Part shown: positions 1 through 64,000 of the stretch, in pieces
How positions within the stretch are numbered: position 1 is the first letter of the stretch
Layout of the letters: each line of letters opens with the position of its first letter
NCBI RefSeq assembly: GCF_900167435.1
Contig: NZ_FUWS01000009.1
Span: 124,001-188,000, forward strand
DNA length: 64,000 nt
Reading direction: 5' to 3'
Source of the DNA: Marinactinospora thermotolerans DSM 45154
GTDB taxonomy: Bacteria > Actinomycetota > Actinomycetes > Streptosporangiales > Streptosporangiaceae
The notes under the pieces: model-generated
Seen by the model: the letters and a program-made list of their open reading frames with translations, nothing else
Databases searched by the model: none
Told to the model about the DNA's origin: nothing
Program-made: the position numbers and the translations under genes

Positions 1-979
1 TCCACAGCGCGAGCGCGATGACGACCGTGCTCAAACCGGCGAAGATCGGGGTGAGCCAGCGCGTTCCGGGTCCCCGCTCCGCCGAGGGGCGTGGCGCGGC
101 GTCGGGGGCGAGCTCGGCGACGGGTTCGGCGGCGTGCCGGCCGGTGACGTCGAAGGTGGTGATGCGGTCCGCGGCGACGGAGGTGGTCTCGTCGGGGCGT
201 TGGGGGGACTCCTCGGGAACGGGCGCGCTCCCGCCGGCCAGGGCGCGGTCACGGTGCAACGGGAATCCGTCGGGGCCGAGGGGGCGCATGAGGGCCGCCG
301 CGCCCCTGCGCTCCTCGGCGCGTCCCACGGCCGTGCAGGCGGCGATGACCCGTTCGCGCAGCCCTTCGGGAGGGCCCGGCGGGACCAGCAGCCTCATCAG
401 GTCGGCGACGTCGACCAGGGCCCACGGTCCGGCGCCGGGCCGCGCGGGGCGGGGGGCGTGCTCGGACAGGACCTCGATGGCCCTGCGGGCGGCGGCCCGG
501 CACAGCTCGCCCGCCGTCTCGGCGTCGAGTCCGAGGATGAGGGCGATCTGCGAGGGGGACAGGCCGTGGCGGAGGTACAGCTCCAGCAGTTCACGGTGGC
601 TGGGCGGGATCCGCAGCATCGTCTCGACCAGTGGGCGCTCGGCTTCGACGGTCGCGAGCCCGGCGTAGGGGGAGACCGGGGCGAAGCCACGCCGCTGACA
701 GGAGGTCCGGGCCAGGGCGAACAGCCAGGGACGCAGCTGGGCGCGGTCGCGCAGCAGCGGCAGCAGTTCCACCGAGGCGACGAGGGCCTCGCGCGTGGCC
801 TCGCCCGGGGCGTCGGGCAGGGCGGTGGAGGAGGGGCCGAGCAGCGACCAGCAGTACCGGTACAGCGGGGGAGCGAACCGGGCGTAGTACTCCCGGTGGC
901 CGCGTCCCTCACGCAGCATGACGGCGAACGGCACGTCGTCCTCGGCGCCGTGCCGGACCGGTCCTCGTCGCGCGGTCAC
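1..979 (-). CDS. Sigma-70-like factor with C-terminal membrane anchor (partial)
   Basis: This minus-strand gene runs off the left edge; 326 codons are visible from a GTG at 979, chosen because GGGGAGGA sits 5 nt upstream. Residues about 85-175 look like sigma region 4: the segment ERPLVETMLRIPPSHRELLELYLRHG is followed by LSPSQIALILGLD, a helix-turn-helix resembling ECF-type sigma factors. A recognisable region 2 is weak (about residues 30-85, with PWLFALAR). A long Pro/Ala/Arg-rich linker follows, and the last visible residues (TPIFAGLSTVVIALALW) begin a transmembrane helix. It is probably a regulator tethered to the membrane or a sigma-like DNA-binding protein; a membrane-linked C-terminus is unusual for a sigma factor. 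The target is unknown. Confidence 0.7.
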   Translation of the reverse strand, partial: MTARRGPVRHGAEDDVPFAVMLREGRGHREYYARFAPPLYRYCWSLLGPSSTALPDAPGEATREALVASVELLPLLRDRAQLRPWLFALARTSCQRRGFAPVSPYAGLATVEAERPLVETMLRIPPSHRELLELYLRHGLSPSQIALILGLDAETAGELCRAAARRAIEVLSEHAPRPARPGAGPWALVDVADLMRLLVPPGPPEGLRERVIAACTAVGRAEERRGAAALMRPLGPDGFPLHRDRALAGGSAPVPEESPQRPDETTSVAADRITTFDVTGRHAAEPVAELAPDAAPRPSAERGPGTRWLTPIFAGLSTVVIALALW

Positions 980-1170
980 GGTTCCTCCCCCAACCCGTTC
1001 ACGGCACGCGGCTGCCCACGCGGATCCGTGGGGTGAAACGCCGGAGTTGTCCGACGACGCTAGCCGGGGACAGGCGTTCTGTGCTGCGGGTTCGAGAAGA
1101 TGTGACGGGAAGGGAAGATGGCCCTTACCTTCGCTACCCGTCCGGGCCCCCTCTCCCCGCCCCGCCGATG

Positions 1171-1202
1171 CGCCGGTGCCGAGCGGAGAACCGGCACCGG
1201 CG
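1171..1202 (-). terminator. Hairpin downstream of nadA
   Basis: CGCCGGTGCC at 1171-1180 and GGCACCGGCG at 1193-1202 form a perfect 10-bp stem with a 12-nt loop just after the nadA stop. There is no T-run, as is usual for terminators in high-GC actinobacteria. Confidence 0.6.
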
Positions 1203-1213
1203 CGGGAAGGCCC

Positions 1214-2212
1214 CTACTCGCCACCGCGCGAGGGGGAGCCGATCGCGATCATCCGCTCGACGGAGGAGCGGGCGCGCGCGGCCACGTCCTCCTCGACGGT
1301 GATCTCGGTCGTGCCCTCGCGGAGCGCGGTCAGCAGCTTCTCCGCGGTGATCATCTTCATGTAGTGGCACTCGGCGCGCGGGTTGACCGGCTCGAAGACG
1401 GTGTGCGGGTTGGCCGCCCGAAGCTGGTGCAACATCCCGGTCTCGGTCGCGATGAGGACCTTGCCGGCGCTGGTGCGCTCGGCCGCCGTCAGCATGCCGC
1501 CGGTGGACAGCACCTTCACCCGCTCCTGGGGAACCGCGCCCGAGCCGACCAGGTACAGCGCCGAGGTGGCGCAGCCGCACTCGGGGTGGACGTAGACCTC
1601 GGCGTCGGGCTCGGCGGCGACCCGTTCGCGCAGGGTGTGCCCGTCGATGCCGGCGTGCACGTGGCACTCGCCCATCCAGACGTGGATGTTCTCCCGGCCG
1701 GTGACCCGCTTGACGTGCGCGCCGAGGAACTGGTCGGGCAGGAACAGGATCTCCCGGTCCTCGGGGATGGAGCGGATGACGTCCGCGGCGTTGGAGGAGG
1801 TGCAGCAGATGTCGGTCTCGGCCTTGACCGCCGCGGTGGTGTTGACGTAGGCGACGACGACCGCGTCGGGATATTGCGCGCGCCAGGCCCGCACGTCCTC
1901 GGCCGTGATCGTGTCGGCCAGCGAGCACCCCGCGCCGGGGTCGGGGAGCAGGACGGTCTTGTCCGGCGAGAGGATCTTGGCGGTCTCGGCCATGAAGTGG
2001 ACGCCGCAGAAGACGATCGTGCTCGCCTCGACCTGGGCCGCCAGGCGCGACAGGGCGAGGGAGTCGCCGGTGTGGTGGGCCACGTCCTGGATCTCGGGAC
2101 GTTGGTAGTTGTGCGCGAGGATGACCGCGTCGCGCTCCTCGGCCAGTGCGCGGACCTCCTCGGCCCATTCCCGCAGATTCGGTGTGCCCGCCGAAGCGGT
2201 GACCGTTGCCAT
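1214..2212 (-). CDS. nadA: Quinolinate synthase NadA
   Basis: The enzyme condenses iminoaspartate with dihydroxyacetone phosphate to quinolinate, the first committed product of de novo NAD synthesis, using a [4Fe-4S] cluster in the cytoplasm. The 332-residue protein carries the family signatures [21 protein letters not shown] near the N-terminus, [13 protein letters not shown], and HPECGC; the conserved cysteines fit cluster ligation. The start is ATG 2212 (MATVTAS) with an AAGGA-type site; the frame stays open upstream but loses conservation. No nadB or nadC follows, so the rest of the pathway is elsewhere. It is divergent from nrtR, across a palindrome that is the likely NrtR operator, so NAD-linked repression is expected. 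Confidence 0.96.
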
Positions 2213-2292
2213 GTCCTTCTTCTTCCGTGAGGTGGAACGCCCGCCGCCGGCGATCGGGCGGTGGCGCGGGTGCGTCGATAGCGCCGCACCTG

Positions 2293-2315
2293 GTTTTCGT
2301 CTTCCAGGCGAAAAC
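2293..2315. promoter_or_regulatory. Candidate NrtR operator in nadA-nrtR intergenic region
   Basis: GTTTTCG at 2293-2299 and CGAAAAC at 2309-2315 are perfect inverted arms 9 nt apart, with an additional matching C/G pair inside. It sits between the divergent nadA and nrtR starts. NrtR repressors are known to bind palindromes of about this length near NAD genes; assignment to this site is inference from position and symmetry. Confidence 0.7.
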
Positions 2316-2355
2316 TCGACGCAGCTTAACATGGTGAGTCATGAGAGGAACAGGG

Positions 2356-3099
2356 GTGGCCCAGGGGGAAACGGAAGGACCCGTGGGCGGATCCGCGGTC
2401 GTGTCGAGCGCCGCGACCGGTAAGGACGGGGGCGCCGCCCACGAGGTTTTGGCGGTGGTCTTCCAGATCCGCCAGAACCGGCTCTCGGTCCTGCTGTGGT
2501 GCCGCGCGCTCCCACCGTTCGAGGGCTGCTGGGCGCTGCCCGGCGGACGACTCGGCGCGACCGAGGGACTGGGCGAATCCGTCCGCCGCCAGCTCGCCCA
2601 GAAGGTCGACGTACGCGACCTCAGCCATCTCGAACAGCTCGAGACCAGGGGCGAACCCGGGCGCCACCCCGGTGGCCGCACCCTCGCCACCGCCTACCTC
2701 GGCCTGGTGCCGGCCGGCATCGACCCCGTGGTGCCCCACGACACGGCCTGGCACCCCGCCGCGGAACTGCCCTGCATGGCCTTCGACCACGCCGCGATCG
2801 TCGGTTCGGCACGGCGCAGGCTGCGCGCGAAGCTGTCCTACACCAACATCGGGTTCGCGCTGGCCCCCCCGGAGTTCACGATGTCGGAGCTGTCGCGCTA
2901 CTACCGGGCCGCGCTGGGGCACGACGTCGCCGCCACGAACCTGCGCCGCGTGCTGTTGCGGCGCGGCCAGATCGAGGAGACCGGTCGCTCGGTGCCCTCC
3001 GGCCGCTCCGGTGGACGCCCCGCCGCGCTCTTCCGCTTCCGGACGCGCAGCCTGGAGATCACCGACGCCTTCGCGGTGCTGCGACCCCCGCAGGGGTGA
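2356..3099 (+). CDS. nrtR: Nudix-related transcriptional regulator NrtR
   Basis: The N-terminal half (about residues 25-150) is a Nudix-fold sensor domain and the C-terminal part (about 155-245, FTMSELSRYYRAALGHDVAATNLRRVLLRR...) is the winged helix typical of NrtR. The Nudix box is degenerate: after GESVRRQL the catalytic REUXEE is replaced by RQLAQK, so hydrolysis is unlikely and the domain should sense an ADP-ribose-type ligand, as known for NrtR. The GTG at 2356 is preferred because AGAGGA lies 6 nt upstream; an in-frame ATG at 2341 lacks a ribosome site. It is divergent from nadA, its expected target, and probably autoregulates through the shared operator. Confidence 0.88.
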   Translation: MAQGETEGPVGGSAVVSSAATGKDGGAAHEVLAVVFQIRQNRLSVLLWCRALPPFEGCWALPGGRLGATEGLGESVRRQLAQKVDVRDLSHLEQLETRGEPGRHPGGRTLATAYLGLVPAGIDPVVPHDTAWHPAAELPCMAFDHAAIVGSARRRLRAKLSYTNIGFALAPPEFTMSELSRYYRAALGHDVAATNLRRVLLRRGQIEETGRSVPSGRSGGRPAALFRFRTRSLEITDAFAVLRPPQG

Positions 3100-3142
3100 G
3101 GCCCGAAGGCCGGGGCCGCCGGCCCGTCCCCGGCCCCTGTGT

Positions 3143-3148
3143 TAGCGT
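3143..3148 (+). promoter_or_regulatory. -10 element for leaderless HAD gene
   Basis: TAGCGT fits the actinobacterial TANNNT -10 and lies 8 nt before the GTG at 3157, so the transcript would begin at or next to the start codon. No ribosome site precedes the GTG. Confidence 0.5.
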
Positions 3149-3156
3149 CCTTGCCC

Positions 3157-3813
3157 GTGAACATCCGCAGCGTAGTCCTTGACGTCGGCGAGACCCTGAT
3201 CGATGAGACCCGGCTGTTCGGGCGGTGGGCCGACAGGCTCGGCGTGCCGCACCTGACCTTCTTCGGCGCCCTGGGGGCCATGGCCGCGGCGGGCCGTCCA
3301 CTGATCGACGCCTTCCGGCTCGTGCGCCCGGGGTTCGACCTGGAGGCCGAGATCGCGGCCTGGCGCGAGGAGGAGCCCGGCTCGCTGCGCGAGAACTTCG
3401 ACTCCGAGGACCTGTACCCCGACGTCCGACCCGCGCTGACCGCGCTGCGCGAGGCGGGACTCCAGGTCCTCATCGCCGGCAACCAGCCGGTGCAGGCGGG
3501 GCCGGCCCTGGAGGCCATGGGGCTGCCGGTGGACGCGATCCACATCTCCGACGTGTGGGGGGTGGCCAAGCCCGACCCCGCCTTCTTCGCCCGGGTCGCC
3601 CAGGAGGCGGGGAACGCCCCCGAGGAGATCCTCTACGTCGGTGACCGCGTCGACAACGACGTGCTCCCGGCCAAGGAGGCGGGCATGTGCGCGGCGCTGC
3701 TGCGCCGTGGCCCGTGGGGTTATCTGCACTCGGAGCTGCCCGAGGCCGCGCGCGCCGACGTCATCGTGGACAGCCTGGCCGAGCTCCCCGGCTGGGTCGC
3801 GGCGCGACGGTAG
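3157..3813 (+). CDS. HAD-superfamily hydrolase (phosphatase-like)
   Basis: The 218-residue protein has the haloacid dehalogenase core: motif I DVGETL near the N-terminus (nucleophile Asp; the usual second Asp is replaced, giving DxGxT), motif II around VLIAGNQ, motif III Lys in KPDPAFF, and motif IV VGDRVDND. A helical cap lies between motifs I and II (type C1). It is probably a cytoplasmic phosphomonoesterase; the substrate cannot be read from sequence. The GTG at 3157 is chosen because a -10 lies 8 nt upstream (leaderless); an upstream in-frame GTG at 3139 would precede that -10. It is isolated between nrtR and the osmoprotectant operon. Confidence 0.85.
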   Translation: MNIRSVVLDVGETLIDETRLFGRWADRLGVPHLTFFGALGAMAAAGRPLIDAFRLVRPGFDLEAEIAAWREEEPGSLRENFDSEDLYPDVRPALTALREAGLQVLIAGNQPVQAGPALEAMGLPVDAIHISDVWGVAKPDPAFFARVAQEAGNAPEEILYVGDRVDNDVLPAKEAGMCAALLRRGPWGYLHSELPEAARADVIVDSLAELPGWVAARR

Positions 3814-3835
3814 TTCCCTACTAATTCGATAGGAT

Positions 3836-3855
3836 AACGATTCGTCCGAATCGTT
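3836..3855. promoter_or_regulatory. 20-bp perfect palindrome, operator of osmoprotectant operon
   Basis: AACGATTCGTCCGAATCGTT is a perfect palindrome 86 nt before the ATPase start. TAGGAT at 3830-3835 directly abuts it and fits a -10, so a bound dimer would cover the transcription start. The regulator is not encoded next to it. Confidence 0.7.
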
Positions 3856-3941
3856 TTAATCGGTGCGTATCGGGAACGAGCGTCCTCATGACCGATCGGC
3901 GGCAGCACCACCAGCCGGAATAGAGGACACGGCCCACACCC

Positions 3942-5090
3942 ATGATCACCTTCGAGGGCGTCACCAAGCGCTACCCCGATGGCACCGTCGCCGTCGACGA
4001 ACTCTCCCTGGAACTCCCCACCGGACAGACCACCGTCTTCGTCGGCCCCTCCGGCAGCGGGAAGACCACGTCACTGCGCATGATCAACCGGATGGTCGAA
4101 CCCACCTCCGGACGCATCGCCATCGACGGACAGGACGTTCGCGACCGGGACCCGGCGGTCCTCCGCCGCTCCATCGGCTATGTCATCCAGCAGGCCGGCC
4201 TGTTCCCCCACCGCACGGTCCTCGACAACATCGCCACCGTCCCCCTCCTGCTCGGCTGGACCCGGCGGCGCGCCCGCGACCGGGCCCGCGAACTGATGGA
4301 GGTCGTCGGCCTCGCCCCAGAACAGGCCAAGCGCTACCCCCACCAGCTTTCCGGCGGCCAACAGCAGCGCGTCGGCGTGGCCCGCGCGCTCGCCGCCGAC
4401 CCGCCCGTCCTCCTCATGGACGAGCCCTTCAGCGCCGTGGACCCCGTCGTGCGCACCGGGCTCCAAGACGAACTCCTGCGGCTCCAGCAGGAGCTCCGCA
4501 AGACCATCGTGTTCGTCACCCACGACATCGACGAGGCCGTCAGGATCGGCGACGCCGTCGCCGTGTTCCGCGCCGGCGGGACCCTCGCCCAGTTCTCCAC
4601 CCCCGAACGGCTGCTCGCCGAGCCCGCCGACGAGTTCGTCGAGGAGTTCGTCGGCTACGACCGCGGGGTGCGCAGGCTGTCCTTCTTCCCCGCCAGCGAC
4701 CTCGCGCTGCGCGGCGACACCGTCCTCGCCGCCGAGACGCCCTCCAGCGAGGCCAGCGCCATCGCCCGCGCCCAAGGGGAGCCGTGGCTCCTCGCGGTCG
4801 ACGCCGCACACCGGCCCATCGGCTGGGCCCGGGCCCTGGACCTGGACCGCGCCGCCCCCGGCAGCACCCTGGGAGACCTCGCCACCGTCGGCTACGGCCA
4901 CGTCTTCCGGGTCGGCACCGACTCCCTGCGCGCCGCGCTGGACGCCGCCGTGCTCTCCCCGGCCGGACGCGCGGTGGGGGTCGACGAGGACGGCAAGGTC
5001 GTCGGCGTGGTCGCCCAGGCCGAGCTCGGTGACGCCCTGTGGGCCGTCGGCACCGACGAGACGCCACCGGCCGGGGCGGTGCGCCCATGA
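3942..5090 (+). CDS. opuCA: Osmoprotectant ABC transporter, ATP-binding protein (OpuCA/ProV type)
   Basis: This 382-residue ATPase energises import of glycine betaine/choline-type compatible solutes. It has Walker A GPSGSGKTT (residues 35-43), Q-loop in VIQQAGLFPH, signature LSGGQQQR, Walker B VLLMDEP, and switch His in VTHD. About residues 265-370 form a CBS-like regulatory region (RPIGWARALDL... and AVGVDEDGKVVGVVAQ), which in OpuA/OpuC ATPases senses ionic strength. It is the first gene of a tight four-gene operon; its TGA overlaps the next ATG by 4 bp (ATGA). The palindrome at 3836-3855 probably controls it. Confidence 0.93.
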   Translation: MITFEGVTKRYPDGTVAVDELSLELPTGQTTVFVGPSGSGKTTSLRMINRMVEPTSGRIAIDGQDVRDRDPAVLRRSIGYVIQQAGLFPHRTVLDNIATVPLLLGWTRRRARDRARELMEVVGLAPEQAKRYPHQLSGGQQQRVGVARALAADPPVLLMDEPFSAVDPVVRTGLQDELLRLQQELRKTIVFVTHDIDEAVRIGDAVAVFRAGGTLAQFSTPERLLAEPADEFVEEFVGYDRGVRRLSFFPASDLALRGDTVLAAETPSSEASAIARAQGEPWLLAVDAAHRPIGWARALDLDRAAPGSTLGDLATVGYGHVFRVGTDSLRAALDAAVLSPAGRAVGVDEDGKVVGVVAQAELGDALWAVGTDETPPAGAVRP

Positions 5091-5800
5091 ACGGGGCACC
5101 GCTGATCGACTGGGACTGGATCACCCGCAACCTCGACGACCCCATCGGGACCCGGCTCCTGGAACACCTCTACCTGTCCTTCGCGCCGCTCCTGCTCGGG
5201 CTGCTGCTCGCCCTGCCCCTGGGCATCGCCTGCGCGCGCTGGCGCCCGCTCTACCCGCCGGTGTTCACCGGGGTCAACGTGCTCTACGCGATCCCCTCCA
5301 TCGCCCTGTTCTTCCTGCTCCTGCCCTACACCGGGTTCAGCGCCTGGACCGCGATCATCCCGCTGGGGCTCTACACGCTGGCGATCCTGGTCCCCAACGT
5401 CGTCAGCGGGCTGGCGCAGGTGCCCGACCACGTCCGCCAGGCCGCCGTCGCCATGGGGTTCGGGCCGCTGCGCAGGCTCATCCAGGTGGAGCTGCCCGTC
5501 GCCCTGCCCGTGATCGTCGCGGGGCTGCGGATCGCCGCGGTCGCCACCATCAGCATGGTCAGCGTCGCCTCGCTGGTCGGCATCGGCGGACTGGGGCAGC
5601 TCATCCTCACCGAGGGGTTCCGCAGGCAGTTCCCCACCCCCATCGTCGTGGGCATCGTGCTGTCGGTCGCCCTGGCCTTCGTGGTGGACGGCCTGCTCGT
5701 CCTGGCCCAGCGCGCCCTCACCCCGTGGACACGCGACCGGGACCCGGTGGCACGCGCCCGGCCCCGGACCGTCGGCGCCGCGAAAGGGGGGAACGCGTGA
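5087..5800 (+). CDS. opuCB: Osmoprotectant ABC transporter permease 1
   Basis: The 237-residue integral membrane protein has about six transmembrane segments and the BPD-permease EAA-type loop (RQAAVAMGFGPLRRLIQVELPVALP, about residues 128-152) that contacts the ATPase. This family pairs with OpuCA. The start ATG at 5087 overlaps the ATPase stop by 4 bp, so translation is coupled; an extended frame upstream has no conserved sequence. It ends in a GTGA overlap with the second permease. Segments such as ISMVSVASLVGIGGLGQLI are typical of betaine/carnitine importers. Confidence 0.92.
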   Translation: MNGAPLIDWDWITRNLDDPIGTRLLEHLYLSFAPLLLGLLLALPLGIACARWRPLYPPVFTGVNVLYAIPSIALFFLLLPYTGFSAWTAIIPLGLYTLAILVPNVVSGLAQVPDHVRQAAVAMGFGPLRRLIQVELPVALPVIVAGLRIAAVATISMVSVASLVGIGGLGQLILTEGFRRQFPTPIVVGIVLSVALAFVVDGLLVLAQRALTPWTRDRDPVARARPRTVGAAKGGNA

Positions 5801-6471
5801 ACGTCCTGCTGTGGGTCACCGACTGGTTGTCCGCCCCCGAACAGTGGAGCGGGACGGCGGGCATCCCCGCGCGCTTCGCCGAACACCTCGGCTACTCCGG
5901 GCTCGCCCTGCTGCTCTCCGCGCTGATCGCGGTGCCGATCGGGCTGCTCACCGGCCACACCGGGCGGGGCGGCTTCCTCGCCGCCTCCCTCGCCAACGTC
6001 GCCCGCGCGCTGCCCACCATCGGGGTGCTGATGCTGGTCGTCCTGGCCGCCGGCATCGGGCTGGTGCCGGTCATGGCCGCCCTGGTCGCGCTCGCCGTGC
6101 CACCGATCCTGGTCAACACCTACGAGGGCGTGCGCGGCGTCGACCCCCAGGTGCGCGACGCCGCCCGTGGCATGGGCATGCGCGGCCGTGAGGTGCTGCT
6201 CCGGGTCGAACTGCCCGTGGCGCTTCCGCTGATCCTGGTGGGGTTGCGCACCGCGGCCATCCAGGTGGTGTCGACCGCCACCATCGCCGCCTACGTGGGG
6301 ATCGGCGGACTCGGCCGTTTCATCGTCGACGGTCAGGCCCGCCGCCAGTTCGAGATGGTCGCCGGTGGCGCGCTGCTCGTCGTGGTGATGGCGTTGCTCG
6401 TCGCGGCCCTGTTCTACCTGCTGCGCCGTTTCCTGGTGGCCCCCGGCCTGCGGCGCTCTCCCGGCAGCTGA
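5797..6471 (+). CDS. opuCD: Osmoprotectant ABC transporter permease 2
   Basis: This 224-residue membrane protein is a paralogue of the preceding permease; the two should form the heterodimeric channel. The cytoplasmic coupling loop reads RDAARGMGMRGREVLLRVELPVALP and is followed by TIAAYVGIGGLGRFI, both diagnostic of the OpuCB/OpuCD family. It starts at GTG 5797, overlapping the upstream stop by 4 bp, with GGGGGGAA before it. There is a short gap of 38 nt to the binding-protein gene, containing AAAGAGAAGG as ribosome site for that gene. Confidence 0.92.
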   Translation: MNVLLWVTDWLSAPEQWSGTAGIPARFAEHLGYSGLALLLSALIAVPIGLLTGHTGRGGFLAASLANVARALPTIGVLMLVVLAAGIGLVPVMAALVALAVPPILVNTYEGVRGVDPQVRDAARGMGMRGREVLLRVELPVALPLILVGLRTAAIQVVSTATIAAYVGIGGLGRFIVDGQARRQFEMVAGGALLVVVMALLVAALFYLLRRFLVAPGLRRSPGS

Positions 6472-6509
6472 GTCCGACGTTCCCGTCCTCCCGAAAGAGA
6501 AGGTGTCCC

Positions 6510-7424
6510 ATGCGTCCTTTGGCCAGGTCGGCCGTTGCCGGTACCGCGCTGCTGCTGCTCACCGCCTGCGGCGGCGGTAGCGACCCCTACGCCGAGGAGG
6601 AGGGCGGCTCCGCCTCCGGCGCGCCCTCCGGCGCGGTGGTCGTCGGTTCCGCGGACTTCCCCGAGAGCACCCTGCTCGGCAACATCTACGCCCAGGCGCT
6701 GGAGGCCGAGGGGGTCACCGTGGAGACGCGGTTCAACATCGGCAGCCGTGAGGTCTACTACGACCAGATCGAGGCGGGCAACCTGACCGTGTTCCCCGAG
6801 TACAACGGCGCCATCCTGTTCCACCTCGACCCCGACGCCGAGTCCGCCGACACCGAGGCGACCAACACCGCGCTGCGGGAGCGGCTGCCCGAGGGACTGG
6901 AGATCCTCGACTCCTCCCCGGCGCAGAACAAGGACTCGCTGACCGTCACCCGCGAGACCGCGGAGCGGGAGAACCTGCGGACCATCAGCGACCTCGACGC
7001 TGTCGCGGGGGATCTGGTGCTCGGCGGGCCGCCGGAGTTCGAGACCCGGACCCAGGGGGTGGTCGGCCTGCGAGAGGAGTACGGACTGGAGTTCGCGGAC
7101 TTCCGCTCGCTGGACGTCTCGCTCGTCCCGCAGGCCCTGAGCGACGGCGACGTCCAGATCGCCAACCTGTTCACCACGGACCCGGCGATCGCCACCAACG
7201 ACTTCGTCGTCTTGGAGGACGACCGCGACCTGTTCGGATCGCAGAACGTCACCCCGCTGGTCCGCGGCGACGCCCTCGACGACACCGCGCGGGCCGCGCT
7301 GAACGCGGTGTCGGCCGAGCTCACCACCGAGACCCTCACCGAACTCAACCGTCGGGTCAGCGTCGACCACGAGGACCCCGACGCGGTCGCCGCCGACTGG
7401 CTCGCCAGCGTCGGGCTCGCCTGA
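6510..7424 (+). CDS. opuCC: Osmoprotectant-binding lipoprotein (OpuCC/OsmF type)
   Basis: The 304-residue protein begins with a lipoprotein signal: positively charged start, hydrophobic stretch and lipobox LTAC with the modified Cys at residue 20. A Gly/Ser/Glu-rich linker follows, then an OpuAC-type solute-binding domain (about 45-304) with VGSADFPESTLLGNIYAQAL, FNIGSREVYYDQIEAG and VFPEYNGA, the usual quaternary-amine binder signatures. It is anchored on the outer face of the membrane and delivers ligand to the two permeases. It is last in the operon and converges on the kinase gene only 30 bp away. The exact ligand (betaine, choline, carnitine) is not visible. Confidence 0.92.
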   Translation: MRPLARSAVAGTALLLLTACGGGSDPYAEEEGGSASGAPSGAVVVGSADFPESTLLGNIYAQALEAEGVTVETRFNIGSREVYYDQIEAGNLTVFPEYNGAILFHLDPDAESADTEATNTALRERLPEGLEILDSSPAQNKDSLTVTRETAERENLRTISDLDAVAGDLVLGGPPEFETRTQGVVGLREEYGLEFADFRSLDVSLVPQALSDGDVQIANLFTTDPAIATNDFVVLEDDRDLFGSQNVTPLVRGDALDDTARAALNAVSAELTTETLTELNRRVSVDHEDPDAVAADWLASVGLA

Positions 7425-7454
7425 CGCGCGCCGGCCCACGCCCCGGCCGGCCGG

Positions 7455-8948
7455 TCAGGAGCCGCTCGAAAACGACTCGGCGATCTCGTGCGCGAGGTCG
7501 ATCCGGTCGGCCGGTTCGGTATCGGTGAGGTAGAGCACCAGCTCGAACAGCTCTCCCTCGGCGTCGATGTGCGCGGTGACCACGGAACCGCGCACGGAGC
7601 CGCCCCGGGGGTCGCGGTAGGTGCTGACCAGCCTGGACCAGTCGCCCTCGAGGTCGCGGTCGTCGAGCCGCTCCAGGCTCACCCGCCGATGCTCCTCGAA
7701 ATTCCGCCGCTGCCACTCCTCGGTCAGCAGCAGACGGTCGAGCGTGTCGCTTCCGGCCGGGGCGGTGCCGTGGTGGAGCACGTAGAGGTACTCTCCCGCT
7801 GTGCCCGCGTAGGCCAGGTCGCCTCCCTGCGCTGGTCCTCCCCGAAGGTCCCGGGTCCAGTCCGCGGGGACGGACAGTTCGTACCGCGTCTCCCCGTCCT
7901 CGTGGCCGACCCGCTGGAACCCCTCGGGCCCGCCTCCAGCGAACGCGCCGCTCAGTTCCGCGCGCACCTGCGGTACCAGGAACAGCAGGGCCGACAGGAG
8001 CAGCGCCCCGGCCCCCGCGATCACGCCGCGCCGTCCACGGAGCCGGCGCGCCGGGAGCGGAGGCGGGACGGGATCGGGCCCGGTGGCGGACGGCACCGCC
8101 GGAAGGGCCGCTGACGCCGGCGTCTCCAGCGCCCGCCGCAGTTCCGTGCGGGTCCGGACGATATCGCTGCGCCGTGCGGGCTCCTTGGTGAGCATTCCGG
8201 CCAATACGGGGGCCAGGACTCCGGCGTGGGGCATCGGCGGAAGCGGATCGAACAGCACGGCGGCGATCGTGCCGTGCAACGTGGCGTGCTCGAAGGGGGG
8301 ATGCCCCTCCACCGCGGCGAACAGGGTGGCGCCCAGCCCCCAGACGTCCGCGGCCGCCGTGGCCGGTTCCCCGCGTATCCGCTCCGGTGACATGTAGGAC
8401 GGGGACCCCAGCAGGGCGTCCTCCCTGGTGATGGCGGGATCTCCGTCGACCAGGGCGATTCCGAAGTCGGTGAGCACGGCCCGGCCCCCCTCCTCCAGGA
8501 GCACGTTGGCGGGTTTGACGTCCCGGTGGAGGACCCCGGCCGCGTGCGCGCGCTCCAACGCCTCGATCAGCGACAGGCCGATCCGCGCGGCACGTTCGGG
8601 GGCCAGCCGGCCCTCGGCCCGTACCGTCTCCTGGAGCGAGAGCCCCTCGACGAGTTCCATGACGATCCACGGATGTCCGCCGTGGGAGACCACGTCGTGG
8701 ACGGTCACGATCGAGGGGTGGCGCAGCCGGGCCGCGGCCCGCGCCTCGCGCCGGGTGCGCGCGTGCGCCTCGCGGCGCTCGGCCTCGGACAGACCGTCGG
8801 GCAGCAGGATCTCCTTCACCGCGACGGGGCGACCGAGCAGCAGGTCATCGGCCCGCCACACTTGTCCCATCCCGCCGCGGCCGAGGCGCCGCGTGAGCCG
8901 GTAGCGTCCGGCGACGATGTCCTGTCCGGCTGCGTCGTGCGTCGACAT
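7455..8948 (-). CDS. Ser/Thr protein kinase with extracytoplasmic domain
   Basis: This 497-residue kinase of the PknB/Hanks type has the glycine loop GRGGMG (23-28), catalytic Lys45 in VAVKE, HRDVKPAN, DFG, and the activation segment ending SPSYMSPER. A Pro/Ala-rich juxtamembrane stretch leads to one transmembrane helix (about 315-337, GVIAGAGALLLSALLFLVP), and about 155 residues lie outside the cell with no PASTA repeats. The outer domain resembles the sensor-like tails of actinobacterial kinases; ligand unknown. The ATG at 8948 (MSTHDAAG) is chosen since kinase homology begins right after it. It converges on the osmoprotectant operon, but a regulatory link is only conjecture. Confidence 0.9.
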   Translation of the reverse strand: MSTHDAAGQDIVAGRYRLTRRLGRGGMGQVWRADDLLLGRPVAVKEILLPDGLSEAERREAHARTRREARAAARLRHPSIVTVHDVVSHGGHPWIVMELVEGLSLQETVRAEGRLAPERAARIGLSLIEALERAHAAGVLHRDVKPANVLLEEGGRAVLTDFGIALVDGDPAITREDALLGSPSYMSPERIRGEPATAAADVWGLGATLFAAVEGHPPFEHATLHGTIAAVLFDPLPPMPHAGVLAPVLAGMLTKEPARRSDIVRTRTELRRALETPASAALPAVPSATGPDPVPPPLPARRLRGRRGVIAGAGALLLSALLFLVPQVRAELSGAFAGGGPEGFQRVGHEDGETRYELSVPADWTRDLRGGPAQGGDLAYAGTAGEYLYVLHHGTAPAGSDTLDRLLLTEEWQRRNFEEHRRVSLERLDDRDLEGDWSRLVSTYRDPRGGSVRGSVVTAHIDAEGELFELVLYLTDTEPADRIDLAHEIAESFSSGS

Positions 8949-9139
8949 GGGGCCGCTCGCAGGGGGTCGGTGGGCGCCCGCTCCGGCGTGGAGGGCGCTG
9001 ATGCCGAAACGATAGGACGGCGCTCCGCCCTTTCCAAGGGCGGGAGGCCACGGTCGACGATCCACGGCCGTGACCGGACAGAACGACGCCACCCACCGGC
9101 CCCGGTGGCGGTGGGTGGCGCGGAGGCGCGGCGGCGGTC

Positions 9140-9205
9140 TCACAGGATCGCGGCGAGCACCAATCCGACGGCGATGATTCCCAAGAAGGTGATGAAACCG
9201 TCCAT
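9140..9205 (-). CDS. Possible 21-residue hydrophobic membrane peptide
   Basis: An ATG-initiated ORF encodes MDGFITFLGIIAVGLVLAAIL, which is almost entirely one hydrophobic helix. It lies between the kinase (divergent start at 8948) and the flavin reductase stop. The ribosome site is weak (GGTGAC directly upstream). No family is recognised; small single-helix proteins are common but so are chance ORFs of this size. Confidence 0.3.
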   Translation of the reverse strand: MDGFITFLGIIAVGLVLAAIL

Positions 9206-9306
9206 GTCACCATTGGACTGCGAAGGTCACCCCAGCGGCACTAGCCGTGACGACGCAACGACATCACGCAGCTGGGGGGAACAAGGTCCTCTCTAGAGAG
9301 TTTCGC

Positions 9307-9831
9307 TCACCCCAGAGCGCGGTACCTGCCCGCGTAGCGGATCAAAGGGGCCTCCCCCAACGCCCCGGCGACGGGTATGGCGGTCACCGCGGCCAGGTAG
9401 ACGACGTGGTCCCCGGCCGCCACCCGTTCGGTCACCGCGCACTCCAGGGACACCAGCGCCTCGTCGAGGACGAGTGCCCCGCTGTGCTCCCCACGGTGGT
9501 GGGGCTCGTTCGCCAGCAGGAGCCGGGCGCTGGGACGTCCCTCGGCCGCGAAGCGGCCGGCGATCGCCCGGTGCCGCTCCCGCAGCACGTTCACGGCGAA
9601 CCTGCGCTGGCGGTCGATGACCTCGGTGACGTAGCTGGTGGCGGTCACGCTGACCATGACCAGCGGCGGATCCACCGAGATCGAGGCGAAGGCGCTGATC
9701 GTGCTGCCGATGTCGTCACGGCCGTCGGCGACGGTCACCACGGTCACCCCGGTGGCGAACCGGGACATCGCCGAGGTGAACTCCGCCTCGGCGACCGTCC
9801 CGGTCCCGGGCGCGGGATCGCCGGAGGTCAC
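9307..9831 (-). CDS. Flavin reductase-like FMN-binding protein
   Basis: The 174-residue protein is a flavin reductase-like split beta-barrel (HpaC/DIM6-NTAB family): FTSAMSRFATGVTVVTVADG, the FMN-contacting stretch GSTISAFASISVDPPLVMVSV, and a C-terminal HVVYLAAVTAI...PLIRYAGRYRAL. Members reduce FMN/FAD with NAD(P)H for a partner monooxygenase. No oxygenase gene is nearby. The GTG start at 9831 overlaps the sppA stop (GTGA), so the two are translationally coupled, which is an unusual pairing. The longer frame upstream is a shadow of sppA. Confidence 0.88.
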   Translation of the reverse strand: MTSGDPAPGTGTVAEAEFTSAMSRFATGVTVVTVADGRDDIGSTISAFASISVDPPLVMVSVTATSYVTEVIDRQRRFAVNVLRERHRAIAGRFAAEGRPSARLLLANEPHHRGEHSGALVLDEALVSLECAVTERVAAGDHVVYLAAVTAIPVAGALGEAPLIRYAGRYRALG

Positions 9832-11555
9832 CGGATCTCCCAGGTGCCCGGCAGCACCAACGGGCCGGCGGCCGGCAGGCCCAGCAGGGCCGACACACCC
9901 GCCAACGGCCCCCACGAGCCCAGCCGGATCCGGGTCACCGCGGCCCCGCGGTCCTCGCTGGACTCGGCCGGCACCAGCCGCTCCAACGGGTTGGGACGAG
10001 GGAAGGGGCGCAACGGGGTCGTCGAGGGCAGTCCGGCCCGTTCGCGGGCCAGGCGGGCCGCCGTCTCGATCCCGCCGAGCTCGTCGACGAGCCCGTGGGC
10101 CGCGGCGTCCGCGCCGGTCCACACCCGTCCCCGGGCGAGCTCGTGGACCTCTTCCCGTGACTTCCCGCGCGCCTCGGCGACCTTGGCGGTGAAATCGTCG
10201 TAGATGTGGTCGAGCATCGCGTTCACCCGCTCCCACTCCGAGGCGCTGAACCTGTGGTCGCTGCCGAACATGCCGGCGTGCGCGCCGTAGTCGACGGAGT
10301 CGCTGGCGACCCCGACGCGCCGCAACAGCTCCGAGAGCACGACCTTGCCCATGAACACGCCGATGGAGCCGGTGAGGGTTCCCGGCTGGGCGACGATGGT
10401 GCCCGCGCCCACCGCGACGAAGTAGCCGCCGGAGGCCGCGAAATCGCCCATCGACACCACCACCGGCTTGCCGGCCTCCTCGGTCAGGCGCACCTCCCGC
10501 CGGATGATGTCGGAGGCGACGTAGGAGCCGCCCGGGCTGTCCACCCGGAACACCACCGCCCGCACGTGCGGGTCGCGCCGGGCGGCGCGCAGGGCGGCGG
10601 CCACCGTGTCGGAGCCCATGGTGAGCCCGCCGAGGGGAGAACGCCGGCTGCGGCCGGGCTCGATCTGGCCGATGCCGGTGACCAGGGCGACCTGATCACC
10701 CCGCTGCACCGCCGGAACCCGCCCCGCCAGCGACTGCATCCGCTGGTAGCGGGAGACGAACTGGAGGTGGGCGGGTTCGGACCCGGCCCCCGAGAGGGAA
10801 CCGCGGAAGCGGCCGAGCAGCTCGGCGTAGATCTCGTCGCGGTAGCCGAGTCGGTCGACGAGACCGGCGTCCAGCGCCTCCGCGGCGAGGAACGGTCCGC
10901 GTCCCACAAGGGAGCGCACCTCCTCGACGTCGAGGCCGCGCCCTTCGGCGACGGCCTGGACCACCTGCTCGCTCAGCGACTCGACGATCCGGGAACTGGC
11001 CTCGCGGTGGGCCTCGGTGAAGCCCCGCTCGGTGAAGGTGTTGAGGGCGGTCTTGTACTCGTGCCGGGCACTCACCTCGTACTCGACGCCGATCTTGTCG
11101 GTGGCCTCGCGCACGAACCTGGTGGTCAGGCTGAGCCCGGTGAGCCCGACGGTGCCGGAGGGCAGGAGCACGATCTCCTCGAACGCGCTGGCCAGGTAGT
11201 AGGGGACGGTCCCCGGGCCGAAGTCGCCGAAGGACTCGCTCCAGGCCACGGTGGGTTTGCCCGAACGGCGGAAGCGGGCGATCGCCTCGCGTAGTTCCTG
11301 GACCCGTCCGAACCCCAGTGGCCGCGAACCGATCCGGGCGACGAGCGCCTTGACCCGGGGGTCGCGCTCCGCCCGGCGCAGGCCCTCGACGACATCGCTC
11401 AGCCGCTGCCGGCGCATGGCCACGAACTGGCCGAGCGGGTCGCCGGGTACCTCCTCGGCGAGCTCCTCGGTCAGGTCGAGTTCGAGGACGAGGGGCGCGG
11501 TGCGCCGGTGCCGGATCCTGGACACGGGTTCCAACAGCTTCACGACATCCACCAT
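9828..11555 (-). CDS. sppA: Signal peptide peptidase SppA, 67K-type (S49)
   Basis: The 575-residue protein has two tandem S49 domains as in E. coli SppA: the Lys base in HEYKTALNTF (K168) of the N-terminal half and the Ser nucleophile in GDFAASGGYF (S375) of the C-terminal half, with oxyanion region VDSPGGSYVAS. The family degrades cleaved signal peptides at the membrane. No N-terminal membrane anchor is evident, unlike E. coli; a hydrophobic stretch occurs near the C-terminus (GPLAGVSALLGLPAAGPLVL). The ATG at 11555 lies 6 nt after a TAGCCT -10, implying a leaderless transcript. It overlaps the flavin reductase gene by 4 bp. Confidence 0.9.
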   Translation of the reverse strand: MVDVVKLLEPVSRIRHRRTAPLVLELDLTEELAEEVPGDPLGQFVAMRRQRLSDVVEGLRRAERDPRVKALVARIGSRPLGFGRVQELREAIARFRRSGKPTVAWSESFGDFGPGTVPYYLASAFEEIVLLPSGTVGLTGLSLTTRFVREATDKIGVEYEVSARHEYKTALNTFTERGFTEAHREASSRIVESLSEQVVQAVAEGRGLDVEEVRSLVGRGPFLAAEALDAGLVDRLGYRDEIYAELLGRFRGSLSGAGSEPAHLQFVSRYQRMQSLAGRVPAVQRGDQVALVTGIGQIEPGRSRRSPLGGLTMGSDTVAAALRAARRDPHVRAVVFRVDSPGGSYVASDIIRREVRLTEEAGKPVVVSMGDFAASGGYFVAVGAGTIVAQPGTLTGSIGVFMGKVVLSELLRRVGVASDSVDYGAHAGMFGSDHRFSASEWERVNAMLDHIYDDFTAKVAEARGKSREEVHELARGRVWTGADAAAHGLVDELGGIETAARLARERAGLPSTTPLRPFPRPNPLERLVPAESSEDRGAAVTRIRLGSWGPLAGVSALLGLPAAGPLVLPGTWEIR

Positions 11556-11561
11556 GTCCAC

Positions 11562-11567
11562 AGGCTA
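11562..11567 (-). promoter_or_regulatory. -10 element for leaderless sppA
   Basis: On the minus strand TAGCCT is followed by GTGGAC and then ATG at 11555, a TANNNT-N6-ATG leaderless arrangement. Confidence 0.5.
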
Positions 11568-11632
11568 GTGGGTGCCCGCGCGGCACGGTGCGGCGCGCGC
11601 GGCGGTTTCCGTTCCCGGCCGCGCCCGGCGTC

Positions 11633-12832
11633 TCACCCCCGCATGGCCCGTACCAGGGAGCCCCGCGCGTCGTCGTTGTCCAGCGACCACAGGCTCAGCC
11701 CGCCCAACCCCAGCTCGCGGACGTAGGCGGCCTTGCGCCGGATCAGCTCGGGGTCGTCGTAGCTCCAGAACTCGTCACCGTCGTAGAGCCACAGTGAGCC
11801 GTACTCCGAGTCGCGGAAACGCCGTCCGGGCCGCTTGGCGAGCGTCTTGTAGTCCTCATCACCCGGCTCCCAGCGGCCGGGGGCGATGCCCCGCGCCCGT
11901 TGGTACAGCCCGTTGCGGCCCGAGGGGACACCGCGCCACCCGCGGCCGAAGCCGGGGACACCGATGAGGAGCTGATGGGGGGCGACGCCCATCTCCAGGT
12001 AGTTGACGACGCCGGTGTCCACGCTGAGGCGGTCGGGGGAGGGGTCGTCGGGAGGGGTGTACAGCTGCGAGGCGTGGTTGGTGGTGAGGTCCCAGTCGCC
12101 GTTGAAGTCGTACCCCTGCACGATGCCGAAGTCGAGGTGGTCGAACACCTCGGGTTCGATCCCCGCCTCGATCCGGGCGCGGTCGGCGGGCAGGTAGGCG
12201 CTCATCTCCACGGTCCGGCCGGTGCGTTCGGTGAACATGTCGAGTCTGCGACGGGTCTCGGCCAGCAACAGGGTGAAGTTGCGGCGGTCCTCGCTGCGCA
12301 CCACGTTGTGGTCGTGGCCGGCCGAGCCGGGCCACTCCCAATCGAAGTCGAGCGCGTCGAAGATGCCGGCCGCCACGCCCGGGCCACCTTGGGGTTCACC
12401 GTCCAGGACGGGCAGGTCACCGTCGAAGTAGGTGGAGATCACCGACTCGGCGAAGGCCGTGCGTGACTCGGGGGTCAGCGCCGCGTTCGAGAGGTAACGC
12501 GAGGCGTTCCAGCCACCGAACGAGATCCCGATCCGCAGATGGGGATGGCGTTTGCGGAGTTTGCGAAGTTGGTTGAAATTACCGGCCAGGGGTTGGGTGT
12601 AGGTGTCGCCGCGTCCGTCGACGCTCTCCCGCGCCGAGAAGCGGCGTTGATAGTCGGCCCAGGCGTCGCCGGTGGCCTCCTCCGTCATGACGCAGCGTCC
12701 GCGTTCGTCCAGCTCACCGAAGGCGTAGATGAGATGGGTCAGTTTGGCGGCCTGCCCGCTGGCGTGGACGTCGCGCGGGAAGTAGTGGCGGTCGTAAATG
12801 CCCCATTGAGGGAAGTAACCGACGATTCGCAC
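11633..12832 (-). CDS. Glycoside hydrolase family 18 (chitinase-like), no secretion signal
   Basis: The 399-residue protein is a GH18 TIM barrel. The catalytic motif DxxDxDxE is intact as DALDFDWE (residues 159-166, Glu166 the acid); SFGGWNASRY (beta-3) and GYDFNGDWD (beta-6 with the substrate-binding YDF) are also present, and the barrel closes with GGLSLWSLDNDD. An insertion between beta-7 and beta-8 resembles ChiA-type enzymes. The start is GTG 12832 (VRIVGYFPQW) with AGAGGA 9 nt upstream. The barrel starts at residue 1: there is no signal peptide, binding module or linker, unlike most secreted chitinases, so it may be intracellular or leave by another route. It is divergent from a lipoprotein gene. 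Confidence 0.9.
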   Translation of the reverse strand: MRIVGYFPQWGIYDRHYFPRDVHASGQAAKLTHLIYAFGELDERGRCVMTEEATGDAWADYQRRFSARESVDGRGDTYTQPLAGNFNQLRKLRKRHPHLRIGISFGGWNASRYLSNAALTPESRTAFAESVISTYFDGDLPVLDGEPQGGPGVAAGIFDALDFDWEWPGSAGHDHNVVRSEDRRNFTLLLAETRRRLDMFTERTGRTVEMSAYLPADRARIEAGIEPEVFDHLDFGIVQGYDFNGDWDLTTNHASQLYTPPDDPSPDRLSVDTGVVNYLEMGVAPHQLLIGVPGFGRGWRGVPSGRNGLYQRARGIAPGRWEPGDEDYKTLAKRPGRRFRDSEYGSLWLYDGDEFWSYDDPELIRRKAAYVRELGLGGLSLWSLDNDDARGSLVRAMRG

Positions 12833-12928
12833 CGGCGTTGTCCTCTCGCGCTGAGCAGAGTGTGGCACGGAACGCCAGATTCGCCCGCTATCGTCGGTGA
12901 GGTCAAGCTTCGGGAAGAAGGGAATCGC

Positions 12929-13621
12929 ATGTCTGGCAGGCCCGGACGATCCCGTTTCGCAGCCGCCACGTCGGGGCCCGGGGCGGTGAGCCTGGCCCTG
13001 CTCGCGCTCCTGGCGACCGGCTGTGGAAGCGGAGACGAAGGGGCGACACTCGCCTCGACCGAGGGCGGCCCCACTCCGGAGGAGACCTACGCCGGCGCGG
13101 TCCCCGCGGCCCAGGCGCCCGCCCCCGAGGGATACGACCCCGTCGAGATCGAGGGAATCCGGATCAACGCCCCCCGGGGCTGGCAGGTCGACCAGGGCGA
13201 CGGCCAACTGTGCATGCGCCCCCCGGAGCAGGACTCCTGCGGCTACGGCGCGGTCCAGGTCATCCCGCACGTCTCCCAGCGTGACCCCGCCTCCTGGCCG
13301 AAGAAGAACGACGCCTTCAACAAGAAGGACGGCTGGGCCGCCGACCCCTCCGCCTGCCGCAGCCTCGCCACGGCCGAAGCCGGAGACGTCGGGATCAAGG
13401 ACGCCGAGCACCGGGCCGACTTCACCACCCACGCCGACGGCCTGAAATCGAACTTCTCCACCTGGGAGGTCACCTGCGACAACGGTGACACCTTCGGGGT
13501 CAAGCTGTGGTTCCTGCCGGTGAGCGACGTCGCGGTCTACGCCTGGAGCGTGGACGCGCGCTACGAGGACGTCTACCTCGAGATCGCCAAGTCGATGGAC
13601 ATCACCGAGTACAAGAAGTGA
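12929..13621 (+). CDS. Putative lipoprotein of unknown function
   Basis: This 230-residue protein has a lipoprotein signal peptide with lipobox LATGC (Cys32), a Thr/Pro/Ala-rich linker to about residue 75, then a compact domain starting YDPVEIEGIRINAPRGWQVDQGD. Four cysteines in the domain (in LCMRP, DSCGYG, SACRSL and VTCDNGD) could form two disulfides, as suits an exported protein. GAAGGG lies before ATG 12929. I do not recognise a named family; short actinobacterial lipoproteins with this beta-rich layout are common. It is divergent from the GH18 gene, and ends at a strong hairpin. Confidence 0.75.
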   Translation: MSGRPGRSRFAAATSGPGAVSLALLALLATGCGSGDEGATLASTEGGPTPEETYAGAVPAAQAPAPEGYDPVEIEGIRINAPRGWQVDQGDGQLCMRPPEQDSCGYGAVQVIPHVSQRDPASWPKKNDAFNKKDGWAADPSACRSLATAEAGDVGIKDAEHRADFTTHADGLKSNFSTWEVTCDNGDTFGVKLWFLPVSDVAVYAWSVDARYEDVYLEIAKSMDITEYKK

Positions 13622-13627
13622 TCCCGG

Positions 13628-13652
13628 CCGGGTACGCCGGCGGCGTACCCGG
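13628..13652. terminator. Bidirectional hairpin between lipoprotein and DUF397 genes
   Basis: CCGGGTACGCCG (13628-13639) and CGGCGTACCCGG (13641-13652) are perfect 12-bp arms with a single central base, placed 6 nt after the lipoprotein stop and upstream of the convergent DUF397 stop. Confidence 0.7.
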
Positions 13653-13676
13653 CGGACGGCGCGGCCTCCCCGCGCC

Positions 13677-13940
13677 CTAGAGACGCTCACGCCTGACCGA
13701 GCAGAGAAAGGCCGTCCACTCCGGCGTGCCAAAGTACAACGGCGATTGCCAGGGGTTCTTGGAGTCGCGGATGCCGTGGACCCGGGCGGTGGAGGCGACC
13801 TCGACGCAGGCCGTCTGGTTGGTGCTGCGACTGGACTTGCGGAAGACGGTGACGGTGGGGGGAGTGATCGCGCCGGCGCTAGGGGCGGATGGACGTTCGA
13901 GCCGGGGGGACGGGCGGGGCGCCGGAAACACAGGGGCCAT
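13677..13940 (-). CDS. DUF397 domain protein
   Basis: The 87-residue product contains the DUF397 signature: FRKSSRSTNQTACVEVA, then VHGIRDSKNPWQSPLYFGTPEWTAFLCSVRR. DUF397 proteins are small actinobacterial partners encoded beside XRE regulators of the WhiJ/AbaA type and are thought to modulate them. The N-terminal 25 residues are Pro/Ala-rich. ATG 13940 has GAGAGG 8 nt upstream; a GTG at 13949 would leave too little room for the ribosome site. The gene follows the XRE regulator with a 14-bp gap, so they form one operon. Confidence 0.85.
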   Translation of the reverse strand: MAPVFPAPRPSPRLERPSAPSAGAITPPTVTVFRKSSRSTNQTACVEVASTARVHGIRDSKNPWQSPLYFGTPEWTAFLCSVRRERL

Positions 13941-13954
13941 TCCCCCCACCTCTC

Positions 13955-14794
13955 CTATATTTCACTGATCACTTCCGTCAGAAGTTTGCGCACCATGTCG
14001 CCGCCCATTCCGGCCAGGCGCAGTTTGTTGAAGACGGCCTCGTGATCGGCGATGTCGTCGTCGCCGTCGAGAAAGAGGTTGCTGCCGCGCCCCTCCGTGT
14101 ACACGGTGGTCAGGCCGTAATCCGCGAGCTTGAGAATCATGAAGCTCGGCATCACCAGTCCGATGTGCGCTCCGGCGCTGTAGGGAATGACCTGAAGCGT
14201 CAATTTCGGGTGGTCCATGATGTCGAGCAGGTGGCGGAGCTGTTCGCGCATGACCTCGCGGCCTCCGACGAGCTGGTGGAGGGGCGCCTCGCCGAGGATG
14301 ATCCACAGGTCCGGCCCTCGTTCGGAGAAGGCCCGTTCCTGTCGTTCCCTGCGGACCTTGACCTGTTCGTGCGTCGACTCCTCGGTCCCGTCGGTGCCGC
14401 GGATGATCTCCCAGGCGTAGCGTTCGGTCTGGAGTAGTCCCGTGATCACGGTGCTCGAGTAGGCCTCGATCTCGCGCGCGTCGGCCTCCAACCCGATGAA
14501 GGTGCCGTAGCGCCGGTCGAGGTCGTAGGACTGCCACCACCCCCGGCGGCCGGCCTGCCGACGGAGTTCGACCAGCGCGGCGATCTCCTCCTCGCCCAGT
14601 CCGTAGTGACGGGCGAGCTGCTTGAGCTCCTTTTCCCGGGGAACCCGTTCCGCGGCCTCCCAGCGGCTCACGGTGGAAATGCGCACTTCGAGGATCCGGG
14701 ACACATCGGTGATGCTCATCTGGTGCGCGGCACGGAGTTCCTTCATCTCCCGGGCGAGTTGCCACAGGGCGACGGTGGGACTGGAGATCGACAT
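13955..14794 (-). CDS. XRE-family regulator with DUF5753 domain (WhiJ-like)
   Basis: The 279-residue protein has an N-terminal helix-turn-helix (about residues 13-70: LAREMKELRAAHQMSITDVSRIL, VRISTVSRWEAAERVP) and a C-terminal DUF5753 domain (about 95-275, GLEADAREIEAYSSTVITGLLQTERYA... through SNLFLDGDDD). This architecture, paired with DUF397, is a large actinobacterial regulator family linked to development and secondary metabolism (WhiJ of Streptomyces). ATG 14794 is used because GAGGA lies 8 nt upstream; GTG 14809 overlaps that site. A 24-bp imperfect palindrome about 30 bp upstream is a likely autoregulatory operator. Confidence 0.88.
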   Translation of the reverse strand: MSISSPTVALWQLAREMKELRAAHQMSITDVSRILEVRISTVSRWEAAERVPREKELKQLARHYGLGEEEIAALVELRRQAGRRGWWQSYDLDRRYGTFIGLEADAREIEAYSSTVITGLLQTERYAWEIIRGTDGTEESTHEQVKVRRERQERAFSERGPDLWIILGEAPLHQLVGGREVMREQLRHLLDIMDHPKLTLQVIPYSAGAHIGLVMPSFMILKLADYGLTTVYTEGRGSNLFLDGDDDIADHEAVFNKLRLAGMGGDMVRKLLTEVISEI

Positions 14795-14823
14795 CGGGCT
14801 GATCCTCACGGGAAAAACTGTAC

Positions 14824-14847
14824 GACAAACCTCATATGAGACTTGTC
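14824..14847. promoter_or_regulatory. Palindromic operator upstream of XRE regulator
   Basis: GACAA-N2-CTCATATGAG-N2-TTGTC spans 14824-14847; only the two AC spacers break the symmetry. On the minus strand TACAGT (14822-14817) next to it could be the -10. Confidence 0.6.
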
Positions 14848-15200
14848 AGAAGTTCCGTGCCGGGGCACACTCTAACTATTGCGGTGTTCTAGCCGATACG
14901 CAGTGTTTCTGGCTGAATCATGCGTAAGCCGCATAAAGAAGGTGGAATGACCGGTTGAGAGACCGGTATGGGCCAGCACCCCCGGCCCACCACGGACGCC
15001 GGCCGTCCGGATCCCCCGTGGGAGGGGAGGTTCTTCCGTCTTGAGGAGGGTCCGGAAGACCTCTGGGCCCGGGCGGCCGGCTTGTGGATCGCGCCCCCGG
15101 TGCGGGAGGGGCATCGGGGACGCGATCACCCACCGTCTCTACCACCCCGAACGGGACGGCCCCGACGGGGACACCCCGCCAGGACCGGTCCGCGCCGCCG
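14848..15200. other. Intergenic stretch between XRE operon promoter and glgB 3' end
   Basis: No gene is supported here. The left part (14870-14960) is less GC-rich than its surroundings and contains ACCGGT repeated at 14951 and 14963. The right part is the 3' side of glgB with short GC hairpins but no clear terminator. Confidence 0.4.
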
Positions 15201-17384
15201 CTACTCCTCTTCGTCACGTACCAGCCACACCGTGCCCAAGGGCGGGAACGTGACGATCGCCGACGCGGGCTGTCCGTTCCACGGATCGGGCGTGGCCTGG
15301 ACGAGCGCGCCCGGCTGCGCCACCCCGCTCCCCCCATAGGGCAGGGCATCGGTGTTGAGGACCTCGCGCCAGGGGCCCGCGAACGGCAGGCCGACGCGCC
15401 GCCCCGCGTGGGGCGACCCGGAGAAGTTGACCAGGCAGGCCAGCACCGAACCGTCCTCCCCGTGCCGCAGGAACGACAAGGTGTTGCCCGCCGCGTCACC
15501 CCCGTCGATCCAGGTGAAACCACCGGGTTCGCAGTCGCGCGACCACAGCGCCGGCGTCGCGCGGTACACCTGGTTGAGGTCGGTGACCAGTCGGCGCAGG
15601 CCGGCGTGGTGGGGGTAGTCCAGCAGCCACCACTGCACGCCCGCCTCGTGCGACCACTCGTGCCCCTGGCCGATCTCACCGCCCATGAACAGCAGCTGCT
15701 TGCCGGGATGGGCCCACATGTAGGCGAAAAGGGCGCGCAGGTTCGCCGAACGCTGCCAGTCGTCACCCGGCATCTTGTTCAGCAGCGACTGCTTACCGTG
15801 CACCACCTCGTCGTGGGACAGCGGGAGCACGTAGTTCTCGCTGAACGCGTACATCATCGAGAAGGTGATCTCGTTGTGGTGGTACTGGCGGTGCACCGGG
15901 TCGTGGCGCAGGTACTCCAGGGTGTCGTGCATCCAGCCCATGTTCCACTTGAAGCCGAAGCCCAGCCCGCCGGAGTCGGTGGGGCGGGACACCCCGGGCC
16001 AGGCCGTGGACTCCTCGGCGATCATGGTGATGCCGGGGTTGCGGCGGTAGGCCGTGGCGTTGAGCTCCTTGAGGAAGTCGATGGCCTCCAGGTTCTCCCG
16101 GCCCCCGTACTGGTTGGGCGCCCACTCGCCGGACTCGCGGGAGTAGTCCAGGTAGAGCATCGAGGCGACGGCGTCCACCCGCAGCCCGTCGATGTGGAAC
16201 TCCTCCAACCAGAACAGCGCGTTGGCGACCAGGAAGTTGCGGACCTCGGTGCGCCCGTAGTTGAAGATCAGCGTCCCCCAGTCGGGGTGCTCGCCCCGGC
16301 GCGGGTCGGGATGCTCGTACAGGGCGGTGCCGTCGAACCGGGCCAGCGCCCACTCGTCCTTGGGGAAGTGCGCGGGAACCCAGTCGAGCAGCACCCCGAT
16401 ACCGGCGCGGTGCAGCGCGTCGACCAGTCCGCGGAAGTCGTCGGGGGAACCGAACCGCGAGGTGGGGGCGTAATAGGAGGTCACCTGATAGCCCCAGGAC
16501 CCCCCGAAGGGATGTTCGGCCACCGGGAGGAACTCGACGTGGGTGAAGCCGGTCTCGCGCACGTAGTCGACCAGCTCGGTGGCGAGCTCGGTGTAGGACA
16601 GCCCCGGCCGCCACGAACCGAGGTGCACCTCGTAGACGCTCATGGGACGCCTGGTCAGCTCCTCGGTCTTACGCTGGGCCAGCCACTCGTCGTCGCCCCA
16701 CTGGTGAGCGGAGGTGAAGACCACCGACGCGGTGTGCGGGGGCACCTGCGCCGCGAACGCCATGGGGTCGGCCTTGTCCCGCCACACCCCGTCGGCGCCG
16801 GCCACCTGGTACTTGTACAGCGCGCCGTCGCCGACGCCCGGGACGAACAGCTCCCACACCCCGGAGGAGCCCAACGAGCGCATCGGATGGGCGGTGCCGT
16901 CCCAGTGGTTGAAGTCGCCGATGACGCGGACACCGCGCGCGTTGGGCGCCCAGACCGCGAACGAGGTGCCGGTGACCTCGCCCAGGACCGACGGGAAGCG
17001 CCGGGTGTGCGCGCCGAGCACCCGCCACAGCTCCTCGTGCCGTCCCTCGCCGATGAGGTGCAGGTCGAACTCGCCCAACGTGGGCAGGTGCCGGTAGGGG
17101 TCGTCGGTGAGGATCTCCTCGCCCTCGGGTTCGTAGCGCACGGCCAGCCGGTAGTCACCGACCTCGCCGCCCGGCAGCGTCGCGGCGAACACCCCCGCGT
17201 GCAGGTGCGTCAGTTCGATCCGGTCGCCGTCGGGCAGGACGGCGTGGACCGACAGCGCCATGGGGCGCAGGGCGCGGATGACGACACCGTCGGGGCCGGG
17301 GTGGGCGCCGAGAACGCTGTGCGGATCGTGATGGTGGCCGGCGACCAGGCGGTCGATCTCGTCGGTGGAGAGGACGTCACTCAT
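15201..17384 (-). CDS. glgB: 1,4-alpha-glucan branching enzyme GlgB
   Basis: The 727-residue enzyme introduces alpha-1,6 branches into the glucan made by GlgE. Order of domains: N-terminal CBM48-like modules (about 20-210, including [22 protein letters not shown]), GH13 barrel (about 240-600) and C-terminal beta domain. Catalytic motifs are visible: nucleophile Asp in GLRVDAVAS, acid/base Glu in MIAEEST, third carboxylate in LSHDEV. Length is normal for actinobacterial GlgB with two N-terminal beta domains. It is last in the glgE-treS-pep2-glgB operon, 70 bp after pep2. Confidence 0.97.
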
Positions 17385-17454
17385 GGGTTTCCCGGTGGGT
17401 TGTGGGCCGAAGGCGCGGATGGTCGGTGGTGGTCGTCCGGTCCCGCGGGCGCGG

Positions 17455-18852
17455 TCAGGCCACGAGGGCGGCGATCGAGTCCAGTGGGATGCGCATCCAG
17501 GCGGGCCGGTGGCGGGCCTCGTACATGACCTCGTACACGGCCTTGTCGTATTCGAAGGCGCGCAGGACGACCTGGTGCTTCTCCGGGTCGATGCCGCCGC
17601 CGAAGGCGTAACCGGCGCAGAACGCCTCGCGGTTGCGTTGGGCCCAGGCCCGCGCGGGCTCGGCGAGCTCGTCCTCCCGCGCGTGCCCGACGAGCTGGTG
17701 GCGGGCCGCGTAGTCGAAGGAGCGCAGCATCCCCGCGACGTCGCGCAACGGGCTGGACAGCCGCTGCCGCTCGGTGATCGGGGCGGCGGGCTCGCCTTCG
17801 AAGTCCAGCAGCACCCAGCCGCTGTCGGTGCGGACGACCTGGCCGAGGTGGTAGTCGCCGTGGACGCGCTGCACCGGCAGCGGCGTGTCGAGATCGGCGA
17901 AGGCGTCGAAGGCGTCGCGCAACGCGGGAGCGTAGGGCTCCAGCGCCGTGATCTGGGAGGCGGCGACGTCCAGGCGGGACACCATGCTCTCGGCGAGCTC
18001 GCCCTGGCTCTCCGGCGTCAGCACGTCGGTGGGCAGCGCCCGGGCGAGGTCGCGGTGGACGGCGGCGGTCGCCGCCCCCAGCCGTTCGGCCTCGCCGGAG
18101 AAGTCCCCGCCCGCGTCCTCGGGCGCGACCCCCGGTGAGGCGTAGAGGTCGCGCACGCTGGTCGCGGCGAGCACCCACCCGTCGGTCGCGCTGCGCAGGT
18201 AGCGCTGGAGCATGGCCAGGGTGGTGGGGACGAGCGTGTCGGCGGCCGAATCGCGCAGGTCGGTCTCGATCCACCCGTAGGGGCGGGCCACGAACGGGGA
18301 CCCGCTCAGCGCGGCGGTCAGCTCCAGGTCGGGGTTGTGGCCCGGCCACAACCGGCGGAACATCTTCAACACGTACTCCTCGCCGTAGACCAGCGAGGTG
18401 TTGGACTGCTCTCCGGTCAACACCAGGCTGCGCAGACCGGTGTGGATCTCGGTGTCGGGCATCCGCCGGAACCGCACACCGTCCTCGGCGTGGCCCCGGG
18501 CGATGTGTTCCAGCAGCCGCGCCGTCATCTCGGGGTCGTGCGTGGCGTCGTAGACGGCCTGGACACACGGTCCGCCGGTGCCCTCGGCGCCGCCCGGCAG
18601 CTCGCACACGCCGATCGCGGCGTGTGCGAGGTCGGCGCCGATGCTCCCCTCCGGCCGTAGCCCGAGGAGCACCTGGTAGCGGTCGGTCCTGCCGTGCTGG
18701 CCGACCTCCACCACCAGCACCCGCAGCCCTGGTGTCCCGGGGACGAGGACGTGCTGTGATTCGACCCGGAGAGCGTCGATCGGCAGCCCTTTCCCCGCGA
18801 ACCAGCGCTGCCGTGGAATCCAGGTGGCCAGAAGCTCCTCAAGCTGCGTCAT
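17455..18852 (-). CDS. pep2: Maltokinase Pep2 (Mak)
   Basis: This 465-residue kinase makes maltose-1-phosphate from maltose and ATP, feeding GlgE. It has the kinase-like fold of the family: N-cap with [26 protein letters not shown] (nucleotide-binding lobe), catalytic loop [10 protein letters not shown] and the metal-binding LDFEGEP, then a conserved C-terminal RPAWMRIPL. It is a separate gene rather than fused to TreS, as in most actinobacteria. It begins 24 bp after treS and is followed by glgB, consistent with one transcript for the trehalose-to-glucan route. Confidence 0.95.
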
Positions 18853-18876
18853 GTCAGAGTGGTCCGTTTCCCCTTC

Positions 18877-20751
<1,875 letters not shown>

Positions 20752-20812
20752 GATGTACTACTCCACCAGTTGGCTTTCCAGTTCGCTCCCCCGATCGGAC
20801 TCCGCTGACGGG

Positions 20813-22834
20813 TCAGGGAGCACCTTCGTGAGAGGTGACTGTGAATATGTGTGCGGACTGGACATGCGGGTCGAGGCGGACGTAATTTGCCTCTCCCCAT
20901 TGATACGACTCGCCCGACAATTGGTCCGTGACGGTGATCCGGTCGCCGGGAGAGAACCCGAGAGCGGGCATATCGAGCCACACCGTCGCCTCGCGCGTGT
21001 GGTGTGGGTCGAGATTGGCGACGACCAGGATGGTGTCCGCGTCGTGATGGGGTGTGCCCGCGCGTGGAATTCCGTCGGTTCCGTGGTCGCCGGTCCGGGC
21101 CAGCCGTTTGGAGAAGCAGATCAGCTCCGGCTGGTCGACATGGTGGAACCGCAGGTTACGCAGTTCCTGCAATGCCGGGTGGTTGCGCCGCAGGTAGTTT
21201 AGCCTGCGGATCAACGGGGTTATGGTCGTTCCGGCCGCCTCGGCGGCGGCCCAATCCCGGGGTTTGTACTGGTATTTCTCGGAGTCGAGGTATTCCTCGC
21301 TCCCGGGACGCACCGCCCTGTTCTCACACAGTTCATACCCCGAATAGATCCCCCACGTCGGCGACATCGTGGCGGCGAGGATCGCGCGGATCTCGAACGC
21401 CGGACGCCCACCGTGCTGGAGGTAGGCGTGCAGGATGTCGGGCGTGTTGGGGAAGAGGTTGGGACGCATGTAGGCGGCCGATTCGCCGCTGAGCTCGCCG
21501 AGGTAGTCCTCCAGCTCCTCCTTGGTGTTGCGCCAGGTGAAGTAGGTGTAGGACTGGTGGAAGCCGACCTTGGCCAGCGTGTGCATCATCGCCGGACGGG
21601 TGAACGCCTCGGCCAGGAAGAGCACGTCGGGGTCGGTCTCGGCGATGTCGGCGAGCAGCCGCTCCCAGAAGGCCACCGGTTTGGTGTGGGGGTTGTCGAC
21701 CCGGAAGATCCGCACGCCGTGCGCCATCCAGTGCCGCACGATCCGGCGGACCTCCTGGAAGATCCCCTCGGGGTCCCTGTCGAAGTTCAGCGGATAGATG
21801 TCCTGGTACTTCTTCGGCGGGTTCTCGGCGTAGGCGATGGACCCGTCGGCGCGCACCGTGAACCACTCGGGGTGTTCGGTGACCCAGGGGTGGTCCGGCG
21901 ACGCCTGGAGGGCCAGGTCCAGGGCGATCTCCAGGCCGTGTTCGCGGGCCTCGGCGACGAAGGCGTCGAAGTCCTCGATCGTGCCCAGGTCGGGGTGGAC
22001 GGCGTCGTGGCCTCCCTCGTGCGAACCGATGGCCCAGACCGATCCGGGGTCGCCGGGCTGGGCGACCAGCGAGTTGTTGCGGCCCTTGCGGAAGGAGTGG
22101 CCGACGGGGTGGATGGGGGGCAGGTAGACGACGTCGAAGCCCATCTCGGCGATCGCGGGCAGCCGTTTGGCCGCGGTCGCGAACGTGCCGGAACGCTGCT
22201 CGCCCTCCTCGCCGTCGAGGACCGTCGCCCCCTCAGAGCGGGGGAAGAACTCGTACCAGGAGCCGACCAGCGCCCGACGGCGGTGGACGACGATCGGATG
22301 GCGCCGGGAGCGCGTGACGAGCTCCCGGAGCGGGTTGGCGGCCATCTCGTCCAGCACCTCGGCAGCGGTGGCGGCCGCGAGGCGGTCCACGGCCGGCAGG
22401 GTGGGGTCGCGCAGCACGGAGGCGAGCCTGGCCAGCGCCGGGCGTTTGGGCACGCGCTTGGCCGCGCGCTCGAACAGGCGGGCGCCCTCCTCCAGCATGA
22501 GGTCGACGTCCTGGCCGAGCGGGATCTTGATCTCGGCGTTGTGCCGCCAGGTCGCGAACGGATCGCTCCACGCCTCGATCCCGAACGTCCAGCGTCCCTC
22601 GGAGGAGACGGTCACCTCGGCGCCGTAGCGGTCGGTGCCGGGCGCGAGCTCGCGCATCGGCACGAGGGGGCGCCGGCGACCCTGGGGGTCCCACAGGACC
22701 ACGCCGGCGCTGAGTGAGTCGTGTCCTTCACGGAAGACGGTCGCGCTCACCGGAAAGGTCTCTCCGGCCACGGCCTTGGCCGGGCCGAGGTCGACCACCG
22801 GGGCGATGTCGAGAATGGGGAATCGTCCGATCAC
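20813..22834 (-). CDS. glgE: Alpha-1,4-glucan:maltose-1-phosphate maltosyltransferase GlgE
   Basis: GlgE extends alpha-glucan with maltosyl units from maltose-1-phosphate. The 673-residue protein has the N-terminal domain (PILDIAPVVDLG...), a helical insert (about 115-195), and a GH13_3 barrel with PPIHPVGHSFRKGRNN, nucleophile Asp in FRVDNPHTKP, and acid Glu in LAEAFTRP. Start: GTG 22834, directly preceded by TACGGT-N6, so the mRNA is probably leaderless. It heads the glgE-treS-pep2-glgB operon and is divergent from glgP. A CRP-type site lies about 190 bp upstream. Confidence 0.96.
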   Translation of the reverse strand: MIGRFPILDIAPVVDLGPAKAVAGETFPVSATVFREGHDSLSAGVVLWDPQGRRRPLVPMRELAPGTDRYGAEVTVSSEGRWTFGIEAWSDPFATWRHNAEIKIPLGQDVDLMLEEGARLFERAAKRVPKRPALARLASVLRDPTLPAVDRLAAATAAEVLDEMAANPLRELVTRSRRHPIVVHRRRALVGSWYEFFPRSEGATVLDGEEGEQRSGTFATAAKRLPAIAEMGFDVVYLPPIHPVGHSFRKGRNNSLVAQPGDPGSVWAIGSHEGGHDAVHPDLGTIEDFDAFVAEAREHGLEIALDLALQASPDHPWVTEHPEWFTVRADGSIAYAENPPKKYQDIYPLNFDRDPEGIFQEVRRIVRHWMAHGVRIFRVDNPHTKPVAFWERLLADIAETDPDVLFLAEAFTRPAMMHTLAKVGFHQSYTYFTWRNTKEELEDYLGELSGESAAYMRPNLFPNTPDILHAYLQHGGRPAFEIRAILAATMSPTWGIYSGYELCENRAVRPGSEEYLDSEKYQYKPRDWAAAEAAGTTITPLIRRLNYLRRNHPALQELRNLRFHHVDQPELICFSKRLARTGDHGTDGIPRAGTPHHDADTILVVANLDPHHTREATVWLDMPALGFSPGDRITVTDQLSGESYQWGEANYVRLDPHVQSAHIFTVTSHEGAP

Positions 22835-22840
22835 AGGTGC

Positions 22841-22846
22841 ACCGTA
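22841..22846 (-). promoter_or_regulatory. -10 element for leaderless glgE operon
   Basis: On the minus strand TACGGT is followed by GCACCT and the GTG start at 22834, spacing 6 nt. Confidence 0.5.
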
Positions 22847-23022
22847 GATGTCGAGAAATATGGGCGGATCTGGTGATGTGCGCTTTGGAGAAGCCGATTC
22901 GGTCTGTTGATGCGCCCGAAAAGCCCGCCGCAGGGGTGTGCGGACCGGGCTGTCCAGTGCGCCTCAATCTCTATCGTCGGCGCCGTTTAGGCACTCTCCG
23001 ACAGTCCGGGTCGTTCTATTTT

Positions 23023-23038
23023 TGTGATAGTACTCACA
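23023..23038. promoter_or_regulatory. CRP-type site TGTGA-N6-TCACA
   Basis: TGTGA at 23023-23027 and TCACA at 23034-23038 with 6 nt between match the consensus of CRP/FNR-family regulators exactly. It is in the middle of the glgE-glgP divergent region. The half-sites are exact; binding is inferred. Confidence 0.65.
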
Positions 23039-23040
23039 GC

Positions 23041-23059
23041 GTTGGTCACGTGAGTCAAC
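23041..23059. promoter_or_regulatory. Second palindrome beside the CRP-type site
   Basis: GTTGGTCACGTGAGTCAAC has an 8-bp perfect core TCACGTGA and outer arms GTTG/CAAC. It starts 2 bp after the CRP-type site, making a compact 37-bp regulatory block. Confidence 0.5.
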
Positions 23060-23220
23060 CTTGCCATTTTTTGACCAGGCGTGATGTCAAGGGCGAATCG
23101 GTCGCCGGGAACGTGGGCAACTCCCGTACCGGTCGTTACCGGATGATTAACGGGGGAGAGGCGCGCCGGATTGTACGTGACGGAAAAGTAAAAAGATCGT
23201 TTCGGGCGTCTCAGGGGAAT

Positions 23221-23252
23221 ACGCGAGTTTGCCATTCCGGCACTCCTCGCGT
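23221..23252. repeat. Inverted repeat upstream of glgP
   Basis: ACGCGAG (23221-23227) and CTCGCGT (23246-23252) are perfect arms 18 nt apart, about 85 bp upstream of the glgP -10. It may be a regulatory hairpin or spaced operator. Confidence 0.35.
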
Positions 23253-23336
23253 TTCGGTACGTCCCTCCGAAAACCCCTATTTCCGACACTTTGCGCCGGC
23301 TTGCTCGTTGGGCTCGCATACCGCCCCCACATTGGC

Positions 23337-23342
23337 TAGCCT
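23337..23342 (+). promoter_or_regulatory. -10 element for leaderless glgP
   Basis: TAGCCT followed by 8 nt and the GTG at 23351; no ribosome site is present. Confidence 0.5.
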
Positions 23343-23350
23343 CACGCTCC

Positions 23351-25975
23351 GTGAAGGCGATCCGCAGGTTCACCGTCCGTACCGTCCTACCCGAGGAGCT
23401 GTCCCAGTTGGGCAGGCTCGCGGCCAACCTCCGCTGGGCGTGGCACGCACCCACCCGCGAGGTGTTCGCCGCGATCGACCCAGAGGTGTGGGAGGCCGTC
23501 GAACACGACCCCCTCCGGCTGCTGGGCGAGGTCACCAGCGAACGGCTCACCGAACTCGCCGCCGATGACGGCTTCCGCGCCCGGCTGGACGAGGTCGCCG
23601 CCGACCTCGACGCCTACCTCACCGAACCGCGCTGGTACCAGAACGAGACGGGGGACGGCGCGCCCCCGCCCTCGGCCATCGCCTACTTCTCCGCCGAGTA
23701 CGGGCTGACCGCGGCCCTGCCCCAGTACTCCGGTGGCCTGGGCATCCTCGCCGGCGACCACCTCAAGAGCGCCAGCGACCTGGGCGTCCCGGTCATCGGC
23801 GTGGGACTGCTCTACCGGCACGGGTACTTCTCCCAGAAGCTCTCCCCCGAGGGGTGGCAGCTGGAGGACTACCCCGAGATCGACCCGCGCGGGCTGCCCA
23901 TGACCCAGCTCCAGGGCGCCGACGGCGAACCCGTGCGCATCTCCGTGGGCCTTCCCGGAGGCCGCGCCCTTGTCGCGCACGTGTGGGTGATCAAGGTCGG
24001 CCGTGTCCCGCTGCTGCTCCTCGACGCCTGCCAGGAGATGAACGATCCCGAGCTGCGCAGCGTCACCGACCGTCTCTACGGAGGCGGCACCGAGCACCGA
24101 CTGCGGCAGGAGCTGCTGCTCGGCGTCGGCGGGGTGCGGGCGGTACGCGCCTACTGCGAGCTGACCGGGCACCCCGTCCCCGAGGTCTTCCACATGAACG
24201 AGGGGCACGCCGGTTTCCTCGGACTGGAGCGCGTCCGCGAGTACGTGGCGGCCGACGGACTCACCTTCGAGCAGGCCCTTGAGGCCACCCGCACCGGAAC
24301 CGTGTTCACCACCCACACCCCGGTTCCCGCCGGCATCGACCGGTTCCCGCGTGATCTGGTCGAACGCCACTTCAGCGGCGACAACGCCATCGACGGGCTG
24401 CCGGTGGAGCGGATCATGGCCCTGGGCGCCGAGAGCTACGAGGGCGGCGATCCCGGGGTGTTCAACATGGCCGTCATGGGGATGCGGCTGGCCCAGCGCG
24501 TCAACGGGGTCAGCCTGCTGCACGGCGAGGTCAGCAGGCGGATGTTCCAGGGCCTGTGGCCGGGGTTCGACACCGCCGAGGTCCCCATCACCTCCATCAC
24601 CAACGGCGTGCACGCCCGCACCTGGGTCGCCGAGGAGGCGCAGGAGCTCGCCGCGCGGATCGTCGACGACTCCGACGAGTTCACCCGGGTGGAGGGGTGG
24701 CGCAAGGTCGTCGGCGCCTCCGAGCGCGAGCTGTGGGAGATGCGCCGCACCCTGCGCGAGCGCCTCGTCGTCGACGCGCGCCGGCGGCTGCGCCGCTCCT
24801 GGCGCCAGCGCGGCGCGAGCGAGGCCGAGCTCGGCTGGATCGACGACGTCCTCGACCCGAACATCCTGACGATCGGCTTCGCCCGGCGGGTGCCCTCCTA
24901 CAAGAGGCTCACGCTCATGCTGCGCGACCGCGACCGGTTGAAGTCGCTGCTGCTGCACCCACAGCGCCCGCTCCAGATCGTCATCGCGGGCAAGGCCCAT
25001 CCCGCCGATGACGGCGGCAAGCGGCTGATCCAGGAGATCGTGCGCTTCGCCGACGATCCCGAGGTGCGCCACCGCATCGTCTTCCTGCCCGACTACGACA
25101 TGGCGCTGGCCCGCTCGCTCGTCCAGGGCAGCGACGTGTGGCTGAACAACCCCCTGCGCCCGTTGGAGGCGTGCGGCACATCGGGCATGAAGGTCGCGCT
25201 CAACGGCGGTCTCAACCTGTCCATCCGCGACGGCTGGTGGGACGAGTGGTTCGACGGCTCCAACGGCTGGGCGATCCCCACCGCCGACGGCGTCGCCGAG
25301 CCCGACCGCCGGGACGCGATCGAGGCCGCCGCGCTGTACGACCTGTTCGAGGAGCAGGTCGCCCCGTTGTTCTACGACCACGATGAGGACGACCTGCCCA
25401 AGCGCTGGATCGAGATGGTCAAGCACACCCTGGTGTCCCTGGGTCCCAAGGTGCTGGCCACCCGGATGGTGTGCGACTACGTGGAGCGGCTGTACCGTCC
25501 CGCCGCCGAGTCCTCCCGGCGGGTGGCCGCCGACGGACTGGCCGGGGTGCGCGACCTCGCCGAGTGGAAACAGCGGGTGGTCCGTTCCTGGCCGGGGGTG
25601 CACATCGAGCACGTCGAGGTGGCCGGGGTCGAGGACCCGCCCCAGGTGGGAGGCGAGCTGAAGGTCCGGGCCACGGTCGTGCTCGGCGACCTGGAGCCCG
25701 CCGACGTGCGCGTCGAGGTCGCGCTGGGGCGGCTGGACGGCGCGGGAGAGCTGGTCGAGCCGTCGTTCGCCCGGCTTTCCGCCGCCGAGGGGAAACCGGC
25801 CGACAGCCCGCTCGTGCGCTACTCCGGCTCGATCCCCCTGGACCGTCCCGGGGCCTGCGGCTACACCGTGCGGGTGCTGCCCGACCACCCGTTGCTCGCG
25901 CATCCGGCCGAGCTGGGCCTGATCGTCGTGCCCGAACCACCCGAGGGCATGGTCGCGGGGATGCCGTTGCGTTGA
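23351..25975 (+). CDS. glgP: Glycogen (alpha-glucan) phosphorylase GlgP
   Basis: The 874-residue enzyme releases glucose-1-phosphate from alpha-glucan. It begins with the DUF3417 module of actinobacterial/archaeal-type phosphorylases (about 1-115) and continues with the GT35 fold: YFSAEYGL, YSGGLGILAGDHLKSASDLGVP, HMNEGHAGFL, THTPVPAG, ITNGVHARTW. The PLP lysine lies in EACGTSGMKVALNGGLN, with IRDGWWDEW after it. GTG 23351 is chosen from the leaderless -10; an upstream in-frame extension is not conserved. It is divergent from the glgE operon, so synthesis and breakdown of the same polymer share one control region. Confidence 0.96.
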   Translation: MKAIRRFTVRTVLPEELSQLGRLAANLRWAWHAPTREVFAAIDPEVWEAVEHDPLRLLGEVTSERLTELAADDGFRARLDEVAADLDAYLTEPRWYQNETGDGAPPPSAIAYFSAEYGLTAALPQYSGGLGILAGDHLKSASDLGVPVIGVGLLYRHGYFSQKLSPEGWQLEDYPEIDPRGLPMTQLQGADGEPVRISVGLPGGRALVAHVWVIKVGRVPLLLLDACQEMNDPELRSVTDRLYGGGTEHRLRQELLLGVGGVRAVRAYCELTGHPVPEVFHMNEGHAGFLGLERVREYVAADGLTFEQALEATRTGTVFTTHTPVPAGIDRFPRDLVERHFSGDNAIDGLPVERIMALGAESYEGGDPGVFNMAVMGMRLAQRVNGVSLLHGEVSRRMFQGLWPGFDTAEVPITSITNGVHARTWVAEEAQELAARIVDDSDEFTRVEGWRKVVGASERELWEMRRTLRERLVVDARRRLRRSWRQRGASEAELGWIDDVLDPNILTIGFARRVPSYKRLTLMLRDRDRLKSLLLHPQRPLQIVIAGKAHPADDGGKRLIQEIVRFADDPEVRHRIVFLPDYDMALARSLVQGSDVWLNNPLRPLEACGTSGMKVALNGGLNLSIRDGWWDEWFDGSNGWAIPTADGVAEPDRRDAIEAAALYDLFEEQVAPLFYDHDEDDLPKRWIEMVKHTLVSLGPKVLATRMVCDYVERLYRPAAESSRRVAADGLAGVRDLAEWKQRVVRSWPGVHIEHVEVAGVEDPPQVGGELKVRATVVLGDLEPADVRVEVALGRLDGAGELVEPSFARLSAAEGKPADSPLVRYSGSIPLDRPGACGYTVRVLPDHPLLAHPAELGLIVVPEPPEGMVAGMPLR

Positions 25976-25980
25976 CGCCG

Positions 25981-26017
25981 ACCGCCCCGGTCCCGCGGTA
26001 GCCGGGGCCGGGGCGGT
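25981..26017 (+). terminator. Terminator of glgP
   Basis: ACCGCCCCGG (25981-25990) and CCGGGGCGGT (26008-26017) form a 10-bp stem, with further GC pairing inside, 5 nt after the glgP stop. Confidence 0.65.
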
Positions 26018-26047
26018 CTCGTCCGCGGGCATCGGTTCGGGCCGTCC

Positions 26048-26078
26048 TTGACGGGGCAGGGCGAATGGCGCCCATAAT
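26048..26078 (+). promoter_or_regulatory. Promoter of the TPP riboswitch-ykoEDC transcript
   Basis: TTGACG (26048-26053) and CATAAT (26073-26078) resemble -35 and -10 with a 19-nt spacer, placing the start a few bases before the aptamer. Confidence 0.55.
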
Positions 26079-26088
26079 GGGAGAAACC

Positions 26089-26174
26089 GACAGGGGAGCG
26101 CTTTGGCGCTGAGAGTGCGGGGCAGCCCGCAGACCCTTACACACCTGATCTGGGTCATGCCAGCGAAGGAAGTC
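26089..26174 (+). ncRNA. TPP (thiamine pyrophosphate) riboswitch
   Basis: The conserved THI-box elements are in order: GGGGAGC, GGCGCTGAGAGT (26106 on), the sensor helix CGGGGCAGCCCG, GACCCTTACACACCTGATCTGGGT, and TGCCAGCGAAGGAAGTC. Downstream, CGTGGG...CCCACG (26173-26218) could be part of the expression platform; no T-run is seen, so translational control of ykoE is more likely than termination. Confidence 0.93.
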
Positions 26175-26297
26175 GTGGGAACCGCCGACCGGCCGTCACA
26201 CCCCACGCGCCGGTCCGCGTAGGACCTGCGCCGCACGGGTGGCCGGCGGCGCTCTTGGCCTGGGCCCTCTCGCTCTTCTCCACGCGAAGGGACACCC

Positions 26298-26903
26298 GTG
26301 AAACCCTCAACCCCCGCCCACAAGGACCCCGGACCGCCCATCCGACGCCGATGGCGCACCGTCGACATCGTGGTCGCCGCCGTCGTCGGCGTCGCGGTCG
26401 GCGTCGTCTTCTGGCTGTGGGGCCTGGTCTGGCAGGCCACCGAGGTCCTGTTCGTCTTCTTCCCACCGGCGCAGGCCGTCCTCTACGGGGTGTGGATGCT
26501 GCCGGGCGTGCTCGGCGCGCTGATCATCCGCAAGCCGGGAGCGGCGCTGCTCACCTCCATCACGGCGGCGTCCGTCTCGGCGTTCCTGGGCACCACGTGG
26601 GGCCTGACCGTCGTCCTTGAGGGAGCCCTCCAGGGGCTGCTGCCCGAGCTGGTCTTCGCGGCCTTCCTGTACCGGCGGTGGAACGTCGGCGTCAGCGTCC
26701 TCGCCGCGATGGCGGCCGGACTGTCCCCCGCGGTCCTCGACAACGTCCGCTACTACCCGACCTGGCCGTTGGAGTACCAGCTCGCCTACGGCGGTCTCGT
26801 CCTGATCAGCGCGGCCCTCATCGCCGGGGTCGGCGCGCGGCTGTTGACCACGGCGCTGGCCCGGGCCGGCGCGCTGGCGCCGTTCCCGTCGGCGCGGGGC
26901 TGA
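26298..26903 (+). CDS. ykoE: ECF transporter substrate-binding membrane subunit, YkoE family
   Basis: The 201-residue integral membrane protein has about five to six helices and matches the S-component YkoE: VDIVVAAVVGVAVGVVFW, PPAQAVLYGVWMLPGVLGALIIRKPGAALL, and LPELVFAAFLYRRWN. YkoE-type S subunits bind hydroxymethylpyrimidine or thiamine. The TPP riboswitch 125 bp upstream supports this. GTG 26298 has GAAGGGA before it. It is the first gene of an E-D-C operon whose other members supply ATPase and coupling subunits. Confidence 0.92.
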   Translation: MKPSTPAHKDPGPPIRRRWRTVDIVVAAVVGVAVGVVFWLWGLVWQATEVLFVFFPPAQAVLYGVWMLPGVLGALIIRKPGAALLTSITAASVSAFLGTTWGLTVVLEGALQGLLPELVFAAFLYRRWNVGVSVLAAMAAGLSPAVLDNVRYYPTWPLEYQLAYGGLVLISAALIAGVGARLLTTALARAGALAPFPSARG

Positions 26904-26907
26904 GGGC

Positions 26908-28443
26908 ATGCCGGATCCGAGCCAGGGGGCCCGCGTCGAGCTCGCCGGATGGGGCTGGCGCCACTCCGGCCGGCGGGAATGGGCGCTGCGCGGTGTGGAC
27001 CTGACCATCGAACCGGGGGAGCGCGTCCTGCTCCTGGGCGCGTCGGGGGCGGGCAAGAGCACCCTGCTGCACGCCATGGCCGGGCTCACCGGCCCCGAGC
27101 GGGCGATCGACGGCGAGCAGGAGGGGAGCCTGCTGGTCGACGGCGAGCCGGCCGCCGCCCGCAGGGGCGGGACCGGCCTGGTCGCCCAGGACCCCGAGAC
27201 GCAGCTCGTCATGGCCCGGGCCGGCGACGACGTCGCTTTTGGGCCGGAGAACCTCGGAGTGGCGCGCGAGGAGATCTGGCGCCGGGTGGACACGGCGCTG
27301 CGCGAGGTCGGTTTCCCCTACGGCCCGCAGCGTTCCACCGCCGCGCTGTCGGGAGGCGAGAAGCAGCGGCTCGTCGTCGCCGGCGCGTTGGCCATGCGTC
27401 CGCGGCTGCTTCTGCTGGACGAGCCCACCGCCAACCTCGACCCCGAGGGCGCGTGGGTGGTGCGCGGGCTCGTGGCCCGCCTGGCCGAGACGCGCGGAGC
27501 CACCCTGGTGCTGGTCGAACACCGGGTGGCGGAGGTGACCGACCTGGTGGACCGGGTGGTCGTGGTCGAACCGGGCGGCGGCGTCGTCGCGGACGGACCA
27601 CCCCACGAGGTCTTCACCCGGCACGGCGCGGACCTGGCCGCCCGAGGCGTGTGGGTGCCCGGCCACGAACCCCGGGTCGCCCTTCCTGCGGCCCCGGCGG
27701 GAGAGACGCTCCTGGAGGCCGTGGCGTGCGTCCTGCGCACGCCCCCCGAACCGGGCCTGGGCGGCGCCGGCCCGCGGACGGTGCTGGAGTCGGTGAACGA
27801 GACCGTGCGCTCGGCCGGCGCGACAGCGCTGACCGGACCCAACGGGGCCGGCAAGTCCACGCTGCTGGCGGCCCTGGCCGGGCTGGCCGCGCCCCACTCC
27901 GGCGAGGTGCGCCCGCGCGGTCCACTGGCGGCGGAGGACACCCGGCCCCTGCACCGTTGGCCGGCCCGCCGCCTCGCCCGCAGGATCGGCACCGTGTTCC
28001 AGCACGCCGAGGACCAGTTCGTCACCACCACCGTCCGCGACGAACTGCGCTTCGCGCCGCTGCGCGCCGGGATGCGGCGGGCCGAGGCCGACGTGTGGGT
28101 GACGGAGCTGATGGAACGGCTGCGGCTGGCCCCGCTGGCCGACGAACACCCGTTCACGCTGTCCGGAGGGGAGAAGCGCCGGTTGTCGGTGGCGACCGCG
28201 CTCAGCTCCGGTCCCGCCCACGCCCCCGATGTGCTCGTCCTGGACGAGCCGACCTTCGGGCAGGACACCCGGACGTGGCGGGAGCTGGTGGAGCTGCTGG
28301 CGGATCTGCGCGCCCAGGGGCGGGCGATCGTCATGGCCACCCACGACGAACTGCTGCTGCGCACCCTCGCCGACGTCGAGCTGCGGGTGGGCGGGGGACG
28401 GGTCCACCGCGCCGCCCCCCACGCGCGGGAGGAGGCCCGATGA
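26908..28443 (+). CDS. ykoD: ECF transporter dual ATPase, YkoD type
   Basis: The 511-residue protein is two ABC ATPase domains fused in tandem, so one polypeptide replaces EcfA and EcfA'. Domain 1 has Walker A LLGASGAGKST (about residue 45), signature LSGGEKQR, Walker B LLLLDEPTA. Domain 2 (from about 270) has LTGPNGAGKST, LSGGEKRR and VLVLDEPTF, then H-loop ATHD. The gene begins 5 nt after ykoE and overlaps ykoC by 4 bp (ATGA). It powers thiamine-precursor uptake under the TPP riboswitch. Confidence 0.93.
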   Translation: MPDPSQGARVELAGWGWRHSGRREWALRGVDLTIEPGERVLLLGASGAGKSTLLHAMAGLTGPERAIDGEQEGSLLVDGEPAAARRGGTGLVAQDPETQLVMARAGDDVAFGPENLGVAREEIWRRVDTALREVGFPYGPQRSTAALSGGEKQRLVVAGALAMRPRLLLLDEPTANLDPEGAWVVRGLVARLAETRGATLVLVEHRVAEVTDLVDRVVVVEPGGGVVADGPPHEVFTRHGADLAARGVWVPGHEPRVALPAAPAGETLLEAVACVLRTPPEPGLGGAGPRTVLESVNETVRSAGATALTGPNGAGKSTLLAALAGLAAPHSGEVRPRGPLAAEDTRPLHRWPARRLARRIGTVFQHAEDQFVTTTVRDELRFAPLRAGMRRAEADVWVTELMERLRLAPLADEHPFTLSGGEKRRLSVATALSSGPAHAPDVLVLDEPTFGQDTRTWRELVELLADLRAQGRAIVMATHDELLLRTLADVELRVGGGRVHRAAPHAREEAR

Positions 28444-29219
28444 GCACCGTGGCGCCGCGGGACGACATCGTCGCGGAAAGGGAGCCGTCGGTGGGCGGGG
28501 CGCGCACGTGGCTGCGCCGCGTCAACCCGGCGGCCAAGCTGCTGGCCGCGCTGATCATGGCCTTCGGCCTGCTCGTCGTCGTCGACCCGGTCACCGGCGG
28601 CGTGGCGCTCGCGGCCGGCCTGGCGCTGGTCCCGTTCAGCGGGGTCGGGCGGCGCACGCTGCTGCTCGTGGGCGTCCCGTTCCTGGTGATGGGCCTGTCC
28701 TCCGGGGTGGTCAACCTCCTGTTCGGGGAGGAGGGGGCGCTGGGCGCGCTCGGGGCCGCCATCCGGGTCATGGCCATCGCGTTGCCGGGGGTCCTCGCCG
28801 GGGTCACCACCGACCCCACCGACCTCGCCGACGCCCTCGTCCAGCGGTTGCGGGTGCCCGAACGGCCGGCGCTGGGGGCCCTGGCCGCGTTGCGGCTGGT
28901 CCCGTTGCTGGCCGGCCAGTGGCGCACGCTCACCCTGGCCCGTCGGGCGCGCGGCCTGGACGCCGGGGGGAACCCGGTGACGGCCGCCGCGATCTTCGCC
29001 GGCAAGGTGTTCGCGTTGCTCGTGCGCTCCATCCGGACCGGCACCCTGCTGGCGACCGCGATGGAGGCCCGGGCGTTCGGCACGGGCCCGCGCACCCAGG
29101 CCAGGAACAGCCCGTGGGGCAACGGCGACACGGCCGTGGTCGCGGGGGCGGTCCTGGTGGTCGCCGCGGCGCACGGGACCTCCCTGGCCGTGGGCACCTG
29201 GACGCCGCTGTTCGGGTGA
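28440..29219 (+). CDS. ykoC: ECF transporter coupling membrane subunit, YkoC/EcfT
   Basis: The 259-residue transmembrane protein is an EcfT. It shows the two Ala-Arg-Gly coupling motifs that touch the ATPase: ARRARGLD (about residue 168) and EARAFGTG (about 210). Hydrophobic helices occupy residues 30-125 and 225-250. ATG 28440 overlaps the ykoD stop. It completes the ykoEDC uptake system; no thiamine-synthesis gene is adjacent. Confidence 0.92.
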   Translation: MSTVAPRDDIVAEREPSVGGARTWLRRVNPAAKLLAALIMAFGLLVVVDPVTGGVALAAGLALVPFSGVGRRTLLLVGVPFLVMGLSSGVVNLLFGEEGALGALGAAIRVMAIALPGVLAGVTTDPTDLADALVQRLRVPERPALGALAALRLVPLLAGQWRTLTLARRARGLDAGGNPVTAAAIFAGKVFALLVRSIRTGTLLATAMEARAFGTGPRTQARNSPWGNGDTAVVAGAVLVVAAAHGTSLAVGTWTPLFG

Positions 29220-29548
29220 GCCCGAAGGGGCCCACCCGGCGCGGGGCGCGGATCCCGAGGGTCTCCCGCGCTCCCGCTCGCCGCCGCGCCTGTCCCCTGA
29301 ACGACCGCCCGTCGCGGGGGAGCGAGACATGGGTGACACAGCGGCGGACGGGAGGGCGGCGCCTGCCGGGGCCGTGCCGTTCCACCGGGCCTCCCGCCGC
29401 CGGCCACCGGACCGGTCGACGGCGGTCGAGGATCCGGTGTCGGAGGAAGGGACGGCCGGCCTCTCACGGGTGCCGCCTGGCAGCGGCGCGTCGCCGGGTG
29501 ATAGGCAGTGCACTGGAAACGATCCGTACGGAGAAGAAGGTGGTGCCC
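29220..29548. other. Intergenic stretch between ykoC and enoyl-CoA hydratase
   Basis: This 329-bp stretch carries no supported gene. Overlapping open frames are shadows in GC-rich sequence. The end near 29490-29540 (GATAGGCA, then AGAAGAAGG) holds the presumed promoter and ribosome site of the next gene. Confidence 0.4.
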
Positions 29549-30337
29549 GTGGGCGAGTTCGTTCGCGTCGAGGCGGTGCCGGACCAACCCGCCGTCGCCG
29601 TCATCCGGCTGGACCGGCCCAAGATGAACGCGCTCAACGCCCAGGTCCAGGCGGAGATCGCCGAGGCGGCGGCCGAGGTGGGCGCCGACGACACGGTGCG
29701 GGGCGTGGTGGTCTACGGCGGCGAACGGGTGTTCGCCGCGGGCGCCGACATCAAGGAGATGGCGGACATGTCCTACGCGCGAATGGCCGCCCACTCCGCG
29801 CGTCTGCAGGAGTCCTTCACCGCGGTGGCGCGCATCCCCAAACCGGTCGTCGCCGCGATCACCGGCTACGCGCTCGGAGGCGGCTGCGAGCTCGCGCTGT
29901 GCGCGGACTTCAGGGTCGCCGCGGAGGACGCCAAGCTCGGCCAGCCCGAGATCCAGCTCGGCATCATCCCCGGCGCGGGGGGAACCCAGCGACTGCCGCG
30001 CCTGGTCGGCCCGGCCAGGGCCAAGGACCTCATCTACACGGGCCGCCACGTCGAGGCCCGTGAGGCGCTGGAGATGGGCCTGGTCGATAGGGTGGTCCCG
30101 GCCCAGGAGGTCTATCCGACCGCGGTCGCGATGGCCGCGCGCTACGCCGACGGTCCGGCCGTCGCGTTGCGGGCCGCCAAACAGGCCATCGACAACGGTC
30201 TGGAGGTCGACCTGGACACCGGCCTGGAGATCGAGCGCCTCCAGTTCTCCGCGCTGTTCGCCACCGAGGACCAGAAGACGGGGATGCGCAGTTTCGTCGA
30301 GCAGGGGCCGGGCAAGGCGCGGTTCACGGGAAGGTGA
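29549..30337 (+). CDS. Enoyl-CoA hydratase/isomerase family protein
   Basis: The 262-residue crotonase-fold protein hydrates trans-2-enoyl-CoA in fatty-acid or branched-chain acid breakdown. Oxyanion-hole motifs are present: [12 protein letters not shown] and [18 protein letters not shown]; the catalytic Glu pair fits GCELAL and [20 protein letters not shown]. The C-terminal helices include [19 protein letters not shown] 29549 is used because AAGG lies 8 nt upstream; GTGs at 29540 and 29543 are alternatives that overlap it. The next gene starts 2 nt after the stop, so the two are cotranscribed. Confidence 0.9.
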
Positions 30338-30339
30338 GC

Positions 30340-30909
30340 ATGACCGACACGAACACCGGGGTCTTCGGCGGCCTGGAGACCCAGCCGGCGGGGGAGCGGC
30401 CCGACCTGCTCGCCGAGCCGGTGGCCCGGGCCGTCGCCGACGGGAAGCACGAAGGGGCGGCCGAGGGGCCGCTCGTCGCCCAGATCGATCCGGAGCTGGC
30501 CGACACGGCGGCCTTCTGCGCCGCCTATGACATCGGACTGGACGCCTCGGCCAACTGCGTGGTCATCGCGGCCAAGCGGGGTGGCGAAACCCGTTTCGCA
30601 GCCTGCGTCGTATTGGCCACGACCCGCGTGGACGTCAACGGGGTCGTCCGTCGCCATCTGGGGGCGCGCAAGGCGCGTTTCGCCGACCAGGCCGACGCGG
30701 TCAGCGCGACCGGAATGGAATACGGCGGGATCACGCCGCTGGGGCTGCCCGACGACTGGCCGATCCTGGTCGATCCCGCGGTCACGGCCGCGCCATGGGT
30801 GGTCATCGGCAGCGGCCTGCGCAGGTCCAAGCTCGTCGTTGCGGGCGCGGCACTGGCGGGGTTGCCCAACGCCGAGGTGGTCGAAGGACTGGGACGGCCG
30901 GTCGGCTGA
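30340..30909 (+). CDS. YbaK/EbsC-type aminoacyl-tRNA deacylase
   Basis: The 189-residue protein ends in a YbaK/prolyl-tRNA editing domain: ANCVVIAAKRGGETRFAACVVLATTRVDVNGVVRRHLGARKARFAD, with the conserved Lys in AAKR, then MEYGGITPLGLPDDWPILVD and VVIGSGLRRSKLVV. Members hydrolyse mischarged tRNA in trans. About 45 N-terminal residues are variable. ATG 30340 has GGAAGG 6 nt upstream; a GTG at 30334 overlaps the previous stop. It is cotranscribed with the hydratase, with no obvious functional tie. Confidence 0.87.
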   Translation: MTDTNTGVFGGLETQPAGERPDLLAEPVARAVADGKHEGAAEGPLVAQIDPELADTAAFCAAYDIGLDASANCVVIAAKRGGETRFAACVVLATTRVDVNGVVRRHLGARKARFADQADAVSATGMEYGGITPLGLPDDWPILVDPAVTAAPWVVIGSGLRRSKLVVAGAALAGLPNAEVVEGLGRPVG

Positions 30910-31267
30910 CCGCGCTGCCGCACCCCGGGGGCCGCTTCCCCGAAGCGCTCCCCGGGTTTCCCTGGTTCTTCCCGGACTCTGCCGCCCGGCGCCGGCGCGA
31001 GGCATCCCCTCCCGGCCAGCGGCGGGCGGCGCGGCGGTCCGCGATCCCGGCCGCGGGGCGGCGACGCGACGGAACCGGGTCCTCTGTTTTTCCGTCATAC
31101 TCGTGTGGTCGCGCGGTCGCGTGCCGCGCACGAGGAGAGCAGGGTTCCAGTTTTCGCGCACGGTCGGCGGCGGGGAACGACGCCCGCCCCCCGTCGCAGG
31201 TCCCGACGGCACCCCCGGCCTATAGGCTGGAAGCGGTGGCAGCGGGGTTTGAGGGGATGAGTTCGCT
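30910..31267. other. Intergenic stretch upstream of the polytopic kinase
   Basis: No gene is supported. TATAGGCT at 31221-31228 fits a -10 for the kinase, and GAGGGGATGAG before 31268 is its ribosome site. The rest is GC-rich without clear structure. Confidence 0.4.
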
Positions 31268-33121
<1,854 letters not shown>

Positions 33122-33354
33122 GGTCCCCCGCCTCCGCTCGGTGGCCGGGGGCGGCGGTTGCCCCCGTGCTACTAGTCAGTAACATCGGGGGAGAAGCAAG
33201 ACCAGCGGATCACGCGGGACGGCGGGACCGGAACGTCGCCCCGCTGCCGGATGACGTTCGCGCATTTGGCACCCTTGATTGACCACGGACGCGACCGCGT
33301 CCGCGCCGTCCGAGCGGGCGACGCATGGGAGTGCAGGGAGGTCGGCCACCGGCC

Positions 33355-34134
33355 ATGAATATTGTCGTTTTGGTCAAGCAGGTCCCGGACACGGCGACCG
33401 AGCGCAAGTTGAACCCGGCGGACAACACGCTGGACCGCGCGAGCTCCGACGGTGTCATCAACGAACTCGACGAGTACGCGATCGAAGAGGCCCTCCTGCT
33501 CAAGGAGAAGCACGGTGGCGAGGTGACCATCCTCTCCGCCGGCCCCGACCAGGCCACGGACTCCATCCGCAAGGCCCTGTCGATGGGCGCCGACAAGGCG
33601 ATCCACCTCAACGACGAGGCGCTGCACGGCTCCGACTCGTTGCAGACCGCCTACGCGCTCGCCCAGGCCCTGCGCACCACCGAGTTCGACGTCGTCGTCT
33701 TGGGTTCGGAGTCCACCGACGCCCGCACCGGCGTCGTGGGCGCGGCGCTCGCCGAGTACCTCGGCCTGCCCCAGCTCACGCTCGCCAACAAGGTCGACAT
33801 CGACGGGGGCACCATCCGCATCCAGCGCCAGACCGACGACGGCTACGACGTCGTCGAGGCGCAGCTGCCCGCGGTCGTCTCGGTCGTCGAGAAGATCAAC
33901 GAGCCGCGCTACCCGTCGTTCAAGCTCATCATGGCGGCCAAGAAGAAGCCGGTCACCAAGCTCGACGCGGCCGGCGCCGAGATCGACCCGGCCAAGGTCG
34001 GCCTCGCCAACGCCACCACCGAGACCGTCGACTTCGCCGCGGCGCCGCCGCGTGCCGCCGGCACCGTCGTCAAGGACGAGGGCACCGGCGGTGTGCAGAT
34101 CGCGGACTTCCTCGCCTCGAAGAAGTTCGTATAG
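33355..34134 (+). CDS. etfB: Electron transfer flavoprotein beta subunit EtfB
   Basis: EtfB with EtfA carries electrons from acyl-CoA dehydrogenases to the quinone pool. The 259-residue protein starts MNIVVLVKQVPDT, the family N-terminus, and has the AMP-binding ADP/adenine region (VVVLGSESTDARTGVVGAALAEYL) and recognition loop ... LPAVVSVVEKINEPRYPSFKLIMAAKKKPV. ATG 33355 is chosen on homology; the ribosome site GGGAGG is rather far (13 nt) and an upstream ATG at 33325 is in frame. etfA follows after 33 nt. Confidence 0.95.
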   Translation: MNIVVLVKQVPDTATERKLNPADNTLDRASSDGVINELDEYAIEEALLLKEKHGGEVTILSAGPDQATDSIRKALSMGADKAIHLNDEALHGSDSLQTAYALAQALRTTEFDVVVLGSESTDARTGVVGAALAEYLGLPQLTLANKVDIDGGTIRIQRQTDDGYDVVEAQLPAVVSVVEKINEPRYPSFKLIMAAKKKPVTKLDAAGAEIDPAKVGLANATTETVDFAAAPPRAAGTVVKDEGTGGVQIADFLASKKFV

Positions 34135-34167
34135 GCCCGGCGGAGACGAAAAAGAGGGATTTGAGAC

Positions 34168-35112
34168 ATGGCTGAGGTCCTCGTCCTCGTCGACCAGGTC
34201 GACGGAGAGGTCAAGAAGGTCACCACCGAGCTGCTCACGCTGGCCCGGCGTATCGGCGAGCCGGCCGCGGTGTGGATCGGTGAGGGCGCCGACGACGCCA
34301 AGGCGAAGCTCGCCGAGTTCGGCGCGGAGAAGGTCTACGTCGCCCCGGCCGAGCTGAACGACTACGTCGTCGCCCCCAAGGCCGAACTCCTGGCGAAGCT
34401 GGCCGGCGAGAAGTCCGCCGCCGCGATCCTGGTCTCGGCGACCGCCGAGAACAAGGAGGTCGCGGGGCGCACGGCCGTCAAGCTGGGCTCGGGCGTGCTC
34501 ACCGACGTCGTCGACGTCACCGCCGACCTCGTCGCGGAGCACTCCATCTTCGGCGGCACCACCATCACCCACGCCAAGGTCCGCGCCGGCGTCCCGGTCA
34601 TCGCGGTGCGCCCCAACTCCATCCCGGCCGAGCCCGCCCAGGGAGCCGCCGTCGAGGAGCAGGTCAGCGTCGAGCTGTCCGACGCGGCCAAGGCCGCCAA
34701 GGTCGTCGAGCGCGTCAAGCAGGAGAAGGGCGCGCGCCCCGAGCTCACCGAGGCCGCCATCGTGGTCTCCGGTGGTCGCGGCGTGGGCTCCGACGACTTC
34801 TCCGTCGTCGAGAACCTGGCCGACTCGCTCGGCGCGGCCGTCGGCGCCTCGCGTGCCGCGGTCGACTCCGGTTGGTACCCCAACCAGTTCCAGGTCGGCC
34901 AGACCGGCAAGACGGTCAGCCCGCAGCTCTACATCGCGCTGGGCATCTCCGGCGCGATCCAGCACCGGGCCGGTATGCAGACCTCCAAGACGATCGTCGC
35001 GGTCAACAAGGACCCCGAGGCGCCGATCCACGAGATCAGCGACTTCAGCGTGATCGGCGATCTGCACCAGGTGGCGCCCCAGCTCACCGAGGAGATCAAC
35101 AAGCGCAAGTAG
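34168..35112 (+). CDS. etfA: Electron transfer flavoprotein alpha subunit EtfA
   Basis: The 314-residue partner of EtfB binds FAD through its C-terminal domain: [54 protein letters not shown] and [14 protein letters not shown] are all present. AAAGAGGGATTTGAGAC precedes the ATG. It ends before a large hairpin, closing a two-gene operon. Neighbouring enoyl-CoA hydratase suggests a fatty-acid oxidation context but lies in a separate unit. Confidence 0.96.
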
Positions 35113-35130
35113 CCGTTTCCGCGGCGAACC

Positions 35131-35167
35131 GCGGCGGCCCTCGGACCCCGGGTCCGAGGGCCGCCGC
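35131..35167 (+). terminator. Terminator of etfBA
   Basis: GCGGCGGCCCTCGGACCC (35131-35148) and its exact reverse complement (35150-35167) form 18-bp arms around one base, starting 18 nt after the etfA stop. Confidence 0.8.
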
Positions 35168-35272
35168 CGTGTCCGGGCCCCGCCCACGACCGGAGGCGCG
35201 CCCGCCGTCCCGGCGGAGGCGTCCGGCAGGGCCGGAAGGGACCGCGCCGCGGTGGCGGCCGGGACGGGGCCG

Positions 35273-35278
35273 TATCCT
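35273..35278 (+). promoter_or_regulatory. -10 element of cysteine desulfurase gene
   Basis: TATCCT lies 9 nt before ATG 35288, consistent with a leaderless or very short leader transcript. Confidence 0.45.
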
Positions 35279-35287
35279 TGAAGGGCC

Positions 35288-36457
35288 ATGGTGTATCTGG
35301 ATCACGCCGCAACGACCCCCGTCCGTCCCGAGGTCATCGCCGACATGACGGAGGAGTTCGGCGTACTCGGTAACGCCTCCTCGCTGCACGGCGCGGGCCG
35401 GCGCGCCCGCCGGGTGGTGGAGGAGTCGCGCGAGGCCGTCGCCGACGCGCTCGGGGCCACCCCGCACGAGGTGGTGTTCACCAGTGGGGGCACCGAGGCC
35501 GACAACCTCGCCATCAAGGGCCTGTACTGGGCACGTCACCAGGCCGACCCCGCGCGCAGGCGCATCCTGGTCAGCGCGGTCGAACACCACGCCGTGCTCG
35601 ACCCTGCCCGTTGGATGGCCGACCACCAGGGCGCCGTCTACGAGGAGCTTCCGGTCGACTCCTACGGCAGGGTCGACCCGCAGACGCTGCGCGCCGCGAT
35701 CCGGCGTGATCCGGCGAGTGTGGCGCTCGTCTCGGTGATGTGGGCCAACAACGAGGTCGGCACGGTCCAGCCCATCGGCGAGCTCGCCGCGATCGCGGCG
35801 GAGTACGCGATCCCCTTCCACACCGACGCGGTGCAGGCCGTGGGGACCGAGACCGTCGACTTCGCCGCCGCGGGCGTCTCGGCGCTCACCGTCACCGGCC
35901 ACAAGCTCGGCGGTCCGGTCGGAGCCGGGGCGCTGCTGCTGGCCAGGGGGGTCGACCCGGTTCCGGTGCTGCACGGAGGCGGGCAGGAACGCGAGGTGCG
36001 TTCGGGCACCCTCATGACCCCGTTGCTACGGGGGTTGGCGACCGCGTTGCGCCTGGCCGTGGCCGAACGGCAGGCCCACGCCGCCGAGCTCGCCCGCCTG
36101 CGCGACGAACTGGTGGCGTCGGTGCGCGCGGTGGTGCCCGACGCCCAGCTCAACGGGCACCCCACCGAGCGGCTCGCCGGCACCGCCCACATCTCCTTCC
36201 CGGGCTGTGAGGGCGACGCCCTCCTCATGTTGCTGGACGCCCGCGGAATCGAGTGCTCGACCGGATCGGCCTGTTCGGCGGGGGTCGCCCAGGCCAGTCA
36301 CGTGCTCCTGGCGATGGGCGCCGACCCCGACACCGCGCGTTCGTCCCTGCGGCTGTCCCTCGGACACGGGTCCAGCGAGGGCGACGTCAAGGCGTTCGCC
36401 GACGCGATCGGCCCCGCGGTGGAGCGGGCCCGGGCGGCGCGCGACAAGCGGCGCTGA
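35288..36457 (+). CDS. Cysteine desulfurase (IscS/NifS family)
   Basis: The 389-residue PLP enzyme takes sulfur from cysteine as persulfide. It shows [10 protein letters not shown] at the N-terminus, PLP Lys in [12 protein letters not shown], and active Cys in [11 protein letters not shown], with the short-loop arrangement of NifS/IscS group I. Together with mnmA 1.4 kb downstream it likely supplies sulfur for tRNA 2-thiouridine, a pairing conserved in actinobacteria; a role in Fe-S assembly is also possible. The gene ends at GCTGA, with a convergent DUF695-like gene beyond. Confidence 0.93.
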
Positions 36458-36501
36458 GCCACGCCCCGCCCCGTCCGGGGGCAGGCCTCCCACCTCAAGG
36501 A

Positions 36502-36527
36502 AGGCGCGTGGGAAGATCCTCGCGCCT
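36502..36527. terminator. Hairpin between convergent cysteine desulfurase and DUF695-like genes
   Basis: AGGCGCG (36502-36508) and CGCGCCT (36521-36527) form a 7-bp stem in the gap between the two stops. Confidence 0.45.
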
Positions 36528-36590
36528 GTCAAGCCCTCCGCGCCAGCCCGGCCGGCCATCCTGTGGAAAACCCGGTCGGGCCGCCGGCCC

Positions 36591-37745
36591 TCACCGGCCG
36601 AGCTGCCGCCGCACCGGTTTGGTGATCTGGCCGATCGCCTCCCAGTCGGGGTCGAGCATGCTCTGGACCTGCTGGCGTCCCTCCGGCCAGGCCCGCACGG
36701 CCTGCTCCAGCTGCGGCAGCACCCCCGACTCGGGGTCGACGTAGAAGTGGAGCTGCCGCTGGCCGCCGACGGTCTGCTGGGCGAACAGCGCGCCGTTGTC
36801 GCCCAACAGGTCCTGGAGCCGCAACGCCAGTTCCTCCAGGGCCGTCGCCGAGGAGCCGGTGGGCAGACGGTCGGAGTCGGCGTTCGCGTAGTGCACGGTG
36901 ACCTGCACGTACAGCGTGAAGGCGGGAAAGTCCCTGCGGTGCAGCGGATGGCGCACGGCCAGCTGGATCGTGCCGCGCAGCGGGACACGCCCCTGGAGGG
37001 TCACCCAGCCCCCGCTCCCCAGTGCCCCGGAGAGCTGGTCGACCACCGAGGGGATCGAGGTGGGCGGAAGCGGGTCCAGCGGCTTCTCCACCAGCGGGGT
37101 GACCGAGCCGATCCAGCGCACGTAGTCGTCCTCGCCCAGCGCGAGCATCACGACGTGGTCGGCGACCCCCGCCCGGGTCTCCTCAGGCAGGAACATGAAG
37201 TCCGGGTGGTAGACGCCCGCCTGGATCCGGCCGGCCTTCTGGTCGACGCGCAGCGCCACCGTCGCGTGCGCGAGGTCGAGCTCGTGCCCGTCCCACGTCA
37301 ACGGGCGCGACAGCCGGCCGTGGTCGGCGGGGCGGGCCGGCAGGAAACGCCACTCCCCGTCGTCGGGCGCGGCGCGGCTCCACCGTTCGGCGACGATCCG
37401 CGCGTCGTCGTCGGCGCCGGCGCTGAGCGTGAGGGCGTACTTGGGCTCCTGCGGCCCCGTTGCGTCGTCGGCCTGGGAGAGCAGGCTGTCGAGGTCGTCC
37501 CCGAACGACAGGCCGAGCAGGTCGGAGCCCTCGGACGTGGGGGGCGTGGACACCTCCCACGTCAGGGAGGGATGCAGGCGCCGCACCAGCTCGTCGAGTT
37601 CCTGGGCCACGGGGCCGGGAACCGGGGTGCCGGAGTCGACCGCTGCGGCGAGGTCGGCGCGGAGCTTCTCCCAGTGGGACCAGAACTCGTCGACGGCGAC
37701 GGCGGAGTCGGAATCGGACGAGCGGCGGCGACGGAACAGAGCCAT
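36591..37745 (-). CDS. DUF695-like protein of unknown function
   Basis: The 384-residue cytoplasmic protein has no signal or membrane segment. The N-terminal half contains DEFWSHWEKLRADLAAAVDSG and a middle part with AERWSRAAPDDGEWRFLPARP; the C-terminal part (QLHFYVDPESGVLPQLEQAVRAWPEGRQQVQSMLDPDWEAI) recalls the DUF695 fold, a domain of unknown role. I assign it with caution. It is divergent from mnmA over 95 bp and convergent with the desulfurase gene. No ribosome site is obvious before ATG 37745. Confidence 0.65.
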   Translation of the reverse strand: MALFRRRRSSDSDSAVAVDEFWSHWEKLRADLAAAVDSGTPVPGPVAQELDELVRRLHPSLTWEVSTPPTSEGSDLLGLSFGDDLDSLLSQADDATGPQEPKYALTLSAGADDDARIVAERWSRAAPDDGEWRFLPARPADHGRLSRPLTWDGHELDLAHATVALRVDQKAGRIQAGVYHPDFMFLPEETRAGVADHVVMLALGEDDYVRWIGSVTPLVEKPLDPLPPTSIPSVVDQLSGALGSGGWVTLQGRVPLRGTIQLAVRHPLHRRDFPAFTLYVQVTVHYANADSDRLPTGSSATALEELALRLQDLLGDNGALFAQQTVGGQRQLHFYVDPESGVLPQLEQAVRAWPEGRQQVQSMLDPDWEAIGQITKPVRRQLGR

Positions 37746-37825
37746 GCATCGATTTTCGCAGAACCGCGCGGCAGCCTCAGCCGGGAGGGGGAGGTCGGGC
37801 GGGGGCAGTGGTGGGCGCCGGCGCG

Positions 37826-37831
37826 TAGGCT
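37826..37831 (+). promoter_or_regulatory. -10 element of mnmA
   Basis: TAGGCT lies 9 nt before the mnmA ATG, as in other leaderless or near-leaderless genes of this window. Confidence 0.45.
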
Positions 37832-37840
37832 GGGGACGTT

Positions 37841-38929
37841 ATGACTATGCGTGTACTCGCCGCCATGTCGGGCGGCGTCGATTCCGCGGTCGCCGCGGCC
37901 CGTGCCGCCGAGGCCGGCTATGACGTGACCGGCGTGCACCTCGCGCTGTCCAAGAACCCGCAGTCTTACCGCACGGGCGCGCGGGGCTGTTGCACGGTCG
38001 AGGACTCCCGCGACGCCCGGCGTGCCGCCGACGTGATCGGCATCCCCTTCTACGTCTGGGACATGGCCGAGGAGTTCGACCGTGAGGTCGTCCAGGACTT
38101 CGTCTCCGAGTACGCGGCCGGGCGTACCCCCAACCCCTGTCTCAGGTGCAACGAGAAGATCAAGTTCGAGGCGGTGCTGGAGCGCGCCGTCGCGTTGGGG
38201 TTCGACGCGGTGTGCACCGGCCACCACGTCCGTATGGTCGACGGCAGGCTGCGGCGCAGCGTCGACCTCGCCAAGGACCAGTCCTACGTGCTGGCGGTGC
38301 TCACCCGCGAGCAGTTGGCGCACGCGATGTTCCCCCTCGGCGACTGCACGAAGGCCGAGGTGCGGGCCGAGGCCGAGCGGCGCGGGCTGACCGTCGCCGA
38401 CAAGCCGGACAGCCACGACATCTGCTTCATCGCCGACGGCGACACCGCGGGCTTCCTCAACCGTCGCCTGGGCAGTGAGCCCGGTCCGATCGTGGACGAG
38501 TCCGGCACGGTCCTGGGCACCCACAACGGCGCGCACGCGTTCACGGTCGGGCAGCGCAAGGGCCTCAACCTGGGGGGCGCGGTCGACCGGCGCTACGTGC
38601 TGTCGATCGAGCCCGTGAACAACACGGTGACGGTCGGTCCGCGCGCGGCGCTCGAGATCGACGAGATCGTCGGTGAGCGGCCGGTGTGGAGCGGCTGTGA
38701 CCCGCTGACCGAGCCGTTCGCCTGCACGGTCCAGCTTCGCGCGCACGGCGAGGTCCACCCCTGCCGGGCCTGGGAGCGCGACGGCGAGCTGATCGTCCAG
38801 CTGGACGAGCCCGCCACCGGTGTCGCGGCGGGGCAGGCCGCGGTGCTCTACGACGGTGACGTGGTGTTGGGGTCGGCGACCATCCGGTCCGCCGTGAGCC
38901 GGGCCAGGCAGACCTCCCCGGCGTCGTGA
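37841..38929 (+). CDS. mnmA: tRNA-specific 2-thiouridylase MnmA
   Basis: MnmA thiolates U34 of tRNA Lys/Glu/Gln. The 362-residue protein has the PP-loop SGGVDS (about residue 11), the catalytic Cys in [12 protein letters not shown], the persulfide Cys in HDICFIAD, and the C-terminal beta domain with [24 protein letters not shown] is the natural N-terminus. Sulfur would come from the desulfurase encoded upstream. It is monocistronic, with the DtxR-type box of the next gene 38 bp downstream. Confidence 0.95.
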
Positions 38930-38957
38930 GTGCGCCGTGTCTCCTCGCGGGCCCCTG

Positions 38958-38987
38958 TTGTCCAAGTTAGGTTAGGCATAGCATAGT
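38958..38987 (+). promoter_or_regulatory. Promoter with embedded DtxR/IdeR-type iron box
   Basis: TTGTCC (38958-38963) and CATAGT (38982-38987) form -35 and -10 with an 18-nt spacer. Inside is TTAGGTTAGGCATAGCATA (38967-38985), matching the known iron-box consensus of DtxR/IdeR/DmdR at 14 of 19 positions, with the left 11 perfect. Repression under iron sufficiency is inferred. Confidence 0.6.
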
Positions 38988-39011
38988 TCTCGTGCCGACA
39001 GGGAGGACGCG

Positions 39012-39527
39012 ATGCCGTACGAGTTTCTGGAGGGACGACCCTTCTGGATCGTCTACCTGGCGCTCCTCGGCATCGTGTTCTGCCGCGCCCAGGCCACCTA
39101 CTGGATCGGCCGCGGGATCGGGGCGGGGCTGCACCGTAGCGGCTGGGGGCGGCGGATCGGTCCCCGGCTGGACCGCGCCGAGAAGCTGATCGACCGTTTC
39201 GGTCCGCCGGCCGTCACCCTCTCCTTCCTCACCGTGGGCATCCAGACCGCCGTCAACCTCGCGGCGGGCGCGATGCGGATGCGGTTCCCGCGCTACCTGG
39301 TCGCCATGTTCGTCGGCTGCCTGGCCTGGGCCGCGGTCTACAGCCTGGGCGGGCTGGCGGTCATCGCCGTCTGGTGGGAGCTCTTCCTGCACTCGCCGCT
39401 GCTGGCCGTCACGGCGGCCGTGGTGGCCGCCGCCCTGATCGGGGCCGGGGTGTGGTGGAGGCGCCGGACGCGCTCCCGCGACGAGGCCCCCGCTGCGCGG
39501 CCCGACCCGGTGGAACCCGTCCCCTGA
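39012..39527 (+). CDS. DedA-family (SNARE-associated/VTT) membrane protein
   Basis: The 171-residue membrane protein has about four helices. It resembles the core of the DedA/VTT family: FCRAQATYWIGRGIGAGL, RAEKLIDRFGPPAVTLSFLTVGIQTAVNLAAGAMRMRFPRYLVAMFVGCLAWAAVYS. DedA proteins are thought to flip lipids or support proton-motive-force-dependent envelope functions. It is shorter than typical (about 200 residues). GGGAGGAC precedes ATG 39012. The promoter carries a probable iron box, which would be unusual for this family. Confidence 0.8.
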   Translation: MPYEFLEGRPFWIVYLALLGIVFCRAQATYWIGRGIGAGLHRSGWGRRIGPRLDRAEKLIDRFGPPAVTLSFLTVGIQTAVNLAAGAMRMRFPRYLVAMFVGCLAWAAVYSLGGLAVIAVWWELFLHSPLLAVTAAVVAAALIGAGVWWRRRTRSRDEAPAARPDPVEPVP

Positions 39528-39563
39528 CACGCGGTGCCCGGCTCCGGCCGGCCGGGAGTGCTC

Positions 39564-39569
39564 TACCCT
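39564..39569 (+). promoter_or_regulatory. -10 element for leaderless MetE-like gene
   Basis: TACCCT followed by 8 nt and GTG at 39578; no ribosome site. Confidence 0.5.
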
Positions 39570-39577
39570 GATGCATC

Positions 39578-42818
<3,241 letters not shown>

Positions 42819-42839
42819 TCAATAGTCAGGAAGAGGGGT

Positions 42840-42864
42840 GAGTGCCCGGCCCGCCCGGGTACTC
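42840..42864 (+). terminator. Hairpin after ligA
   Basis: GAGTGCCCGG (42840-42849) pairs with CCGGGTACTC (42855-42864), with one G-T pair, 22 nt after the ligA stop. Confidence 0.55.
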
Positions 42865-42947
42865 CTCACACCGACCCGTCGCCTCTACAATCCGCAGTCG
42901 GCGCGCTACCTGTCGCAGTAATCTGGAGCGAATCGGGCGATTGTTTC

Positions 42948-42967
42948 AGGTAATCCGAGGTTTACCT
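42948..42967. promoter_or_regulatory. Inverted repeat upstream of first c-di-GMP enzyme
   Basis: AGGTAA (42948-42953) and TTACCT (42962-42967) are perfect arms 8 nt apart, about 150 bp before the gene. TACAAT at 42886-42891 could be an upstream -10. The regulator is unknown. Confidence 0.4.
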
Positions 42968-43113
42968 AAAGTCCCCATTTGGCGACACCTGGTGACGGAG
43001 CGGCGTAAGCTGATCTGGATGGTTCCGCACGCGTCAGAAAGGAAGGACGTTCCGGTCATGGGGGTGACCGGAGCGACCGAGACCGAATCCGCTGCATGCA
43101 CCCCGAGGACGTT

Positions 43114-45171
43114 ATGAGGGATCCCAACAACACCCGGGACATCGGTCCCCGGGTCGGGACGCCACTGTGGTTGTACTTCGCCAGCACCACGGTGGCCGGC
43201 TGCGCGCTCCTGGCAGTCTCCCTGTTCTGGCTGGGCCCCGACGAGGTGCAGTACCTCGCCGCCCAGCCGCTCGTCTGGGTCGTGCTGTGCATGGTGGTCC
43301 TCGGTGAACTACGTCCCATCGCCACCCCCCGCTCGCCCACGGACAACGGGGCGCCGACCTCGCTGCCCTTCTCCTTCGCCCTCGTCATCTTCTACGGCCT
43401 GGCGGTCGCCGGCGTCGTCCAGGCCATCGCCACCGTCATCGCGGGCGTCGCCCGAGGTCACGCGCTCCACCGCATCGCGTTCAACGTCGCGCAGTACGGG
43501 TTGAGCTTCGGCGCGGCGGGGGCGGTCATCCGGCTGCTGTTCCCCGAGACCGCCCACATGCCGTGGGTGCCCGAGGGGACCGGTCTCGTCGTCGTCGCGC
43601 TGGCCGGCGCCGCCTACTTCCTCGTCAACCTCCTCCTCGTCGAGTGCGCGGTCGCCATGCACGAGCGCGCGCCCCTGTACCGGGTGTTGATGAAGGGCAT
43701 CGGCCAGCGGGTGTTCGTCTCCGGTGTCCTGCTCAGCCTGGCGCCCCTCGTCGTGGTCGCCATGGCCCACTCGGTGTGGCTGGTGCCGCTGTTCAGCCTG
43801 CCCCTGGTCGCGCTGTACAGCAGCGCCACGCTGTCGGTCAAGCGCGAACACCAGGCCAACCACGACGAGCTCACCGGCCTGGCCAACCGCAAGCTGCTCA
43901 TCCTGCGCACCCAGGAGGCACTGGGGGACGCCCAGCAGAGGGAGCAGCGGGTCGGCCTGCTCATGCTCGACCTCGACCGTTTCAAGGAGGTCAACGACAC
44001 TCTGGGCCACCCCACGGGCGATCGCCTCCTCCAAAACGTCGCGCACCGGCTCACCCACAGCGTCCGTCCCGGCGACCTCGTCGCCCGGCTCGGCGGGGAC
44101 GAGTTCGCGGTCCTGCTGCCGCAGGTCCGCGACGCGGCCTCGGCGCGCGAGGTGGCCGCGCGACTGCGCGTGGCGCTCTCCGAGCCCATGCGGCTGGACG
44201 GCATGGACTTCGACCTGGAGGCCAGCATCGGCATCGCGCTCTACCCCAACCACGCGCCCGACTTCGAGCTGTTGATGCAGCGCGCGGACGTGGCCATGTA
44301 CGTGGCCAAGGAGCGCCGCACCGGGGTCGAGCTGTACGCGCCCCACAAGGATCGCAACTCCACCGCGCGGCTCAGCCTGTTCGGCGAGCTGCGCCGGGCG
44401 CTGGTGGAGGAGGAGCTGGAGATGTTCTACCAGCCCAAGGTGGCCCTGGGGGACCATCGCGCGGTGGGGCTGGAGGCCCTGGTGCGCTGGCGGCATCCAC
44501 AGCGGGGCATCCTCTCGCCGGAGGAGTTCGTCCCCCTGCTGGAGCAGTCCTACCTGATGCGCGGCTTCACCCACCAGGTGATCGAGATGACCCTGCCGCA
44601 GATCGCCGAGTGGTGGTCCCAGGGCCTGCGGTTGCCGGTGGCCGTCAACCTCTCGGCGCGGGAGCTGCTCGATCCGACCCTTCCCGAGATCGTCGCGGCC
44701 GGACTGCGCCGCCACGGGGTCGACCCGCGGGCGCTGCGGTTGGAGATCAGCGAGCGGGTCATGGTCGCCGAGGACGACGCCGTCACCCCCACGATCCTGG
44801 CGCTGGCCGACCTCGGGGTCTCGCTCAGCCTCGACGACTTCGGCACCGGCTACTTCACGCTCGCCAGCCTCAACGGGCTTCCGGTCGAGGAGATCAAGAT
44901 CGACGGCTCGTTCGTGCGCAGGGCCGCCGACGAGAACGAGGGGCGCGTCATCGTGGGCTCGGCCATCGACCTGGTGGCCGCGCTGGGCATGCGCGCGGTC
45001 GCCGAGGGGGTCGAGACCGCCCGGGTCGCCGGGGCGGTGCGCGCCATGGGCTGTTACGCGGCCCAGGGCCGCTACTTCGCCCCGCCCCTGGAGGCGCCCC
45101 AGGCCACGGCCTGGCTGCTGGAGCACGGCGGCTTACAGGTCTCCCAGGAGCGGACGGGGTCGGCGGGCTGA
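43114..45171 (+). CDS. Membrane GGDEF-EAL cyclic di-GMP enzyme (RmdB-like)
   Basis: The 685-residue protein has about seven N-terminal helices (to residue 240), then GGDEF (about 250-410; intact RLGGDEF with an I-site RPGD five residues ahead) and EAL (about 425-680; EALVRW, NLSARE, LEISERV, LDDFGTGY, KIDGSFV, AEGVET and the late Gln in AAQGRYF all intact). Both making and breaking c-di-GMP are possible from sequence. Position after ligA and before gatC matches, from memory, RmdB of Streptomyces, a phosphodiesterase that affects development. ATG 43114 with GAGGA 4 nt upstream is preferred to ATG 43096. Confidence 0.92.
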   Translation: MRDPNNTRDIGPRVGTPLWLYFASTTVAGCALLAVSLFWLGPDEVQYLAAQPLVWVVLCMVVLGELRPIATPRSPTDNGAPTSLPFSFALVIFYGLAVAGVVQAIATVIAGVARGHALHRIAFNVAQYGLSFGAAGAVIRLLFPETAHMPWVPEGTGLVVVALAGAAYFLVNLLLVECAVAMHERAPLYRVLMKGIGQRVFVSGVLLSLAPLVVVAMAHSVWLVPLFSLPLVALYSSATLSVKREHQANHDELTGLANRKLLILRTQEALGDAQQREQRVGLLMLDLDRFKEVNDTLGHPTGDRLLQNVAHRLTHSVRPGDLVARLGGDEFAVLLPQVRDAASAREVAARLRVALSEPMRLDGMDFDLEASIGIALYPNHAPDFELLMQRADVAMYVAKERRTGVELYAPHKDRNSTARLSLFGELRRALVEEELEMFYQPKVALGDHRAVGLEALVRWRHPQRGILSPEEFVPLLEQSYLMRGFTHQVIEMTLPQIAEWWSQGLRLPVAVNLSARELLDPTLPEIVAAGLRRHGVDPRALRLEISERVMVAEDDAVTPTILALADLGVSLSLDDFGTGYFTLASLNGLPVEEIKIDGSFVRRAADENEGRVIVGSAIDLVAALGMRAVAEGVETARVAGAVRAMGCYAAQGRYFAPPLEAPQATAWLLEHGGLQVSQERTGSAG

Positions 45172-45249
45172 GCGCGGACCACTCCGCGGGGCCGCGCGCG
45201 GGAATAGGATTGACCTGTCCGAATCCGCCGAAGGAACGGTTTGCAATTC

Positions 45250-45549
45250 ATGTCCGCCATCACCCGCGATGAGGTCGCGCACCTCGCCCGGTTGTCGCGG
45301 CTGGCGCTGCACGAGGACGAGCTGGACCAGCTCGCCGCCCAGCTCGATGTGATCATCTCCGCTGTGGCCAAGGTGCAGGAGGTCGCCAAGGGCGACATCC
45401 CGCCGACCTCGCACGCCCTGCCGCTGACCAACGTCTACCGCCCCGACGAGTCCCGTCCGGGGCTCTCCCCCGACCAGGCGCTCGCGGGGGCGCCCGCGGT
45501 GGAGGACGGACGGTTCCGCGTGCCGCAGATCCTCGGGGAGGAAGAGTGA
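45250..45549 (+). CDS. gatC: Aspartyl/glutamyl-tRNA amidotransferase subunit C
   Basis: The 99-residue GatC stabilises the GatA-GatB complex that converts Glu-tRNAGln to Gln-tRNAGln. [20 protein letters not shown] and the C-terminal [30 protein letters not shown] are typical. ATG 45250 matches the family, yet the good site GAAGGA is 14 nt away; a TTG at 45241, 5 nt after it, could initiate instead and add MQF. TAGGAT at 45206-45211 is a likely -10. The stop overlaps the gatA GTG. Confidence 0.94.
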
Positions 45550-47045
45550 ACAACGACCTCATCCGGCTGAGCGCGGCCGAGCTCGGCGCGGCCATCCGCG
45601 CGGGCCAGACCAGCGCGGTCGAGGCGACGCGCGCCTACCTCGACCGGATCGCGGCCGTCGACGGTGACGTCAACGCCTTCCTGCACGTCGACGACGAGGT
45701 GGCGCTGGAGCAGGCCCGCGCCGTCGACGCCCGCATCGCCGCGGGCGAGGAGACCGGTCCGCTGGCGGGCGTCCCCGTCGCGCACAAGGACGTCTTCACC
45801 ACCAAGGACATGCCGACCACGGCGGCGTCGAAGATCCTGGAGGGGTGGCGGCCGCCCTACGACGCGACGGTCACCGAACGGCTGCGCGACGCCGGGCTGG
45901 TCATCCTGGGCAAGACGAACATGGACGAGTTCGCGATGGGCTCCTCCACCGAGAACTCCGCCTACGGTCCCACCCGCAACCCCTGGGACCTCGACCGCAT
46001 CCCCGGCGGCTCCTCGGGTGGCTCCTCCGCCGCCGTCGCCGCGTTCGAGGCGCCGCTGGCCACCGGCACCGACACCGGCGGTTCCATCCGTCAGCCGGCC
46101 GCGGTGTGCGGCCTGGTCGGTGCCAAGCCCACCTACGGCGGCTCCTCGCGCTACGGTCTCATCGCCTTCGCGTCGTCGCTGGACACCCCGGGTCCCTTCG
46201 CGCGCAACGTGCTCGACGCCGCGCTGCTGCACGAGGCGTTCTCCGGACACGACCCGCGCGACTCCACCTCCATCGACGCCCCGGTGCCGCCGGTGGTCGA
46301 GGCGGCCCGCCGGGCCGACGTCGCGGGGCTGCGGATCGGCATCGTCCGCGAGTTCTCCGGCGAGGGCTATCAGGCGGGCGTGCTCCAGCGGTTCAACGAG
46401 GCCGTCGAGCTGCTGGAGTCCATGGGGGCCAAGGTCGTCGAGGTCTCCTGCCCGAGCTTCACCACCGCGCTGCCGGCCTACTACCTGATCGCGCCCAGCG
46501 AGTGCTCCTCCAACCTCGCCCGCTTCGACGCGATGCGCTACGGCCTGCGTGTCGGCGACGACGGCACCCGCAGTGCCGAGGAGGTCATGTCGCTGACCCG
46601 CGCCGAGGGCTTCGGTCCCGAGGTCAAGCGCCGCATCATCCTGGGCACCTACGCGCTGTCCAGCGGTTACTACGACGCCTACTACGGTTCGGCGCAGCAG
46701 GTGCGCACGCTCATCAAACGCGACTTCGACGCCGCGTTCGAGCACGTGGACGTGCTGGTGTCGCCCACCACCCCGACCACGGCGTTCCCGCTCGGCGAGC
46801 GTACCGACGACCCCATGGCCATGTACCTCGCCGACCTGTGCACGATCCCGACCAACCTGGCCGGTAACGCCGCGCTGTCGGTGCCGTGCGGGCTGGCTCC
46901 CGAGGACGGCCTGCCCGTGGGCCTGCAGATCATGGCGCCGGCGCTCGCCGACGACCGCACCTACCGGGTGGGGGCCGCCGTCGAGGCCGCGCTGAGGGAC
47001 GCCTGGGGCGGCGAGCTGCTGGCCAAGAACGCCTACGCCGTCTGA
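45546..47045 (+). CDS. gatA: Aspartyl/glutamyl-tRNA amidotransferase subunit A
   Basis: The 499-residue amidase releases ammonia from glutamine for the Gat reaction. It has the Ser-cisSer-Lys triad regions: Lys in VAHKDVFTT, the Gly/Ser-rich signature [12 protein letters not shown] and [22 protein letters not shown] 45546 overlaps gatC by 4 bp (GTGA). gatB is not next: two minus-strand surface-protein genes intervene, and the transcript stops at a 42-bp palindrome 25 nt after the stop codon. Confidence 0.96.
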
Positions 47046-47069
47046 GGCCGACGTCCGGGAACGGACAGG

Positions 47070-47111
47070 GCGAGGGCCCGCCACCGTGGATCCACGGTGG
47101 CGGGCCCTCGC
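47070..47111. terminator. Bidirectional terminator, 42-bp perfect palindrome
   Basis: 21-bp arms (47070-47090 and 47091-47111) with no mismatch, core CCGTGGATCCACGG, lie between the converging gatA and the thioester-domain protein gene; it can end both transcripts. Confidence 0.85.
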
Positions 47112-47151
47112 GTCATACGCTCCGCCTCATGGGCGCGGGCGCGGCGCCGGA

Positions 47152-48396
47152 TCAGGCGTCGCGGCCGGCCTTGCGCTTGCGGGACAGGTACATCGCGGCA
47201 CCGCCACCACCGATGGCGACGACGGCCGCGGCGACCAGACCGCCCAGCGCGGCACCGGTCACGGGCAGGGAGTTGCCCGGCTTCTCGTCGGCCGGCGGGG
47301 TCGGCTTGTCCGCGGGGGGCGTCTCAGCCGGCGGCGTGGACGCGGGCGGGGAGGCCGGCGGGGTCGACGGCGGGGTCGAGGGCTCCTCCGACGGCGACTC
47401 GCTCGGCGACGGGCTGGGGGTCTCGGCCGGGGTGCCCTCGGTCCAGGTGACCTTGGCCTGGGCGGAGGCCTCGGTGGTGCCGTCGCCCGCGGTGATCAGG
47501 GTCTGGGTGGGCTTGTTGGGGTCGACGCCCTTGAACAGGCGGCCGATCTGCACCTCGGTGGAGATGGAGCTGGAGACGGTGGCCTCGCCGGGGGCGACGC
47601 CTTCGTCGACCTTGACCGCGAAGGTGCCGCCGTTGGCGGCGGTCTCGATCTCCTTGCCCTCGGCGTCGACGATGCTGACGCCGTCGGGGCCGTTCAGGGT
47701 CAGCGGGACGCTCTCGGCGGTCGTCTCGACCGTGAACTCGCCGATCGTCTCACCGGCCTTGCCGGAGGCCTCGTTGGGCGTGATGGTCAGCGAGGCGGGG
47801 TGCGACTCGACCTCCTGCGCGTTCTCCAGCAGGTAGTCGTAGAAGTCGAGGATGTCGTCGCGGTGCTCCCGGCCGCCGCCGCCCTTGAGCTCGACGCCGT
47901 TGCTGTGGTGCCAGATGGCGGCCTGGGTGGCCGACATGGCCTCCTTGGCGTCCAGGTCCTCGACGCCGGAGGCCTGGGCGAGCTCCTCGGCGGAAACGCG
48001 CGGGTAGGAGTTCTGCAGGATCCACAGGACCTTGCCCGGCTGGGAGTTGGCGAAGTCGCCCTCGCCCGGGTACTCGCTCCAGGCGCCCTCGGAGTAGCTG
48101 GCGCCGCTGCGGATGGGGGTCACGAAGTCGATGCAGTAGGCCGGAAGCTTCGCCCCGTCGGTCAGGGTGAGCTCGAACAGCGTGGTGCCGACCTTGCCGT
48201 CACTGCCGAAGTCGAGGGTGAATCCCTTCTCGACATTGCCGGTGTACTTGCCCTGCGCGCCGCCGGAGTAGACCTCGTCGGCGGAGGCGCCGGGGGCGGC
48301 CAGGCCGAAGGCCAGCAGGGCGGCGGCGGAGCCGGCCACGGTGGTGATGGCGCGGTTACGCCAACGGGGGGATGGGGGGAGCGTCTTCTCGATCAA
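47152..48396 (-). CDS. Sortase-anchored thioester-domain (TQXA) surface protein 1
   Basis: The 414-residue protein has a signal peptide (WRNRAITTVAGSAAALLAFGLAAPGASA), then a thioester domain with the Cys in AYCIDF and Gln in SATQAAIWHHSNGV that form the internal Cys-Gln bond known to attach such proteins covalently to targets. A beta domain, a Pro/Ser/Thr spacer (about 310-375), sorting signal LPVTG, a membrane helix and a basic tail follow. It would be anchored to the wall by a sortase. Initiation is probably TTG 48396, the only suitable codon before the signal peptide. It is a paralogue of the next gene. Confidence 0.88.
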   Translation of the reverse strand: MIEKTLPPSPRWRNRAITTVAGSAAALLAFGLAAPGASADEVYSGGAQGKYTGNVEKGFTLDFGSDGKVGTTLFELTLTDGAKLPAYCIDFVTPIRSGASYSEGAWSEYPGEGDFANSQPGKVLWILQNSYPRVSAEELAQASGVEDLDAKEAMSATQAAIWHHSNGVELKGGGGREHRDDILDFYDYLLENAQEVESHPASLTITPNEASGKAGETIGEFTVETTAESVPLTLNGPDGVSIVDAEGKEIETAANGGTFAVKVDEGVAPGEATVSSSISTEVQIGRLFKGVDPNKPTQTLITAGDGTTEASAQAKVTWTEGTPAETPSPSPSESPSEEPSTPPSTPPASPPASTPPAETPPADKPTPPADEKPGNSLPVTGAALGGLVAAAVVAIGGGGAAMYLSRKRKAGRDA

Positions 48397-48637
48397 GTTA
48401 TTTCCCAGTGAGATATTTAGGGGGAACCGGATACAGATGCTGCGTCGCGTGTCGCCACGCTCGGGCCGGGAGTGATCTGAGTCGTCGCCGACCGGGAGGA
48501 GGAACCGGTTTCTCTGGGTGGACGCCCGCCGAAGACGGCCGGGCTGGCTCGGTGGGCCCGCGGGTTCGAGCCCGGGAGCGGCGGTCGGAGTGTGTAAGAA
48601 ACCCGTAAGTAAACGGTCTCGACCGCCGCACCGCCAG
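48397..48637 (-). other. Long 5' leader of thioester protein 1
   Basis: About 235 nt separate the predicted transcription start from the TTG. CCGGGCT (48538-48544 region) can pair with AGCCCGG (48569-48575 region). The frame stays open but reads as no recognised protein. Confidence 0.4.
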
Positions 48638-48666
48638 ATACTAGCGACCCATTTCCGGGCTTCCAA
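48638..48666 (-). promoter_or_regulatory. Promoter of thioester protein 1
   Basis: On the minus strand TTGGAA (48666-48661) and TAGTAT (48643-48638) give a 17-nt spacer, close to the vegetative consensus. Confidence 0.6.
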
Positions 48667-48815
48667 CACGGTTCACTAAAAATGCGCGGATCTGTTTTGC
48701 TGAGTCCGTAATCGATGACCGTTCGTGATCACGCCATCGCCGCTGGTGGACGAACCGGCGGCGGGTCACCGCCCCGTGGGGGCACCCGTACCGCTGCGCG
48801 TCGGGAAGAAGGTCG

Positions 48816-50027
48816 TCACCTGCGGCGACGGCGAGTGAGGAACATCGCAAGGCCACCTATGGCCAGCAGGACCAGTCCCGTGATGACGATCGTCCCGGCC
48901 CAGGTGCCGGTGAAGGCGAGATCGTTTTCGGGCCGCTTGTCCTCGGCGATGACAACGGGCCCCGAAGGAGCCGACGCGGTCGGAGAGCCGCCCTCCGACG
49001 GTGCGGGCGAGGGAGCCGCGGACGAGGGCGAGGGGGACGGCTCGGCGGCCGGCGGGGACGCCTCGGCGCTGGGCGTGGGAACGGACGCGGGGGTCCAGCT
49101 CACGGTCGCCGAGACCGACGCGCTCACCCCTTCGACGGATTCCGCGGTGATCAGGGCCTGCGTCTTGACCCCGTCCTTGCCGACGAAGAGCCGGCCCGCC
49201 TCCACGGTGGCGTTGTCGGAGGTGGCGTAGAGGGTGGCGGTCCCCTCGGGGGCCGAGGCGTCGGGTTGCAGCAGGACCTCGCCGTCGGCGCGTACCTCGG
49301 TGACGGGGTTCCCGCTCGGGTCGACCAGGTTCGCCGACGGCGCCCCGTTCACCCGCAACCCCACCGGCGACTCGCTGGTGGTGCGTACCGTCAACGGGCC
49401 GAGCGGGGCGCCCGTCTCGCCCCGGACCTGACGCGGGGAGACCTCCAGCGAGGCGGGGGGTTCGGCCGCGCCTCCCCGGTCGGCGACCTCGATCAGGTGG
49501 GCGTAGAGCGCCTCGACCTCCGGCGCGTTGCCGCTGAGCACCCCCACCCTGAGGTCCACCCCGTTGCTGTAGTGCCAGACCGCGGCCTGCGTCGCGGCGA
49601 TCGCCTGCGGGGGGGTCAACGTGACCAGGCCGGTCCGCCTGCGCAGCTCCTCCAGTCCCACCCTCGGGTAGGAGGAGAGGATCACCCGGTGCACCCGCTC
49701 GGCGTTGTCGACGAACTCGCGGGGTTCGGGGTACTCCTCCCAGTCCGCCTCCACGTAGGCGGCCCGCGGGTCCACGCTCGTGCTCAGATCGGCGCAGTAG
49801 GCCCGCACGAAGGAGTCGTCGTCGACCCGCAGGTTGAACAGCGTGGTGGAGGCGGCGGCGCCGTTCTGACCGGCCAGATGGACGGTCGTGCCGGCCTCGC
49901 CGTTGCGGTCGACCCGGGCGATCCCGGTGGACTCGGCCTCGACGGGCAGCGCCGGGCCCCAGCCGAGGAGGACGGCCGTGGTGAGGGCGGCGAGGGCACG
50001 CCGCGCGATGGAGGTGATGCTGGGCAA
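48816..50027 (-). CDS. Sortase-anchored thioester-domain (TQXA) surface protein 2
   Basis: The 403-residue protein has a signal peptide (ARRALAALTTAVLLGWGPALPVEA), a thioester domain (Cys in AYCADL, Gln in AATQAAVWHYSNGV), beta domain, Pro/Ser/Ala spacer, sorting signal LAFTG, membrane helix and RRRRR tail. LAxTG is the motif type of class E sortases, differing from LPVTG in its neighbour. TTG 50027 preceded by AGGGGA is the likely start; a GTG at 50129 would put the signal peptide too far inside. The -10 may be TACTCT (50114-50109). The pair probably arose by duplication. Confidence 0.87.
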   Translation of the reverse strand: MPSITSIARRALAALTTAVLLGWGPALPVEAESTGIARVDRNGEAGTTVHLAGQNGAAASTTLFNLRVDDDSFVRAYCADLSTSVDPRAAYVEADWEEYPEPREFVDNAERVHRVILSSYPRVGLEELRRRTGLVTLTPPQAIAATQAAVWHYSNGVDLRVGVLSGNAPEVEALYAHLIEVADRGGAAEPPASLEVSPRQVRGETGAPLGPLTVRTTSESPVGLRVNGAPSANLVDPSGNPVTEVRADGEVLLQPDASAPEGTATLYATSDNATVEAGRLFVGKDGVKTQALITAESVEGVSASVSATVSWTPASVPTPSAEASPPAAEPSPSPSSAAPSPAPSEGGSPTASAPSGPVVIAEDKRPENDLAFTGTWAGTIVITGLVLLAIGGLAMFLTRRRRR

Positions 50028-50272
50028 GGGGGTCCCCTGGACGGATCGGTGGGACGTGCGCCCGAGGCGGGCGGGAGAACGGGAACTCGCGTTCGAAACC
50101 GGGTCCAAAGAGTAGTCGCCCCCCACCACCTGGTCCGGCGAACCACTCCACCGGTCTCGAATCGTGTACTAGCTGTGACCTTGTGATTCCCCGACGGATG
50201 GTGACCATCACAGCAGGGCCCGTAGGGGTGACCGGGCGCCGGACCGTTCCCGACATCGGTAGGCTTCTTGAC
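50028..50272. other. Divergent control region of thioester protein 2 and gatB
   Basis: GCTGTGA (50172-50178) and TCACAGC (50208-50214) are inverted arms 29 nt apart. On the plus strand TAGGCT (50260-50265) is a -10. No gene is supported. Confidence 0.4.
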
Positions 50273-50398
50273 GTGCCCCGCGTCCCACTGCCGATCGGCG
50301 CGGGCACGACCGAACGGCGAACGTCCTCGCTGGTGGGGCAGTGCGCAGCGGGACCCCTCGGATACGGAAACGGGTTGCGGCGATGGGTAGCGCGGTAA
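50273..50398 (+). CDS. Possible leaderless upstream ORF overlapping gatB start
   Basis: TAGGCT (50260-50265) lies 7 nt before a GTG that opens a 41-codon ORF ending at 50398, overlapping the gatB ATG 50383 in another frame. The peptide is Arg/Gly-rich and not recognised. If translated it could couple to gatB; it may also be untranslated leader. Confidence 0.25.
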
Positions 50399-51933
50399 CG
50401 AGTGGCCCTGCCACGAGTGGTGGTCCGGCGCTGATGGCGTACGACGACGCCTTGGCCAAGTACGAGCCGGTGCTCGGGCTGGAGACCCACGTCGAGCTGG
50501 GCACCCGCTCGAAGATGTTCTGCTCCTGCGCCACGACGTTCGGCGCCGAGCCCAACACCCAGGTGTGCCCGGTCTGCCTGGCGCTGCCGGGCTCGCTGCC
50601 GGTGGTCAACGGCACGGCGCTCGAGAGCGCGATCCGGCTGGGGCTCGCGTTGAACTGCTCCATCGCCTCGTGGTGCCGTTTCGCCCGGAAGAACTACTTC
50701 TATCCGGACATGCCGAAGAACTACCAGATCTCGCAGTACGACGAGCCGTTGTGCTTCGACGGTCACCTCGACGTCGTCGTCGACACCCCCGAGGGGCCGC
50801 GCGAGTTCCGGGTCGAGATCGAGCGCGTCCACATGGAGGAGGACACCGGTAAGACCGCGCACCTGGGCGGGGCCACCGGACGTATCCACGGCGCCGAGTA
50901 CTCCATCGTCGACTACAACCGGGCCGGCATCCCGTTGCTGGAGATCGTCACCAAGCCGATCGAGCACACCGGCGAACTCGCCCCGCTGGTCGCCCGCGCC
51001 TACGTCACCGAGCTGCGCGACCTGGTCCGCGCGCTGGGCATCTCCGACGTGCGCATGGAGGAGGGGTCGCTGCGCTGCGACGTCAACGTCTCGCTGATGC
51101 CGCGCGGCGCCACCGAGTGGGGAACGCGCAGCGAGACCAAGAACGTCAACTCGCTGCGCTCGGTCGAGCGGGCCGTGCGCTACGAGATCCAGCGGCACGC
51201 CGCCGTGCTGGACTCGGGGGGCCGCGTCGTCCAGGAGACCCGCCACTTCCAGGAGAACACCGGCGGGACCGTCGCGGGCCGCAGCAAGGAGGAGGCGCAG
51301 GACTACCGGTACTTCCCCGACCCCGACCTCGTCCCGGTCGCGCCGAGCGCCGAGTGGGTCGAGGAGCTGCGCGCCGGCCTGCCCGAGCTGCCGGCCGCGC
51401 AGCGCCGGCGGATCAAGGCCGAGTGGAACCTGTCGGACGAGGAGCTGCGCGACCTCGTCAACGCCGACGCCATCGGCCTCGTCGCGGCGACGGTCGACGC
51501 CGGCGCCCCGCCGGCCGAGGCGCGCAAGTGGTGGCTCAACGAGCTGTCGCGCCGCGCCACGGAGTCCGAGGTGGAGCTGGCCGCGCTGTCCATCACGCCG
51601 GCCCAGGTCGCCCGCGTCGTCGAGCTCGTGGCCGAGGGGTCGTTGACCAACAAGCTGGCCCGCCAGGTCATCGACGGCGTCCTCGCCGGCGAGGGCGGGC
51701 CCGACGAGGTCGTCGAGGCCCGGGGCCTCAAGGTGGTCAACGACGACTCCGCGCTCGGCGCGGCTGTCGACCAGGCCATCGCCGACAACCCCGACGTCGC
51801 CGAGAAGGTGCGCGGTGGCAAGATCGCGGCGGCCGGCGCCTTGGTCGGCGCGGTGATGAAGGCCACCCGAGGCCAGGCCGACGCGGGACGGGCCCGCGCG
51901 CTGATCCTGGAGCGCCTGGGCGTGCAGGGGTAG
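50383..51933 (+). CDS. gatB: Aspartyl/glutamyl-tRNA amidotransferase subunit B
   Basis: The 516-residue GatB activates the Glu moiety on tRNAGln. Family features: [23 protein letters not shown] with the zinc-type Cys pairs (CSC... CPVCLALPG), [33 protein letters not shown]-like [12 protein letters not shown], and the C-terminal YqeY-like tail domain. ATG 50383 (MGSAVT) is adopted; ATG 50434 (MAYDDAL), nearer the conserved start, is equally possible since neither has a strong site. It is transcribed apart from gatCA because two surface-protein genes separate them. Confidence 0.95.
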
Positions 51934-51954
51934 GCCGGCGCCCGGCGCGGGACT

Positions 51955-51980
51955 CCCGCCGGTCCCCGGGGATCGGCGGG
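51955..51980 (+). terminator. Terminator of gatB
   Basis: CCCGCCGGTCCCC and GGGGATCGGCGGG pair over 13 bp with one G-T pair, 21 nt after the gatB stop. Confidence 0.65.
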
Positions 51981-52038
51981 AGGTGTTCACGTTGTGTGAT
52001 CGTCTTGTCGCCGGGTCTCAGCTTCTTCTCTATCTGGC

Positions 52039-52067
52039 CGTGACCTAGGCGAAATAGCCTGGTCACG
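52039..52067 (+). promoter_or_regulatory. Hairpin/palindrome over promoter of second c-di-GMP enzyme
   Basis: CGTGACC-T-AGGC (52039-52050) pairs with GCCT-GGTCACG (52057-52067) except one bulged T. TAGCCT (52055-52060) inside it fits a -10. About 200 nt of leader then precede the gene, including GCGGGG/CCCCGC near 52098. Confidence 0.45.
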
Positions 52068-52270
52068 TAGAACCAGACGCCCGCGCGCCGCGGGGGTTCC
52101 TCCCCGCTCCGCGTCCGCCCGCAGGTCAGAGCCGACCTCGGGCGACTGCGGCCGGATCCGTGCGGACCGCCCCCTGGGCCGGTCACGACGGGCTCCGGGG
52201 CGATGACTGGAAGGGTGCCCATGTTCACGACATCGGGACGTGCCATCCCGGCGGATTCTCGGGCATCGCG

Positions 52271-54985
52271 ATGAAGGGCGACACCCGGATCTGGCTCGGT
52301 GCCATCGTCTCGGTCGCCCTGCTGTACGCGCTGGGGACGCTCGTCGACACGGGCACCGGCCTGTCGCTGACGGCGCGCGGCGGTACCTGGCCGACCGCCC
52401 TGGCCTCCGGGCTGGCCGCGGCCAGCCTGTTGTTCGCGGCACGTGAGCGTGAGGGCGGGGCGGGGGAGGACGATCCCACGGCCGAGGGCACCGACGGCGT
52501 GGCGGCGCTGCGCTTCCTCGGCCTCGCGGCGTCGGCCTGGTGCGCGGGGGCCGTGGTCTACGGCGCGACCGGCCTGTTCGGTGCGAGCGCGACGTTCTCG
52601 CTGACCTTCGGTGATCTGTTCTCCCTCGCGGCCCTGCCGCTGTTCGTGCTTGGTTTCCTGCGTTTCGCGCCGTTGCCCCAGGGCGTCCGGCCGATATTGC
52701 GGCACGTCACCGACAGCTACGTGTGCGCGGCGGCGGTCTTCGCGGTGGTGTGGTTGCTGCTGTTCGAGCCGCTGTACCGGGACCTGGGCGAGAACCCCGG
52801 GGTGATCGGGCTCGCGCTGGTCTACCCGGTCGCCGACATCGTGGTGCTGTGCCTGCTCGCGCCGCTGGTGTTCACCTCGCCGCACGGCACCCGCCGCGCG
52901 GTGCTGCTGGCGATCGGCGCGTTCGTCATCATCTGCGGTGCCGACCTCATCAGCACCATCACCCGGCTGACGGGCGAGCCCGTCGCGGGGGGCATCGAAT
53001 ACCCGGTGCGGTTGCTGGGGTTCGCGTTGCTGGCCGCGCTGCCGTGGTTGACCCGGGCCGGCGCGGGCTCCCCGCCCCGCCGGATCACCGGACGGGGGCT
53101 CTACCGTTTCGCGCCCGAGATCGCCGCCGCGTTGGCGCTGGCGGTCGCCGCCGTCACCCTGTCGGTCGCCGCCCTGCGCGTCGAGGGGGTGGCGCCGATC
53201 CTGCCGGTGGCGGCCGGGTCGGCCGTGCTGGTCCTGCTGGTACGCCTGTTGGGGCTGCTGGAGGAGAACTCGACGCTGGGCCGCATGGTGGCCACCCGCG
53301 AACGGCACTTCCATGAGCTGGCGCGCAACAGCGGGGATGTCATCCTCATCCTCGACAAGGACGGCACCATCTTCTACGTCAGCCCGGGGGCGGCCGAGAC
53401 GTTCGGCTACCGGCTCGACGACATCCTGGCCGGCCCCGTCACCGACCTGGTGCACCCCGAGGACCTGCCCCGGGTGGGCGCCGCGATGTCGGCGTTCGAG
53501 CGCGGTGCCGGCGAGGGGATGCACCTGCGCATCCGGGTGCGCGCGGCCGACGGCACCTGGCGGCACACCGAGTCCACGGCGTCGCTGTATGAGCGGCCGG
53601 GCGAACCCGACCGGCTGCTCGTCACCACGCGCGACATCAGCGCCCAGGTGGCGCTGGAGGAGCAGGTCAACCATCTGACCTTCCACGACGGCATCACCGG
53701 CCTGCCCAACCGCGCCTACCTGGAGGAGCGCGCCCGCGAGGTCCTGGCGCGCCGGGACCGGGCCGAGACCGGTCCCGACGGGGTGGCGGCGATCTTCCTC
53801 GACCTCGACGGGTTCACGGCGGTCAACGACTCCGCCGGACACTCCTTCGGCGACTACCTGCTGGCCCAGGCGGCCCGCCGGCTGCGGGCCACGATCGGGG
53901 CGGAGGACACCTTGGCGCGCTGGGGGGGTGACGAGTTCGCGCTGCTCATCGAGGACGGGGCGCGTCCGCAGCGGGTCGTCGACCTCGCCGAGCGGCTGGT
54001 GCGGGCCATCGGTGGCGAGCCGTTCCAGATCGCCGATCGCGAGGTGGTGCTGTCGGCGAGCGTGGGGGTGGCCTTCGCCGAGCCGGCGACCGACAGTGGC
54101 GAGCTGCTGCGCAACGCCGACATGGCCATGGCGCGGGCCAAGGAGCTGGGCGCGGGGGGCCGCGTCGAGATCTACGCCGCGCACATGCACACCGAGGTCG
54201 TACGGCGCCTGGAATTCCAGACGCGCCTGCGGCAGGCCCTGGCCGACCGCGAGTTCCTGCTGGAGTACCAGCCGGTGGTCGATCTGGAGAGCTCCCGCGT
54301 GACCGCGGTCGAGGCGCTGGTGCGCTGGCGGGACGAGGACGGGCTGGTGGGGCCCGACGAGTTCCTCGGTCCCGCCGAGGAGTCCGGGCTCATCGTCCCC
54401 CTGGGGGAGTGGATCCTGCGGGAGGCGTGCGCCAAGGTCGCGCTGTGGCGTGCCGCCGACTGGGACATCGGGCTGGCCGTCAACCTGTCGGTCAAGCAGA
54501 TCCTGTCGCCCCGTTTCGTCGAGACGGTCGCCGGGGTGCTCGCCGACACCGGTCTGCCGGCCGACGCGCTGACCTTGGAGGTCGACGAGGAGGTGCTGCT
54601 GGAGAACCCCGGCGACGCCGTGGCCAGCCTGGCCGAGCTGCGTGGCCTGGGGGTCCGACTGGCCATCGACGACTTCGGGATGGGCTACGCCTCGCTGGCC
54701 CACCTGCGGCGGTTGCGCGTGGACGAGATCAAGATCGATCCGTCCTTCATCCGGGACCTGGGCAACGACGGGACGGTGACGCTGCTCACCAGCACGATCA
54801 TCCGGCTGGGCCAGGACCTGGGGGTGCGGGTGATCGCCGAGGGCATCGAGAGCATGGAGCAGCTGGAGCGGTTGCGCGCGATGGGGTGTGTCTACGGGCA
54901 GGGGTTCCTCGTGGCCGGCCCCATGGGGGCCGAGGGTGTCGAGGCCCTTGTCGGGGGCGAGACAGGGACACCACTGGGAAGGTGA
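52271..54985 (+). CDS. Membrane PAS-GGDEF-EAL cyclic di-GMP enzyme (CdgC-like)
   Basis: The 904-residue protein has about nine N-terminal helices (to residue 330), a PAS domain (about 345-465: HFHELARNSGDVILILDKDGTIFYVSPGAAETFGY), GGDEF (about 470-635, intact RWGGDEF but the I-site position reads GAED, not RxxD) and EAL (about 640-895; EALVRW, NLSVKQ, LEVDEEVL, IDDFGMGY, KIDPSF, AEGIES, late Gln in YGQGF intact). Both activities look possible, without classical product inhibition. Location before ilvB and the layout match, from memory, CdgC of Streptomyces. ATG 52271 lacks a clear ribosome site. Confidence 0.92.
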   Translation: MKGDTRIWLGAIVSVALLYALGTLVDTGTGLSLTARGGTWPTALASGLAAASLLFAAREREGGAGEDDPTAEGTDGVAALRFLGLAASAWCAGAVVYGATGLFGASATFSLTFGDLFSLAALPLFVLGFLRFAPLPQGVRPILRHVTDSYVCAAAVFAVVWLLLFEPLYRDLGENPGVIGLALVYPVADIVVLCLLAPLVFTSPHGTRRAVLLAIGAFVIICGADLISTITRLTGEPVAGGIEYPVRLLGFALLAALPWLTRAGAGSPPRRITGRGLYRFAPEIAAALALAVAAVTLSVAALRVEGVAPILPVAAGSAVLVLLVRLLGLLEENSTLGRMVATRERHFHELARNSGDVILILDKDGTIFYVSPGAAETFGYRLDDILAGPVTDLVHPEDLPRVGAAMSAFERGAGEGMHLRIRVRAADGTWRHTESTASLYERPGEPDRLLVTTRDISAQVALEEQVNHLTFHDGITGLPNRAYLEERAREVLARRDRAETGPDGVAAIFLDLDGFTAVNDSAGHSFGDYLLAQAARRLRATIGAEDTLARWGGDEFALLIEDGARPQRVVDLAERLVRAIGGEPFQIADREVVLSASVGVAFAEPATDSGELLRNADMAMARAKELGAGGRVEIYAAHMHTEVVRRLEFQTRLRQALADREFLLEYQPVVDLESSRVTAVEALVRWRDEDGLVGPDEFLGPAEESGLIVPLGEWILREACAKVALWRAADWDIGLAVNLSVKQILSPRFVETVAGVLADTGLPADALTLEVDEEVLLENPGDAVASLAELRGLGVRLAIDDFGMGYASLAHLRRLRVDEIKIDPSFIRDLGNDGTVTLLTSTIIRLGQDLGVRVIAEGIESMEQLERLRAMGCVYGQGFLVAGPMGAEGVEALVGGETGTPLGR

Positions 54986-54986
54986 G

Positions 54987-55001
54987 GTAGGTCGCACCTA
55001 C
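54987..55001 (+). terminator. Small hairpin after second c-di-GMP enzyme gene
   Basis: GTAGGT-CGC-ACCTAC immediately follows the stop codon at 54985; a weak terminator candidate. Confidence 0.4.
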
Positions 55002-55044
55002 GGGACGGTTCCCACCTGCGAGTGAACCGCATGGTGATCATCTT

Positions 55045-55061
55045 GTCTCGAATGTCGAGAC
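55045..55061. promoter_or_regulatory. GTCTC-N7-GAGAC box upstream of ilvB
   Basis: GTCTCGAATGTCGAGAC; with flanks it extends to 9-bp perfect arms TTGTCTCGA/TCGAGACAA around ATG (55043-55063). It ends 39 bp before the -10 and matches boxes before leuB and cimA. The binding protein may be an IclR-type regulator such as NdgR/LtbR (inference). Confidence 0.65.
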
Positions 55062-55076
55062 AAAACGGCGTTTCGG

Positions 55077-55106
55077 TTGACGCGGCGCCACACTCTCCGT
55101 CATCGT
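55077..55106 (+). promoter_or_regulatory. Promoter of ilvB leader
   Basis: TTGACG (55077-55082), 18-nt spacer, CATCGT (55101-55106), then 7 nt to the leader peptide GTG at 55114: a leaderless layout. Confidence 0.65.
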
Positions 55107-55113
55107 TGTCACC

Positions 55114-55164
55114 GTGCAGAGCAACCCGATGATTCTCGTACTTGGCCAGCGCGCAGCAAGCTGA
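55114..55164 (+). CDS. ilvB attenuator leader peptide
   Basis: GTG opens a 16-residue peptide, VQSNPMILVLGQRAAS, with consecutive Ile-Leu-Val-Leu codons as sensors of branched-chain aminoacyl-tRNA. The ILVLG core resembles the leader known before ilvB in Streptomyces (from memory). Its GTG lies 7 nt after the -10, so it is translated from the RNA 5' end. The codons ATT CTC GTA CTT are, for this GC-rich genome, partly rare (ATT, GTA, CTT), which would sharpen pausing. Confidence 0.8.
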   Translation: MQSNPMILVLGQRAAS

Positions 55165-55220
55165 CCAAGCTCTCGTTGCGCGCTCCCCTCAACCGCGTCC
55201 TCGGCGGTGGGGGGTTTTTT
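55148..55220 (+). promoter_or_regulatory. ilvB transcription attenuator
   Basis: An early stem AGCGCGCA (55148-55155)/TGCGCGCT (55177-55184) overlaps the end of the leader peptide. The terminator stem CCCTCAACCGC (55186-55196)/GCGGTGGGGGG (55204-55214) is followed by six T (55215-55220), a rare true intrinsic terminator in this genome. Confidence 0.78.
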
Positions 55221-55260
55221 GTTGCCAGACACACCTACAGCCCTCTCGAAGGATCTAGTG

Positions 55261-57027
55261 ATGACCGAGCAGATGACCGGAGCCCAGTCGCTCATCAGGT
55301 CGCTGGAGCATGTCGGCGTCGACGTGGTGTTCGGAATCCCGGGCGGGGCGATTCTGCCCGCCTACGACCCCCTCTACGACTCCGTCAAGGTGCGCCACAT
55401 CCTCATGCGGCACGAGCAGGGCGCCGGTCACGCCGCCGAGGGGTACGCCTACGCCACCGGACGCCCCGGCGTCTGCATGGCGACCAGCGGTCCCGGGGCC
55501 ACCAACCTGGTCACCCCGCTGGCCGACGCGCACATGGACTCCGTCCCCATGGTCGCCATCACCGGTCAGGTGGCCACGTCCCTGATCGGCACCGACGGCT
55601 TCCAGGAAGCCGACATCTGCGGCATCACGATGCCGATCACCAAGCACAACTTCCTGGTCCGCGAGGCCGCGGACATCCCCCGCACCATCGCCGAGGCCTT
55701 CCACATCGCCTCCACCGGTCGTCCGGGCCCGGTCCTCGTGGACATCGCCAAGGACGCCCTCCAGGCCGCCGTCGAGTTCTCCTGGCCGCAGCGGCTGGAA
55801 CTGCCCGGCTACCGCCCGGTGACCAAGCCCCACGGCAAGCAGGTCCGCGAGGCCGCCCGGATGATCGCCGAGGCCAGGCGTCCGGTCCTCTACGTCGGCG
55901 GAGGCGTCCTCAAGGCCCGGGCGGCCCAGGAACTGCGGGTGCTGGCCGAGCTGACCGGCCTGCCGGTCGTCACCACGCTGATGGCGCGGGGGGCCTTCCC
56001 CGACAGCCACCACCAGCACCTGGGCATGCCGGGCATGCACGGTACGGTCGCCGCGGTCGGCGCCCTCCAGCGGGCCGACCTGATCGTCGCGCTGGGCGCC
56101 CGGTTCGACGACCGGGTCACCGGCAGGCTCGACAGCTTCGCCCCCGACGCCAAGATCGTGCACGCCGACATCGATCCGGCCGAGATCTCCAAGAACCGGC
56201 ACGCCGACGTCCCGATCGTCGGCGACTGCCGCGAGGTCATCGCCGACCTCGTCGTCGCCGTCCGCAACGACCAGGCCGCCGGCCGCCAGGGAGACTACGC
56301 CGCCTGGTGGTCCCAGCTCAACCGGCTGCGCAACGACTACCCGCTGGGCTACGAGGACCCGGGCGACGGCTCGCTCGCCCCGCAGTACGTCATCAAGCGC
56401 CTCGGCGAGATCGTCGGCCCCGAGGCGGCCTACGCCGCGGGCGTCGGCCAGCACCAGATGTGGGCCGCCCAGTTCATCGACTACGAGAACCCGGGCACCT
56501 TCCTCAACTCCGGCGGCGCCGGGACGATGGGTTTCGCGGTCCCGGCCGCCCTGGGCGCGAAGGTCGGTTCCCCGGATCAGACCGTGTGGGCGATCGACGG
56601 CGACGGTTGCTTCCAGATGACCAACCAGGAGCTCGCCACCTGCGCGGTCGAGGGCATCCCGATCAAGGTGGCCGTCATCAACAACGGCAACCTCGGCATG
56701 GTCCGCCAGTGGCAGACCCTCTTCTACGAGGGGCGCTACTCCAACACCAACCTGCACACCGCCCCGGCCCAGGGCAGCGAGAAGGTCCGGATTCCGGACT
56801 TCGTGCGCCTCGCGGAGGCGTACGGTTGTGTCGGACTGCGGTGCGAGCGCGTCGAGGACGTCGACGCCACCATCGAGAAGGCCATGGCCGTCGATGACGC
56901 GCCGGTCGTCGTCGACTTCACGGTCAACCACGACGCGATGGTGTGGCCGATGGTGGGCCCCGGCATCAGCAACGACGACATCCAGTACGCGCGCGACATG
57001 GCGCCGGACTGGGACAACGAGGAATAG
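55261..57027 (+). CDS. ilvB: Acetolactate synthase large subunit IlvB
   Basis: The 588-residue ThDP enzyme joins pyruvate units (or pyruvate and 2-oxobutyrate) in the first common step of Val/Leu/Ile synthesis. The ThDP Glu is in [17 protein letters not shown]/central domain follows; the ThDP-Mg motif [15 protein letters not shown]...NNGNLGMV is near residue 460. Start ATG 55261 has AAGGA 7 nt upstream; an upstream frame from 55207 lies within the attenuator. It heads ilvB-ilvN, and is controlled by leader peptide attenuation. Confidence 0.97.
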
Positions 57028-57043
57028 GAAAGGGTCCCGTCCC

Positions 57044-57568
57044 ATGAGCCTGCACACGCTTTCCGTCCTCGTGGAGGACACGCCGGGCGTCTTGGCCCGG
57101 GCGTCCGCGCTGTTCTCCCGCCGCGGTTTCAACATCCACTCCCTCACGGTGGGACCCACCGAGTACGAGGGACTGTCCCGGATGACGATCGTGGTCAACT
57201 GCGACCGCCACCCCTTGGAGCAGGTGACCAAACAGCTCAACAAGCTGGTCAACGTCATCAAGATCGTCGAGATGGACGCCGACGCCTCCGTGCGTCGTGA
57301 ACTGCTGCTGGTCAAGGTCAAGGCAGACGCCGCCAGCCGCAGTCACGTGCTGGAGACCGCCGAGCTGTTCCGGGCGCACGTCGTCGACGTCAGCCCGGAC
57401 GTGGTCGTCATCGAGGCCACCGGCAAGCCCGAGAAGCTTGAGGCGCTGATCCGCAATCTCGAGCCGTTCGGCATCAAGGAGCTGGTGAAGTCCGGTCTGG
57501 TCGCGCTCGGCCGCGGTCCGCGGTCGATCACCGACCGTTCGCTGCGCGCCATCGAGCGCACCGCCTGA
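57044..57568 (+). CDS. ilvN: Acetolactate synthase small (regulatory) subunit IlvN/IlvH
   Basis: The 174-residue subunit gives valine feedback to IlvB. It has an N-terminal ACT domain (MSLHTLSVLVEDTPGVLARASALFSRRGFNIHSLTVG) and the C-terminal ALS-ss domain (RELLLVKVKADAASRSHVLETAELF...IEATGKPEKLEALI). AAAGGG precedes ATG 57044, 16 nt after ilvB. ilvC follows after 55 nt, probably in the same transcript. Confidence 0.96.
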   Translation: MSLHTLSVLVEDTPGVLARASALFSRRGFNIHSLTVGPTEYEGLSRMTIVVNCDRHPLEQVTKQLNKLVNVIKIVEMDADASVRRELLLVKVKADAASRSHVLETAELFRAHVVDVSPDVVVIEATGKPEKLEALIRNLEPFGIKELVKSGLVALGRGPRSITDRSLRAIERTA

Positions 57569-57617
57569 CCTCCCGGGACTCCCGGCTCGTCTGCAGAGAA
57601 GAAGAATCAAGGAGTAA

Positions 57618-58619
<1,002 letters not shown>

Positions 58620-58652
58620 GCCCCTCCGGCGGGACACGGGCCCGCCGTGGAT

Positions 58653-58680
58653 GGCCCGGGCGGCGTCGGCCGCCCGGGCC
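58653..58680 (+). terminator. Terminator of ilvBNC
   Basis: GGCCCGGGCGGC-GTCG-GCCGCCCGGGCC is a perfect 12-bp stem, followed by TTCGTCGTT, 33 nt after the ilvC stop. Confidence 0.75.
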
Positions 58681-58750
58681 TTCGTCGTTCCGGCCGGTCA
58701 TGGCCAGGTCGATGTCACGCCCCTTCTCGGGTCGATCCCGACCGCCGCAC

Positions 58751-58756
58751 TAGACT
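58751..58756 (+). promoter_or_regulatory. -10 element of serA
   Basis: TAGACT fits TANNNT; transcription would begin near 58763, giving a leader of about 80 nt before serA. Confidence 0.45.
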
Positions 58757-58843
58757 TTGCGCAGGCCGTTCCGTCCGCGCACGGTGCGGATACGCCCAAG
58801 CCGCTTCGCGCGCGGCAACGTCGCAACCACGAAGGAACAAGCT

Positions 58844-60430
58844 GTGCCCAAGCCCTCCGTTCTCGTCGCGGAAGAACTCTCGCCCGCTGGTATCGCCCTG
58901 CTGGAGGAGGACTTCGACGTCCGCACCACCAACGGCGCCGACCGGTCCCTGCTCCTGCCGGCCCTCGCCGACGTCGACGCCCTGATCGTGCGCAGCGCGA
59001 CCAAGGTCGATGCCGAGGCGATCGCCGCCGCCCCCAACCTCAAGGTCGTGGCGCGGGCCGGCGTCGGGCTGGACAACGTCGACGTCGAGGCCGCCACCAA
59101 GGCCGGTGTGCTCGTCGTGAACGCGCCCACCTCCAACATCGTCAGCGCCGCTGAGCAGGCCATCAACCTGTTGCTGGCCACCGCCCGTAACACCGCCGCG
59201 GCCCACCGGGCGCTGGTCAACGGCGAGTGGAAGCGTTCCAAGTACACCGGTGTGGAGCTCTACGACAAGACGCTGGGCATCGTGGGCCTCGGCCGCATCG
59301 GTGTCCTGGTCGCCCAGCGGCTGAGCGCGTTCGGTATGAAGGTCATCGCCTACGACCCCTTCGTGCAGCCGGCCCGCGCCGCGCAGATCGGTGTCGAGGT
59401 CGTCGACCTCGACGAGCTGTTGCGCCGTAGCGACTTCATCACGGTCCACCTGCCCAAGAACAAGGACACCCTCGGCCTGATCAGCGACGACGCGTTGAGC
59501 AAGGTCAAGCCGAGCGTGCGCATCGTCAACGCGGCGCGTGGCGGGATCGTCGACGAGGATGCGCTGTACCGGGCCCTCAAGGAGGGACGGGTCGCGGGCG
59601 CGGGCATCGACGTGTTCGCCAAGGAGCCCTGCACGGACAGCCCGCTGTTCGAGTTCGACAACGTGGTCGTGGCCCCGCACCTGGGCGCCAGCACCCACGA
59701 GGCCCAGGAGAAGGCCGGCACGCAGGTCGCCCGTTCGGTGAAGCTGGCCCTGTCCGGGGAGTTCGTCCCCGACGCGGTCAACGTGCAGGGTGGCGCGGTC
59801 GCCGAGGACGTCAAGCCGGGGCTGCCGCTGGCCGAGAAGCTGGGCCGGATCTTCACCGCGCTGGCCGGGGGCGTGCCGGCGCGGGTGGACGTCGAGGTCC
59901 GTGGCGAGATCGCCGTGCACGACGTCAAGGTCGTCGAGCTGGCGGCTCTCAAGGGCGTGTTCCGCGACGTGGTCGAGGAGGCCGTCACCTACGTGAACGC
60001 GCCGCTGCTGGCCAAGGAGCGTGGCGTCGAGGTCACCCTGGTGACCAGCGAGGACAGCCCCGACTGGCGTAACCTCATCCGTGTTCAGGGCACCATGGCC
60101 GACGGTCAGCGGGTGTCGGTGTCGGGCACGTTGTCGGGCCCGCGTCAGACCGAGAAGCTCGTGGAGCTCAACGGTTACGGCATGGAGATCACGCCGACCG
60201 AGCACATGGCCTTCTTCTCCTACGACGACCGCCCGGGCGTGGTCGGCACGGTCGGCGCCCTGCTGGGCGAGGCGTCGGTGAACATCGCCGGCATGCAGGT
60301 CGCCCGTGACCAGGAGGGCGGCAAGGCCCTGATCACGCTGACCGTCGACTCCGTGATCCCCGACGAGACCCTCCAGACGATCTCCGCCGAGATCGGCGCC
60401 GTCACCAGCCGCCGCGTCGACCTGGACTGA
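58844..60430 (+). CDS. serA: D-3-phosphoglycerate dehydrogenase SerA, long form
   Basis: The 528-residue enzyme starts serine synthesis. NAD-binding GLGRIG, catalytic Arg in NAARGGIVDEDAL, His in PHLGASTHEAQEKAG, then an intervening (ASB) domain from about residue 315 and an ACT domain at the C-terminus (FFSYDDRPGVVGTVGALLGEASVNIAGMQVARD), the type-1 layout of mycobacterial SerA with serine feedback. GTG 58844 has AAGGA 7 nt upstream. It has its own promoter and terminator between ilvC and leuB. Confidence 0.96.
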   Translation: MPKPSVLVAEELSPAGIALLEEDFDVRTTNGADRSLLLPALADVDALIVRSATKVDAEAIAAAPNLKVVARAGVGLDNVDVEAATKAGVLVVNAPTSNIVSAAEQAINLLLATARNTAAAHRALVNGEWKRSKYTGVELYDKTLGIVGLGRIGVLVAQRLSAFGMKVIAYDPFVQPARAAQIGVEVVDLDELLRRSDFITVHLPKNKDTLGLISDDALSKVKPSVRIVNAARGGIVDEDALYRALKEGRVAGAGIDVFAKEPCTDSPLFEFDNVVVAPHLGASTHEAQEKAGTQVARSVKLALSGEFVPDAVNVQGGAVAEDVKPGLPLAEKLGRIFTALAGGVPARVDVEVRGEIAVHDVKVVELAALKGVFRDVVEEAVTYVNAPLLAKERGVEVTLVTSEDSPDWRNLIRVQGTMADGQRVSVSGTLSGPRQTEKLVELNGYGMEITPTEHMAFFSYDDRPGVVGTVGALLGEASVNIAGMQVARDQEGGKALITLTVDSVIPDETLQTISAEIGAVTSRRVDLD

Positions 60431-60452
60431 CCAGGCGGGCGTGACGCTGCCC

Positions 60453-60480
60453 GGCCCCCGCGGTGGTGTCCGCGGGGGCC
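60453..60480 (+). terminator. Terminator of serA
   Basis: GGCCCCCGCGG (60453-60463) and CCGCGGGGGCC (60470-60480) form a perfect 11-bp stem, then GTTGTCG. Confidence 0.75.
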
Positions 60481-60511
60481 GTTGTCGTCGGCGCCCGTTC
60501 TGGAGATCTGC

Positions 60512-60529
60512 TCGGACGTCCGATAATCT
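60512..60529 (+). promoter_or_regulatory. Palindrome abutting a -10 in the serA-leuB gap
   Basis: TCGGACGTCCGA (60512-60523) is a perfect 12-bp palindrome directly joined to TAATCT (60524-60529), a -10 candidate. TAAGGAG follows at 60537. It could control the small ORF downstream. Confidence 0.45.
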
Positions 60530-60727
60530 GTCGTCCTAAGGAGTGGACGAACGGTGACCATGCCGCGACTCCACGCGAGCGGCGCCGCGCCGGGGCACCC
60601 GCCCGGGCGGCGCACCCCGGTCCGGCGATCCCGCCGGGGTGACGTGTTCCGGCGGCGCGCCCGGCCCGTACGGGGCCGAACGCGCGAACGCCCCTCTTTC
60701 CGCTTCCGCGTCCCTCGGAGGATCGCC

Positions 60728-60832
60728 GTGTACGAGACCGAACCCACGTCGCCGGAGAGCCACGACGAGGCCGCCCGGGCCCTCCAGACCGCTTTGGACC
60801 GCCGCGACAACGGAGGGCCGTTGCGCGCCTGA
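60728..60832 (+). CDS. Hypothetical 34-residue protein
   Basis: GTG 60728 follows CGGAGGA with 5 nt spacing, a strong ribosome site. The product, beginning VYETEPTSPESHDEAARAL, is an acidic then helical peptide ending RRDNGGPLRA. A longer in-frame reading from GTG 60554 (92 residues, Arg/Pro-rich N-terminus) is possible because TAAGGAG lies 11 nt ahead of it. No family is recognised. Confidence 0.45.
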   Translation: MYETEPTSPESHDEAARALQTALDRRDNGGPLRA

Positions 60833-60918
60833 ACGCGCGCCTCTTCCGCCTTTCCCGGGGGAGGGCGGTTCCCGCGACCACGCACGTCGGTAGTCTTGTC
60901 TCATCATCGTCACCTTCG

Positions 60919-60935
60919 GTCTCAAAATGTGAGAA
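60919..60935. promoter_or_regulatory. GTCTC-N7-GAGAA box upstream of leuB
   Basis: GTCTCAAAATGTGAGAA matches the ilvB and cimA boxes. A GACACT -10 candidate (60984-60989) begins 48 bp beyond its end. Confidence 0.65.
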
Positions 60936-61013
60936 ACCGGGGGGTGTGGTGCCGACCGCGGCGGACCGCACGGACGTGACATCGACACTGCCGAAGTAGA
61001 GGCTGGGCTTTTT

Positions 61014-62078
61014 ATGGCTGCTCGCACCGTGAAGTTGGCCGTCATCCCCGGTGACGGAATCGGTCCCGAGGTCGTCGCCGAGGGGTTGAAGGTCCTCTCG
61101 GCCGTGGCCCCGCGGCACGATCTCGCGCTCGACACCACCGAGTACGAGCTGGGCGCCAAGCGCTGGCACGCCACGGGCGAGACGCTGCCCGACTCCGTCG
61201 AGGAGGAGCTGCGCGGGCATGACGCCATCTTCCTCGGCGCCGTCGGCGACCCCTCGGTCCCCAGCGGTGTCCTGGAGCGGGGTCTGCTGCTGCGCCTGCG
61301 CTTCTCCTTCTCCCACTACGTCAACCTGCGGCCGGTCCGCCTCTACCCGGGCGTGACCACGCCCCTGGCCGACACCACCCCCGACGACATCGACATGCTC
61401 GTCGTGCGCGAGGGGACCGAGGGGCCCTACGCGGGCATGGGCGGCGTGCTGCGCAAGGGCACCCCGGGCGAGATCGCCACCCAGGACAGCGTCAACACCC
61501 GTTTCGGCGTCGAGCGGGTCGTCCGCTACGCCTTCGAGAAGGCCGCGGCCCGGCCGCGCAGGAAGCTCACCCTCGTCCACAAGGACAACGTCCTCACCTT
61601 CGCCGGCGAGCTGTGGCAGCGTGTCGTGCGCGAGGTCGGCGAGGAGTACCCGCAGGTCTCCGTCGACTACTGCCACGTCGACGCCGCCACGATGTTCTTC
61701 GTGACCCAGCCGCACCGGTTCGACGTCGTGGTCACCGACAACCTGTTCGGCGACATCATCACCGACCTCGGCGCCGCCGTCGCCGGCGGCATCGGCCTGG
61801 CCGCCAGCGGCAACATCAACCCCGAAGGCGACTTCCCCAGCATGTTCGAGCCGGTTCACGGCTCGGCTCCGGACATCGCGGGGCAGGGCAAGGCCGACCC
61901 CACGGCGACGATCCTGTCCGCCGCGATCATGCTCGACCACCTCGGCGCCGCCGACGCGGCGCGGCGCGTCGAGCGCGCCGTCGCCGAGGACCTGCGCGAC
62001 CGGGCCAAGGACGCCGTCGAGCGTTCCACCTCCCGCATCGGCGACGACATCGCCGCCCGAGTAGCCGAGCAGGGCTGA
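61014..62078 (+). CDS. leuB: 3-isopropylmalate dehydrogenase LeuB
   Basis: The 354-residue enzyme oxidatively decarboxylates 3-isopropylmalate in leucine synthesis. N-terminal [12 protein letters not shown], substrate Arg cluster [27 protein letters not shown], metal Asp in [20 protein letters not shown], and NAD-site [30 protein letters not shown] are present. AGAGG lies 11 nt before ATG 61014. leuA, leuC and leuD are not in the window. It has its own control region with the GTCTC box. Confidence 0.97.
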
Positions 62079-62135
62079 GCACCCCTCGGCCCTGCTGCCC
62101 CGCGGCGCGGCCGAGGCCACAAGCGGTATCCGGTG

Positions 62136-62161
62136 ACGGGCGCGCCTGAGGGCGCGCCCGT
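62136..62161 (+). terminator. Terminator of leuB
   Basis: ACGGGCGCGCC-TGAG-GGCGCGCCCGT forms a perfect 11-bp stem 57 nt after the leuB stop. Confidence 0.75.
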
Positions 62162-62239
62162 CGTCGTTTCCCGGACCGCCGTCTCGGTGTGAGCGGATCG
62201 CCCGATTCGCTCGCTATGGCCCGTACACATCGTTTCCGC

Positions 62240-62245
62240 CAGACT
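62240..62245 (+). promoter_or_regulatory. -10 candidate of ilvE
   Basis: CAGACT, identical to the -10 proposed for the cimA leader, puts the start near 62252 and a leader of about 49 nt with AGAGGA before the ilvE ATG. Confidence 0.35.
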
Positions 62246-62300
62246 GGAGTGCGGACCGGCAGCGTTGCCGGCCCGTTGTACCCGAGAGGACCACGCACAC

Positions 62301-63425
62301 ATGAACACCAGCACCACCACAAGCGGGTTGACGTTCGACATCCGGCTCTCGTCCCAGCGGAAGACCCCGCAGGAACGGGCGGCCCTGCTGGAGAACCCCG
62401 GGTTCGGCAACGTGTTCACCGACCACATGGTCACGATCCGCTACAGCGACGAGAAGGGGTGGTACGACGCCCGACTCGAGCCCTACGGTCCGATCCCGCT
62501 CGACCCGGCCACCGCGGCGCTGCACTACGCCCAGGAGATCTTCGAAGGGCTCAAGGCCTACCGCCACCCGGACGGCACCATCGCCTCCTTCCGCCCCGAG
62601 GCCAACGCCGAACGCCTCAACCGCAGCGCCCGGCGTATGGCGATGCCCGAGCTTCCCGAGGACCTGTTCCTCGGCGCGATCGAGACGCTGCTCGCCCACG
62701 ACGGCGACTGGGTGCCGACCAAGGAGGACAACAGCCTCTACCTGCGCCCGTTCATGTTCGCCACCGACGTCGGCCTGGGGGTCAACCACCCCTCGACCTC
62801 CTACCTGTTCGTCCTCATCGCCTCCCCGTCGGGCTCCTACTTCTCCGGCGGGATCAAGCCGGTCACGGTCTGGCTGAGCGAGGACTACACCCGTGCCGCG
62901 CCGGGCGGTACCGGCGAGGCCAAGTTCGCCGGCAACTACGCCGCGAGCTTCCTGGCCCAGGCCCAGGCGGTCGAGAAGGGGTGTGACCAGGTCGTCTGGC
63001 TCGACGCGGTGGAGCACCGATGGGTCGAGGAGATGGGGGGCATGAACCTGTTCTTCGTCTTCGGCTCGGGCGAGCAGGCCCGGATCCTCACGCCCGCGCT
63101 CACCGGCACGCTGCTGCCGGGGATCACCCGCGACTCGCTGCTCAGGCTCGCGCCCGAGCTCGGCATCCCCGCCGAGGAGGGACGTATCTCCACCGACGAA
63201 TGGCGCGCGGCGGCGCTCAGCGGCGAGCTCACCGAGGTGTTCGCCTGTGGCACCGCGGCCGTCATCACCCCCGTCGCGCACGTCAAGAGCGCCGATGGGG
63301 ACTTCCAGGTCGGTGACGGCAAGCCGGGGCCGGTCACCCTGCGGCTGCGCGAGGAGCTGGTCGGCCTCCAGTACGGCCTGCGCCCCGACAGCCATGGCTG
63401 GGTCCGCCGCTTCGGAGCGGTCTGA
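62301..63425 (+). CDS. ilvE: Branched-chain amino acid aminotransferase IlvE
   Basis: The 374-residue class IV PLP enzyme performs the last transamination to Val, Leu and Ile. PLP Lys in [16 protein letters not shown], then [12 protein letters not shown] and the late [12 protein letters not shown] loop identify the long-form (about 360 residue) [18 protein letters not shown] is the conserved N-terminal segment. ATG 62301 has AGAGGA 10 nt upstream; the frame opens earlier at 62265 without conserved sequence. Confidence 0.96.
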
Positions 63426-63460
63426 CGCCGCGGCGGTGGGGCCGGCCGGCCCCACCGCCT

Positions 63461-63477
63461 GTCTCAGCATGTGGGAA
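63461..63477. promoter_or_regulatory. GTCTC-N7-GGGAA box upstream of cimA
   Basis: GTCTCAGCATGTGGGAA differs from the leuB box at only three of 17 positions. It ends 49 bp before the -10 CAGACT (63527-63532). Confidence 0.6.
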
Positions 63478-63526
63478 ATCGAGACCGAATCGCGGATCCC
63501 CTCGGCGTCGTGCGAGGTGGATGTGG

Positions 63527-63532
63527 CAGACT
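63527..63532 (+). promoter_or_regulatory. -10 of the cimA leader
   Basis: CAGACT, preceded by TGG, lies 7 nt before the leader peptide ATG at 63540. Confidence 0.45.
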
Positions 63533-63539
63533 GGTCCCC

Positions 63540-63581
63540 ATGTCGTCTCGGGCGATCATTATCGTGAGGCGCGTCGGCTGA
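63540..63581 (+). CDS. cimA attenuator leader peptide
   Basis: ATG opens a 13-residue peptide, MSSRAIIIVRRVG, with three consecutive Ile codons and a Val. It sits where a leaderless transcript would start and is followed by a terminator with a T-run, the layout of an amino-acid attenuator. Ile/Val content fits control of isoleucine-pathway citramalate synthase. Confidence 0.78.
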   Translation: MSSRAIIIVRRVG

Positions 63582-63633
63582 TCACGGACCCCGCCGGCGC
63601 GCCGACCTCTCGTGTCCACGAGGGGTCTTTTTT
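63573..63633 (+). promoter_or_regulatory. cimA transcription attenuator
   Basis: Terminator: GACCTCTCGT (63604-63613)/ACGAGGGGTC (63618-63627) plus six T (63628-63633). Alternative stem: GTCGGC (63573-63578) in the end of the leader peptide pairs with GCCGAC (63601-63606), overlapping the terminator arm, so a stalled ribosome could free or block it. Confidence 0.75.
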
Positions 63634-63680
63634 GTTGGGCCGGCGGCCCGAACCAACATCCACCCCCGGGAGTTCCACCC

Positions 63681-64000
63681 ATGCTGGACGACGGTTTCCA
63701 CGTATTCGACACGACCCTGCGCGACGGTGCGCAACGAGAGGGAATCAACCTCACCGTCGCCGACAAACTGGCGATCGCGCGGCTGCTCGACGAGTTCGGC
63801 GTGGGCTTCATCGAGGGCGGCTGGCCCGGCGCCAACCCCAAGGACACCGAGTTCTTCCAACGGGCGCGCGACGAGCTGGAACTGAGGCACGCACGCCTCA
63901 CCGCCTTCGGCTCCACCCGGCGGGCGGGGGTCCGCGCCGCCGAGGACCCGCAGGTCGCCGCCCTGCGCGACTGCGGCGCCCCGGTGGTCACACTCGTCGC
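63681..64000 (+). CDS. cimA: Citramalate synthase CimA (partial, N-terminal part)
   Basis: The first 106 residues are visible before the right edge. They start [25 protein letters not shown], the HMGL-like DTTLRDGxQ motif in the spacing of the citramalate synthase/alpha-isopropylmalate synthase family; [25 protein letters not shown] favours CimA over LeuA (GGWPG and PKD are typical of CimA). Such enzymes condense pyruvate with acetyl-CoA to bypass threonine in isoleucine synthesis. GGGAG precedes ATG 63681, 48 nt after the attenuator T-run. Confidence 0.88.

Follow-up and report, generated by a model that had tools for sequence, protein, structure and literature searches.

A leader region in front of cimA

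The window, a stretch of 64,000 nt, ends within the 5′ part of a gene that we identified as cimA: its full ORF (L001:3682–5265, 527 aa) scored 635 bits against TIGR00977 (citramalate synthase; cut-off 450). CimA performs the committed step of the citramalate (threonine-independent) route to isoleucine. Because nothing in this genome exceeded the cut-off of TIGR01127, the sole ilvA (threonine ammonia-lyase) model used (best score 247.5 bits vs. 378.75), the citramalate route may be its main isoleucine entry. Upstream, ilvE ends at 63425, 114 nt before a short ORF. The features discussed here are as follows.

63524–63532, forward strand: extended −10-like promoter element TGG-CAGACT, 7 nt 5′ of the leader start codon (read from the letters and from the motif in relatives)
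63540–63581, forward strand: leader ORF MSSRAIIIVRRVG, ATG at 63540, 13 codons, stop UGA at 63579–63581 (sequence reading)
63555–63563, forward strand: three Ile codons, the putative sensor, the first 13 nt 5′ of stem A (shuffled control)
63568–63603, forward strand: stem A, 11 bp, 63568–63578 paired with 63593–63603 (folding and covariation in relatives)
63586–63592, forward strand: GGACCCC in the stem A loop, a possible antiterminator strand (GGAC enriched in the window's family set)
63604–63633, forward strand: intrinsic terminator, hairpin 63604–63613/63618–63627 plus six T at 63628–63633 (reading, folding and covariation)
63681–64000, forward strand: 5′ part of cimA, ATG at 63681, the gene extending past the window end to L001:5265
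55113–55222, forward strand: sibling attenuator of ilvB, its Ile-Leu-Val-Leu codons followed by a stem A and a terminator (second-best covariance-model match in the genome)

The leader ORF reads Ile-Ile-Ile-Val at 63555–63566 and contains the 5′ arm of stem A. The GGACCCC strand lies 7 nt 3′ of the first base of the stop codon, and the terminator ends 47 nt short of the cimA start. An earlier first-pass annotation of this DNA had described a 13-codon Ile-Ile-Ile-Val leader and a terminator with six T preceding cimA, all of which we recovered. It had also called the stems mutually exclusive, a description that we do not uphold: stem A and the terminator share no base and are thus adjacent hairpins, and pairing of the tested leader stretches with a terminator arm did not exceed mispaired controls. 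Both hairpins stand side by side in the minimum-energy RNA of 63540–63640 (−45.4 kcal/mol, z of −2.16, six of 200 shuffles as good). The locus combines a biosynthetic gene, a short ORF upstream of it that contains codons for the amino acid under control, and an intrinsic terminator between the two. Scanned with Rfam at gathering scores, the window gave a single match, a TPP riboswitch (26082–26188).

Conservation upstream of cimA

We collected 110 loci, of which 30 were the best matches of a 200-genome family sample and 80 were named (Thermobifida, Nocardiopsis, Streptomonospora, Murinocardiopsis, Streptomyces, and others). A pattern search found a terminator of the window's type in all 106 unique upstream regions from these loci. 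A further 80 regions came from class and family samples; 79 of them precede cimA, and the remaining one (L115) precedes a divergent paralogue. A two-hairpin finder accepted stem A together with a GC-rich hairpin and T-run in 170 of 186 upstream regions. Among the 16 that it rejected, three visibly carry the element (L041, L118, and L166, two of them also matched by the covariance model, in genomes G215 and G227), one is the paralogue, and 12 show no element; neither the finder nor the covariance model detected an element before cimA in L121, L122–L126, L142, L146, L148–L150, and L155. One region (L132), in which the finder had picked an incorrect stem A and which has no leader, was excluded from the alignment and from the 65-locus controls described below.

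An alignment of 49 diverse elements (A1) was used to build a covariance model, R1. Within the genome of the window, R1 found the cimA leader (E 1.5e-25, its own sequence being among the 49) and the ilvB leader (E 4.5e-7), with no other match below 0.07. The class sample comprised 148 genomes, 120 of them with cimA (two of these as broken or fragmentary matches only). R1 matched 18–224 nt upstream of cimA in at least 85 of these 120 genomes, a lower bound because the match list reached only E 3.6e-10. The positive genomes represent 24 of the 28 sampled cimA-bearing families of the class; the short ORF and stems, whose loss in relatives would have spoken against the first-pass reading, are conserved in them, together with the Ile codons and the spacing. 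The model had been fed by 38 of the 85 positive genomes and not by the other 47. In the Streptomyces family (f15), all 13 genomes carried the element and none had been used for the model.

The remaining 35 of the 120 genomes had no R1 match before cimA among the matches listed (down to E 3.6e-10). On the same list, the element was not found in four families (f14, 0/14; f19, 0/13; f7 and f28, 0/1 each) and was missing from some genomes of three others (four of 12 in f20, one of five in f27, and one of two in f32). In f19, cimA lies almost directly 3′ of ilvE (L148–L150). Several of the f14 cimA upstream regions (L122–L126), inspected by eye, share a block around GGCGGCGAACCCGTC and CGGGCGCGTG and have no T-run. 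Beyond the class, a phylum sample with 218 cimA-bearing genomes (202 of them from outside the class) yielded at least four genomes with an R1 match directly before cimA among the matches listed, all with Ile-rich leaders (L228–L231). The element is rarer before cimA outside the class than inside.

Covariation of the two stems

Covariation across relatives, the check that the first-pass annotation had proposed, is evident in A1. Double changes occurred in 93 cells, a count reached by none of 500 shuffles (shuffled mean 28.9), and standard pairs filled 92.7% of cells compared with 85.5% after shuffling. When partners were slid, pairing fell to only 40%–52%. In one of the five measures the separation was smaller: pairs changed on both sides numbered 11 of 20 (six of 10 in stem A and five of 10 in the terminator), compared with a shuffled mean of 8.3, which 30 of 500 shuffles reached. 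Since the sequences are related, these shuffle counts are not probabilities. RNAalifold, run on A1 without a given structure, returned 12 pairs in the same two stems, five of them with double changes. The four foot pairs of stem A (GCGC/GCGC) are invariant in A1.

Isoleucine codons at a nearly fixed distance, and a promoter-like motif

In 169 of 170 elements, an ORF places one or more Ile codons within the 30 nt 5′ of stem A, and in 163 of these 169 leaders the first Ile codon lay 10–14 nt before the stem. The leader stop codon fell between 5 nt before and 23 nt behind the first base of stem A. Because the ORF picked was the one richest in Ile, we reran the identical procedure on shuffled upstream stretches (75 nt, 200 shuffles). 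Two or more Ile codons by stem A were present at 62 of 65 non-redundant loci, compared with a shuffled mean of 1.1 (maximum 4), and a first Ile codon at −14 to −10 at 59 of 65, compared with 1.4 (maximum 6). As picked, the leaders are 7–28 codons long. In some Streptomyces the frame shifts 3′ of the Ile codons (MIIGSRRAGPQ vs. MIIGSSAPVRSDH) while the RNA stem is kept; what is conserved is thus the Ile codons and the RNA, and not the peptide.

A second recurrent feature is the motif TGN-[CT]ANNNT, which stands 6–10 nt (mostly 6–7 nt) before an in-frame start codon in 55 of the 65 non-redundant leaders (shuffled mean 0.94, maximum 4). As judged from this motif, transcription would be expected to start at the leader start codon, giving a leaderless mRNA. 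For the Streptomyces lividans ilvB leader peptide gene ilvL, the transcription start has been placed at the start codon (PMC8079986).

Could the hairpins be only the transcription terminator of ilvE, with the small ORF incidental? An intergenic terminator is expected where ilvE ends 114 nt before the ORF, as it does in the window. However, 57 of the 109 loci with enough upstream DNA have no ilvE within 1 kb upstream of cimA, and the terminator is nonetheless present in every one of the 106 unique upstream regions of those loci. The fixed distance of the Ile codons and the promoter-like motif would also be left unexplained. We rejected this candidate on the 57 loci without ilvE and consider the explanation improbable.

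Equally little weight goes to the possibility that a translated leader controls cimA otherwise than by intrinsic termination, for example through ribosome re-initiation at cimA or through Rho. Its attraction comes from the ilvB leader of Streptomyces coelicolor, where codon substitutions are described as having no effect and so as not acting in the way classical attenuation predicts (PMC1262725). Against it stand the GC-rich hairpin and T-run, which occur together with stem A in the 170 upstream regions accepted by the finder, and the 47 nt that separate the terminator from cimA in the window.

The same chassis before other genes

Although trained on cimA leaders, R1 also matched leaders of ilvB, leuS, leuA, and ilvA. 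In these leaders stem A abuts the terminator and the sensor codons lie just before stem A, and a single model covers the set. Downstream genes were named by BLAST against the IlvB and CimA of the genome of the window, by NCBIfam (one leuS, leuA, and ilvB each, and two ilvA fragments), and otherwise by inspection of translations. Among the ilvB leaders with this chassis are the one in the window and several from elsewhere in the phylum, in classes other than that of the window.

We tallied branched-chain codons 4–18 nt before stem A with a picker that favored these codons as a group; L217, L224, and L227 have no row in the tallies, and the rows of the misassigned L222, L236, and L254 are still in them. 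The counts were Leu 22, Val 24, and Ile 14 for ilvB within the class; Leu 17, Val 13, and Ile 9 for ilvB in other classes; Leu 22, Val 2, and Ile 1 for eight leuS leaders; Leu 3 for the one leuA (family f10); Ile 9, Leu 5, and Val 2 for ilvA (f14); and Ile 15 and Leu 1 for cimA outside the class. The 169 cimA leaders gave Ile 372, Val 69, and Leu 55, a tally that leans to Ile because the ORF had been picked for Ile. The leader codons follow the pathway of the downstream gene, as expected for sensing by aminoacyl-tRNA.

Family f14, where no cimA has the element, is the family where an ilvA-like gene has it. All 10 elements fetched (L247–L256, from 10 of the 14 f14 genomes) precede a threonine ammonia-lyase-like gene, and these ilvA-type leaders have a single Ile codon near the stem (L254 read by eye). 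The position of the Ile sensor, shifted in f14 from cimA to ilvA, suggests which isoleucine entry route a lineage controls.

Two single loci are recorded here in their own right. At L238 (f10), leuA has this chassis in place of the LEU element described for it, and the leader reads Leu-Leu-Leu-Thr-stop. At L266/L232 (contig C6 of genome G270), no recognizable co-directed gene lies just 3′ of an element that has a terminator and whose leader reads Ile-Ile-Ile-stop; this is perhaps an orphan copy.

The swap of sensor codons with the downstream gene bears on two further explanations. Direct sensing of a ligand or of uncharged tRNA by the RNA, as in a riboswitch or T-box, would account for the presence of a conserved stem and a terminator upstream of a gene of amino acid metabolism and would make the ORF incidental. 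We rejected membership in a known Rfam RNA family, as none matched the element at gathering score and none matched the loci of ten relatives up to E 0.5. The conserved stems are moreover short, the loops differ between families, and neither the in-frame Ile codons nor their swap with the gene would be explained, so that direct sensing appears less likely still than the two explanations weighed above. That the ORF, which does recur in position, encodes a small functional protein with its own terminator is hardly credible, given its range of 7–28 codons, the change of its codons with the downstream gene, and the Streptomyces frame shifts that alter the peptide after the Ile codons and keep the RNA stem.

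A proposed model for attenuation of cimA

We consider it likely, from the anatomy, conservation, and covariation of the element, its fixed codon-to-stem distance, and the agreement of leader codons with the downstream gene, that it is a leader-peptide (ribosome-mediated) transcription attenuator of cimA that responds to Ile-tRNA charging. It probably turns cimA off when isoleucine is plentiful. In the model that we propose, the mRNA would start at the leader ORF, probably leaderless, and a ribosome would translate it behind RNA polymerase. With ample Ile-tRNA, the ribosome would reach the UGA and mask stem A along its 5′ arm and in its loop; with stem A covered, the terminator at 63604–63633 would fold and transcription would end before cimA. 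With charged Ile-tRNA in short supply, the ribosome would pause when the first Ile codon occupies the A site. Its leading edge, ∼12 nt further on, would then end at the base of stem A, so that stem A could fold with its loop free.

The conserved codon-to-stem distance is compatible with these predicted ribosome positions. If a ribosome covers ∼12 nt of mRNA forward from the A-site codon, one at the first Ile codon would leave stem A just free, and one that had advanced to a later codon or to the stop would not. A conserved Ile-tRNA-responsive switch on cimA would, if true, be a control point of which we found no description in the literature searched.

How a folded stem A might prevent termination

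Folded stem A would probably block the terminator, and we see two ways in which it could do so, singly or together. Its loop GGACCCC might capture the 3′ shoulder GGGGUCU in an H-type pseudoknot, and/or the rigid stem A, abutting the base of the terminator, might be unable to enter the polymerase exit channel with it.

In the window, the duplex of GGACCCC (63586–63592) with GGGGUCU (63622–63628) has a computed energy of −12.0 kcal/mol, compared with −12.5 kcal/mol for the terminator hairpin minus its first pair. This pairing would exclude the terminator; it would stand immediately next to the 3′ arm of stem A, the arrangement of an H-type pseudoknot. Of the 56 elements in the window's family set, 52 contain GGAC within stem A, compared with 11.3 expected by shuffling. 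In 47 of these 52 it lies 3–10 nt 3′ of the first stop-codon base, regardless of the reading frame, and would thus be under a ribosome resting at the stop. Elsewhere GGAC was present in 36 of 75 Streptomyces-type loci, which have much longer loops, and in two of 39 others. A possible alternative partner of GGAC, in a kissing interaction, is the GUCC loop of the terminator, which is invariant in all 32 aligned members of the window's family; against this, one of the 32 (L175) has no GGAC, and loops ending in CC are common in other families that lack GGAC. Covariation supports neither the GGACCCC:GGGGUCU nor the GGAC:GUCC pairing. A decoy role of the loop, as a GGACCCC pseudoknot confined to the window's family, is possible.

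An overlapping antiterminator of the classical kind was sought at 65 loci and not found: the 12 or 45 nt before stem A, either of its arms, and its loop paired with the tested terminator arms no better than in mispaired loci, a comparison in which the two arms of stem A, serving as the positive control, gave 8.6 vs. 6.4. As mispairing is blind to a pairing kept by every locus, we also compared loops with dinucleotide shuffles. Loop-to-shoulder pairing then showed a weak excess (mean z of −0.33, SE 0.14, 48 loci), but when all loci, including those with short loops, were counted, an average fraction of 0.55 of the shuffles did as well or better. By these two tests, a base-paired antiterminator common to the class was not found.

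The two hairpins are closely spaced. The linker between stem A and the terminator core is 3 nt in 44 of the 49 elements of A1, 2 nt in four, and 5 nt in one. Linker nucleotides can often pair with the leading U residues, which leaves none to spare between the abutting helices in 150 of 170 elements. Exclusion of the terminator by an abutting hairpin is a candidate mechanism, and among the proposals it alone would apply to the class as a whole.

More tentatively, and with more doubt than confidence, we suggest that this arrangement could be a phylum-wide actinobacterial chassis of two hairpins without spare nucleotides. The first would act as an antiterminator through steric exclusion at the polymerase exit channel, having no base in common with the terminator, and a loop pseudoknot would strengthen the effect in some families. 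Only the sensor codons would be swapped, so that control of cimA, ilvA, ilvB, leuA, or leuS would be by Ile, by Leu, or mixed, with the Ile sensor on cimA in most sampled families and on ilvA in the large family whose cimA is without it. Such an antitermination geometry is possibly new.

Comparison with known systems

In attenuation of the Escherichia coli ilvGMEDA/trp type, ribosome stalling at cognate codons decides whether the terminator forms, and the antiterminator overlaps the terminator stem. The cimA element differs in that its main upstream stem abuts the terminator with no overlap. In open-licence PubMed Central text, we found no description of a cimA attenuator and no paper on ilvA attenuation in Actinobacteria.

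The closest relatives of the element are actinobacterial. The 2005 survey of this phylum described ilvB leaders with terminators, classical Streptomyces leuS attenuators, and the LEU element of leuA, and in its passages on other amino acid pathway genes reported no conserved structures before them (Seliverstov et al. 2005; PMC1262725). A transcriptome survey of S. lividans lists eight leader peptides in its section on them, none for cimA (PMC8079986), although the Streptomyces loci that we sampled carry the cimA element.

The ilvB leader (ilvL; in S. lividans MRTRILVLGKRVG) (PMC8079986) resembles the cimA element in being a leaderless short ORF with branched-chain codons followed by a terminator; R1 finds both, and both lie in the window. 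The ilvB leader has Ile, Leu, and Val codons, whereas those of the cimA leader are mainly Ile. Compared by its description, the Corynebacterium ilvB-II motif has its ORF in a first stem, P1, with the terminator stem, P2, behind it, and was OFF in rich medium in a Bacillus subtilis reporter; one codon change in the C. ulcerans leader is described as without effect (PMC10272879). The antiterminator proposed for it, between the P1 loop and the 3′ shoulder of the terminator, resembles the GGACCCC:GGGGUCU pairing suggested for the cimA element. Unlike the latter, ilvB-II is a genus-specific ilvB motif with 15–17-residue branched-chain amino acid peptides, and the main text of its description does not mention cimA (PMC10272879).

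The Streptomyces leuS attenuators share with the cimA element a short leader (LLL), two hairpins, and a terminator (PMC1262725; LeuL2 in PMC8079986), but they have Leu codons, precede a tRNA-ligase gene, and are described as classical with an antiterminator (PMC1262725). The LEU element of leuA is a pseudoknot whose base stem pairs Leu codons with the Shine–Dalgarno box; its description in the survey includes no terminator, whereas the cimA element has one (PMC1262725).

Our best reading is that the cimA element is a new addition to the known actinobacterial ilvB and leuS attenuators. For the ilvB leaders, the 2005 survey's account left the mode of regulation unclear and found other attenuator parts missing in several of them (PMC1262725). 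The conserved stem A, which abuts the terminator and lies at a fixed distance from the sensor codons, offers a testable candidate for that missing part.
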